Source: Chloroflexota bacterium
GTDB lineage: Bacteria; Chloroflexota; Dehalococcoidia; Lucifugimonadales; Australimonadaceae
Direction: 5' to 3'
Length of the DNA stretch: 43,196 nucleotides
Assembly (NCBI GenBank): GCA_028874795.1
Contig: JAPPHT010000088.1
Span: forward strand, 3,905 to 47,100
In this document: positions 1 through 43,196 of the stretch, in pieces
How positions within the stretch are numbered: position 1 is the stretch's first letter
Layout of the letters: the number at the start of each line of letters is the position of its first letter
The notes under the pieces: model-generated
Database searches by the model: none
Seen by the model: only the letters and a program-made list of their open reading frames with translations
Told to the model about the DNA's origin: nothing
Made by a program: the position numbers and the translations under genes

Positions 1-313
1 TTGTGAGAGATGTTTCGGCTGCGCTCAACATGACAACCACGTCCACGCCCCACCGAAGGCACCCTCACCCGCGCGCTGAGGCGCTTGCCCTCTCCCAAGG
101 GGCGAGGGGGGATGGGAAATTGTCATTCCGAGCGGAGCGCAGCGGAGTCGAGGAATCTCTCGGGGTGACGCCTCATCGGGCAATGCCATTGTGAGAGATG
201 TTTCGGCTGCGCTCAACATGACAACCACGTCCACGCCCCACCGGGGGCCGCACCGCGGTCACCCCCATCCTAGCCTTCCCCCGTCAAGGGGGAAGGGACC
301 CGACGGGCGGCAG
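1..313. repeat. Intergenic repeat region with a 188-bp spaced direct repeat
   Basis: No gene is supported here. A segment of about 55 bp at 1-55 recurs almost exactly at 189-243, giving a 188-bp period. Between the copies are a CCCTCTCCC/GGGCGAGGGG palindrome (about 88-109) and, at 121-163, a copy of the family that reads on the other strand as a 'gagagattcctcgactccgc' type element. The same families recur elsewhere in the window. The block ends next to the stop codon of the minus-strand gene that starts it, so it is that gene's 3' flank. Confidence 0.75.
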
Positions 314-1360
314 CTATGCGGGGGTCTCCGGGAGGCCGAACTCGCGGGCGACGAGTTCGTAGGAGCGGATGCGGTCCTCGACGCGGTAGGTGATGGTGAC
401 GACGCCGACGTCGGTGGTCTCGTAGCGCTCGGCCATCGCGAGCAGCGCGTCCTTCACCTGCGCGGGGTCGCCGTCGATGTAGCCGTCGGTGAACTGCGCG
501 ACGTAGTCGGCGGCAGCGGGGCCGAGGTCGATCTGCGAGGCCTCCTCCGGTGGGGCGAGGCCCTGCATCGCTTCGCCGGTCTGCGCCTGGATGGCGCGGC
601 GGGCGCGGTTGAGGTTGCGGCTGGAGGCGAGGAAGCGGGCTTCCTCCTCGGTCGGGGCGCAGACGACCTGCGCGGTGACGTTGACGCGGGGCTCCGGGCA
701 GAGCGGGGAGGGGCGGAAGTTGCGCCGGTAGATCTCGGCGACGGCGGGGCCGTGCTTGCCGGTGTGGCCGAAGAAGTCGGCGAAGGCGAACGGGAGGCCG
801 ATGTAGGCGGCGAGGTTCGCGGAGTAGTCGCTGGAGCCGAGCAGCCAGACCTCCGGCGCGGAGTCGGGGGGAGGGCCGGGCCTCGCCTTCACGGCGGCGA
901 AGGGGTGGTCCGGCTGCAGGCCGTTGTGCAGGTAGCCGATGAGGTCCACGACCTGCTGGGGGAACGTCTCGATGTCGGCGGGTCGCTTGGGGTAGGCGAG
1001 CGCGAACATGGTGGTGTGGTCGCTGCCGGGGGCGCGCCCGATGCCGAGGTCGACGCGTCCGGGGTAGAACGACTCCAGGACGGAGAACTGCTCGGCGACC
1101 TTGAGGGCGGAGTAGTGGGAGAGCATGACGCCGCCACTGCCGACGCGGATGCGGGAGGTGTTGGCGAGGAGTTGGCCGACGAGGATCTCCGGGCTGGTGC
1201 CGGCGTAGGAGCCGGTGTTGTGGTGCTCGGCGACCCAGTAGCGGGCGTAGCCGAGGCGCTCGGCGGCCCTGGCCACCAGCACGGTGTCGCGGAGCGCGTT
1301 GGCGGGAGGCTCGCCGCGCCGCATCGGCGACTGGTCGGTGACGCTGAGCGTGAGCTGCAT
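314..1360 (-). CDS. LLM-class flavin-dependent oxidoreductase (luciferase-like, MsnO8-type)
   Basis: The 348-residue product is a bacterial luciferase-like (F420/FMN) TIM-barrel oxidoreductase. Family hallmarks are the N-terminal LTLSVTDQSP strand, the RYWVAEHHN segment near residue 45, GVMLSHYSALKVAEQF, and DLGIGRAPGSD around residue 105. Length matches the single-component MsnO8/YwcH-like group (about 330-350). Such enzymes use reduced flavin and O2 or F420 on small organic substrates; the substrate cannot be read here. The ATG at 1360 lies 4 nt after the stop of the alpha/beta hydrolase gene upstream, so the two are co-transcribed and probably translationally coupled. The same hydrolase-LLM order recurs at 9897-11837. 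The repeat block 1-313 follows the stop codon. Confidence 0.9.
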   Translation of the reverse strand: MQLTLSVTDQSPMRRGEPPANALRDTVLVARAAERLGYARYWVAEHHNTGSYAGTSPEILVGQLLANTSRIRVGSGGVMLSHYSALKVAEQFSVLESFYPGRVDLGIGRAPGSDHTTMFALAYPKRPADIETFPQQVVDLIGYLHNGLQPDHPFAAVKARPGPPPDSAPEVWLLGSSDYSANLAAYIGLPFAFADFFGHTGKHGPAVAEIYRRNFRPSPLCPEPRVNVTAQVVCAPTEEEARFLASSRNLNRARRAIQAQTGEAMQGLAPPEEASQIDLGPAAADYVAQFTDGYIDGDPAQVKDALLAMAERYETTDVGVVTITYRVEDRIRSYELVAREFGLPETPA

Positions 1361-1364
1361 GAGG

Positions 1365-2129
1365 CTAGTGCTTCTCCAGGAAGGCGAGCACGGCCCGGGC
1401 GATGGCCTCCGGCTGCTCGGGCAGCAGCGCGTGGCTGGCGTCGGCCAGGTCGACGATCTCGACGCGGTCGGCGCCGAGCTGGTCGCGCAGGACGTAGCCG
1501 TTCTCCGGGGTGGCCATCGGGTCGTCGAGGCCCTGGATGACGAGCACGGGCGCGGAGCCTGCGTGGCCCCACTCGGCGTAGGGCACGGAGTCGCGGGCGT
1601 CCCACTGCATCTTCTTCGTTTCGGGCGACCAGCCGTCGAGCCAGATGGATGCGTCGCGGCCGGGGGAGAAGAAGACCTGCTGGACGTCGGCGAGGCGGTC
1701 CCCGGCGGGGCGGTCGAGCTCGAAGATGCGCATGAGGGCTGCGCCGGTCTCGGGCGTGGGGGGCACCTGGCCGCCGGCGGCGATGAGGGTGACGCTGCGA
1801 GCGAGGTCCGGGCGGTCGGCGGCGAGGCAGCGCACGATGCGGTTGCCGTAGGCGTGGCCGATGAGGTGGGCGGGCGCTCCGCCGACGTGCTCGATGGCGC
1901 GGGTGACGTCGGCTGCGAAGTCGCGGAGGGTCAGGCCGTCGACCGCGGGGGAGCTGCCGTCGATGCCGCGGTGGCTCACGCCGACGGCGCGGTAGCCTGC
2001 GGCGTCGAGGTCGGCCATGAGGGTGTCGAAGTCGCCGATGCCGCGTCCGAGGGAGGAGACGCAGACCACGAGGTCGCCGTCGCCTCGGACGGTCACGTTG
2101 ACCTCGCCGTCGTTCACGGGTACGCGCAT
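1365..2129 (-). CDS. Alpha/beta-fold hydrolase homologue with Ala at the nucleophile position
   Basis: The 254-residue protein has the alpha/beta-hydrolase layout. A nucleophile elbow reads GHAYG at residues 91-95, an acid residue is likely in IQGLDDPMATPE, and a C-terminal His sits in ADASHALLPEQPE. In the active family the elbow is G-x-S-x-G; here the central residue is Ala93, read from a GCC codon, so classical serine hydrolase chemistry is not expected. The protein may be a cofactor-independent enzyme of another kind, a binding protein, or an inactive partner. It is the first gene of a two-gene operon with the LLM oxidoreductase, 4 nt apart. I know of similar Ala-type elbows in relatives, so this may be a subfamily trait rather than damage. 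Confidence 0.85.
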   Translation of the reverse strand: MRVPVNDGEVNVTVRGDGDLVVCVSSLGRGIGDFDTLMADLDAAGYRAVGVSHRGIDGSSPAVDGLTLRDFAADVTRAIEHVGGAPAHLIGHAYGNRIVRCLAADRPDLARSVTLIAAGGQVPPTPETGAALMRIFELDRPAGDRLADVQQVFFSPGRDASIWLDGWSPETKKMQWDARDSVPYAEWGHAGSAPVLVIQGLDDPMATPENGYVLRDQLGADRVEIVDLADASHALLPEQPEAIARAVLAFLEKH

Positions 2130-2268
2130 TCGTGCCTCCTACGGGTGGGTTGGGCGGAGTATAGCGCGGCCCTCACCCACGCGCTGAGGGGCGTTGCCCT
2201 CTCCCAGAGGGCGAGGGGGGCAGACGGGCGCCCACAAGGGGCGCCCCTACACCCGAAAGGGCTGCGAG

Positions 2269-2288
2269 ATTCCCGCCTTCGCGGGAAT
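2269..2288. repeat. 20-bp palindrome ATTCCC-N8-GGGAAT, copy 1
   Basis: A perfect inverted repeat, ATTCCCGC-CTTC-GCGGGAAT, followed by GACGG. The second identical copy is at 2525-2544. Relatives with changed arms occur near 5092-5112 (GTTCCTGC...GCAGGAAC), 7068-7091 and 9801-9821. Arm changes are compensatory, so the stem is preserved. The overall form resembles the dRS3 element described in Neisseria, but common origin is not shown. Confidence 0.8.
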
Positions 2289-2524
2289 GACGGAAGGGCG
2301 CCCACAAGGGGGCAACCCTCACCCCCAGCCCCTCTCCCAGAGGGCGAGGGGAGCCTGAGAGATGCTACGACTCCGCTGCGCTCCGCTCAGCATGACAAGG
2401 TCCGCCCGACCCACCGCCTCCGAGGGCCCTCACCCGCCCCGCAAGCGGGGCACCCTCTCCCAGAGGGCGAGGGGGGCAGACGGGCACCCACGAGGAGTGC
2501 CCCTACACCCGAAAGGGCTGCGAG

Positions 2525-2544
2525 ATTCCCGCCTTCGCGGGAAT
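2525..2544. repeat. 20-bp palindrome ATTCCC-N8-GGGAAT, copy 2
   Basis: Identical to the copy at 2269-2288, including the loop and the following GACGG. It is preceded by the same 'cccgaaagggctgcgag' stretch, so the copies belong to a longer duplicated unit. Confidence 0.8.
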
Positions 2545-2628
2545 GACGGTTGCCCATGCCCCACACCACACCATGAGGGCCCTCACCGGCCGCCCTGCGG
2601 GCGGCGACCCTTCCCTCGGGAGAGGGGA

Positions 2629-3699
2629 CTAGTAGCCGCGGGCCCAGTCGACCTCGTTGATGAGGGGGTCGCCGGCGAGGAAGCTGGCGATGTTGCGCTT
2701 GAGGAGGTCCATGGCGAACGAGGTGACGACGTCGACGTGGCCGGAGTTGTGGGGGGTCATGAGGACGCGGGGGTGCGCGAGCAGCTCGGGGTCAGGCGGG
2801 CGGAACCACTCGTCGGTGTAGACGTCGAGGTAGGCGCCGCCGACCTTGCCGGAGCGCAGGCCGTCCTTCAGGGCGCGCTCGTCGATCAGCTCGCCGCGCC
2901 CGACGTTCAGGAGGACGGCGCCGTCCTTCATCGCGGCGACGGCGCTGTCGTCGATCATGTCGCGCGTGTCGTCGGTGAGGGCGGTCGTTAGCGTGACGTA
3001 GTCGCACCCGGCGAGCATGTCGTGGAGGTCGGCGGCCGGGTAGAGGGTCTCGACGCCGTTCTCGCCGGGCTGCCGCTCCGTTATCGAGAGGCGGGAGGCG
3101 ACGACGCGCATGCCCATCGCGTTCGCGAGCCGCGCAACCTCCAGGCCGATGCCACCCAGGCCGACGACGCCCATCGTCCTGCCCGCGAGCAGTCGGAGGT
3201 CGTAGCCGGAGGCGTCCATCCCGCCTTCGACGGCCTGCACGACGGCGACGTGGAGGTCCTTGGCGAAGTGGAGCGCCGCGGCGATGACCATCTCGGCGAT
3301 GGGGGTGGTGTCGACGTAGCCGCGCGACGAGGTGAGGCGGACGCGCCCTCCCCAGAGGTCGGAGTGCTGGAGGTCGGAGATGCCGGCCCAGAGGTAGTGC
3401 GCCCAGAGCAGGCTGGGCATCCGGGGGAGGAGCCGCTTCGGATAGGGGAGCGTGAGCACGAGGAGGTGCGTGTCGCGGAGGACCTGCTCCAGCTGCTCGG
3501 GCAAGAGGTCGGTGCTCCAGGGTCGCGGCTTCCAGAGGCCGGTCGTCGCGGGAAGCATCCCGGCGTCGTCGACGAAGGCCTGCGCGGGGACGGCGATGGC
3601 GTTGAGGCGTCCGGGGGCGACGGCCTCCAACTCGGCGATGGGGGCGTCCTCCGCATCCATGAAGAGGAGGATGTTGAGGACGTCGGGCAGGTCGGTCAT
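2629..3699 (-). CDS. D-isomer-specific 2-hydroxyacid dehydrogenase
   Basis: The 356-residue NAD(P)-dependent oxidoreductase interconverts a D-2-hydroxy acid and the 2-oxo acid. The Rossmann motif GLGGIG is at residues 180-185, after the usual LAGRTMGVV strand. The catalytic set is Arg268 in NVGRGE, Glu297 in DVYTDEW and His317 in TPHNSGH. The N-terminal half is the divergent substrate-binding domain, so the exact acid is unknown. Length is slightly above the usual 310-340. It stands alone on the minus strand: a repeat block lies downstream and a divergent His-rich gene starts 107 nt upstream. A role in oxidising or reducing hydroxy acids from the surrounding catabolic enzymes is inference. 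Confidence 0.9.
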   Translation of the reverse strand: MTDLPDVLNILLFMDAEDAPIAELEAVAPGRLNAIAVPAQAFVDDAGMLPATTGLWKPRPWSTDLLPEQLEQVLRDTHLLVLTLPYPKRLLPRMPSLLWAHYLWAGISDLQHSDLWGGRVRLTSSRGYVDTTPIAEMVIAAALHFAKDLHVAVVQAVEGGMDASGYDLRLLAGRTMGVVGLGGIGLEVARLANAMGMRVVASRLSITERQPGENGVETLYPAADLHDMLAGCDYVTLTTALTDDTRDMIDDSAVAAMKDGAVLLNVGRGELIDERALKDGLRSGKVGGAYLDVYTDEWFRPPDPELLAHPRVLMTPHNSGHVDVVTSFAMDLLKRNIASFLAGDPLINEVDWARGY

Positions 3700-3806
3700 G
3701 CGTCGATTCTACACAAGGCGCTCGCCGGGATGGCGGCGGCGATGCAGGATTGACGCGTGCTTCCGCATCTGCCTAGAGTGGCGGCGGGACGGAGAGAGGG
3801 CTGACG

Positions 3807-4070
3807 ATGAGCGACGAGCACGACCACAGCCATCATCACGATCATCACGGTCACCACCACGACCACGACGGCGAGCACGAGCACCGCCGGCGTCGAGGGT
3901 GGAGAGATGCCTTCTCGCCCGAAGCCTGGTCCATGACCCTGGCCAACTTCCGGGAGAGCGACCTGCCGCTGCGCAGCAAGCTCCGCGTCGCGGCCTCCAA
4001 CTACTGGCGGAAGGTCAGAGGGGGAGAGGGGCAGGAGTGCTGCGGCAACCCCGGACAGCCGGGTTGCTGA
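3807..4070 (+). CDS. Small His-rich protein with a C-terminal Cys tail
   Basis: 87 residues. Thirteen of the first 26 residues are His, mixed with Asp/Glu, which is a typical low-complexity binding site for Ni, Zn or Co. An RRRR turn follows, then about 40 residues predicted to be amphipathic helix (about 36-70). The end is ECCGNPGQPGC, with Cys78, Cys79 and Cys87 as the last residue. There is no signal peptide or membrane helix. The ATG follows a purine-rich ggagagagg with normal spacing. The Cys tail resembles small Chloroflexota proteins I recall ending in CCG-x-x-G-x-PGC, but I cannot name a family. Likely metal storage or delivery; the acceptor is unknown. The membrane protein gene 55 nt downstream may be co-transcribed. 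Confidence 0.75.
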   Translation: MSDEHDHSHHHDHHGHHHDHDGEHEHRRRRGWRDAFSPEAWSMTLANFRESDLPLRSKLRVAASNYWRKVRGGEGQECCGNPGQPGC

Positions 4071-4125
4071 CTGAGGTAGCGTTCGCCGGGGTCCCCGGCG
4101 ACAGGGAGGGGCTGGAGATGTCTGC

Positions 4126-4854
4126 TTGAGAAACGTCATGCGATGGACAGAGAAGCGGCTCGGCGGCTGGTCGCTGCTGGTCGGGTCCGCCGCGGTGGCG
4201 GTCGGCTATGCGCTCTCACCGGGCCGCGGCGCGGTAGACACCGTGCCCTCCACCAGTCTCAGCGACCTCACGCTGGCGATGGCGCGCAACGAGGCGCTGT
4301 CCTACACCGTGCCCATCGTCATCATCTTCGGCGCGGTGCTCATGCTGCACGGCCTCGTGACGCTGTGGCGGCACGCCGCCCCTGTGCCGCGGCTCGGCCT
4401 CCTGGCGATGGCGATCGCCCTGGCGTTGCAGATGGTGATGCGGGGGTTCGACTACATGATCACCGGCATGGGCGTGGCGTCGCTGGAGAGCAGCGGGACG
4501 GAGTCGGAGGAGTGGCTCAAGTCGGCCGTGCACCTGCAGCGCGTGGTGTGGGGCTTGCTCTTCACGTCCAACGTCGCCGGCCTCGCGGGCATAGCGGTCG
4601 TGGCGCTGGGCTTCGCCTTCCGGCCCGAGCCGTTGCGTCTGCCCCCGGTGTTGAACGGCATCGTTGCGGTGCTTGCCGTGGCGTCGCTGGTGGTGTTCGT
4701 CACCGCGTGGCATTCGGACCGGCTGGAGCTGGCGTTCGCGCCCGTCTTCGCCGCGATGTCCGTGGCCGGACTCGTCTACATGGTGCTGTTGGGGTGGGGG
4801 CTGGCATCGTCCAAGGACATCCGGGCGAGCGAGCCGGACTCAGAGGCGCTGTAG
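4126..4854 (+). CDS. Six-helix membrane protein of unknown function
   Basis: About 242 residues with hydrophobic segments at roughly 12-33, 57-81, 88-110, 137-165, 175-197 and 202-228, giving six helices. The C-terminal tail is acidic and cytoplasmic by charge (KDIRASEPDSEAL). No catalytic motif is visible and I do not recognise the family. The start is uncertain: TTG at 4126 has a ggag about 9 nt upstream, while ATG at 4138 gives a protein four residues shorter. It lies 55 nt after the His-rich gene on the same strand and converges on the acetyl-CoA synthetase-like gene across a repeat block. Confidence 0.75.
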   Translation: MRNVMRWTEKRLGGWSLLVGSAAVAVGYALSPGRGAVDTVPSTSLSDLTLAMARNEALSYTVPIVIIFGAVLMLHGLVTLWRHAAPVPRLGLLAMAIALALQMVMRGFDYMITGMGVASLESSGTESEEWLKSAVHLQRVVWGLLFTSNVAGLAGIAVVALGFAFRPEPLRLPPVLNGIVAVLAVASLVVFVTAWHSDRLELAFAPVFAAMSVAGLVYMVLLGWGLASSKDIRASEPDSEAL

Positions 4855-5121
4855 GCTCCGCTCCGGCGGTTCACTCAGGGCCTCACCCACGCGCTGAAGC
4901 GCGTTGCCCCATTCGACGAGCTCAGGGCAGGCTCTCTCCCCCAGGAGAGGGGACCAGGCACCCCGCTCACCCCCAACCTAACCTTCCCCCGTCAAGGGGG
5001 AAGGGATCAGACACCCCTGCCCGCTCCGCCGCCGCAGGGCCCTCACCCGCCGCTGCGCGTCGACCTCTCCCCCAGGAGAGGTGGGATACGAGGTTCCTGC
5101 CTTCGCAGGAACGACGGGACC
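4855..5121. repeat. Palindromic repeats between convergent genes
   Basis: A 267-bp convergent spacer with several copies of the CCCTCAC.../CTCTCCCCCAGGAGAGG(GG) families (about 4880-4952, 4985-5008 and 5040-5085). A GTTCCTGC-CTTC-GCAGGAAC palindrome followed by GACGGG lies at about 5092-5115. The last element ends about 7 nt before the stop codon of the minus-strand gene. Such hairpins at converging 3' ends could act as bidirectional terminators or mRNA 3' stabilisers, although none has a U-tract. Confidence 0.75.
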
Positions 5122-6876
<1,755 letters not shown>

Positions 6877-7412
6877 GTCGCGCCTCTCCGTTTACAGGAG
6901 TCTTCGAGCAGTCATGGGGCAGGCGCAAGTGTATGGAGGGGCGGTTGGAGTGGCAAGTGGTGGTTCGACAGGCTCACCATGAGCGGGCAGCCACCCTCAC
7001 CCCCACCCCTCTCCCAGAGCGCGAGGGGAGTCGGGTGTCCTGTTCTCCTGCCGCTCAGGTTCACCACCATTCCCGCGTCAAGTGCGGGAATGGCTCTAAC
7101 CCTCCCCCATCGAGGGGAAGGGATCAGGCAGGGTTGCGAGGTTCCTGCTCTCCGCGCGCTGAAGCGCGAGAACGACGGGACAAGGTGTGGGGGCGTTCGC
7201 AAGGGCGGTCTCCGGTCGTGGGGGTGCGTGCACTCGGGAGACTACCAGCCCTCAGATTACACAGGCGTGACGTTCCAGCCGGTTCTGATGACGTTTCGCT
7301 GACATCAGGGCAGTCCTTCAAAGCCAAGTACCAGACTCGTCACGAATCGGCAGTTTCATGCACCACAAACGAGGTTCGCGTCTACTAGAATCGGCGGACT
7401 TTGGGAGGCGGC
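6877..7412. repeat. Divergent intergenic region: repeats plus probable promoter segment
   Basis: Repeats occupy about 6990-7190: a CCCTCTCCC-type palindrome near 7008-7028, ATTCCCGC...GCGGGAAT at about 7068-7091, and GTTCCTGCTC...GAGAACGACGGG near 7141-7179. The remaining 200 bases (7200-7400) are lower in G+C and repeat-free. They probably hold the promoter of the acyltransferase gene. A possible -10, TAGAAT, lies at 7386-7391, but I see no convincing -35. Nothing there looks like an RNA gene. Confidence 0.6.
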
Positions 7413-9221
7413 ATGACGAACGCTGAACAGGCAACCGGCAGCATCGAGCGGCGGCACGATCTGGACGCGCTGCGGGCGTTCGCGATGCTGCTGGGCATCG
7501 TGCTGCACGGGGCGCTGGCGTTCATCCCCGGCGCGTGGGTGGTCAGCGATGCGTCGGTCGAGGGAGAGGGAACGCCGTACGCCGTCCTGGTGGCGGCGAT
7601 CCACGGGTTCCGGATGCCGGTCTTCTTCCTGATGAGCGGATTCTTCACGGCGATGCTGTGGCGGCAGCGCGGGCTGCAGGCGCTGGTGACCCACCGGGCG
7701 CGGCGGGTCCTGTTGCCGCTGGTTCTCGCGATGATCGTCGTGATTCCGCTGACGTGGGCCGCGTGGGGCTACGCGGAGAACGCGTCCAAGGCTGAGGACG
7801 CCAGTGCGGCCGAGACGGAGACCGTAGCGGAGGACGACGTGTGGAGGGCCGCGGCGCGGGGCGACGTGGCCGCGCTGGAGCGCCACGCGGCAGAGGGCGC
7901 GCCGGTGGACGTTCCCGACCCAGTCCTGGGCACGACGCCACTGGCGTGGGCGGCATTGCACGGTCACGCGCATGCGGCAGAGTGGCTGCTCGACAACGGC
8001 GCCGGGGTACACACGCTCAACGGCGACGGGAGCACGGCGCTCCACTCGGCGGCGTTCATGGGCCGAGCGGAGGTCGTGCGGTTGATGCTGGAGCGCGGCG
8101 CGGACCCCCACGCCAGGCACCCGAACGGCGCCCTTCCGCTCCACAGCAGCCTCGCGGATCCCGGGACGACGGCGTACTACGTGGGCCTGCTCGGGCTGTC
8201 GTACGAGCAGGCGGCGCTGGACGCGGGACGCGCGGAGGTGGTGCAACTGCTGACCGAGGCGATGGAGCGTCCGAGAGAGGCGGAAACCGGCGCCCGGACG
8301 GAGGCGGACGAGGAAGCTGACGCTACGGCGGCAGAGGCGGAGGCGGCGGGCGGCACGGCGCCTTACCGAAGCGACCCGCACGCGGACGTGGACGAGGGCA
8401 GCGGTCTGCTGGTGCCGTGGTATTGGGAGGCGCTGTACTGGTATCAATGGGGCGGGCTGTTCACCTACGACGTCTTCAGTCACCTCTGGTTCCTCTGGTA
8501 CCTCGTCTGGCTGGTGGGGGCCTTCGCCCTGATCGTGTGGGTCGCGTCACGGCTGGGCCTCAGCCTGTCCTGGCTGCCGGACCGGCTGGTGGTGACGCCT
8601 GCGCTCTACCTGTGGGCGGTGCCGGTGACGATGGCGACGCAGTACTTCATGGGCGTGGAAGGCAACTACGCGGAGTTCGGAGCGGACACGTTCACGGGGC
8701 TCCTCCCCGCGCCGCACGTGCTGGTCTACTACGCGGTCTTCTTCGCGTTCGGGGCAGTTTACTTCTCCCGTAACGAGGGCGGAGCGCGCATCGGACGCTG
8801 GTGGCAGGCGACGCTGCCGCTCGCGCTGGTCGTGTTGCTGGCGGGCCTCGTGCTGACGTTCCCCGAGGACGGCGGCACGGCGGAGGACGGTGCGCGCTGG
8901 GGGTCGCTGTTCTTCCAGGCTGCCTTCGCCTGGATGATGGCGCTGGGGCTGATGGGGCTCTTCCGGTCGGTGCTCGGAGCGGGGAACGCGCGCGTGCGCT
9001 ACCTGTCGGACGCCTCGTACTGGCTCTACCTGATGCACCTGCCGCTCATCATCGCGCTGCAGGGGTTGTCCTTCGAGTGGGCGCTGCCCGCGGTCGTCAA
9101 GCTGGTGCTACTGATCGCAGTGACGACGGTGGTGCTGCTGGTCGTCTACGAGTGGGGCGTGCGCTACACGCCGGTGGGGACACTGCTGAATGGGCGCCGC
9201 AGGAGGGCGGGCGCCGGTTAG
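7413..9221 (+). CDS. Acyltransferase-3 family membrane protein with inserted ankyrin repeats
   Basis: 602 residues from ATG 7413, which has a GGGAGG Shine-Dalgarno 4 nt upstream; an in-frame TTG at 7401 overlaps that site. Residues about 15-45 carry the acyltransferase-3/OpgC signature R-x-DLDALRAFAMLLGIVLHG, with the family His in helix 1. Helix 2 (MPVFFLMSGFF) and helix 3 follow. Residues about 141-285 are soluble and contain two clear ankyrin repeats (TPLAWAALHGHAHAAEWLL and TALHSAAFMGRAEVVRLML) plus degenerate flanking ones. An acidic Ala/Glu linker runs to about 335, then the remaining helices resume (from about 352). The enzyme should transfer an acyl group onto a sugar or lipid at the membrane; acceptor unknown. 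The ankyrin insert, in the loop after helix 3, is the odd feature. It stands alone. Confidence 0.88.
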   Translation: MTNAEQATGSIERRHDLDALRAFAMLLGIVLHGALAFIPGAWVVSDASVEGEGTPYAVLVAAIHGFRMPVFFLMSGFFTAMLWRQRGLQALVTHRARRVLLPLVLAMIVVIPLTWAAWGYAENASKAEDASAAETETVAEDDVWRAAARGDVAALERHAAEGAPVDVPDPVLGTTPLAWAALHGHAHAAEWLLDNGAGVHTLNGDGSTALHSAAFMGRAEVVRLMLERGADPHARHPNGALPLHSSLADPGTTAYYVGLLGLSYEQAALDAGRAEVVQLLTEAMERPREAETGARTEADEEADATAAEAEAAGGTAPYRSDPHADVDEGSGLLVPWYWEALYWYQWGGLFTYDVFSHLWFLWYLVWLVGAFALIVWVASRLGLSLSWLPDRLVVTPALYLWAVPVTMATQYFMGVEGNYAEFGADTFTGLLPAPHVLVYYAVFFAFGAVYFSRNEGGARIGRWWQATLPLALVVLLAGLVLTFPEDGGTAEDGARWGSLFFQAAFAWMMALGLMGLFRSVLGAGNARVRYLSDASYWLYLMHLPLIIALQGLSFEWALPAVVKLVLLIAVTTVVLLVVYEWGVRYTPVGTLLNGRRRRAGAG

Positions 9222-9896
9222 CACTCCACTCCACCCCCCAGAGGGCCCTCACCCTCCGCTGCGCGTCGACCTCTCCCCCAGGAGAGGTGGGATAAGGCAC
9301 CCACGCCCCTATCCCCGGGTTCACCCTCACCCTAGCCCTCTCCCCTCAAAGGGAGAGGGGACCAGGCACCCCACTCCCCGCCTCCGCAGAGCCCTCACCC
9401 TCCGCTGCGCGTCGACCTCTCCCCCAGGAGAGGTGGGATAAGGCACCCCACGCCCCTATCCCCGGATTCACCCTCACCCTAGCCCTCTCCCCTCAAGGGA
9501 GAAGGGACCAGGCATCCCACCCCACGCCCGCAGAGCCTTCACCCGCCGCGCAAGCGCGTCGACCTCTCCCCCAGGAGAGGTGGGATAAGGCACCCACGCC
9601 CCTATCCCCGGGTTCACCCTCACCCTAGCCCTCTCCCCTCAAGGGAGAGGGGACCAGGCACCCCACTCCCCGCCTCCGCAGAGCCCTCACCCTAAATCTC
9701 TCCCTCAGGAGAGGTGATTGAGACACCCCGAGAGATTTCTCGGCTTCGCTTGAAATGACAACCCTTCCTACCCCACTGCGTGACCTGCCCGGTCACCCTG
9801 GATTCCCACCGGTGCGGGAATGACGGAGTCGGCTGCCTAGCGCTTTTTCATGGGAACGACGGAAGCTTCGCGGGAACGACGGGAGCCGGCCGGGGA
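9222..9896. repeat. Convergent spacer with a tandem array of about 146-bp units
   Basis: 675 bases without a gene. A unit of about 146 bp starts at 9246, 9392, 9536 and 9684 (periods 146, 144 and 148); the fourth copy is partial. Each unit combines a CCCTCACCC...CTCTCCCCCAGGAGAGGTGG element with a CCCTAGCCCTCTCCCCTCAAAGGGAGAGGGG hairpin region and a conserved linker (ataaggcaccc...ctatccccgg). After the array come a 'gagagattt...aatgacaa' element (9730-9763) and a GATTCCCACC-GGTGCGGGAATGACGG palindrome (about 9800-9826). The spacer separates the converging acyltransferase and LLM genes. Confidence 0.85.
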
Positions 9897-11048
9897 TCAG
9901 CGGTAGACGGCGCTGACGTGGTCGCGGAGGGCGGGCATGACCTGCTCGGCGATGCGCTCCATGTTGCCGACCGCCTGATCGTGCGGCATCGAGCCGAACT
10001 GCGGGAGCAGGACGAGCGTGCCGATGCCGGACTCGTCGATGCACTCGCGGAGGCGGCGCGTCACAGTCCCGGCGGAGCCGATGACGATCTGCGAGTTGCC
10101 GTCCAGATGCTCGATGGTGGTGCGTTGCGTACCGATGGCGGAGAAGGCCCGGAGGACGTTCTTGGCGGAGTCCTCGGAGAGGTAGCCGGGCGGGAAGAAG
10201 ACGGGAAGCGGGCGGCGCACGAGCTGGTTGAAGAGGTACTCGGCGTGCGGCCTCGCCTCGTCGACGGCGGCCTCGTCGGTAGCTCCGACATAGACCGGGA
10301 GCGCCCAGCCCATCTGCTCCGGCTCCGCGTCGTAGCCGTTCTCGCGTGCGGCCTCGCGGTACTGGCCCATGAAGCGAGCGACGTTGCGGAACGGCGTGAA
10401 GGTGACGATGAAGGTGTAGCGGCGCTCCGCGGCCCAGCCGATGGTCTCGCCGCTGCCCTGGGACGGTATCCAGATGGGCGGGTGGGGCTGCTGGAGAGGC
10501 CGCGGCCACGGGTTCACGTACTCGAAGCGGTAGTGCTTCCCTTCCCAGCGGAACGGGCCGGGCCGTGTCCAGGACTCGACGATGAGATCGTGCGCCTCGC
10601 GGAAGCGCTCCAGGCTGGTGGCCGGGTTCATGGTGAAGTTGTGGTACTCCGGGCCTATGCCGCGGACGAAACCGCAGATGACCCTACCGCCGCTGATGAC
10701 GTCCATCATCGCGACCTCCTCCGCGACGCGTATCGGGTGGTCGCGCAGGGGCGTGGCGTTGCCGAGGATGGCGATCTTCGCGCGCTGCGTGCGGGCGACG
10801 AGGTACGAGGCGATGACATCCGGCGACGGCATGAGGCCGTAGGCGGTCTGGTGGTGCTCGTTGACGGCGATGGCGTCGAAGCCCAACTCTTCAGCGTAGA
10901 CGAGCTGTGAGAGGTACTGCTCGTAGACCTCGGCTCCGCGCTCGGGGTCGAAGTGGGCGTTGGAGTACGTGACCCACGCGGAGCGCTCGCTCTCGAACGA
11001 CTCGTCGAGGTGCGGCCAGGGCATGAGGTGGAAGTAGACGAACTGCAT
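9897..11048 (-). CDS. LLM-class flavin-dependent oxidoreductase
   Basis: 383 residues from ATG 11048 (a TTG overlaps at 11051). The TIM-barrel luciferase-like fold is shown by FDAIAVNEHHQTAYG near residue 55, AILGNATPLRDHPIRVAEE, MMDVISGGRVICGFVRG and HPPIWIPSQGS. This is the two-component alkanesulfonate/nitrilotriacetate monooxygenase-like branch, which needs reduced flavin from a partner. No flavin reductase gene is visible nearby. It is the last gene of a three-gene operon (TPP enzyme, alpha/beta hydrolase, LLM), starting 6 nt after the hydrolase stop. The second member of this order is at 314-2129. The substrate is not readable; an organic acid, ester or sulfonate is possible. Confidence 0.9.
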   Translation of the reverse strand: MQFVYFHLMPWPHLDESFESERSAWVTYSNAHFDPERGAEVYEQYLSQLVYAEELGFDAIAVNEHHQTAYGLMPSPDVIASYLVARTQRAKIAILGNATPLRDHPIRVAEEVAMMDVISGGRVICGFVRGIGPEYHNFTMNPATSLERFREAHDLIVESWTRPGPFRWEGKHYRFEYVNPWPRPLQQPHPPIWIPSQGSGETIGWAAERRYTFIVTFTPFRNVARFMGQYREAARENGYDAEPEQMGWALPVYVGATDEAAVDEARPHAEYLFNQLVRRPLPVFFPPGYLSEDSAKNVLRAFSAIGTQRTTIEHLDGNSQIVIGSAGTVTRRLRECIDESGIGTLVLLPQFGSMPHDQAVGNMERIAEQVMPALRDHVSAVYR

Positions 11049-11050
11049 CA

Positions 11051-11100
11051 ACCCTCACCCGCGCGCTGAAGCGCTTTGCCCTCTCCCAGAGGGAGAGGGG
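11051..11100. repeat. Palindromic repeat spanning a gene junction and coding the end of a protein
   Basis: A full CCCTCACCCGCGCGCTGAAG...CTCTCCCAGAGGGAGAGGGG element sits across the hydrolase/LLM junction. Its outer arms form a GC-rich stem (CCCTCTCCC with GGGAGAGGG). Read on the minus strand it supplies the last residues and stop codon of the hydrolase and ends beside the LLM start codon. It is therefore one of the few repeats in this window that lie inside a coding sequence. Confidence 0.8.
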
Positions 11101-11837
11101 AGATCGTTGAGGAAGCCGGCGACCAAGGCGGCGGTGGCTTCGGGCTGCTCGCGCGCGGGGAAGTGGCCAGCATTGTCCACGACCGCCAGCCGTCCGTCCG
11201 GCGCGCCGTTGGCGAGGGCTTCGCCGTGGGCGCGTGAGAGAAAGCGGTCGTTCGCGCCCCAGACGACGAGCGTGGGGGCGCGAACGCGGTGGAGGCGTCC
11301 TGTGAGTGCAGGGTTGACGTAGCGGGGCTGCCAGACGAGGCGCGCCGTCATGCTCTCGTTGCGGATGGAGGTGTCCTCGTCCACATCGGGGGCGCACTCG
11401 GGGTTGTCGAAGAAGAAGGCGGGTCGCTCGTGCTGCATCAGGACGAAGTAGTCGGCCGGCGGGTCGCCGTGGAGGTCGATGCCCGGAGCGCCGATGGCGA
11501 CGAGCGCGGTCGCGGGCGCGCCGCGCACGGCGGCCTCAATGGCGAGCCAGCCGCCGAGGCTCGCGCCGACGATCGCGGTTGGAGCGAGTGCGTCGGTGAG
11601 GTCGGCGACGGCGAACGCAAGGTCGTCGATCGTATCGGCCCATTCGGGACGCTCGCTGCAGCCGAAGCCCGGCAACTCGGGCGCGGTGACCTCGAAGCGC
11701 TCGGCGAGGAGGTCCAGGAAGGGCGTCCAGTCCGAGGAGAGCTCGTCGTGCAGGAAGAGGAGGCGTGGGCCGTTCCCGGCGCGGAGCGCAGCGACGCTGA
11801 CGTTGGGGATGTGGATGGCGATCTGTGCTGGCGGCAT
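11055..11837 (-). CDS. Alpha/beta-fold hydrolase (active-site triad present)
   Basis: 260 residues from ATG 11837. The open frame continues upstream into the TPP gene, but this ATG sits 4 nt after that gene's stop and starts the fold properly. Elements are an oxyanion loop LLFLHDELS (27-35), a nucleophile elbow GASLG with Ser93, a probable acid in VVWGANDRFL, and His in DNAGHFPAREQPE. The family acts on esters, C-C bonds or haloalkanes; the NDR/GHFP context suits a C-C bond or ester hydrolase of the 2-hydroxymuconate type, without proof. The last 14 or so residues (PSPSGRGQSASARG) are translated from a palindromic repeat, so the original C-terminus probably ended near FLNDL. Middle gene of the three-gene operon. 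Confidence 0.88.
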   Translation of the reverse strand: MPPAQIAIHIPNVSVAALRAGNGPRLLFLHDELSSDWTPFLDLLAERFEVTAPELPGFGCSERPEWADTIDDLAFAVADLTDALAPTAIVGASLGGWLAIEAAVRGAPATALVAIGAPGIDLHGDPPADYFVLMQHERPAFFFDNPECAPDVDEDTSIRNESMTARLVWQPRYVNPALTGRLHRVRAPTLVVWGANDRFLSRAHGEALANGAPDGRLAVVDNAGHFPAREQPEATAALVAGFLNDLPSPSGRGQSASARG

Positions 11838-11841
11838 AAGG

Positions 11842-13443
11842 CTAGAGCGGCGAGGCGACGGGACCGAAGGGCACCTCGATGAGGGTTGGCGCGTCGTCCG
11901 AGGCGATGGAGTCGCGGAGGGCGGTCTCCAGGGCGGCGGGTGTTTCCGCACGGACGCCGCGCGCGCCGTAGGCATCGGCGAGTTTCATGAAGTCCGGGTT
12001 GTGGAGCTTCGAGCCGATGATGCGTCCGTCGAAGCGCTCCGCCTGGTCCCGCATGACGTTGCCGTAGGCGTTGTCGTTGAAGACGATGCCGACGGCGTTG
12101 ATGCCGTGCTGGACGGCGGTAGCGAGCTCCTGCGAGTTAAAGAGGAAGCCGCCGTCGCCGGAGATGCTGACGACGGCCCTGTCCGGTTGCGCGACCTTGG
12201 CGCCGAGCGCCGTAGGCCATGCGTAACCGAGGTTGCCGAAATAGGAGGAGGTGAGGTAGGTGTTCGGCTGCTCCACGGCGTAGAAGAGCCTGCTGTAGTA
12301 GCCGAGCTGGGTCACGCCGGCGACGAGGATGCCGTCGTCCGGGATGGCGGCGCGCACCGCGCGCATGTAGGAGTCCAGCGGTTCGATGCGGAGCGCCGGG
12401 CCGAAGCGAGCGGCGCGCAGTTTGTCGAGCACCGCGCGCTTGCTCTCCGCCGGAGGCATCGCATCCTCGAGGGCCAGGGCGAGCTTCTCCAGCGAGGCCC
12501 TGGCATCGCCGACCACCCCGAGCGTATCCGGGAAGTTGCGGCCGATCTCGTCCGGGTCCACATCGATCTGCACGACCTGCGCGTCGTGGGTGAGCATCGC
12601 GGTGGCGAAGCGGGTGCCGACGGCGAGGAAGACGTCGTGGTGCTTGAGGTGATTCCGGAAGTCGTCGCTGCGGGACTTGAGGGAGCCCATGCTGAGGTAG
12701 TGGGAGTCCGGGATGGCCCCCTTGCCTTCCTGCGTGGTCATGACCGGGGCCTGCAGGTGCTCCGCGACGCGCACGAGCGCGTCGGACGCGCCGGAGGAGA
12801 GGACGCCGCCGCCGGCCCAGATGATGGGGTTCTTCGCCTGCGCCAGCACGCGCGCGGCGCGTTCGATCTCGTCGTCCGGGGCGGCGTCGCGCCGGTAGTC
12901 GCCCGGTTCGAGCAGGTCCACGTCCGCGACCTCAGCGAGCGTCTCGGGCGGTATCTCGACCTCGACGGGCCGCGGACGCCCGGTGCGGAGCTGTCGGAAC
13001 GCCTCGTGCACCGTGGCCGGGACGTCGACGGCGTTGAGCACGCGGTAGGCCGCCTTCGTTATGGGGCGTATGGTGTCCTGCTGGTCGTTGACCTCGTGGA
13101 GGATGCCGCGGTCGAATCCGATGAGGTCGCGGTCGACCTGGCCGGAGATGACGAGGATGGGCGACGACGCTGCGTACGCGGTGCCGATTGCGGCGGAAGC
13201 ATTCAGGAGGCCGGGGCCCGGGACGACCATCGCCGTCCCCGTGCCGCCGCCGGCGCGGGTGAACCCGTCCGCCATGTAGGCGGTGGCCTGCTCGTGCCGC
13301 GTGGTGACGAAGCGCATGTCCGGCTGGTCGAGAACCGGGTCAACGGCGTGATACATCTGGACGCCGGGAAGGCCGAAGATGACCCGGGCGCCTTCGCGGT
13401 GCATGGAACGTATAAGGGCCTGTCCGCCCGTCATCTCTGGCAT
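11842..13443 (-). CDS. Thiamine pyrophosphate-dependent enzyme (acetolactate synthase-like)
   Basis: 533 residues from ATG 13443, which has GGAG about 7 nt upstream; the frame is open 50 codons further but enters the promoter region. The N-terminal TPP domain has the catalytic Glu51 in RHEQATAYMADG. The C-terminal pyrophosphate domain has GDGGFLFNSQELATA and NDNAYGN for Mg-TPP. The middle domain is intact. Relatives include acetolactate synthase, oxalyl-CoA decarboxylase, benzoylformate decarboxylase and glyoxylate carboligase. No small regulatory subunit gene is adjacent and the operon partners are a hydrolase and a flavin oxidoreductase, so a catabolic 2-oxo-acid decarboxylase or carboligase is more likely than valine biosynthesis. 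First gene of its operon. Confidence 0.88.
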   Translation of the reverse strand: MPEMTGGQALIRSMHREGARVIFGLPGVQMYHAVDPVLDQPDMRFVTTRHEQATAYMADGFTRAGGGTGTAMVVPGPGLLNASAAIGTAYAASSPILVISGQVDRDLIGFDRGILHEVNDQQDTIRPITKAAYRVLNAVDVPATVHEAFRQLRTGRPRPVEVEIPPETLAEVADVDLLEPGDYRRDAAPDDEIERAARVLAQAKNPIIWAGGGVLSSGASDALVRVAEHLQAPVMTTQEGKGAIPDSHYLSMGSLKSRSDDFRNHLKHHDVFLAVGTRFATAMLTHDAQVVQIDVDPDEIGRNFPDTLGVVGDARASLEKLALALEDAMPPAESKRAVLDKLRAARFGPALRIEPLDSYMRAVRAAIPDDGILVAGVTQLGYYSRLFYAVEQPNTYLTSSYFGNLGYAWPTALGAKVAQPDRAVVSISGDGGFLFNSQELATAVQHGINAVGIVFNDNAYGNVMRDQAERFDGRIIGSKLHNPDFMKLADAYGARGVRAETPAALETALRDSIASDDAPTLIEVPFGPVASPL

Positions 13444-13462
13444 GGGTTTGCTCCGGAGCGCG

Positions 13463-13482
13463 GCCGCGCCTTCGGGCGCGGC
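13463..13482 (-). promoter_or_regulatory. Perfect 8-bp hairpin in the 5' leader of the TPP-enzyme gene
   Basis: GCCGCGCC-TTCG-GGCGCGGC is a perfect stem of 8 G-C pairs with a four-base loop. It lies 20 nt upstream of the start codon and just downstream of a TATAAT on the minus strand, so it would form at the very 5' end of the transcript. It may protect the mRNA or affect initiation. There is no U-tract, so it is not a normal terminator. Confidence 0.45.
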
Positions 13483-13488
13483 GGGGGC

Positions 13489-13494
13489 ATTATA
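13489..13494 (-). promoter_or_regulatory. Putative -10 box (TATAAT) for the TPP-hydrolase-LLM operon
   Basis: A perfect TATAAT on the minus strand 46 nt upstream of the ATG at 13443. The surrounding DNA is very G+C rich, so the match stands out. No good -35 lies 16-18 nt upstream; the nearest TTGAGG is about 26 nt away. The predicted start would fall near 13482, at the base of the hairpin. Confidence 0.4.
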
Positions 13495-13631
13495 GCGCGG
13501 GGCGGATACGTGCGAATCGCCCTCAACGGACGGCATGACACAGAGCGCGCTTGAGTAGCGTACAATGCGCCAGCTTTGTGAGCAGGCTGGCATTTCCAGT
13601 AGCTGAGATATGAGCGAAAGGAGCGGATTCT

Positions 13632-14417
13632 ATGGTTGGGGAGGTAGCTGTTTTCATCGATCTGGAGAACCTGCGCTACGGCTTGTTGAATCACTACGGT
13701 ATGGAGCCGGAATTCCGGCAGATAGTGGAGAAAGCGCAGAAGTACGGACGGCCGACGATGATGCGCGCATACGCGGACTTCAGCGAGCACCCGTCCGAGA
13801 TCACGCGGCAGTTGTCCATGTGCGGCATCGAGGCGATCAACATCCCGGTGAAGCGGTCGCTGGTGACCAAGGGCGGGCAGCAGATCGAGCGGGTGAAGAA
13901 CGCGGCGGACATGGCGCTGGCGCTCGATATGCTGGTCGAGGCGTTCGACGCCGATACCGGCGGGAAGGAGAAGGTCTTCCTGATGGTGTCCGGCGATGCG
14001 GACTACATGCGTCTCGTGACCCAGGTGCGCAACCGGTTCGGGCAGCGGGTCATCATCTGCAGCGTCCCCGAGAGCGTGAGCAACGATCTGGTCGCTGCGG
14101 CCGGCAACGAGACCGACTACTACGAGACGCCCGAGGTGGAGAGCGTCGATCCGGATGAGCTGAAGGCGGCGATCGTGGCGATGGTGCAGCGCGGGCCGTC
14201 CCCGCTGCACTACTGGAGCCTGCGCATCATCGACTCCTGGTGCCAGGACCCCCGGCAGGCCATCCCCGGAACGGCCAAGGAGAAGCGAGACGCCATCGGC
14301 GAACTGTGCGACGAGGGCGTGCTGTACCGGCAGCCCTTCCACGACGAACGCTCCGGCAGGCAGGTGTCGGAGGCGCTGCTGGACGAGGAGCGCGCGATGG
14401 AGCTGGGCTACCTGTAG
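13632..14417 (+). CDS. NYN-domain (LabA/DUF88-like) putative ribonuclease
   Basis: 261 residues; ATG 13632 follows AAAGGAG. The NYN/PIN-like fold is shown by VAVFIDLENLRYG (Asp10, Asn13), KNAADMALALDM (Asp93) and LMVSGDADYMRLV (Asp122, Asp124), the acidic cluster that binds metal in this nuclease family. Residues about 165-261 form a separate helical C-terminal domain (DPDELKAAIVAMVQRGPSPLHYW..., ending in YRQPFHDERSGRQVSEALL) that resembles a winged helix or OST-HTH RNA-binding module; that part is inference. Likely an RNA-cleaving or RNA-binding regulatory protein. It is divergent from the TPP operon; a TACAAT at 13561 could be its -10. A CMD-like gene follows 52 nt later. Confidence 0.85.
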   Translation: MVGEVAVFIDLENLRYGLLNHYGMEPEFRQIVEKAQKYGRPTMMRAYADFSEHPSEITRQLSMCGIEAINIPVKRSLVTKGGQQIERVKNAADMALALDMLVEAFDADTGGKEKVFLMVSGDADYMRLVTQVRNRFGQRVIICSVPESVSNDLVAAAGNETDYYETPEVESVDPDELKAAIVAMVQRGPSPLHYWSLRIIDSWCQDPRQAIPGTAKEKRDAIGELCDEGVLYRQPFHDERSGRQVSEALLDEERAMELGYL

Positions 14418-14469
14418 ACCGTCCGGGCATCCAGCAGTCTCTGAAGTCAGGAAGAAAGGGGAGTAACCC

Positions 14470-15030
14470 ATGGCGCGACTGCCGCAGATCACCACCCGCG
14501 AGGAAGTGTCCCCGGAGGACCAGGAGCACTACGACTACATCGCCGGGAGCAGAGGACGCGTCGTGGGACCGTTCACGGTGCTGCTGAACAGCCCCGACGT
14601 TGCACAGCGCATAGCGCACGTGGGGACGTACATCCGTTTCGAGAACACGATCGAGGGCCCGCTTCGTGAGCTGGCGATCCTGACGGTCGCGCGCGAGTGG
14701 AACTGCCAGTTCGAGTGGACCGCCCACCAGCCGATAGGAGAGGGCGAGGGGCTGAGCGCGGAGACGATAGCGGCGGTGCGCGACCGCACCGCGCCGGACG
14801 GGCTCTCCGGCGACGAGGCGCTGGTATTCCGGTACGTCAGCTCGCTCCTCGAGAAAGGGCGCGTACCGGACGACGTTTTCCAGCAGGCGCTGGAGCGCTT
14901 CGGCACGCGCACGGTCACGGACCTGACGGCGACGACGGGCTATTACTCGATGCTGGCGTGTGTGCTGAACGCGGCCGCGGTCATCCCGGCCGAAGGGACG
15001 CCGCACCTGCTGCCGGACGCCGAGTACTAG
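14470..15030 (+). CDS. Carboxymuconolactone decarboxylase-like (AhpD-fold) protein
   Basis: 186 residues; ATG 14470 with GAAAGGGGAG just upstream. All-helical CMD/AhpD fold: FTVLLNSPDVAQRIAHVGTY, then PLRELAILTVAREWNCQFEW around residues 65-83. In peroxidase-type relatives the motif is E-x-x-C-x-x-C-x-x-x-H; here Glu76, Cys79 and His86 are kept but the second Cys is Glu82. Thiol-disulfide peroxidase activity is therefore unlikely and a decarboxylase or lactonase-like role is more plausible. The large Chloroflexota and actinobacterial relatives of this size are mostly uncharacterised. It follows the NYN gene on the same strand and may share its transcript. The 159-base gap to the next gene shows no other gene. 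Confidence 0.85.
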   Translation: MARLPQITTREEVSPEDQEHYDYIAGSRGRVVGPFTVLLNSPDVAQRIAHVGTYIRFENTIEGPLRELAILTVAREWNCQFEWTAHQPIGEGEGLSAETIAAVRDRTAPDGLSGDEALVFRYVSSLLEKGRVPDDVFQQALERFGTRTVTDLTATTGYYSMLACVLNAAAVIPAEGTPHLLPDAEY

Positions 15031-15189
15031 GCTCATCCTTCCCCAGGCCGGCCTCGCGCTGCATGAATCCAACCCGGCTCCGCCTTCGTATGTGAGCTTG
15101 GGCAGTTCCGTTGCGCCCGCCGGGCGCGGCGTCGGCGCACCGGCGCTAAGCGACGGGTATCATCCTCCGCAGGGTCCAAGGAGCACCGC

Positions 15190-17025
15190 ATGCGATTCTT
15201 GTCCGCAAGGGTGGGGCCGTTCTACGTCTGGCAGGTCCCCATCCTGCTGGCCGTTCTCGTTGGGGCGGGGCTGGCCGCCTACTTCTACGCGCCGGAGCGC
15301 TCGACCGCGCCCGCCGGCGGGCTCGCCGAGGGCGAGCAGCTGGTGCCGGTGCAGCGCGGGACGCTGACCGACGCCATCGCCACGAGCGGGACCGTGGTGT
15401 TCCCGATGCGCGAGGAGGCCTCGTTCTCCGTCGCAGGCGAGGTTGGCGAGGTGTTGGTGAGCGTCGGGAGCGTCGTGCGGGAGGGGGACGTGCTCGCGCA
15501 GCTGGACGCGGCCACAATTGCGTCGCTGGAGCGGGACGTGGCGAAGGCGGAGGTGGACCTCCGCGACGCGCAGGAGGCGCTGGTCGAGGCGCTCGGCGAG
15601 CCGGATGCGTCGGAGGTGGCGGCTGCAGACGATGCGGTAACGCTCAGCCGCCGGGCCTTGGAGAACGCGCAGGCGGACCTGGAGCTGACGCTGAAGAACA
15701 CGGCGAGGGACGAGGCCGACGCACGGGACGCGATACAGGACGCGATGGACGCCGTCCAGGACGCGCTCGACGTGGCGGACGAGGCGGCGGAGGACTACGC
15801 ACAGACGTTCGTGCAGTGGCTGGGCGTGCCGGCATCGGCGGTGAACGCGGACCTGGACCCCGCCGGCGTGCTCGGCGCTCTGCAACTGGACCTGGACGCG
15901 CTGTTCGACGACCGCCAGGTGCTCAACCACGAGCTCTCCTGGATGGAGCCTCCCGACGACGACCCTGCGACGCTGTGGGACGAGTTGGTCGTCTTCATCT
16001 GGAAGACGCTGTACGTTGGCAGGCTCGCTGGTACGTGTCCTGACGGACCTCCGTACGAGGGGCGGTGCGTAGAGCACGAGTTGGAGGAGGCGTGGACGGG
16101 GCTGGAGGACGCCCGAACGGCGGTGGACGACAAGCGTGCAGTGGTGGACGACGCGCAGGCGGCGCTGGAGAACACGCTCGGAAAGACGGCGCGGGACGTG
16201 CTGTCGGCTGAGGAGGCGGTGGAGAAGGCGGAGAACGCGTTGGCGGCTGACGAGGATTCCGCGAACGACCTGCTGATCGAGACGGAGGCGCTGGACGTGG
16301 TCCTGTTGCGGCGGGAGGTCACGGTGGCGGAGCACGCTCTGGAAGAGGCGCGCGAGGACCTGCGGAACGCCGTGCTTACCGCCCCGGTGTCCGGCATCGT
16401 CGAGGACGTTTCGTTGGAGGCCGGAGACCGCCCTGGCGAGCAGAGCGGGCAGGGCGCTCAGCAGGCGGCGTCGGGGTCCATCACCATCCTGGACCCGTCC
16501 GTGGTGGAGGTCGACGGCTCCGTCGACGAGATAGACGTGCTTGCGGTGTCGGTGGGGATGCCGGTGGCGGTGAGCCTGAGCGCACTGGAGGGGGAGACGC
16601 TGACGGGCGAGATCGTTGAGATCGGCGCCGCGTCGTCCGGGCAGTCGGACGTGGTGACGTTCCCGGTAACGGTACGGCTGGACGTTCCGGCAGGGCTGAC
16701 ACTGCGCGACGGGCTGAGCGCGGTCTCGGAGATCGTGCTGGCGCAGTACGCGGGCGAACTGCTGATACCGACGTCGTCGGTAAGCGGCAGCATCATCTCG
16801 CCGGTGGTGCGCGTGTCGGTCGACGGGGTCGTGGAGGAGCGCAGGGTGACGCTCGGGCCGAGCGACGACTTCTGGGTGGTCGTGATCGATGGGCTGTCGG
16901 AGGGCGAACAGGTGGTCATGCCGGAGCCTGCAGCCGCGGCGCAGGGCGGCGGCGGCGCGTTCAGGACCGTCTTCGGCGGGGGGCCGAGACGCCCGCGCGG
17001 CGGCGGTGGCGGCGGAGGCGGTTAG
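15190..17025 (+). CDS. HlyD/MacA-family periplasmic adaptor of an ABC exporter
   Basis: 611 residues; ATG 15190 follows AAGGAG. One N-terminal membrane helix (about 12-35) anchors it. The first half-lipoyl segment is FSVAGEVGEVLVSVGSVVREGDVLAQLD (about 75-105). A very long Ala/Asp/Glu-rich coiled-coil hairpin follows (about 110-390) with an inserted loop containing CPDGPPYEGRC. Then come the second lipoyl half (VLTAPVSGIVEDVSLEAGD) and beta-barrel and membrane-proximal domains. The length exceeds typical MacA (about 370-400) because of the hairpin. The C-terminus is a Gly-rich tail (GGPRRPRGGGGGGGG). It links substrate delivery to the MacB-like ATPase and permease encoded immediately downstream (2 nt gap to the GTG start). 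No outer-membrane channel gene is present, which fits a monoderm. Confidence 0.9.
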   Translation: MRFLSARVGPFYVWQVPILLAVLVGAGLAAYFYAPERSTAPAGGLAEGEQLVPVQRGTLTDAIATSGTVVFPMREEASFSVAGEVGEVLVSVGSVVREGDVLAQLDAATIASLERDVAKAEVDLRDAQEALVEALGEPDASEVAAADDAVTLSRRALENAQADLELTLKNTARDEADARDAIQDAMDAVQDALDVADEAAEDYAQTFVQWLGVPASAVNADLDPAGVLGALQLDLDALFDDRQVLNHELSWMEPPDDDPATLWDELVVFIWKTLYVGRLAGTCPDGPPYEGRCVEHELEEAWTGLEDARTAVDDKRAVVDDAQAALENTLGKTARDVLSAEEAVEKAENALAADEDSANDLLIETEALDVVLLRREVTVAEHALEEAREDLRNAVLTAPVSGIVEDVSLEAGDRPGEQSGQGAQQAASGSITILDPSVVEVDGSVDEIDVLAVSVGMPVAVSLSALEGETLTGEIVEIGAASSGQSDVVTFPVTVRLDVPAGLTLRDGLSAVSEIVLAQYAGELLIPTSSVSGSIISPVVRVSVDGVVEERRVTLGPSDDFWVVVIDGLSEGEQVVMPEPAAAAQGGGGAFRTVFGGGPRRPRGGGGGGGG

Positions 17026-17027
17026 CC

Positions 17028-17750
17028 GTGGCCAGCGTTATAGAAGTGACCGACCTGCGGAAGACGTACCGCCTGGGAGCGTTGAACGTTCCGGTGCTGA
17101 ACGGCGTGAGCATGAGTGTCGAGCGCGGGGAGATGGTCTGCATCATGGGGCCGTCCGGCTCGGGCAAGTCCACGCTGATGAACATCATCGGCTGCTTGGA
17201 CGCTCCTACGTCCGGCTCGTACCGGCTCGAGGGTGAGGAGGTGAGCCGCTGGGGGGACGCACGGCTGGCCGCAGCGCGCAACAGCAAGATCGGGTTCGTG
17301 TTCCAGACGTACAACCTCCTGGCCCGGCTCTCGGCTCTGGCCAACGTGGAGCTGGCGCTGCAGTACGGCGACCGCCGGAACGCCCGGGCCCGTTCGCTGC
17401 AGGCGCTCGAGTCAGTAGGGCTGGGGCACCGCTACAAGCACCGTCCGTTGGAGCTCTCCGGCGGCGAGCAACAGCGCGTCGCGATAGCGCGGGCGCTGGT
17501 GAAGAACCCGGCGATCATGCTGGCGGACGAGCCGACGGGCGCTCTCGACAGCCGCTCCAGTGCCGAGATCATGGCCATACTCCAGCGGCTGAACCGCGAC
17601 GAGGGGCTGACGGTGGCGCTGGTGACGCACGAGGCCGACATAGCGCGGCACACGCGGCGCATCGTCTCTCTGCGCGACGGCCTGGTGGTGAGCGACGAGC
17701 CTGTCGCGGAACCACTGCAGGCGCAGGCCGCGGAGGGCGTGTCGGCATGA
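17028..17750 (+). CDS. ABC transporter ATPase, MacB/LolD type
   Basis: 240 residues starting at GTG 17028, 2 nt after the adaptor stop. Walker A is GPSGSGKST (41-49), the Q-loop is FVFQTYNLL, the ABC signature is LSGGEQQR, Walker B with D-loop is IMLADEPTGALD, and the switch His is in VTHE. This is the LolD/MacB/FtsE-like class 3 group that drives mechanotransmission rather than classic channel transport. It overlaps the permease gene by 4 nt (ATGA), so the subunits are made in step. The substrate is unknown; peptides, lipids or drugs are typical for the class. Confidence 0.95.
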   Translation: MASVIEVTDLRKTYRLGALNVPVLNGVSMSVERGEMVCIMGPSGSGKSTLMNIIGCLDAPTSGSYRLEGEEVSRWGDARLAAARNSKIGFVFQTYNLLARLSALANVELALQYGDRRNARARSLQALESVGLGHRYKHRPLELSGGEQQRVAIARALVKNPAIMLADEPTGALDSRSSAEIMAILQRLNRDEGLTVALVTHEADIARHTRRIVSLRDGLVVSDEPVAEPLQAQAAEGVSA

Positions 17751-18949
17751 CGATCTTCGCGCTCATCGGGACGGCCTGGTCGTCCATCGGCGGCAACCGT
17801 CTGCGGACCGGGCTGACGTTGCTGGGGATCATCATCGGTGTTGCGGCGGTGATCGCGCTCATGTCCATCGGGCGCGGGGCCCAAGAAGAGATAACGAGCC
17901 GCATCGAATCGCTCGGCTCCAACCTGCTCTACGTGCGCCCGCTGGACGGCGAACTGACGCTGGACGACGCACTTGCGCTGGTGGACCCCGTCTTCACACC
18001 GTCCATCGTCAGGGTTGCGCCGGAGGTGTCCACGGGCGGCAGCGTGACGTACCGGTCGACCGAGACGTTCGCGCAGGTGGCAGGGGTTACACCGGAGTTC
18101 GCGGACGTTCGGAACTTCGAGGTAGCGTCGGGTGAGTTCATATCGGCCGCGCACGTCGAGAACCGGAGGAACGTGGCCGTGCTGGGGTCGCAGACCTCTG
18201 AGGACCTGTTCGACGGGCGCGACCCGGTGGGCGTGGACATCGCCATCGCGGGCATCCGTTTCACCGTCATCGGCGTGCTGGAGAGCAAGGGGGGGACCGC
18301 TTTCGGGAATGAAGACAGCCGCGTGCTGGTGCCGCTGACGACGGCGTTCTACCGGTTGGGCGGGCAGCGCACCGCGGCGGGCGCCATCACGGTCTCGCTC
18401 ATCAACGTGCAGGCGGACGGTGAGCGGATAGAGGAAGCGCAACAGGAGGCAGAGACGGTGCTGCGGCTGCGGCACGAGATCACGGACACGGACGACTTCA
18501 TCGTCGATACCCAGCAGTCGGTGATCGACGCGCTGAGCGAGACGACGGGAACGCTGACGGTGTTCCTCGGCGCGGTTGCGGGCATCTCGCTCGTCGTCGG
18601 GGGTATCGGCATCATGAACATCATGCTGGTGTCGGTGACGGAGCGGACGCGGGAGATAGGCATCCGGAAGGCGCTGGGCGCGAAGCGGCGCGACATCCTC
18701 GCGCAGTTCGTGACCGAGGCGGTGCTCTTGAGCCTCGGCGGGGGACTGCTGGGCGTTGGCGCGGGTGTTGTTGCCTCCCGTGTGCTGGACGGGTTTTCGC
18801 TTGCGGGCTCTGAACTGACGACGGTGTTCAGCGGCGACATCGCGGGACTGGCGCTGGTGGTGTCGGCGGGGATAGGGCTCTTCTTCGGCATCTACCCGGC
18901 GGCTCGGGCGGCACGACTGCATCCCATCGAGGCGCTGCGACATGAGTAG
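17747..18949 (+). CDS. ABC transporter permease, MacB/FtsX family
   Basis: 400 residues. There is one N-terminal helix (about 18-45, LRTGLTLLGIIIGVAAVIALMSIG), then an extracytoplasmic MacB periplasmic core domain (about 50-270). Three C-terminal helices of the FtsX domain follow, including the highly conserved GGIGIMNIMLVSVTERTREIG and the Q/FxxEA-like ILAQFVTEAVLLS. The protein ends in PAARAARLHPIEALRHE, the canonical MacB terminus. It pairs with the ATPase encoded upstream and the adaptor encoded before that. Complete family length; nothing appears broken. Confidence 0.95.
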   Translation: MTIFALIGTAWSSIGGNRLRTGLTLLGIIIGVAAVIALMSIGRGAQEEITSRIESLGSNLLYVRPLDGELTLDDALALVDPVFTPSIVRVAPEVSTGGSVTYRSTETFAQVAGVTPEFADVRNFEVASGEFISAAHVENRRNVAVLGSQTSEDLFDGRDPVGVDIAIAGIRFTVIGVLESKGGTAFGNEDSRVLVPLTTAFYRLGGQRTAAGAITVSLINVQADGERIEEAQQEAETVLRLRHEITDTDDFIVDTQQSVIDALSETTGTLTVFLGAVAGISLVVGGIGIMNIMLVSVTERTREIGIRKALGAKRRDILAQFVTEAVLLSLGGGLLGVGAGVVASRVLDGFSLAGSELTTVFSGDIAGLALVVSAGIGLFFGIYPAARAARLHPIEALRHE

Positions 18950-18964
18950 CGGAGGTACACGCTG

Positions 18965-19957
18965 ATGGGCGCGAAGGGGTTCTTCCTGGTGCTGCTGCTG
19001 TTCGCCGTGGTGGGGGCTGGCGCGGGCTACGGCGCGGCGCAACTCGTTCCGGCGGAAGAAGAGGAGCAGGTGCCCGTAACAGCGGACCTCGTCGCCCCGG
19101 GTGGTGGAGGCGAAGGAGCAGAGGCCGGCGCGGGAACGGGCCGTGCGAGACAGACCGGCGGGCAACGCCCCTCGGTGGACGACGTGATGGCGACGATGCC
19201 GGAGGAGGCACGCCGCGAGTTGGAGAACAATCCGGAGCTCGCGGCGCAGGTGAGGGCCCGGATACAGGCCGACATCGATTCCGGCGCGATCCCGCCGGAG
19301 GTCCTGCAGGAGTTGGCGGGTGGCGGGGTCGCGGGCGCACCCGGCGCGGGAGCAGGGGCGGGTACGCAGGACACGGGCGCCCGGAACGCCGAGCCGCTGG
19401 CGGGCACGGTGGTGTCGTTCGAGGGCGGGATGCTGCGACTGGAGACGCCCGACGGCGAGGCGGCCATAGCCCTGCCGGACGATGCGCCGGTGAATGTGAC
19501 GAAGGCCGTAGTCGAAGCGCAGGCCTACCTTGCCGATGGAACGGAGGTGTCGGTGATCGCACGTCCGGACGAGACCGGTGTGCTGACGGCCGCGGCGATC
19601 GTCGTCGGCAGCGCGGGGCAGGGCGCCGGCGGCGGTCGCGGTTTGGGCGGCCAGGCCGCGGTGGCGATGGGGTCGATCGGGTCGTTCGTCGACGGCGTGC
19701 TGACGCTGGCGACTGCGGACGGCCCGGCTGAGTTCGCGGTGGGGGACGATACCCCGGTGCGCATCACGACGACGGCGGCTGACGCAGCCTCCGAGTTGAC
19801 CGAGGGAGTGACCGTCACTGCGTTCGTGCAGCGCGAAGCGGACGGCAGCCTGTCCGCGGCGAGCGTGCGCGTCGGCGCGGGTGGCGGCTTCGGACGGGGA
19901 GGGTTCGGCGGTGGTGGCCAGCGCGGCGGCGGCCAGGGTGGCGGCGGAGGTGGATGA
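18965..19957 (+). CDS. Membrane-anchored protein with two DUF5666-like domains
   Basis: 330 residues; ATG 18965 follows GGAGG. A single N-terminal helix (about 4-28) leaves the rest outside. A Gly/Ala-rich linker and a helical segment (VDDVMATMPEEARRELENN...) come first. Two similar beta-rich domains follow (about 145-220 and 230-300), each with the pattern G-x-V/I-x-S-F-x-x-G-x-L-x-L-x-T-x-D-G seen in DUF5666. The tail is about 30 residues of almost pure Gly/Arg/Gln/Phe. As the fourth gene of the exporter operon (15 nt after the permease) it may be a surface accessory or chaperone for the exported substrate. Its Gly-rich tail parallels that of the adaptor. Confidence 0.75.
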   Translation: MGAKGFFLVLLLFAVVGAGAGYGAAQLVPAEEEEQVPVTADLVAPGGGGEGAEAGAGTGRARQTGGQRPSVDDVMATMPEEARRELENNPELAAQVRARIQADIDSGAIPPEVLQELAGGGVAGAPGAGAGAGTQDTGARNAEPLAGTVVSFEGGMLRLETPDGEAAIALPDDAPVNVTKAVVEAQAYLADGTEVSVIARPDETGVLTAAAIVVGSAGQGAGGGRGLGGQAAVAMGSIGSFVDGVLTLATADGPAEFAVGDDTPVRITTTAADAASELTEGVTVTAFVQREADGSLSAASVRVGAGGGFGRGGFGGGGQRGGGQGGGGGG

Positions 19958-20675
19958 GACACGGGACAGCGTCGGCGGTGTGAGCGTTCTGCGCAACGCC
20001 GTCGAAGGCGCGGCGTGGACGTTCGTCTACGCTCCGGGCGCGGGCTCCAACCTGCGGGACCCGTTCGGTCAGCGGCTCGCGGAGCGGCTGCCCGACGCTG
20101 GGATATCGCTCGTGCGGTTCCAGTTCCCGTACCAGGAGGCGGGGCTTCGGAGACCGGACGGCCCCACAACGCTGCTCGCTGCGTGGCGCGCCGTGCTGGC
20201 ATCGTCGCGGCCTACGGGCGGGACGCGCATCGCGATAGGAGGCAGGTCGCTGGGCGGGCGCGTCGCGTCGGTGCTGGCGTCGGAGGGAGCGTCGGTGGGC
20301 GCGCTCGCGCTGTTCGCGTACCCGCTGCACCCGCCGGGCAAGCCGGACCAGTTGCGCACCGCCCACCTGACGGCCATCGGTTGTCCGACGCTCTTCTGCT
20401 CCGGCACACGCGATCCCTTCGCGTCGCCGGAGGAGCTTGCTGCCTCGGCCGCGCTCGTTCCGGACGCCCGGGTGCACCTGCTCGACGGCGCGGACCACGG
20501 CTTCGCGACGCTCAAGTCGAGCGGGCGCTCGCGGGAGGACGTGTGGGACGAGGCGGCGGGCGTGCTCGTGGAGTGGCTGGGTGGGTTGGAGGGACGGGGC
20601 ACCTTCAAGGAACCGCACACCCAAGCCCCACCCGCAGAGCCCTCACCCCCGCATCAGGTGCGGGGCAAGCTCTAA
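19950..20675 (+). CDS. Alpha/beta hydrolase of the KANL3/Tex30-like group
   Basis: About 241 residues if begun at GTG 19950, which overlaps the stop of the previous gene; GTG 19980 is also possible. The frame is open to 19881, but that part overlaps the upstream Gly-tail coding. Motifs are FVYAPGAGSNLRDPF (oxyanion loop), GGRSLGGRVAS with the nucleophile Ser in G-R-S-L-G, CSGTRDPFASPEEL with the acid Asp, and DGADHGFATLK with His. This KANL3/Tex30-like dienelactone-hydrolase fold is widespread and poorly characterised. The last 15 or so residues (PPAEPSPPHQVRGKL) are encoded by a palindromic repeat, so the natural C-terminus probably lay near LVEWLGGLEG. Last gene of the exporter operon. Confidence 0.8.
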   Translation: MDETRDSVGGVSVLRNAVEGAAWTFVYAPGAGSNLRDPFGQRLAERLPDAGISLVRFQFPYQEAGLRRPDGPTTLLAAWRAVLASSRPTGGTRIAIGGRSLGGRVASVLASEGASVGALALFAYPLHPPGKPDQLRTAHLTAIGCPTLFCSGTRDPFASPEELAASAALVPDARVHLLDGADHGFATLKSSGRSREDVWDEAAGVLVEWLGGLEGRGTFKEPHTQAPPAEPSPPHQVRGKL

Positions 20676-20764
20676 CCCTCTCCCTCAGGAGAGGGAATAA
20701 GGCCCAGGCAGTTCACCCCCATCCTAACCTTCCCCCATCAAGGGGGTAGGGACAACTCCCGTCG
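20636..20764. repeat. Palindromic repeats between convergent genes, entering a coding end
   Basis: A CCCTCACCCCCGCATCAGGTGCGGGG.../CCCTCTCCCTCAGGAGAGGG block (20640-20697) overlaps the 3' end of the hydrolase gene. A second CCTTCCCCCATCAAGGGGGTAGGG hairpin (about 20727-20751) ends 14 nt before the stop of the convergent ligase gene. Confidence 0.75.
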
Positions 20765-21751
20765 CTAGGAGGCGAGTGAGAGGGCGTCGCAGTCGCGGGG
20801 GTTGATGTCCGGGCGGAGCGAGTTGAAGACGAGGAAGAGGAATGTGCCGTCAGGTGAACGCTCGCCGTATTCGACCTCGACTGCGAGAGACGGCTCGCAC
20901 CAGTGCGAGAAGAGGCTGACGCTGGGCTCGCGGGTGAAGGGGCAGCGGTCGGTGTGCAGCCGGGAGAGCATCTCGTGGAGCAGGCGCTGGTCGCCCCGAG
21001 CGGTGCCCGCTCCTGCTGCGCCGGTGAACCGGAACCGTCCGTCCTCGAAGACGCCCAGGAGGAGCGAGTCGAACGGACGCTTGCTGCCGCCGAAGGTGTA
21101 GCCGCCGACGACGAGGTTCATGGTGCGGGCGTTCTTCGTGGAGAGCCAGTGCCGGGAGCGCTTGCCGGGCTCGTAGAGGCTGTGCTTGTCCTTGGCGACG
21201 ATGCCGTGGAGGCCGAGCTGCCGGGCGGCGGCGTACATCGCAACGCCTTCACCTTCCTCGAAGTGGCAGACATGGACGGTGGCGTTGGGGCGCAGCGCGT
21301 CGTGGAGCCGGGCCTTGCGCTCGTAGAGCGGTAGGTTGAGGAGCGGACTGCCGTCCAGGTGGAGGATGTCGAACACCTCGTAGTTGACGGGGGTGCGGCG
21401 CCGGGCGCCCGGTCCACCGAGCCATCGCTCGACAACAGCGTAGCGCTGCGGGATGCCCTCATCGCTCAGCGCCACGAGCTCGCCGTCGAGCACGACGCTC
21501 GCATCCCCGGCCGCAGCGCGGAGCGCCTCTGCGACCTCGGGGAACGCGGCCGTGATGTCGGTCCCTCCGCGGGTGTGCATGCGCACCTCGCCGTCACCCA
21601 CGACGGAGATGGCGCGGATGCCCTCCCACTTGATCTCATAGAGGCGGTCGGGCGCGTCGGTCGGTTCGGGGGAGGGAGTGGGCACCATCGGTTCGACGAG
21701 GCCAAGCGCGAGCGCGGAGCGGTCAGATGCAGCGTGCGGGCTCGTTGTCAC
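20765..21751 (-). CDS. ATP-dependent DNA ligase (LigD ligase-domain type), divergent motifs
   Basis: 328 residues, the size of a stand-alone LigD ligase domain or LigC; there is no polymerase or phosphoesterase domain. The adenylation Lys41 lies in YEIKWEG (usual K-x-D-G; here Glu43). LDGELVAL (88-95), YEVFDILHLDG (124-134) and a C-terminal OB domain (VVGGYTF..., then LAVEVEYGERSPDG and FNSLRPDINP) are recognisable. Two conserved positions are changed: motif IV reads HGIVAK with His182 for the usual Glu, and motif V reads WLSTK with Ser204 for the first Lys. Activity may be weakened, or compensated. It lies 4 nt after the Ku gene, the typical pair for bacterial non-homologous end joining. Confidence 0.88.
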   Translation of the reverse strand: MTTSPHAASDRSALALGLVEPMVPTPSPEPTDAPDRLYEIKWEGIRAISVVGDGEVRMHTRGGTDITAAFPEVAEALRAAAGDASVVLDGELVALSDEGIPQRYAVVERWLGGPGARRRTPVNYEVFDILHLDGSPLLNLPLYERKARLHDALRPNATVHVCHFEEGEGVAMYAAARQLGLHGIVAKDKHSLYEPGKRSRHWLSTKNARTMNLVVGGYTFGGSKRPFDSLLLGVFEDGRFRFTGAAGAGTARGDQRLLHEMLSRLHTDRCPFTREPSVSLFSHWCEPSLAVEVEYGERSPDGTFLFLVFNSLRPDINPRDCDALSLAS

Positions 21752-21755
21752 GGCG

Positions 21756-22589
21756 TCAGGACGCCTTCCTCGCCTTGCGTGCGGCTGTGGGTTCCTCCGC
21801 TTCGGCGGCGGGCCCCGTGGCGCGGGCCGCCTCGATGGAAGCCCGGAGGGCCTCCATGAGGTCGCGCACCTTGCCCTGCGGGGCCTCCGGCGCCGCGGAG
21901 ATGGGCGCGCCGGAGCCGAGCTTGGCCTCGATCACCTGCTGAAGTGCGTCGCGGTACTCGTCCCGGTACTCGGCGGGCTGGAACTCCCCGGTAAGCTGGT
22001 CGATGAGCACAACGGCCATCTGCAGCTCGGCGTCGCTCAGTTCGACATCGCCCGGCAGGTCGAGTTCGGCAGTGCCGCGTATCTCGTCCGGGTAGTACAT
22101 CGTCTCCATCATGAGGCCGTCCTCGTAGGGACGGATGAGGCAGAGATGCTCCTTGTTGCGGAGGGCGACCTTGGCGACGGCGACCCGGCTGGTGGCCTCC
22201 AGCGCCTTCTTCAGAAGGGCGAACGGCTTCACGCCCACGCTCTCCGGCTCTATGTAGTAGCTCTTCTCGTAGTGGACGGGGTCAATGGTCGCGATGTCCA
22301 CGAACCGGAGGATGTCGATGGTGTGCGTGGTCTTGAGTGGGAGGTTGTCGAAGTCCTCCGCCTCCATCACAAGGTACTCGTCGCGGGCGAATTCGAAGCC
22401 GCGGACGATCTCGCTGTACTCGACCTCTTCCTCGTGGTAGGGGCACCAGCGCTTCTGCTTGAGGCGCGTGTGGCAGGAGTCGTGGAGCTGGACGAAACTG
22501 ATGTCCTTGCTCTCGGTGGCGATGTACAGCTTCATCGGGATGGCGACCATCCCGAAACTTATCGCGCCCTTCCAGATCGCACGGGCCAT
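21756..22589 (-). CDS. ku: Ku-like DNA end-binding protein
   Basis: 277 residues from ATG 22589; a GTG 6 nt upstream is possible. The bacterial Ku core starts with the signature ARAIWKGAISFGMVAIPMKLY. It continues with QLHDSCHTRLKQKRWCP (the ring-forming HxxC...C region), TIDILRFVDIATIDPVHYEKSYY, and LYxP-type strands through RPYEDGLMMETMYYPDEIR. The end, about residues 245-277, is a lysine/alanine tail (EEPTAARKARKAS), the usual DNA- or partner-binding extension. Ku homodimers thread onto broken ends and recruit the ligase, encoded 4 nt downstream. First gene of the two-gene operon; an intergenic repeat block lies upstream. Confidence 0.95.
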   Translation of the reverse strand: MARAIWKGAISFGMVAIPMKLYIATESKDISFVQLHDSCHTRLKQKRWCPYHEEEVEYSEIVRGFEFARDEYLVMEAEDFDNLPLKTTHTIDILRFVDIATIDPVHYEKSYYIEPESVGVKPFALLKKALEATSRVAVAKVALRNKEHLCLIRPYEDGLMMETMYYPDEIRGTAELDLPGDVELSDAELQMAVVLIDQLTGEFQPAEYRDEYRDALQQVIEAKLGSGAPISAAPEAPQGKVRDLMEALRASIEAARATGPAAEAEEPTAARKARKAS

Positions 22590-22619
22590 GAGCACCCCCG
22601 AGAGTAGGGGCTAGTGTAG

Positions 22620-22838
22620 GTGTGCCGGTCTCGGCCGGTCAACGGGAGAATGGCACCCGGTTGGGCAAGCCTCGCCGCGCTCCGAAGCGCAGGAACGACG
22701 GGCAGGGACAAACCCTCACCCCCAGCCCCTCTCCCAGCGGGAGAGGGGAGCAAACATGGGCACCCACAAGGGATGCCCCTACACCGGGCAGAGGTTGCGC
22801 GCTGAAGCGCGGGCCTACGCAGGAACGACGGAGGCGGG
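22620..22838. repeat. Intergenic palindromic repeats (last block seen in the window)
   Basis: Between the Ku start and the end of the binding-protein gene. It contains a GCGCTCCGAAGCGCAGGAACGACGGG element (about 22678-22703), a CCCTCTCCCAGCGGGAGAGGGG hairpin (about 22726-22747), a GGGCACCCACAAGGGATGCCCC hairpin (about 22758-22780) and GCGCTGAAGCGC...GGAACGACGG (about 22799-22830). Ku's promoter must lie in or beside this block. No comparable element was seen from here to the window end. Confidence 0.75.
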
Positions 22839-23723
22839 CTACGCCTGCGCCTCTTCCAGGTAGGAGTGGTCCAGGTAGGCGGCGACGTCCGGGCCGTGTG
22901 GTGGGGTGAGGCCGAAACGGAGGCGGATCTCCAGCGGGATGGCGAACGTCTCCGGCTCCGGGCGCAGGGGGTCCGGGATGTCGTCGAGGGCACGCGCGGC
23001 GCGCTCCTCGGTGAGGTCGGTTGCACTCGCGACGAGCGACGCCGCGGCGTTGCGACGCGACGGGTCGCGGGCCCAGCGGGCAGCCTCGACCAGGGCGCGG
23101 AGGAAACCGACCACGATGCCGCGGTTCGCTTCCCCCCACGGGCGGCTCACCGCGATGACGCCGCCCGGATAGCCGGGTACGACGTCCGAGTGGCGGGCGA
23201 TGCGCCACATCCCGGATTCCTCAGCGCGCGCGTTCCACGGCGGATTGAGAACCCCCGCGAACGTCTCGCCCTTCTCCATGGACTCGAGCCGGTACCCGGT
23301 CGCGCCGGCGGGAACGAACGTGTAGTCGCGGTCCAACTCCAACCCGTGCTCCTGGAGGATGCGACGGAGTACGAGGCCGTAGGCCGTGTCCACGGCGTCG
23401 ACGGCGAGCGCCTTGCCGCGCAAGTCGTCCCACGTCCGGATCTCGGGCCGGACGTAGACCGGCAGGTCAGGTCCCGAGCCTGCCCTGGCGATGCCGACGA
23501 CCTCGGGCCCTTCGCGCTCCGACCACGCGAGCACGTTGTCGAACGCGGTTGAGGCGATCTGCCAGCGGTCCTGGATGAGGCCGCGCATCTGCTCTGTGGA
23601 GCTCGGGGTACGGGTCACCTCGACCTCGAGCCCCTGCGCTTCGAAGAGGCCGCCTGCTCGTGCGAGCGCCACCGCTGCGCCTTCACCGAACGTGATGAAA
23701 CCGACCTTGGTGAGTTCTGACAT
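22839..23723 (-). CDS. NMT1/THI5-like binding-protein fold, no signal peptide
   Basis: 294 residues of type 2 periplasmic-binding-protein fold. The product begins directly with strand 1 (TKVGFITFGEGAAVALARAGGLFEAQGLEVEV). It continues through SSTEQMRGLIQDRWQIASTAFDNVLAW, VRPEIRTWDDLRGKALAVDAVDTAYGLVL and the C-terminal helices. Relatives are substrate-binding proteins of taurine, nitrate or pyrimidine-precursor ABC importers and the THI5 enzymes. There is no signal peptide, and an in-frame TAA lies 21 nt upstream of the ATG, so none is hidden upstream. No permease or ATPase gene is adjacent. It may be a cytoplasmic sensor or enzyme rather than an importer subunit. SD: GGAG about 12 nt before ATG. 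Confidence 0.85.
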   Translation of the reverse strand: MSELTKVGFITFGEGAAVALARAGGLFEAQGLEVEVTRTPSSTEQMRGLIQDRWQIASTAFDNVLAWSEREGPEVVGIARAGSGPDLPVYVRPEIRTWDDLRGKALAVDAVDTAYGLVLRRILQEHGLELDRDYTFVPAGATGYRLESMEKGETFAGVLNPPWNARAEESGMWRIARHSDVVPGYPGGVIAVSRPWGEANRGIVVGFLRALVEAARWARDPSRRNAAASLVASATDLTEERAARALDDIPDPLRPEPETFAIPLEIRLRFGLTPPHGPDVAAYLDHSYLEEAQA

Positions 23724-23882
23724 CGTTCTCTCTCGCTCCGTTTACCATAAGATGCGACATGATGCGACTTACTCGACGGCGACCGTCAAGACCCCGTCGC
23801 CGCTACGGTAAACCAAAGGCTGTCGTGAGCGTAGCCCGCAGAACCCGATCCGCTGGTAAGGTCGGGTGAGCACGAACCTGCC
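23724..23882. other. Divergent intergenic region upstream of the giant-protein operon
   Basis: 159 bp between divergent genes, so promoters for both are expected here. Visible features are a tandem GATGCGACAT/GATGCGACTT repeat (23751-23770) and an inverted GTTTACC...GGTAAAC pair about 70 bp apart. I cannot assign a convincing -35/-10 pair for either direction. None of the palindromic repeats common in the left part is present. Confidence 0.4.
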
Positions 23883-26800
23883 ATGAGAAGTTTGACCGCA
23901 AGGCCGACGCGGCCGCTGGTCGGTGACTCAGCACGTCAAGCCAGTCTCCTGCTCCTGATGTTGGCAGCGTTGGCAGGCTTCTTCCTGTTGCTCGAGTTCG
24001 TCGTCGCCCTGGTGTCCACGGGACCCAGGGACATACTGGCCGCCACATCCTCGCAGGAGAGGACGTTCGGCGTACCCAATGGAGTCGGACTGCTCCAGTT
24101 CCTGGTACTGCCCGTGTCCGTCGTCCTCGCATCGGCTGCACTGCTTGTGTCCGTCGGTTGGCCGCTGCGCAGGGCTTCCCTGCGGCCATCGTGGTCCCTC
24201 GCGCTGGGGATGCTGACTGCGACAGTCCTGATCGCTGCCGGAGCGTACCTGGCTTTCTCGGGGCTGCTGGGCAGCGCGGTCTCCTACGACGAGCACATGG
24301 TGCAACGCACCTACCTGGAATCGGAGAGCCTGGTCCTCCTGGCGGCATTCTTCCTGTCTGTCACGATCGCCGGGATACTCAACTGGAGACTGCTGGCGGT
24401 GTCTCTCGTGGTCTGGCTGGTCGCCGCGGGCGTCTTCGGTTTCCTGGACACCAAGCCCATCGACGGGCTGCTCCTGTTCCCCAGGACGCAGTTCCTGGAG
24501 GTGCCCGCCAGCTTTGCGGCGGTCGTGAAGGGCTTCCGGCAGACGGAGGAGGTATCGACCGGACAGCCTACGGGGTCAGCAACCACCACCGCCAGCACGC
24601 CCTCGGACACCTCCCTGCTGTCCGAAGTCACCGCGCTGCAGCTCCCTCCGCCGAGCAACGCGCCCGTGTTCCAGGTGACGGGCTCGGTCCATACCAGGTA
24701 TCTCAGGACGTCGACCGGCGACAGCTACAGTGACGGAACGTGGAGCCAGTCGGACCCGGCCACCGTCACGCTGGGGGAGAATACCCCTGTTCCCGATGCG
24801 CTGGGGTCGCTGTCCGGGCAGCTCCATCTGCCGACGGCAACTCCGCTTCACAAGTTCGCCGACCACATCGTGGTCTCGCCGATCGAAGGGACAGACACGC
24901 TCGCGGCGGGTGTGCTCCCGGTAGCCAGGAACCTGCAGAGCGTCAGCACGTCCGCTACGTACTTCCCGTTCAGCGAGACCCTTGCCGTCGATAGTCGTGT
25001 GCCCGGCTACCAGATGGAGTCGACTCTCCCACTGTTCGCGCTGGGACAGAAGATCGAAGCGCATCCGGTGGCGGACCAAACGTATCGGCAACTGCCTGAT
25101 GGACTGCCCCCGCGTGTCTATGAACTGGCGGAGCAGGTCGGGGGTGTCGCCTCCCCGTACCTGAAGGCCCGCCTGCTCCAGGTATACCTGCAGGAGGAGT
25201 ATCTCTACGGAGTCGCAGGCACGGAAGACGAGGCCCAGCCGCCCGCCGGCCAGGACCCGGTCGACTGGTTCTTGTTCGACCGCCGTGTGGGCACCAGCGG
25301 GAATTTCAGCAGCGCGTTCGTGGTGCTCGCGAGGGCGGCGGGAATCCCGGCCAGGGCTGTGTCCGGTTGGGTCGTGGCGAGACAGGAGGAGACGCAGACG
25401 GTCCATCGAAACCAGACCCACCAGTGGGCGGAGATCGCCCTGGACGGCCTGGGCTGGGTGACCATTGATCCCCTGCCCAGGGACGCCTTCACGGACGCCT
25501 ACGTGGACCACGCGCTGGTGGCCGCGCTCGACGAACTGGCCACCAGTTCGGCGCCGGAGGTCCGGGATGCGGTTGCCGGGCTGTGGAGCGGTCTGGACGA
25601 CCCGGACGCGCTGCGTCTGCTGTTCAAGGAGATAGACGCCGCTGAGGAAGCGAACGCCGTGCTTGCCGCGCAGACCGCCTTGGGCGTGCTGGCCCTCCAC
25701 TGGCCTATCGGAATCCTGCTGGTCCATGAAGACCCCCTCATGCGGGCTTCGGCGGCCTACGGCCTGGGGGTGCTGGCCGACGCCAAGGCGCTGAACGCGT
25801 TGATACAGGCCCTGGCTTCGGATGAGGACGCCCGGGTCAGGGTGGAAGCGGTCGATGCGCTGGCCATCCTGGGGAAGGGAAGGGCTGAGGAGTCGCTGCT
25901 GCGAGCGCTCGAAACAGACCCGGACGCGACCGTCCGGGAAGCCGCGGCCCGGGCGCTGGGCGCTCTGAAGACCGAGTGGACGGCGGACAGGATGGCGCCC
26001 GTTCTCTCCTCCGACGCTGTCCCGGAGGTGCGCGCAGCAGTGGCGCTGGCCTTGGGCGACATCAGGGAGAACGTTGCGCTGCTGCCGCTGCTCGACGCCC
26101 GGTCCGACGACGCATCGCCTGAGGTGAGGGCTGCCGCGGCTGAAGCCCTGGAAGAGTGGGACTATCCCGCACTGCTGGAGATCCTCCTCACAGCCGAGGA
26201 CCCACTCCAGAGGGCCGCGGCTGCCCGGCTCATTGGCGAGCGAAGGTACCCGGCAGCGTCACGCGACATGACGCCCGTCCTCAGTTCCGACCCCGCCCCA
26301 GTGGTCCGAGCAGAAGTGGCGCTGGCATTGGGGGAGATCAGGAACAGGGAAGCGCTGCTGCCACTGCTCGATGCCCGGTCCGACGACGAATCGGCTGACG
26401 TGAGGGCCGCGGCGGATGAGGCCCTGGACAGGTGGGACTTCGACGCACTGTTGTTGATCCTCGAGACCTCGACGGACCCCCTCCAGAGAGCTGCGGCTGT
26501 TCAGCTCATGGGGGAGCGAGGGTACTCCCACACCAGGGCGTTGGAGGCGTTGCTGCGAGCCCTGGCCACGGATGACTTCGCCCGGGTCAGGGCGGAGGCG
26601 GCCTTTGTGCTGGGGGAGATCGGGGACAGCGCGGCGCTGCGACCGCTGCTCGATGCCCGTTCCGACGACGGATCGGCTGAAGTCAGGGCCGAGGCAGTTG
26701 AGGCCCTGGCCAAATGGGACTTCTCTGCCCTGCTGTCGACCCTCGCGAACGCATCGGAGCCGGCCCAGCGGGCTGCTGCGGCCCAGCTCATCGGAGAGCG

Positions 26801-29800
26801 GGGATACGTCGAGGCGATACCCGCCTTGACCAGGGCCCTGGCCGACCCCGCTGAGGAAGTCCGCGACGCCGCACTGGAAGCCCTGGAAAGACTGGGCGCA
26901 GAAGTGACCAGACCGGACAGCGGCGAAGGCACCGACGGACAGGACGGCGACGGCGGCTCCGGACTACGGCTTTCGGCGGAGGACGTCGCCTCGCTCGCCT
27001 GGGCGAACGAAGCGACCCGCGATGCCGCGCTCAAAGCCCTGGAGGAACAGGGAGCCGAGGTAACGCGGTTGGAGAATGGCGGGGCGATCCTGAGGCAGGC
27101 CGATAGCGTTTTCTTTACCTTTGGAACGACGACGGGCCAGGGCGCAGAGTTGCCTCATATCCCGGTCATCGAAGTAACGGGGGCCGCCCACAGGGGCTAT
27201 CTGCGGTTGACTACGGGGGACGTCTACGAGAGCGGCGGCTGGAGGCAGTTGGACCCTGTAGGCATTCCCTACACGGCCGGAGCCGACGTTCCGGAAGAGG
27301 TGTGGGAGCGCTACACAGCCGCCTCAGGCGGGTTCGACGCCGTCCCCCCGGAAAGGCGGTCCTCCCAGTCGCTCTTCGGATTCCGGGATGAGGCGGTGCG
27401 CGTCGTTTCCGATCGCGTCCGAGTGCTCCCCGCCGGTCAACTGGACGAGTTGCCGATCGGCCTCATGCCCACCACGCCTGACCTGCAAGAGACGGATCTC
27501 GACGGGACCTACCATCCCTTCAGTGCCACCTTCTCCGCAGGGAGTCCGGTCACGGGCTACTCCTGGACGTCCCGCATCTCAACGTTCTCAGAGAGCCAGT
27601 ACAGAGCCGCGGCCGTCGTCACCGACCCCACCTACACGCAGTTGCCCGCGGACCTGCCCGCCCGCATCAGGGAGTTGGCGGAGCAGATCACCCAGTTCCA
27701 CGATTCTCCGTATGCCAAGGCGAAGGCGCTGGAGCGGTACCTCAGCACCCAACTCACCTACGGATTCGCCGACAGCGCCAGTCCCGCCGGACCGCCCGCG
27801 GGGCAGGACCCGGTGGACTGGTTCCTCTTCGACACCCGCCGAGGCACGTGCGGACAGTTCAGCAGCGCGTTCGTCCTCATGGCGCGCTCCGTGGGTATAC
27901 CTGCCAGGGTTGTCGCGGGATGGATGGCTGCGGCGACGCCCCGAACGCAGACGGTCTATACAGACCAGGCGCACCAGTGGGCGGAGGTCGCGTTGGAGGG
28001 TATCGGCTGGGTCCACTTCGAACCGACGGCCTCGGGCGGGGCGCCGTCTCGCGTGCTCGATGACACGACAGACGGTGCGGGCTCTGTGAGCGGCCCAGTC
28101 GACACGGCAACGAACATCACGCGGTGGCCTTCAGAGATCCGCCGCCAGACGCCGTTCGTGGTGGGCGGAACGGTGTTCACCGCAGGCGGACAGAACGTCA
28201 ACGGCATGACGGTCGAGATCTACATCAACGAGACGAAGGAGCACGGCGGCACGAAGATCGGGACGACCACGTCCCGCTCCGGCCGCTTCGAGGCAGAGGT
28301 GCAGCTCCCCGCGGGTATGGAGCTGGGCGGATACCAGCTCCTGGCCCGCGCGGTGGGGAACGACCGCTTCAATGAGTCCTGGAGCGACCCCGACATCAAG
28401 GTCTTCTCCGGGAACAGGATCGAGCTGAGCGGCCCCGCGGAGGTCGCGCTGAACGCGGCGGCCCTGTTCGAAGGAAGGCTTATCGAGGACGCTGGACAGG
28501 GAGTGGCCGGACGCGAGCTCGCAGTGACGTTCGATGGAAACGCGGCCCCGTCGGTGGTGACCGATGCGGTGGGCCGGTTCACCTTCTCCGGGACTTTCTC
28601 GCGCCTTGGACAGCACTGGGTGGAGGTGAAGATCCAGGGAGAGGAGTTCCTGCTGGACAACACGGCCCGCCTGGAGTTCGAGGTAGTCCGCCCGACGGAG
28701 GTTGAGATCCATGCACCTGCCTCCGTAGTGATAGGAGAGGAGTTCCTGGCGAGGGGACAACTGCGCGGGAGCGACGGGGTTGCGCTTCCGGGGAGACGTC
28801 TCGGCGTAAGGGTCGGCCGCGGCCCCGAACAGTCGGTCACCACGGACAGGGAAGGCTGGTTCGAGGTTGCCGGCACGGTATCGACGGAAGGTGAGTTCGT
28901 CGTCAGCGCCAGGTTCCGGGGCGAGGGGTCGGTGCTCGGTTCCAGCGGAACAGCCCGCTCTGCAGCAATGCACGCCGTAGAGCTGACACTGGAGGGGCCG
29001 CTCCGACTGGAGCGCGGTGAAGGAGCGACGTTCCAGGGCAGTGTTATGTCGGACACGTTCTCGCCCACCGACCAGGTCGAGTTGACCATAGAGGGCGCCG
29101 GAGACGGGTGGCGCGCCGCCGTGAACGTCGGTGAGGACGGGACGTTCGAATACGAGCATCCCTCCTTCGACCGCACAGGCGCACACACGCTTACGGTCCG
29201 CTTCGCCGGGGGAGAGTTCGTTGAAGCGGCATCGGCGGACCTCGCCTTCGAGGTGCTGGAGCCCACCGTCCTGATGCTCGACGGGCCCACGGTCGTACGC
29301 GACGGTGAGGGATTCCGGCTCACCGGAACGCTGCGTGAGCGTGGCGGGAGCCCGGTCCCGAGCGCCGCCGTGCAGGTCGTGAGTGGTGAGCCGGTCTCTC
29401 TGACGACCGACGCCGAGGGCAGGTTCGCCTGGGACGTCCAGGCGGCGTTCGAAGAGAGCGCCGCGCATGACCCGCACGAGTCCACGTTGAGCGTCGAGGT
29501 GGTATTCGAAGACACGGAGGAGCTGGGTCCCAGCCGCGCCACGCTGGACGTTGCAGTCGGGCTTCCGCGGATACTGGTGGAGCCGCTGCAACCGGTGGCG
29601 CGCGGCGGCGCGGCGGTCCTCCGAGGGACCGTCCTGCTGGGGACCTATCCCGTGCCCGGCACCGAACTGACCGCCGGTCCCGACGTAGTATTCAGGTCCA
29701 ACGACGTAGGCACGTTCATGCAGACGTATCCGGTGGCCGGGGACGAGCCACTGGGGACCGCCGAACTCGTGATTGCTGCCTCCGCGCTGGATGCCAGCGT

Positions 29801-30875
29801 AACAACGTCCCTCGTGGTCAAGTCCGCCGCCAACCTCATCGTGACCCCGGTCGGCAGGGTGCGCCCGGGGGGCACGACGTTGCTCCAGGCGACACTGCTG
29901 GACGACACCGGGACCGGGATGCCGCAGGCGGTCCTGCAGTCGAGCCGGGGCGTGGACGCCATCACGGACGAGTCCGGGACAGCGATGCTGGAGCTCGTTG
30001 TGCCGGGGACAGAAGCGCTGCCCGGCAGCTACCTGGAGTTCACCTACGCCGGGGACGACGTTCACACTCCGCTCAGCGTTTCGTATTTCTGGGAAGGCGC
30101 CATCACGCCGGCGGGATTCAACTGGCTCCTCTGGGTGGGGATACCCGGCCTCGTTGCAGTGGCGGCGGCCGCCGCCTACACAGGCAGGCGGCTCAGGTTG
30201 ACCCCGCTTGCGGCGCTCGCGCGCTGGAGGGGCGCGTCGCGAGGGCAGGTCCCGGCCCCTGAGGCAGTCGACGAGCGTGAAGGCGCCGAGGACGACGCAG
30301 GCCCGGCTCCCCAGCCGGTGCAACTGCGGGTCGCATTCCAGAAGGAGGCGGACCTGGCCGACGTCTGGGGGGTTGGCGAAGAGGTGAGCGTCACAGTGAA
30401 CGTGACCGCGGAGGGAGGGGCCCCCGTTGCCGGAGCCATCGTCGAGGTGTCGGTCGCCGGCGATGCCCCGCCGCAGCTCGCGGTCGCCGGCAGCGATGGG
30501 GCGTACACCTTCAGCTGGAGCGGCGCTGAACCCGGGGAGTACCCGGTGTCGGTGGAGTTCGCCGGCGATTACGACTACCTGCCATCCTCCGAATCGAGAA
30601 GCCTCCGGGTAGTGGACTTCCGCGAAGAGATCGTTCGCCTGTACGGCCTCTTCTGGGACTGGGCGAAGGAGAGGACCGACGGAGTGACGGAGCGCTCCAC
30701 GCCGCGAGAGGTGGAGTTCATCCTGGTGTCCCGTGGGCTCCCGATCCCCCAGAAGGCGCTCGATGAGCTCATCTCCCGGTTCGAGGAGGCGGACTACAGC
30801 GAGCATCCGATCGCGCGCCGACACTACGAGGCGATGTACCGGGCATGGAGCGCGGTGATGGAGGCTGAGCGATGA
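23883..30875 (+). CDS. Giant dual-transglutaminase / HEAT / beta-sandwich membrane protein (TgpA-like)
   Basis: 2330 residues. Order: five membrane helices (about 20-192); TgpA-type beta region and transglutaminase-like module 1 (about 255-535) with Ser472, His513 and Asp529, so the catalytic Cys is replaced; HEAT/PBS-lyase repeats (about 545-1006) with a 92-94-residue super-repeat; a second, homologous module (about 1085-1385) with Cys1323, His1364 and Glu1380; seven carboxypeptidase-regulatory or Ig-like domains (about 1416-2066); one helix (about 2079-2099); an eighth beta-sandwich; and a DUF4129-like end (about 2246-2330). Helix count puts modules 1, 2 and the HEAT array outside and DUF4129 inside. 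TgpA relatives have 650-750 residues and one module. First gene of the MoxR/DUF58 operon; probable surface protein-processing or cross-linking machine, by inference. Stop overlaps the next start (ATGA). Confidence 0.9.
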   Translation: MRSLTARPTRPLVGDSARQASLLLLMLAALAGFFLLLEFVVALVSTGPRDILAATSSQERTFGVPNGVGLLQFLVLPVSVVLASAALLVSVGWPLRRASLRPSWSLALGMLTATVLIAAGAYLAFSGLLGSAVSYDEHMVQRTYLESESLVLLAAFFLSVTIAGILNWRLLAVSLVVWLVAAGVFGFLDTKPIDGLLLFPRTQFLEVPASFAAVVKGFRQTEEVSTGQPTGSATTTASTPSDTSLLSEVTALQLPPPSNAPVFQVTGSVHTRYLRTSTGDSYSDGTWSQSDPATVTLGENTPVPDALGSLSGQLHLPTATPLHKFADHIVVSPIEGTDTLAAGVLPVARNLQSVSTSATYFPFSETLAVDSRVPGYQMESTLPLFALGQKIEAHPVADQTYRQLPDGLPPRVYELAEQVGGVASPYLKARLLQVYLQEEYLYGVAGTEDEAQPPAGQDPVDWFLFDRRVGTSGNFSSAFVVLARAAGIPARAVSGWVVARQEETQTVHRNQTHQWAEIALDGLGWVTIDPLPRDAFTDAYVDHALVAALDELATSSAPEVRDAVAGLWSGLDDPDALRLLFKEIDAAEEANAVLAAQTALGVLALHWPIGILLVHEDPLMRASAAYGLGVLADAKALNALIQALASDEDARVRVEAVDALAILGKGRAEESLLRALETDPDATVREAAARALGALKTEWTADRMAPVLSSDAVPEVRAAVALALGDIRENVALLPLLDARSDDASPEVRAAAAEALEEWDYPALLEILLTAEDPLQRAAAARLIGERRYPAASRDMTPVLSSDPAPVVRAEVALALGEIRNREALLPLLDARSDDESADVRAAADEALDRWDFDALLLILETSTDPLQRAAAVQLMGERGYSHTRALEALLRALATDDFARVRAEAAFVLGEIGDSAALRPLLDARSDDGSAEVRAEAVEALAKWDFSALLSTLANASEPAQRAAAAQLIGERGYVEAIPALTRALADPAEEVRDAALEALERLGAEVTRPDSGEGTDGQDGDGGSGLRLSAEDVASLAWANEATRDAALKALEEQGAEVTRLENGGAILRQADSVFFTFGTTTGQGAELPHIPVIEVTGAAHRGYLRLTTGDVYESGGWRQLDPVGIPYTAGADVPEEVWERYTAASGGFDAVPPERRSSQSLFGFRDEAVRVVSDRVRVLPAGQLDELPIGLMPTTPDLQETDLDGTYHPFSATFSAGSPVTGYSWTSRISTFSESQYRAAAVVTDPTYTQLPADLPARIRELAEQITQFHDSPYAKAKALERYLSTQLTYGFADSASPAGPPAGQDPVDWFLFDTRRGTCGQFSSAFVLMARSVGIPARVVAGWMAAATPRTQTVYTDQAHQWAEVALEGIGWVHFEPTASGGAPSRVLDDTTDGAGSVSGPVDTATNITRWPSEIRRQTPFVVGGTVFTAGGQNVNGMTVEIYINETKEHGGTKIGTTTSRSGRFEAEVQLPAGMELGGYQLLARAVGNDRFNESWSDPDIKVFSGNRIELSGPAEVALNAAALFEGRLIEDAGQGVAGRELAVTFDGNAAPSVVTDAVGRFTFSGTFSRLGQHWVEVKIQGEEFLLDNTARLEFEVVRPTEVEIHAPASVVIGEEFLARGQLRGSDGVALPGRRLGVRVGRGPEQSVTTDREGWFEVAGTVSTEGEFVVSARFRGEGSVLGSSGTARSAAMHAVELTLEGPLRLERGEGATFQGSVMSDTFSPTDQVELTIEGAGDGWRAAVNVGEDGTFEYEHPSFDRTGAHTLTVRFAGGEFVEAASADLAFEVLEPTVLMLDGPTVVRDGEGFRLTGTLRERGGSPVPSAAVQVVSGEPVSLTTDAEGRFAWDVQAAFEESAAHDPHESTLSVEVVFEDTEELGPSRATLDVAVGLPRILVEPLQPVARGGAAVLRGTVLLGTYPVPGTELTAGPDVVFRSNDVGTFMQTYPVAGDEPLGTAELVIAASALDASVTTSLVVKSAANLIVTPVGRVRPGGTTLLQATLLDDTGTGMPQAVLQSSRGVDAITDESGTAMLELVVPGTEALPGSYLEFTYAGDDVHTPLSVSYFWEGAITPAGFNWLLWVGIPGLVAVAAAAAYTGRRLRLTPLAALARWRGASRGQVPAPEAVDEREGAEDDAGPAPQPVQLRVAFQKEADLADVWGVGEEVSVTVNVTAEGGAPVAGAIVEVSVAGDAPPQLAVAGSDGAYTFSWSGAEPGEYPVSVEFAGDYDYLPSSESRSLRVVDFREEIVRLYGLFWDWAKERTDGVTERSTPREVEFILVSRGLPIPQKALDELISRFEEADYSEHPIARRHYEAMYRAWSAVMEAER

Positions 30876-33358
30876 GGAACGCCGCTTTCGCCCAGCGCCC
30901 GGCGCTGGCGGCCGCACTGCTGGCGGGCGGTGCGCTCGCGGCGCTTGTCCTGCTGTGGGGCGCCGACAGCCCGCTCTCCCAATTGCTGCGGCTGGACCTG
31001 AGCCTCCTGGCCCTGCCCGTAACGTTGTGCGGGGGCCTGCTGGCCTTGGGCAGGCTTGCCCTGTGGCTGCGCGGCACCGGGTTGGCGGAGCGCGTAACCC
31101 TCCGGATGCGGACGGGCAGGGAGGCGACGCGCGCCGTGCCTCTCGCAGCGGCGCTTCCTGTCGCCCATCGCGTGCTGACGGACCTCGGATGGACGGCGCT
31201 GGGGCTGGGACTACTGTCGTCCGCGTCAGCACTGCCGGGCGTGGTATCCCGTCACCCGTGGGCACCGGACATCGCCTCCCTTGCGCCCTATCTGCGTGGT
31301 TTCGACTCGTTCGCGGCGTGGGGCGTCCTGCTCCTGGCCCCGTTCATCGCCGCTCGAGCGGTTGCGGAGGCGCGGCCGCACGTGGGGACGGTCGTCGGCT
31401 TCCCGCGGGCCCACCTGGCCGCTTTCGTCGTTGCCTATGCACTGCTGGGGGTCGACGGCGCGCTCTCCTCCGCCTTTGCTCTGGGCGGGGCCTGGGCGTT
31501 GGCGGCCTTTGGCCTCGCGTTGGGGATATCCTATGCGGCCTCGGCCATCCGGCGGGCATCGGCGGCTGCGCCGCCCGACCGCCTGCCGCTCCTTCGCGCG
31601 GCGCTCCACGTGGCCGAGGCCGGGTGGCTCGTTGCGTTGTGGGTAGCAATCACGGCCCTGGCACTCGCTGCGGAGAGCGCGGCCGCGGGTGGTGGCGCAG
31701 TGGGCCCCGGCTCCGTGGACGCATCCTACGCGGCAGTGCTCTACTCCCTGTCGGTTGTGCAGGTCCTGGCTGTGCTACTCCCCTTTGCACTGGTCCACTA
31801 CGCGGGAGTGCTCCGGCCCGGCGTTGCCCGCATCCTGGGCACTCCCATCGGGCACCTCGCATCGCTGGCGGTCGTCTACGTTCTGTTCTCCGGCAGCGGT
31901 GTGCTGTCGACTGCATTTGCAGTCGACGTCTCCGGGATGCTCGCTGCGCTCATCGCTGCGACGGTCCTTTCCTACGCGGCGACGGTGCTGCGCAACGTGG
32001 CGAAGGTAGAGGTTCCGGAGCGTTATGCGCTGCTGACGGCGAACGGATCGAGGGCGCTGAGCGCGCTGGCCGTAGCCGCAGCCCTCGCGCTGGTTGTCGG
32101 GACTGCACTCGCGCACCTTCCTGTCGCCAACGCGGTGCTGCTGGACCGCCCGGGAACGAGAGACCTCGGTGAGGACTTCCTGCCTTTCCTCGGAGGGTTC
32201 TACGAAGCCCGGTACTCCATCGCCTGGTTGTCGTTCACGGCAGCCGCGATGCTCCTCCTGCCGCGCGTACTGAGTGGGCAGTCCCTCCTTCGCTACCGGG
32301 CCATCCTGTCTGCGGTGAGCTACTTTGCCGTGGGATGTTTCGCCTGGCTCACGGCATCCGGCCTGTCCGCGTTCGGACACGGCTTCACCTTTGGCGGCGC
32401 CATCACCGCGGCGGGCATGTTCTCCCTGGCGCTGACCCGGTTGGCGCCGTACGCCTCCACCTCCTCCAACCCCGCCGTGGCCGACGTCGCAGGGTGGCTC
32501 GCAGCATCCCAGGTCCGAGGCTTCGTGATCGGGGCAGCCGTTGCCTTCTATGTGCTGCTGCTCCGGCCCGTCGTCTACGAGATGCTATGGCTCGCTTCTC
32601 TCTACGAGTACATCGCGCTCCTGGTCCTGCTGCTGGCGGTGCTCATGAACGTGGTCAACAGGCTGCGCGTCGTCGCAAACACGCCCGAGACCACGGAGCC
32701 CGGGTGGGCCGACTGGTCCCATCACCGGCAGGTCCTCGAAAGCAAGGCAGACCCGCGGGCCGCGTTGACCGACGTGATGCGGCAGCGGTTCGTGGACCGC
32801 GGCGATTGGAAGCCCCTGTGGGTGTACCTGCTGGGGCTGCTCTATCGAAGCGAGGCTTCCCTGGACGCCATGGTGGCAGTCTGCCGTTCCCTTCGCCGCG
32901 GGGCGGTCACGCCTCTGGCGTGGAACGTCCTCGGCCGGAACCGCAGGGCGTCCACGAGAACAGCCGTCCTGGAACATGCCCTGGACACGGCGGGCTGGGC
33001 GCTGGCCTCTTCGGCGCCGCAGCTCGAACGCGTAAGTGAAGACGACGTGCGGAGAACGGGCGCGTTATACATCGACAGGGGGACGGATCCGGAGCCGCTG
33101 GCCGTGGCCCTTATCGTCGCCCACTGCCAGAGGGGTGATGATCCTCAGGAGGCCGTTGACCGCTGGTTCTCACTGCTGGACACGCCGGACCCGTTCATGC
33201 AGTGGCTTACCCGACGGTGGGGCAGGCCAGACACCAGGACCAGAACCCCGCTGCGTCGCCTGGGCCTGATCAATGAGGCGGTCGCCTCGCTCTTCGAGGA
33301 CGCGGAACCTGCCGGGTCAGGCAACCCGGGCTCAAACTACGAGAGGAGCCGCCCGTGA
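30872..33358 (+). CDS. Large polytopic membrane protein with soluble C-terminal domain, unknown
   Basis: 828 residues; ATG overlaps the stop of the giant gene by 4 nt. About 14-16 hydrophobic helices fill residues 1-600; none carries a transporter or enzyme motif I recognise. The C-terminal 210 or so residues are soluble and helical (KADPRAALTDVMRQRFVDRG, LEHALDTAGWALASSAPQ, DPQEAVDRWFSLLDTPDPF), perhaps an armadillo/TPR-like bundle. This tail includes the conserved-looking QWLTRRWGRPDTRTR. The strict coupling to the giant protein, and position before moxR and the DUF58 gene, argue that it is a membrane partner of that system. A translocation or scaffold role is only inference. It ends in a short disordered tail 58 nt before a strong ribosome-binding site. 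Confidence 0.75.
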   Translation: MRNAAFAQRPALAAALLAGGALAALVLLWGADSPLSQLLRLDLSLLALPVTLCGGLLALGRLALWLRGTGLAERVTLRMRTGREATRAVPLAAALPVAHRVLTDLGWTALGLGLLSSASALPGVVSRHPWAPDIASLAPYLRGFDSFAAWGVLLLAPFIAARAVAEARPHVGTVVGFPRAHLAAFVVAYALLGVDGALSSAFALGGAWALAAFGLALGISYAASAIRRASAAAPPDRLPLLRAALHVAEAGWLVALWVAITALALAAESAAAGGGAVGPGSVDASYAAVLYSLSVVQVLAVLLPFALVHYAGVLRPGVARILGTPIGHLASLAVVYVLFSGSGVLSTAFAVDVSGMLAALIAATVLSYAATVLRNVAKVEVPERYALLTANGSRALSALAVAAALALVVGTALAHLPVANAVLLDRPGTRDLGEDFLPFLGGFYEARYSIAWLSFTAAAMLLLPRVLSGQSLLRYRAILSAVSYFAVGCFAWLTASGLSAFGHGFTFGGAITAAGMFSLALTRLAPYASTSSNPAVADVAGWLAASQVRGFVIGAAVAFYVLLLRPVVYEMLWLASLYEYIALLVLLLAVLMNVVNRLRVVANTPETTEPGWADWSHHRQVLESKADPRAALTDVMRQRFVDRGDWKPLWVYLLGLLYRSEASLDAMVAVCRSLRRGAVTPLAWNVLGRNRRASTRTAVLEHALDTAGWALASSAPQLERVSEDDVRRTGALYIDRGTDPEPLAVALIVAHCQRGDDPQEAVDRWFSLLDTPDPFMQWLTRRWGRPDTRTRTPLRRLGLINEAVASLFEDAEPAGSGNPGSNYERSRP

Positions 33359-33416
33359 CCCATGGACGGGGATGCAGCGCACGCAAGGCCCGCGATCATC
33401 TGTAAGGAGGTTGGCT
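33359..33416 (+). promoter_or_regulatory. Intergenic leader with strong Shine-Dalgarno (TAAGGAGG)
   Basis: The spacer between the 828-residue membrane protein gene and moxR carries TAAGGAGG at 33403-33410, the best ribosome-binding site in the operon. It is 7 nt before ATG 33417, which opens a 17-codon frame, and about 53 nt before the likely moxR ATG (33463). No stem-loop with a U-tract is visible, so the operon probably reads through. Confidence 0.55.
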
Positions 33417-33470
33417 ATGCTGTTGAGAACGATGCTCATCGATGACGGGACGGTGCCCACCCATGAATGA
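33417..33470 (+). CDS. Putative 17-residue leader peptide coupled to moxR
   Basis: The frame reads MLLRTMLIDDGTVPTHE and stops. It starts 7 nt after TAAGGAGG, and its TGA overlaps the moxR start region (ATGAATGA at 33463-33470). MoxR itself has no Shine-Dalgarno at either candidate ATG (33442 or 33463), so its translation may depend on termination of this small frame. An annotation might merge the region into a longer MoxR. Codon content gives no strong test at this length. Alternatively, the site is a relic of an older start. Confidence 0.4.
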   Translation: MLLRTMLIDDGTVPTHE

Positions 33471-34437
33471 GAAAGAGCTGGACGAGGCCCGTCTATCCTG
33501 CGAGCAGATCATCGACCGCGTCGCCGAAGCCTTCGTCGGCAATCGCTTGCTGCTGCGTAAGCTCCTTGCGGCGGCGTTGGCGAACGGTCACGTGCTCTTT
33601 GAGGACTTCCCGGGGCTGGGGAAGACGCTCCTCGCCAAGGTCTTCGCGCGGGCGATCGGGGGAGACACCAAGCGCGTTCAGTTCACGCCGGACCTGCTCC
33701 CGTCTGACATCCTGGGGATGAACGTGTGGAGGCAGAAGGACTCGACATTCCAGATGATGCCGGGCCCCGTGTTCACCAACGTGCTTCTGGCCGACGAGAT
33801 CAACCGGGCCCCGCCGAAGACACAGTCCGCCCTCCTGGAAGCCATGGAGGAGCGCCAGGTCACGATCGACGGCGTTACGCTGCGCCTCGAGTTCCCCTTC
33901 GTGGTCATCGCAACGCAGAACCCCATCGAGCAGGAGGGCACGTATCCGCTTCCGGAAGCCCAGTTGGACCGCTTCCTCCTGAAACTCTCCGCCGGATATC
34001 CGGCCAACGCGGCACTGGAGAACGACATCCTGCTGAGACGCATCCACTGGCAGAAGGATGACCCCACCGCCGACATCGAGCCAGCGGTCGACGTGCGCCG
34101 CTTCGTGGAACTGCAACGGTTCGTGGAGACCGGCGTTTACACCGACCGGCTCATCGTGGACTACATCACGCAACTGGTCAGACTCTCCCGTGAACACGCA
34201 AGAGTGGCGGTTGGCGTGAGTCCGAGAGGAGGCCTGGCCCTGCTGAGGGCATCCCGGGCGATGGCCCTGATCCACGGCAGGGACTTCGTCGTTCCAGACG
34301 ACGTGAAGTTACTGGTCCCTGACGTGCTCGCCCATCGCATCATCCTGAACATAGAAGACACGCTGGAGGGCGTTCGAGGCAACCTGGTCGTCGAGGAGAT
34401 CCTGTCGCAGGTGCCCGTGCCCGGCGAGACCGTGTGA
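33463..34437 (+). CDS. MoxR-family AAA+ ATPase
   Basis: 324 residues from ATG 33463; ATG 33442 would add seven residues (MTGRCPP) that look non-native. Motifs are Walker A FEDFPGLGKTLLAK (about 47-60), the sensor/pore region LPSDILGMNVWR, Walker B LLADEINRAPPKTQ, sensor 1 IATQNPIEQEGTYPLPEAQLDRF and sensor 2 GVSPRGGLALLRA. This is the standard MoxR/RavA-like chaperone ATPase. Members act with DUF58 proteins and transglutaminase membrane proteins, as here, probably to activate or remodel a partner at the inner face of the membrane. The stop overlaps the GTG of the DUF58 gene. Translation is probably coupled to the leader peptide upstream. Confidence 0.94.
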   Translation: MNEKELDEARLSCEQIIDRVAEAFVGNRLLLRKLLAAALANGHVLFEDFPGLGKTLLAKVFARAIGGDTKRVQFTPDLLPSDILGMNVWRQKDSTFQMMPGPVFTNVLLADEINRAPPKTQSALLEAMEERQVTIDGVTLRLEFPFVVIATQNPIEQEGTYPLPEAQLDRFLLKLSAGYPANAALENDILLRRIHWQKDDPTADIEPAVDVRRFVELQRFVETGVYTDRLIVDYITQLVRLSREHARVAVGVSPRGGLALLRASRAMALIHGRDFVVPDDVKLLVPDVLAHRIILNIEDTLEGVRGNLVVEEILSQVPVPGETV

Positions 34438-35780
34438 GTTGTGACGACGTGAAGTACCAGCCGTCGCAATTGAGCTGGACCGCCATCTCCCTGGTTCTCC
34501 TGGTGGCGGGGCTCATCCTGGGCAACCTCGTCCTGCTGGCCGGGTCGGTCTTCGTCCTGGTCTCGGCCCTGCTGTCCACGGCCATCCCCCCGCCGTCGGG
34601 CATAGTCGTGACCCGGAGCCTGGCGAAGGTCGCGTGCTGGGTTGGGGACACCCTGACCGTGGAGCGGCGGCTGACGGCCCGGCATGGTACCGGCGCGATC
34701 TTCGTGCACGACGATCTTCCTCCGGAGGCGCGGGTGGTGAGCGGAAGCAACCTGCGCGTCGTGTGGAAATGGCCGGGGAGCAAGGACGCGGACATCTCAT
34801 ACCGTGTGCAGTTCTCCAAGCGGGGACAATTCACGCTGCGGGAAACGGGGTGGGAATCGCGGGCGCCGTTCGGTGTCGACCAGAGCGCGTCCGGTTCGTC
34901 CGGCCCCCCGTTCCAGGTTTCCGTGGTGCCCAGGATCCGCAGCATCACCCGCCTGAACGCGGTCCGTGGTGTGGCCAGGCACGGCCGCTACCTTGGCGAC
35001 CTCTCCAGGACAGGGGCGGCCACGGACGAATTCCGGGAGCTGCGGCCCTACCAGCCGGGCGACCCCTTCAAGCGCATCAACTGGAAGGCCAGCGCGCGGG
35101 GAGTCAGGGCGGACAACCTCCCGCTGGTGAACGACGTTGAGCCGGAGACGAAGAAGGGAGTCTGGATCTTCCTGGACATGGCGGACTACATGGACGTGGG
35201 CGTGCCGTTGTCCAATCCCTTGGAGAACACCGTGGAGGCGTCCGGCACGCTGGCGCAGTACTACCTCGCACAGGGGTCGACGCTCGGCGCCTATGCCTAC
35301 AACAGCTACGACGGCAGGGGTGAGTTGCTGACGCCAGAAGCAGGGAAACGCCAGTTCAACCGCCTCATCCAGATGCTGGCCGGCCTGAAGTCGGCCCCGC
35401 CCGAGGAAGACCTGCTGCTGGCGGTGGAACGATGCAAGAGCTTCCTCATCCGCCTGGAGCCGGCCGTCTACGTCATCACCCGGTTGGACGTTCACTACGA
35501 CAGGCCAGGGGAGGCGCTGGGCTCCTTCGACCGCTTCAAGACGGCGATCACACGCCTCGTGTCGCTGGGGACGCTCTCCGGCAGGAACAACCCCGTGAGA
35601 GTCGTACACGTGGACCCGCAGGAATCCCCTGAGACGTCGCAGGGACTGGGATTGACCAGATGGGAAACACGGTTGGTTGCCAGGGACCTTCGGGACGCAG
35701 GCGCGTCCGTCATCGAGTGGGAGCCCTCCCGGGAGGAGTTCACGTCGGTTCTGGTGCGGCATGTTGAAGCCTATCGGTAG
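34434..35780 (+). CDS. DUF58 domain-containing membrane protein
   Basis: 448 residues from GTG 34434, overlapping the moxR stop; GTG 34449 is an alternative. Two N-terminal helices (about 13-53, ending LLSTAIPPP) precede a beta-rich extracytoplasmic-like segment. The DUF58 signature then follows: EFRELRPYQPGDPFKRINW with K and R of the family and a VWA-like fold (VWIFLDMADYMDVGVPLSN...). In the VWA core the usual DxSxS metal site is replaced by D-M-A-D-Y, so metal binding is doubtful. DUF58 proteins are encoded directly after moxR in most genomes and are thought to be the ATPase partner. Complete length. The next gene starts inside its last 20 nt. Confidence 0.92.
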   Translation: MSCDDVKYQPSQLSWTAISLVLLVAGLILGNLVLLAGSVFVLVSALLSTAIPPPSGIVVTRSLAKVACWVGDTLTVERRLTARHGTGAIFVHDDLPPEARVVSGSNLRVVWKWPGSKDADISYRVQFSKRGQFTLRETGWESRAPFGVDQSASGSSGPPFQVSVVPRIRSITRLNAVRGVARHGRYLGDLSRTGAATDEFRELRPYQPGDPFKRINWKASARGVRADNLPLVNDVEPETKKGVWIFLDMADYMDVGVPLSNPLENTVEASGTLAQYYLAQGSTLGAYAYNSYDGRGELLTPEAGKRQFNRLIQMLAGLKSAPPEEDLLLAVERCKSFLIRLEPAVYVITRLDVHYDRPGEALGSFDRFKTAITRLVSLGTLSGRNNPVRVVHVDPQESPETSQGLGLTRWETRLVARDLRDAGASVIEWEPSREEFTSVLVRHVEAYR

Positions 35781-36528
35781 ACCGGACTGGCGCGACGGAG
35801 GCGCGAGGACCGCCGCAGCGGAGTCGGCGGTGCTGTCCGCCTTGTTGCTGCTCGCCGTCTACGTGCTCTGGGACATGGGCTTCTTGCTGAACGTGCGGGT
35901 GACTTCGTGGGTCGAGAGGGCAGACGGGCTGGTCCTGCACTTCGTCCCATGGCAGCCGGTCCTGGCGGTGGGTGTGGGTCTGGTGGCGTATTGGGCGCTT
36001 CTGGCCCTGGGCCGCGACCGCATCGCCTTCTGGCTGACGGCGTTCCCGGTTGCGGCCCCTCACGCGCTGGCGGCGTGGTCCCACAACCGCATCGGATGGC
36101 ACGAGCTGCTCGAGTTCCAGGAGGACCTCGTGGATGAGCGCTCCGTCTACGGGGACATGACGCTCTTCGTCCTGTGCCTGGTCGGCCTCGTTGTCCTGCA
36201 CCGCATCATCGGCATCAAGCGGCTGGAACGCCTGCTGCGGTTGCAGGGCGTGGACCCGGGGGAGAAGCGCGTCGTCATCCGGTACGAGAACCTCATGCTC
36301 ATCGGACTGATTGTAGCCGGGCTGCTGGTGGCTGGCCTGATGGTGATGGTTGCAGAGGTGTTGGGGAGGTACGACGGACTGCTGGATGGGTCGTCCCTGA
36401 CGATGGCGACGGTCGGAGGTGGAGCGGCCCTCCTGCTCGCCTTGACGCTCCTGCTCTGGTTCCGGGGCCGGCAGGATGGCCTGAATGAGGAAGGCGCGAT
36501 ACGCCCTGAAGCGACGGACGGGAGTTAG
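35761..36528 (+). CDS. Polytopic membrane protein, last gene of the MoxR operon
   Basis: 255 residues from ATG 35761, 20 nt inside the DUF58 gene. The frame is open further upstream, but that stretch would be an out-of-frame translation of the DUF58 C-terminus. About five or six helices are visible (SAVLSALLLLAVYVLWDMGF; PVLAVGVGLVAYWALLALG; MTLFVLCLVGLVVLHRIIG; LMLIGLIVAGLLVAGLMVMV; VGGGAALLLALTLLLWF). No recognised domain. Small membrane proteins of this sort often close MoxR-DUF58 operons. The acidic C-terminal tail is short. The 60 bases after it include the probable promoter of the LysR gene (TACTAT near 36546). Confidence 0.75.
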   Translation: MLKPIGRPDWRDGGARTAAAESAVLSALLLLAVYVLWDMGFLLNVRVTSWVERADGLVLHFVPWQPVLAVGVGLVAYWALLALGRDRIAFWLTAFPVAAPHALAAWSHNRIGWHELLEFQEDLVDERSVYGDMTLFVLCLVGLVVLHRIIGIKRLERLLRLQGVDPGEKRVVIRYENLMLIGLIVAGLLVAGLMVMVAEVLGRYDGLLDGSSLTMATVGGGAALLLALTLLLWFRGRQDGLNEEGAIRPEATDGS

Positions 36529-36588
36529 CAGAGCGGACCGCCGGGTACTATATCCTGTCCTCGCGCAGCCGGCGCAGCAGGGGAGAGC

Positions 36589-37551
36589 ATGGAGATAGGC
36601 CAGCTGGAGGCGTTTCTGACGGCGGTGCAACTGCACTCGTTCAGCCGCGCGGCGTCGGCACTCGGGGTCACGCAACCGACACTCAGCACGCGCATCCTCT
36701 CGCTGGAGAACGACCTCGGCGAGCCGCTGTTCGACCGCGTTGGCCGGGGCGTGCGGCTGACCGATGCGGGACGGACGTTCCTGCCGTACGCGCAGCGGGC
36801 GCTCGACACGCTGGAGCGCGGAAGGGAGACCGTCGCGTCAAGCCGGACCACGGCGACAGGGCGGCTGCACATCGGCGCGGCCCGCGGCATCTCATCGGCG
36901 GTGCTGCCGGGCATCCTCGAGACGTTCCACGAGCGTTACCCTGCCGTCGACGTGGCCATCAAGACGGGGCGCTCGTCGGAAGTGCTGGAGTGGGTGCTGT
37001 CGGAGCAGATACAGGTGGGCGTGTCACGGGAATTGAACCACCCGGAAGTGGAAACAACGCACCTGTACGACGAGGAGATCGTGCTGGTGACGCACCCGGA
37101 ACACCGGTTCGCCATCGACGGGCGCGCGAGCATCTACGAGGTGGGGTCGGAGCCGCTGATCATCTACGACAAGGAGAGTACGTACTTCGTGCTGATGGAC
37201 CGTGTCTGCCGGGAGGCGGGCATCGTGCCGAACATCGCCATGGACCTGGACAGCATCGAGTCGACGAAGCGGATGATCGAGCGCGGGCTGGGGGTGAGCT
37301 TCCTGCCGTACAAGTCGCTGGAGCGGGAGTTGCGCATCGGCACGCTGTCGCACGTGCGGCTGGAGGAGGGGCACCGCATCACGCTGCCGACGGCGGTGAT
37401 GGTGCGCAAGGCTTCGTCCTACGGCCCGCTGGTGACGGCATTTCTGGACCTGCTGCGAAGCATGTATGGCAGCGGGGAGGCGGAGCGAGAGAACACAGAC
37501 AACGGGAAGGCGAGTGAGCGTGGCGGACGAAATCAAGATATGGACGATTGA
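36589..37551 (+). CDS. LysR-family transcriptional regulator
   Basis: 320 residues; ATG 36589 follows GGGGAGAG. The winged HTH (1-60) reads LEAFLTAVQLHSFSRAASALGVTQPTLSTRI. The effector-binding domain spans about 90-295 (GRLHIGAARGISSAVLPGILETFHERYP...IMERGLGVSFLP). The 30 or so residues after SMYG are polar, atypical for the family, and overlap the start of the next gene by 32 nt. The true C-terminus may have been altered when that low-G+C gene arrived. LysR proteins usually regulate a divergent or adjacent gene in response to a small acid; here the partner may be the downstream shikimate dehydrogenase-like gene, by inference. Confidence 0.92.
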   Translation: MEIGQLEAFLTAVQLHSFSRAASALGVTQPTLSTRILSLENDLGEPLFDRVGRGVRLTDAGRTFLPYAQRALDTLERGRETVASSRTTATGRLHIGAARGISSAVLPGILETFHERYPAVDVAIKTGRSSEVLEWVLSEQIQVGVSRELNHPEVETTHLYDEEIVLVTHPEHRFAIDGRASIYEVGSEPLIIYDKESTYFVLMDRVCREAGIVPNIAMDLDSIESTKRMIERGLGVSFLPYKSLERELRIGTLSHVRLEEGHRITLPTAVMVRKASSYGPLVTAFLDLLRSMYGSGEAERENTDNGKASERGGRNQDMDD

Positions 37552-38590
37552 CAGTTCTGGCGAGGTGTTGTCAGTGGAACCGACTGACCGTACAAAGACA
37601 GAGCAGTCTTTGGAGGACACACTCGCTGCAAATCCCGAGATGCTGATGCCCGGCTTGACGCTCGTTGGCCGCCAGACACCGATTTCAGGAGGGTACCTAG
37701 ATCTATTGGGTGTAGATCAGAATGGACAGATCGTTGTTTTCGAATTGAAACGAGGGACTCTTACGAGAGAGGCAGTAGCCCAGGTCATTGATTATGGCTC
37801 CGCATTGGAATCATTGAATGAGAACGATATCGCCTCACTTATCGTCAAACATGGGACGCTGGATATCGAAGACATAGATGATTTCGTGGACTGGTATAGT
37901 CAATACTCGGATGAACAGCAACCAGCTTCCCTGAAACCGGTCCAGATGGTGCTAGTCGGCCTCGGTATCGATGATAACGCGACCCGGATGGTGGACTTCT
38001 TGGCAAACCAAGGAATCCAAATTACGCTTCTGACCTTCTATGGATACTCATATGAAGGCAAGACATTTCTCGCTAAGCAGGTGCGAATAGAGCCGGTTCA
38101 AAAGGAAGCCTCCAGGATAACTCTCTCTAGACAAGAGCGACGGAAAGCGCGTGAGAAGGCAGCTATTGAGCGAGCGAGGACTCTAGGTGTGGAAGGCCTA
38201 TTGAACGCAGTGATTGAGAACTTTGCCCAGCTGGGGCCTCATCGTTGGTCTCCCCTTACTGATGGTTACACCTTGTATAGAACGCAAATCAAGTTGCCTG
38301 ATGGTAACAGGTTCAATGGCCTGTATTCCATTCGATTCACAGAAGACAAGAGAGCCCGCATCACCTTCTCGCCAATGGCGGTGCATCTTTGTGAGGAAGA
38401 CTTCAGGAACACCAAAGCGTTTGAGTTCTTTCGTGAACCGCCGCCGAATTTCCCACCGACAGACCGTGTTTCTGACCAATGGTATTGCCTCTTCACAGAG
38501 AATGAATGGCAAGAACACAAAGAGATAGCCCTAGGCCTCGCGTCTGCGGTCCGCAAGGAATGGAACAAAGCGGCTCGGGGCACTGGCTGA
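37520..38590 (+). CDS. DUF91/NucS-like PD-(D/E)XK nuclease, low G+C
   Basis: 356 residues from GTG 37520, with GGAAGG 9 nt upstream; GTG 37514 is an alternative. The PD-(D/E)XK core is Glu32 (LEDTLAANPEML), Asp61 (GGYLDLLGVD) and Glu75-Leu-Lys77 (VVFELKRG), followed by TREAVAQVIDYGSAL. This matches the endonuclease fold of the DUF91/NucS group. The C-terminal half (about 225-356) is a separate domain I do not recognise. G+C is about half on sampled lines (30/60 at 37741, 28/60 at 38041) against about two-thirds around it, with codons such as TTA and AGA that neighbours avoid. Together with the overlap into the LysR end, this suggests recent transfer. Likely DNA repair or defence. Confidence 0.82.
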   Translation: MADEIKIWTIDSSGEVLSVEPTDRTKTEQSLEDTLAANPEMLMPGLTLVGRQTPISGGYLDLLGVDQNGQIVVFELKRGTLTREAVAQVIDYGSALESLNENDIASLIVKHGTLDIEDIDDFVDWYSQYSDEQQPASLKPVQMVLVGLGIDDNATRMVDFLANQGIQITLLTFYGYSYEGKTFLAKQVRIEPVQKEASRITLSRQERRKAREKAAIERARTLGVEGLLNAVIENFAQLGPHRWSPLTDGYTLYRTQIKLPDGNRFNGLYSIRFTEDKRARITFSPMAVHLCEEDFRNTKAFEFFREPPPNFPPTDRVSDQWYCLFTENEWQEHKEIALGLASAVRKEWNKAARGTG

Positions 38591-38613
38591 TTGGCCTCTG
38601 CTAGACTCGACGC

Positions 38614-39720
38614 ATGAGCACCCTCGACGACCTGCAACGCTATCTCGATAACCCGCTGCCAGCGGACGTGGCGGAGCGCTCGTTGCTCTCCGGCTCGATG
38701 GGCGAGTCGCCGTCCAAGTACTCGCGCAGCCCGGCGATGTGGAACGCCGCGTTCCGTGAGATCGGCCTCGACGCGGTGCACATGCCGTTCGACGTGCGCC
38801 CGGAGAACCTGGCCGGGTTCGTGGATGCGGCGCGGGCGTACCCCGGCTTCATGGGCTCCAACGTCACGGTGCCGCACAAGCTGGCCATCATGCCGCTGCT
38901 GGACGAGATAGACCCCATCGCGCGGGAGATCGGCGCGGTTAACACGTTCATGCAGACGGCGGACGGCAGGCTGGTCGGCTTCAACACAGACGCGGACGGG
39001 CTCATCGCGAGCATGCTGCGGACGTTGCCGGGTGAGTCCGAACCGTTCCTCCCGACCCTCTCGGGCAAGCGTGTGCTGCTGCTGGGCGCGGGCGGCGCGG
39101 GACGTGCGTCGGCGTTCGCGCTGGCGAAGCAGGTGAGCGACGGCTCGCTGCTGCTCACGAACCGCTCGCTGGAGCGCGCGGAGGAGCTTGCGAAACAGGC
39201 TGCCGTGGCAACCGGCGCCAAGGTAACCGCGACAGCACAGGAGCTGGCCCTGGACGTGGTCTGGAGCATGGACGTCATCGTCAACGCTTCGACGGTGGGG
39301 CAGTCCGGGATGCGGCGGCTCGGCAACGGCGAGGCAACGTCGCTCGAGGCGTTCTCGTCGCTCGCCCCCGCCGCGCCTGCCGTCGTTCCAGAGGGAGACG
39401 GCGGGGCGTCGTTCTGGCGCGAGTGGTTCGCTGCGTCGTTCAAGGCGATAGCGGAGAACAACGCGAGGTCGGCCGCGGCTATAGCCATGTGCAAGCCCGA
39501 CGCGGCGTTCGTGGACGCGGTGTACTCACCGGACGAAACGGTCTTGCTGCGGCAGGCGCGGCTGTCAGGCCGCAAGACGCTGAACGGAAAGGGGATGCTG
39601 GTGATGCAGGCGGCGTTCTCGTTCGTGAACCGGATGACGCGCCGTCACCTGCAGGCAGCCGGTCACGACCCCGACGCGTTGTACGATCGCGTGGTCGAGG
39701 TGATGGCGGCGGGGTTCTGA
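38614..39720 (+). CDS. Shikimate dehydrogenase family protein with insertion (AroE-like)
   Basis: 368 residues, about 100 longer than typical AroE. Substrate-domain motifs are SKYSRSPAMWNAAF (34-47), SNVTVPHK with catalytic Lys89, GAVNTF, and the Asp of FNTDADG (Asp126). The NADP fold is VLLLGAGGAGRA (about 154-165). The usual ending is present: DAVYSPDETVLLRQA, then NGKGMLVMQAAFSF. The extra length lies between VNASTVGQSGM and that ending (about 230-300) and is rich in Ala, Pro and Glu. It could serve aromatic biosynthesis or quinate/shikimate catabolism. No other aro gene is nearby and a LysR gene lies upstream, so catabolism is possible. Confidence 0.88.
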   Translation: MSTLDDLQRYLDNPLPADVAERSLLSGSMGESPSKYSRSPAMWNAAFREIGLDAVHMPFDVRPENLAGFVDAARAYPGFMGSNVTVPHKLAIMPLLDEIDPIAREIGAVNTFMQTADGRLVGFNTDADGLIASMLRTLPGESEPFLPTLSGKRVLLLGAGGAGRASAFALAKQVSDGSLLLTNRSLERAEELAKQAAVATGAKVTATAQELALDVVWSMDVIVNASTVGQSGMRRLGNGEATSLEAFSSLAPAAPAVVPEGDGGASFWREWFAASFKAIAENNARSAAAIAMCKPDAAFVDAVYSPDETVLLRQARLSGRKTLNGKGMLVMQAAFSFVNRMTRRHLQAAGHDPDALYDRVVEVMAAGF

Positions 39721-39728
39721 GCGTACCG

Positions 39729-40244
39729 ATGGAGATTCCGGCAGGCGATTGGGTGCTGCGTCCGTGGCGCGTGGGCGATGAGCCTGCGCTGGTGAAGTAC
39801 GCCAACAACCGCAACATCTGGATCAATGTTGCGGACGTCTTCCCCCATCCGTACACGATGGAGGACGCTGTGGCTTGGGTCCAGTTGCAGAAAGATCGCG
39901 ACCCCCAAACGGAGTTCGCCATCGCGAACGCCGATGAGGCTATCGGGGGGATAGGACTCAGGCCGCAGAGCGACATCCACCGGCGGTCCGCCGAGGTGGG
40001 ATACTGGCTGGGGGAGCCGTTCTGGGGGCAGGGCATCACCACCCATGCGCTCCGGGTCATCACGGAGTACGCCTTCCAGGCCTTCGACCTCGTCCGAGTC
40101 TACGCTTCGGTCAAGGAGTGGAACCCGGCTTCAGCGCGGGTCCTGGAGAAGTGCGGGTTCACGTTGGAAGGACGGCTGCGGCGGAGTTTCACCAAGGACG
40201 GCGAAACGGGCGACCTGTTCCTGTACGCGCTCGTCAGGGAGTAG
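39729..40244 (+). CDS. GNAT-family N-acetyltransferase (RimJ/RimL-like)
   Basis: 171 residues from ATG 39729, 8 nt after the previous stop; the frame is open farther upstream but only inside the preceding gene. The GNAT fold is shown by LRPWRVGDEPALVKYANN, FAIANADEAIGGIGL, the acetyl-CoA motif YWLGEPFWGQGITTHALRVI and ASVKEWNPASARVLEKCGF. These are the marks of the RimJ/RimL subgroup, which acetylates protein N-termini or small amines. The substrate is unknown. Probably co-transcribed with the AroE-like gene. Confidence 0.9.
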   Translation: MEIPAGDWVLRPWRVGDEPALVKYANNRNIWINVADVFPHPYTMEDAVAWVQLQKDRDPQTEFAIANADEAIGGIGLRPQSDIHRRSAEVGYWLGEPFWGQGITTHALRVITEYAFQAFDLVRVYASVKEWNPASARVLEKCGFTLEGRLRRSFTKDGETGDLFLYALVRE

Positions 40245-40309
40245 GGGCGGGCGTTCGCGTCGGCAGGCGGAGTAAGATAGGCGGGTACGCCTGCAAGCGG
40301 AGGTCAACG

Positions 40310-41488
40310 ATGGTCGACACAGCCCCTCAGCAGACGAAGGTGCGCAGCGCAGCGCGCAGGATAGACGGCGACAGCCACTTCTTCCCGCCGCCGGACTTCA
40401 CCGGCGTGAGCGAGACGATCGGCGTCTCCGAGCAGGCGCTGGACATGCTGCTGCGCGATGCTCTCTTCTTCTCGGACCGGGAGGCGCGCCGCGGGGGCTT
40501 CCGGGCATCAGCGGCGGGGCAGCGCACGGGGGCGGTCAACCCCACGGCGCAAACCACGGGACAGAGTCGCGGGCCCATAGGCCACGGGGTGGCGGACCAG
40601 CGCGTGAAGCTGTTGCCAGAGACCGGGTTCGACATGCAGGTGCTGATCCCGGACGGCATCTACGGCAACCCGTTCGGCTCTCCGAACGAGCGGGAGTGGG
40701 ACAAGGGGCTGCGGTTGGCGCTCTGCATGGGCTACAACAACGCGACCGCCGATGCGCAGCGGCAGTACCCGGAGCAGCTGATCGGCACCGGCGTCGTGCC
40801 GTTCGGGACGGAGTCGGTGGAGGCGTGCGTCGCCGAGGCGCGGCGGGCGGTCGCCGAGCTGGGGCTGCAGGCGCTGACCATCAACAGCAACTGGCGCGGC
40901 AAGAACTGGGACAGCATCGAGCTTTACCCGTTCTGGGAGGCGGTCGCCGAGCTGGACGTTCCGCTGTACGTGCACGGCAACCCGTTCCAGTGCCAGGTGA
41001 ACGACCATATCCCGACGAACTTCACGCTGGGCTGGGAGCGGCTCCGGCGGCTGCACATCAGCAACTACCTGGGCTTCGCTTTCGAGTACATGGTGTCGAT
41101 GGCGAGCCTGACGCTGGGCGGCGTGCTCAAGGAGTTCCCGAACCTGCGCATGGCGTTCTTCGAGGCCGGCGGCTCCTGGCTGCCGTGGATCATGTATACG
41201 CTGGACCGCGTCTACCAGATCGAACCGCAGTGCGCGCGCTGCGACGAGCCGCCCAGCGAGCTGATCGCGCGCAGCTGCATGGTGGCGGTCGAGCCGGACG
41301 AGCAGGCGATCGTGGGCGCGGTGCACACCATCGGCAGCAGGAACTTCATCATCGGCAGCGACTACCCGCACCCGCCGTCCACGTTCCCGAACACGGCGGC
41401 AGGCATCGAGACGATGGAGGGCCTGAGCGACGAGGCGAAGCGCGACATCCTGGGCGACAACATGGCGCGCTTCTTCCGGATGGCGTAG
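40310..41488 (+). CDS. Amidohydrolase-2 family (PF04909) metal-dependent hydrolase
   Basis: 392 residues; ATG 40310 follows GGAGG at 6 nt. The frame is open upstream, but the SD fixes the start. The TIM-barrel metal ligands are in DGDSHF (Asp21, His23, where H-x-H is more common), His222 in YVHGNP and Asp351 in GSDYPHPP. FPNLRMAFFEAGGSWLPW and DNMARFF are typical of the ACMS-decarboxylase/gamma-resorcylate-like branch. Such enzymes decarboxylate or hydrolyse aromatic and related acids. The product is intact and isolated on the plus strand, with converging genes downstream (3-nt gap). It fits the catabolic character of the region with the Rieske oxygenase. Confidence 0.9.
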   Translation: MVDTAPQQTKVRSAARRIDGDSHFFPPPDFTGVSETIGVSEQALDMLLRDALFFSDREARRGGFRASAAGQRTGAVNPTAQTTGQSRGPIGHGVADQRVKLLPETGFDMQVLIPDGIYGNPFGSPNEREWDKGLRLALCMGYNNATADAQRQYPEQLIGTGVVPFGTESVEACVAEARRAVAELGLQALTINSNWRGKNWDSIELYPFWEAVAELDVPLYVHGNPFQCQVNDHIPTNFTLGWERLRRLHISNYLGFAFEYMVSMASLTLGGVLKEFPNLRMAFFEAGGSWLPWIMYTLDRVYQIEPQCARCDEPPSELIARSCMVAVEPDEQAIVGAVHTIGSRNFIIGSDYPHPPSTFPNTAAGIETMEGLSDEAKRDILGDNMARFFRMA

Positions 41489-41491
41489 GAA

Positions 41492-42157
41492 CTAGAACAG
41501 CTCCGTCTCGCCTTCTTCCACGTCTTCCTCGATGCGGTCGGGGCAGTCAGCGGTGGTGATCTCGCAGAAGGCGCACTCGGACGCACTGGGCGTCCTTGGC
41601 GGGGGCTGCTCGATATCGGCGAGCCGCTTGATCAGATCGGCTACGTTGTCGATGAAGGTCGTGTTGATGGCTGAGGACGGCACGTCGATGGCGTGGTCCT
41701 CGTAGACGACGCGGCCGGCTACGGGCATGCCGGCGTACTCGCGCCGGGCTAGCGGGAACGCCCACATGTAGAGCATCACCTGGATGGCGTGGTAGGCGTG
41801 CGGCTCGCCGGACTTCACGTCGTGGATGACGACCTGGCCGTCCTCGAGCGATACGAGGTCCGGCATGCCGCTGAGCGTGGCGTACCAGCCCCTGAGCCGG
41901 AACTGGTTCTGGCGCTCCGTCTTCACGGTCGCGCCGTCAGCCTCGAGCCGCTTCTGCTCAGCCCTGAGCAGCGCGGTGTGGTCCAGCGCCCAGCGCGTGT
42001 GGTCGAACGTCGACGGCGCGTGCGTCCAACTGGAACCCTCGTGCTGCGTCTTGAACCACGACGCCCACTCGCACCGGTTGTTGCCGGAGAGCAGACGCGG
42101 CAGCCACGTCACCCAGACGTAGGGCCGCTCGCGGGCCTGCGGTGCGTCGAGGGTCAC
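41492..42157 (-). CDS. RecB/Cas4-like PD-(D/E)XK nuclease with a probable Fe-S cluster
   Basis: 221 residues from GTG 42157, 8 nt after the stop of the upstream Rieske gene; longer frames overlap that gene. Nuclease motifs are Asp100 in GMPDLV, Asp113-Val-Lys115 in IHDVKSG, and Gln126...Tyr130 (QVMLY, the RecB QxxxY motif). Four Cys (Cys29, Cys195, Cys198, Cys205) have the split arrangement of AddB/Cas4 iron-sulfur clusters: one near the N-terminus and three after the core in CAFCEITTADC. No CRISPR array or helicase is nearby. It may process DNA ends or act in defence. The acidic tail (EEDVEEGETELF) is short. Expressed with the Rieske oxygenase gene, a strange partner. Confidence 0.82.
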   Translation of the reverse strand: MTLDAPQARERPYVWVTWLPRLLSGNNRCEWASWFKTQHEGSSWTHAPSTFDHTRWALDHTALLRAEQKRLEADGATVKTERQNQFRLRGWYATLSGMPDLVSLEDGQVVIHDVKSGEPHAYHAIQVMLYMWAFPLARREYAGMPVAGRVVYEDHAIDVPSSAINTTFIDNVADLIKRLADIEQPPPRTPSASECAFCEITTADCPDRIEEDVEEGETELF

Positions 42158-42165
42158 CCGGAGGT

Positions 42166-43196
42166 CTACCTGAAGGCGTAGCGCTCGTGGCCGGTGAGGG
42201 TGCGCACGCCCTCCCACTCGCTGAGCTTCGCGCCCTCGCCGGAGAGGACGGCCTCGACCTCGGCGGGCGCCGGGCGGAGGTCCTTGAACGGGCCGCCGGT
42301 GCCCTCGTATCCGGGGTACTGGAAGTACTCGCAGGGCAGGATGATGATCTCGTTCTCCGCCTCGTCGCGGTGGATGTTCATGGGCTCGCCACCCTTCTCC
42401 ACGACGCGGGCCTGCTCGTCCAGCAGCCGGCGGTACATGATGACGCCGACGTCGGTGACGCCGAGGCGCTCCGTCGTCCGGTCAGAGATGGGCCCCTGGA
42501 TGATCCACGCGAGCTGGTCCTGCGCGAGGACGTAGTCGTAGCGGATCTTTCCGTTGTCATCGAAGACCGGCATCTCAGTGAAGGGGACCTCCGTCTGGGG
42601 CTCCTCGCCGCCCTTGAGCGGGCGGAACGTCATGGAGACGTGGATCGTGTGCGTGTCGTCGGCAGGCGTCCGGAACTGCATGCCGTGGGCGACGCGGAGG
42701 ATGTTGGGGAAGAGCACGGGATGCCCGATGCGCCAGAACTCGTCCTCCTCCGTTTCGTCACCGACCAGCCTGCGCTTGATGACGCCGTAGTCCGTGGTGT
42801 CGAAGCCGATCTTCTTGTGCTCACGTCCCTTCGCGCCCGTGACGGCGTTCCAGGCGTCGCGCTCTTCAGGCGGCTTGCCGCGGTTCATCATCCAGCCGCC
42901 GAAGTAGCGGTGCAGCCACTGGAAGTGCAGCGGGTCGAGCGAGTTCTCCTGGCACTGGAGCCAGTTGCAGGGCAGGTCGTGCAGCTGCCACTCCCGGTGG
43001 CCTTCCCACTCCAAGACGTCCCAGCGAGGCAGGAGCGGCGCCGGAGCGGGCCCCATGTAGGCCCAGATGACGCCCGCGTACTCCTGCGCTTGGTACGCCT
43101 TGATGCGTACCTTCTCCTTGAACTTGGACCCTTCCGGCTCCGACGGCTGGTCGACGCACTGGCCGGTCTCGTTGAATATCCAGCCGTGGTAGGCGC
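42166..43196 (-). CDS. Rieske non-heme iron oxygenase, alpha subunit (5' end outside window)
   Basis: Partial: the coding frame enters at 43196 with AYHGWIFN, the end of the Rieske cluster motif C-x-Y-H-G-W, so the first cysteine and histidine lie beyond the window edge. The catalytic domain carries the mononuclear iron motif N-x-x-D-x-x-H-x-x-x-x-H in NSLDPLHFQWLH. A 2Fe-2S centre passes electrons to this iron, which hydroxylates or demethylates an aromatic or related substrate using O2. ATG 43056 is internal and not the start. The reductase partner is not in view. Its substrate is unknown; the amidohydrolase nearby may act in the same aromatic pathway, by inference. Confidence 0.92.
   Translation of the reverse strand, partial: AYHGWIFNETGQCVDQPSEPEGSKFKEKVRIKAYQAQEYAGVIWAYMGPAPAPLLPRWDVLEWEGHREWQLHDLPCNWLQCQENSLDPLHFQWLHRYFGGWMMNRGKPPEERDAWNAVTGAKGREHKKIGFDTTDYGVIKRRLVGDETEEDEFWRIGHPVLFPNILRVAHGMQFRTPADDTHTIHVSMTFRPLKGGEEPQTEVPFTEMPVFDDNGKIRYDYVLAQDQLAWIIQGPISDRTTERLGVTDVGVIMYRRLLDEQARVVEKGGEPMNIHRDEAENEIIILPCEYFQYPGYEGTGGPFKDLRPAPAEVEAVLSGEGAKLSEWEGVRTLTGHERYAFR

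Follow-up and report, generated by a model that had tools for sequence, protein, structure and literature searches.

The window analyzed here, a 43,196-nucleotide stretch of a Chloroflexota contig, contains a gene for a giant relative of the transglutaminase TgpA, and it raises the question of whether a protein with two transglutaminase modules works as two enzymes or as one. The gene lies on the plus strand at 23883-30875, where 2,330 codons run without an internal stop, as the first-pass annotation had it, and its GC3 is uniform throughout. With two modules and 2,330 aa, the protein departs from the usual TgpA form, which has a single module and about 700 aa.

Five N-terminal transmembrane (TM) helices, located by hydropathy and loop charges within residues 23 to 188 (23883-24482), are followed by module 1 (M1; residues 255 to 540; 24645-25502), a HEAT array of about 15 repeats (residues 541 to 1003; 25503-26891), a linker (26892-27143), and module 2 (M2; residues 1088 to 1390; 27144-28052). 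Seven macroglobulin/Ig-like beta-sandwich domains (28104-30086) then lead to a C-terminal TM helix (residues 2082 to 2100; 30126-30182; found by hydropathy, in the model, and by loop charges), an eighth beta domain predicted to be cytosolic (30372-30611; Pfam Big_3_5/CarboxypepD_reg), and a DUF4129 tail (30642-30848). This is the order that had been proposed from the sequence at first reading, and it was recovered by Pfam, hydropathy, and AF2 modeling. In Pfam, the protein matched Transglut_core twice (E = 1.5e-49), HEAT_2 (E = 7.9e-58), and CarboxypepD_reg, Big_1, and Big_3_5, and the tail searched alone matched DUF4129 (PF13559) at 1.8e-6, with 28.4 bits against a gathering score of 24.8. 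The PF11992 profile did not match the protein despite its five N-terminal hydrophobic segments, and NCBIfam returned only HEAT-type and AAA matches, far under the cut-offs. By loop charges, the N-terminus, the eighth beta domain, and DUF4129 lie on the inner side of the membrane and both modules, the HEAT array, and the other seven beta domains on the outer side, from which we infer an N-in topology with external modules and an internal tail.

AF2 models were built with the family alignment for M1 plus HEAT (mean pLDDT, 83.8) and for M2 plus the beta stalk (mean pLDDT, 76.9) separately. This structure prediction, for which the first-pass annotation had called, shows both modules to be of the TgpA type, with some 30 helices in the HEAT array and seven beta-sandwiches ahead of the last TM helix; the evidence for the eighth beta domain, past that helix, is from Pfam. 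Against the TgpA periplasmic domain (PDB 6g49), the M1 model scored Z = 23.7 over 254 residues (rmsd, 3.0) and the M2 model Z = 22.3 over 262 residues (rmsd, 3.2), the next matches of M2 being near Z = 12. Each module thus corresponds to a whole TgpA periplasmic domain, beyond the catalytic core alone. TgpA was also the sole strong sequence match among solved structures (E = 5e-20), and M1 and M2 are 43% identical over 271 aa. Since pLDDT is low at the HEAT-M1 junction, we make no claim of docking. Importins and alphaReps, which resemble the HEAT array, and complement proteins, which resemble the stalk, were generic fold matches and were dropped as functional clues. Three direct copies of about 279 nucleotides in the HEAT array (25992-26807; 66 to 78% identity) indicate that it grew partly by tandem duplication of three-repeat units.

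The giant gene heads a cassette on the plus strand. Its stop overlaps (ATGA) the start of a gene whose product has 828 aa and about 14 TM segments (TM828; 30872-33358), which matched no Pfam or NCBIfam model and is conserved in cassettes at about 28 to 86% identity. A MoxR AAA+ ATPase (33442-34437; PF07726, 6.4e-64) and a DUF58 protein (34434-35780; PF01882, 1.4e-12), both conserved in cassettes, come next, followed by a 262-aa membrane protein whose start codon is unsettled (35740-36528) and which is present in part of the cassettes. With two homologous modules and with MoxR and DUF58 downstream, the protein is indeed, as had been proposed, an enlarged relative of TgpA with an internal duplication, encoded in a MoxR-DUF58 operon. 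The set of giant gene, TM828, MoxR, and DUF58 is complete in eight other loci (L043, L044, L045, L038, L047, L048, L049, and L051). At L046, the contig stops within the membrane-protein gene, and L052 has MoxR and DUF58 downstream with no detectable match to a TM828-type protein. The genes flanking the window's cassette were not found beside it at the other loci compared. On the minus strand of the window (20765-22595), genes for an ATP-dependent DNA ligase and Ku lie side by side and form a bacterial nonhomologous end-joining (NHEJ) pair.

Elsewhere in the genome, a TgpA of the Cys type (740 aa) is encoded in a MoxR-DUF58-TgpA operon of its own, so the giant-gene cassette is a second, accessory system. 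Neither MurG nor a PBP transpeptidase was found in this 97% complete genome of a Dehalococcoidia-related bacterium, in which the controls were detected, in agreement with the unusual envelope suggested at first reading. Peptidoglycan genes are reported to be lacking in sponge SAR202 Chloroflexi (PMC6306507), with which the window genome agrees and of whose kind the organism would be, judging from its relatives.

We found related genes at ten loci on nine contigs of a contig database, plus L038 in genome G021; the scan used two short peptide patterns and would miss relatives without them. Most of the related genes head the same TM828-MoxR-DUF58 cassette; their module number ranges from one to three, and the HEAT array is present in some and absent from others. 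L047 and L048 have one module and no HEAT (1,334 to 1,360 aa), L051 has HEAT and one module, and L049 has HEAT and two active modules. The window and L043 have M1, HEAT, and one active module, and L044, L045, L046, and L038 have M1, HEAT, and two active modules. L052 (2407-9546) has two modules and no HEAT; its module 2 is separated from the Ig-like domains by a PD40 beta-propeller. The window M2 clusters with module 3 of L044 (support, 98/96), and the segment preceding it resembles the L044 linker between modules 2 and 3; the window protein thus probably derives from a three-module form whose middle module disappeared in the lineage leading to the window and L043. A module-profile match at E ≤ 1e-45 was present in 12 of 250 genomes of the order (Lucifugimonadales) and in only three of six genomes of the window's own genus, which makes the giant gene accessory and patchy. 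A phylum sample of 400 genomes yielded one further match at this threshold, to an 848-aa single-module frame. Two copies are interrupted: that in genome G004 by a scaffold gap, and L038 (6575-13939, minus strand) by one in-frame TAG, either real or an assembly error, at residue 403 of its three-module gene.

The active sites bear on the opening question. M2 has Cys1323, His1364, and Glu1380, whereas in M1 the alignment and codons place Ser472 (AGC; 25296-25298), within GTSGNF, at the position of the catalytic Cys, with His513 and Asp529 retained. The catalytic Cys is absent from all seven M1 that precede an active copy, being replaced by Ser in five (the window, L043, L045, L046, and L038), by Gly in L044, and by Ala in L052, while all seven retain His and Asp. 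Every other module of the giant-TgpA family retains Cys, His, and Asp/Glu in the alignment. The dN/dS ratios of M1 and M2 were 0.20 and 0.25 between the window and L043, and 0.19 and 0.24 between the window and L044, where synonymous changes are near saturation; they were about 0.2 in the M1, M2, beta, and tail regions alike. M1 is therefore maintained by purifying selection, of the same strength as that on M2, and is not decaying. It is probably a pseudoenzyme that kept its fold and lost its nucleophile, which would leave one active module and a pseudo-module instead of two enzymes. Of the two homologous transglutaminase modules originally described, then, the shared fold stands, but M1 as an enzyme probably does not.

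This loss seems to have recurred. Six of the M1 form one clade (support, 100/99), and the two modules of L052 are sisters in a core-domain tree (100/95; 84/89 in the first tree), which points to a separate duplication with an N-terminal copy again without Cys. The Cys was thus probably lost twice, with the placement of L052 resting on long branches. The first-pass annotation knew of no described protein with this domain order, and the literature searched, mostly without subscription papers and so weak evidence of novelty, likewise yielded no account of a TgpA with several modules or with a HEAT array. Every part is known, but that literature describes neither the combination nor the pseudo-module and its recurrence.

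We modestly favor a model in which the giant protein is an envelope enzyme that acts on surface proteins through M2, with M1 and HEAT as a noncatalytic substrate-binding or regulatory arm and the DUF4129 tail as a coupling element. A loop of about 1,880 residues would be anchored in the membrane at both ends, with the beta-sandwich stalk providing reach. M2, with its Cys-His-Glu, would be the catalyst, its most likely reaction being acyl transfer or hydrolysis. The likely substrates are surface proteins, because the genome has no sign of peptidoglycan synthesis. M1 and HEAT would bind a substrate or partner and position or restrain M2, and the cytosolic beta domain and DUF4129 tail would link the protein with the MoxR ATPase and its DUF58 partner. 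We infer all four elements, i.e., catalysis by M2, its substrate, the role of M1-HEAT, and the coupling to MoxR/DUF58. The inactive second domains of receptor phosphatases offer an analogy for the M1 arm. In yeast Cyk3, a transglutaminase domain that lacks Cys is regulatory and acts on chitin synthase (PMC4758748). HEAT arrays adjoin active modules without M1 in L049 and L051, and the single-module members have neither, which makes the arm dispensable within the family. A bolder version, unlikely in our estimation, would have peptidoglycan-less bacteria repeatedly duplicating TgpA into an active copy and an N-terminal pseudoenzyme that, with an extracytoplasmic HEAT array, picks out and presents surface-layer proteins for covalent cross-linking, as a protein-based substitute for cell-wall stitching.

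What M2 catalyzes admits an alternative. The transglutaminase-like superfamily includes proteases, and the chemistry of M2 is indistinguishable from sequence or fold, so that M2 may process surface proteins, as a cysteine protease or an amidase, instead of cross-linking them. The periplasmic domain of TgpA, the closest characterized relative, has transglutaminase activity (PMC3507681), however, and we regard the protease or amidase reading as possible but somewhat unlikely.

The substrate might also belong to an animal host, with the HEAT and Ig-like domains binding sponge proteins that M2 modifies. Sponge-symbiont genomes show an enrichment of HEAT families (PMC8163846), and the isolate names of several relatives appear to fit sponge metagenome projects. 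However, family members also occur in groundwater (L050) and in a presumed open-water isolate (L052), and the cassette resembles the cell-envelope type, which makes a host target quite unlikely.

M1 could instead be an active serine enzyme, in which Ser472 replaces Cys as the nucleophile alongside His513 and Asp529. Five of the seven M1 do have Ser with His and Asp retained, and Ser is also common at this position elsewhere in the order. Ordinary single-module TgpA proteins (about 830 to 870 aa, in MoxR-DUF58 operons) of many of its families have Ser for the catalytic Cys, in the motif Y-S-D/E-Y-F (examples are L012 to L034, L122 [6543-9020, minus strand], L123, L124, L125, and L126). A DNA pattern at the Cys position, which permitted Cys, Ser, Thr, Arg, and Trp, matched in 108 of the 250 genomes of the order, with Ser in 102 and Cys in 6; its flanking motif biases the copies seen, and it missed the Cys-type copy of the window's own genome. 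Both AGY and TCN serine codons occur among these proteins, suggesting that Ser itself is selected there and that they are possibly serine-type TgpA; MoxR and DUF58 adjoin them in all five loci checked. However, they lie apart from M1 in the tree, and we rejected them on this ground as the source of the M1 Ser. The M1 Ser codons are all AGC, a single change away from TGC, a codon for Cys, and the variation among Ser, Gly (in the close relative L044), and Ala (in L052) argues against a serine nucleophile in M1. A serine enzyme in M1 is thus decidedly improbable, and the pseudo-module remains our preferred reading. Elsewhere in the class, the TgpA-like proteins L104, L108, and L111 have Phe in place of the Cys and Trp in place of the His and form an apparently fully inactive group.

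The interrupted G004 and G021 copies notwithstanding, an assembly chimera, which relatives effectively exclude, or a decaying pseudogene has a negligible probability given the intact 2,457-aa, three-module gene of the same order on a 2.86-Mb chromosome-level record (L045), the intact genes in L044 and L046, the low dN/dS across regions, and the even GC3.

MoxR-DUF58-TgpA operons are widespread and poorly understood. Here one chain naturally pairs an active module with a probably dead one, and the single-module relatives can serve as controls, so that a division of labor becomes testable. In a genome where no peptidoglycan synthesis is detectable, the usual suspect drops out as substrate, which directs attention to cell-surface proteins. 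The repeated loss of the nucleophile in the TgpA-type domains of the order also raises the question of what role the fold has without its Cys.

Among known systems, the closest is TgpA of Pseudomonas aeruginosa (PA2873; PDB 6g49/6g4h), whose neighborhood is of the MoxR/DUF58 type and which shares with the giant protein N-terminal TM helices, one C-terminal TM helix, and a periplasmic module of the same fold. It lies in a predicted operon, PA2875-PA2872 (PMC3507681). At 688 aa, it has one module and lacks the HEAT array, beta stalk, pseudo-module, and cytosolic beta domain of the giant protein. Cyk3, like M1, has kept His and Asp and lost Cys, but it is eukaryotic and has no active copy in tandem. 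Macroglobulin/complement proteins share strings of MG/Ig-like beta-sandwiches with the stalk, a generic similarity only: the stalk shows weak MG2/MG4 matches and fold matches, with no thioester domain among its Pfam matches. The MoxR-vWA-beta-propeller ternary conflict systems have bpMoxR and a propeller partner, whereas the window's MoxR best matches AAA_3 (6e-64; bpMoxR, only 2e-7) and its cassette has no beta-propeller in Pfam. The canonical TgpA of the same genome (L041, G000 C17) also combines Transglut_core and DUF4129 next to MoxR and DUF58, but has one Cys module and no HEAT or Ig-like domains, and lies at a separate locus with a MoxR only 46% identical. L047 and L048 share the module, beta stalk, TM helix, cytosolic beta domain, DUF4129, and cassette with the giant protein, but lack M1 and HEAT and have extra N-terminal TM helices. 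The giant protein itself retains the TgpA-type traits, namely, the bundle of five TM helices, the TgpA fold, the Cys-His-Glu in M2, a C-terminal TM helix followed by DUF4129, and the MoxR/DUF58 neighbors.
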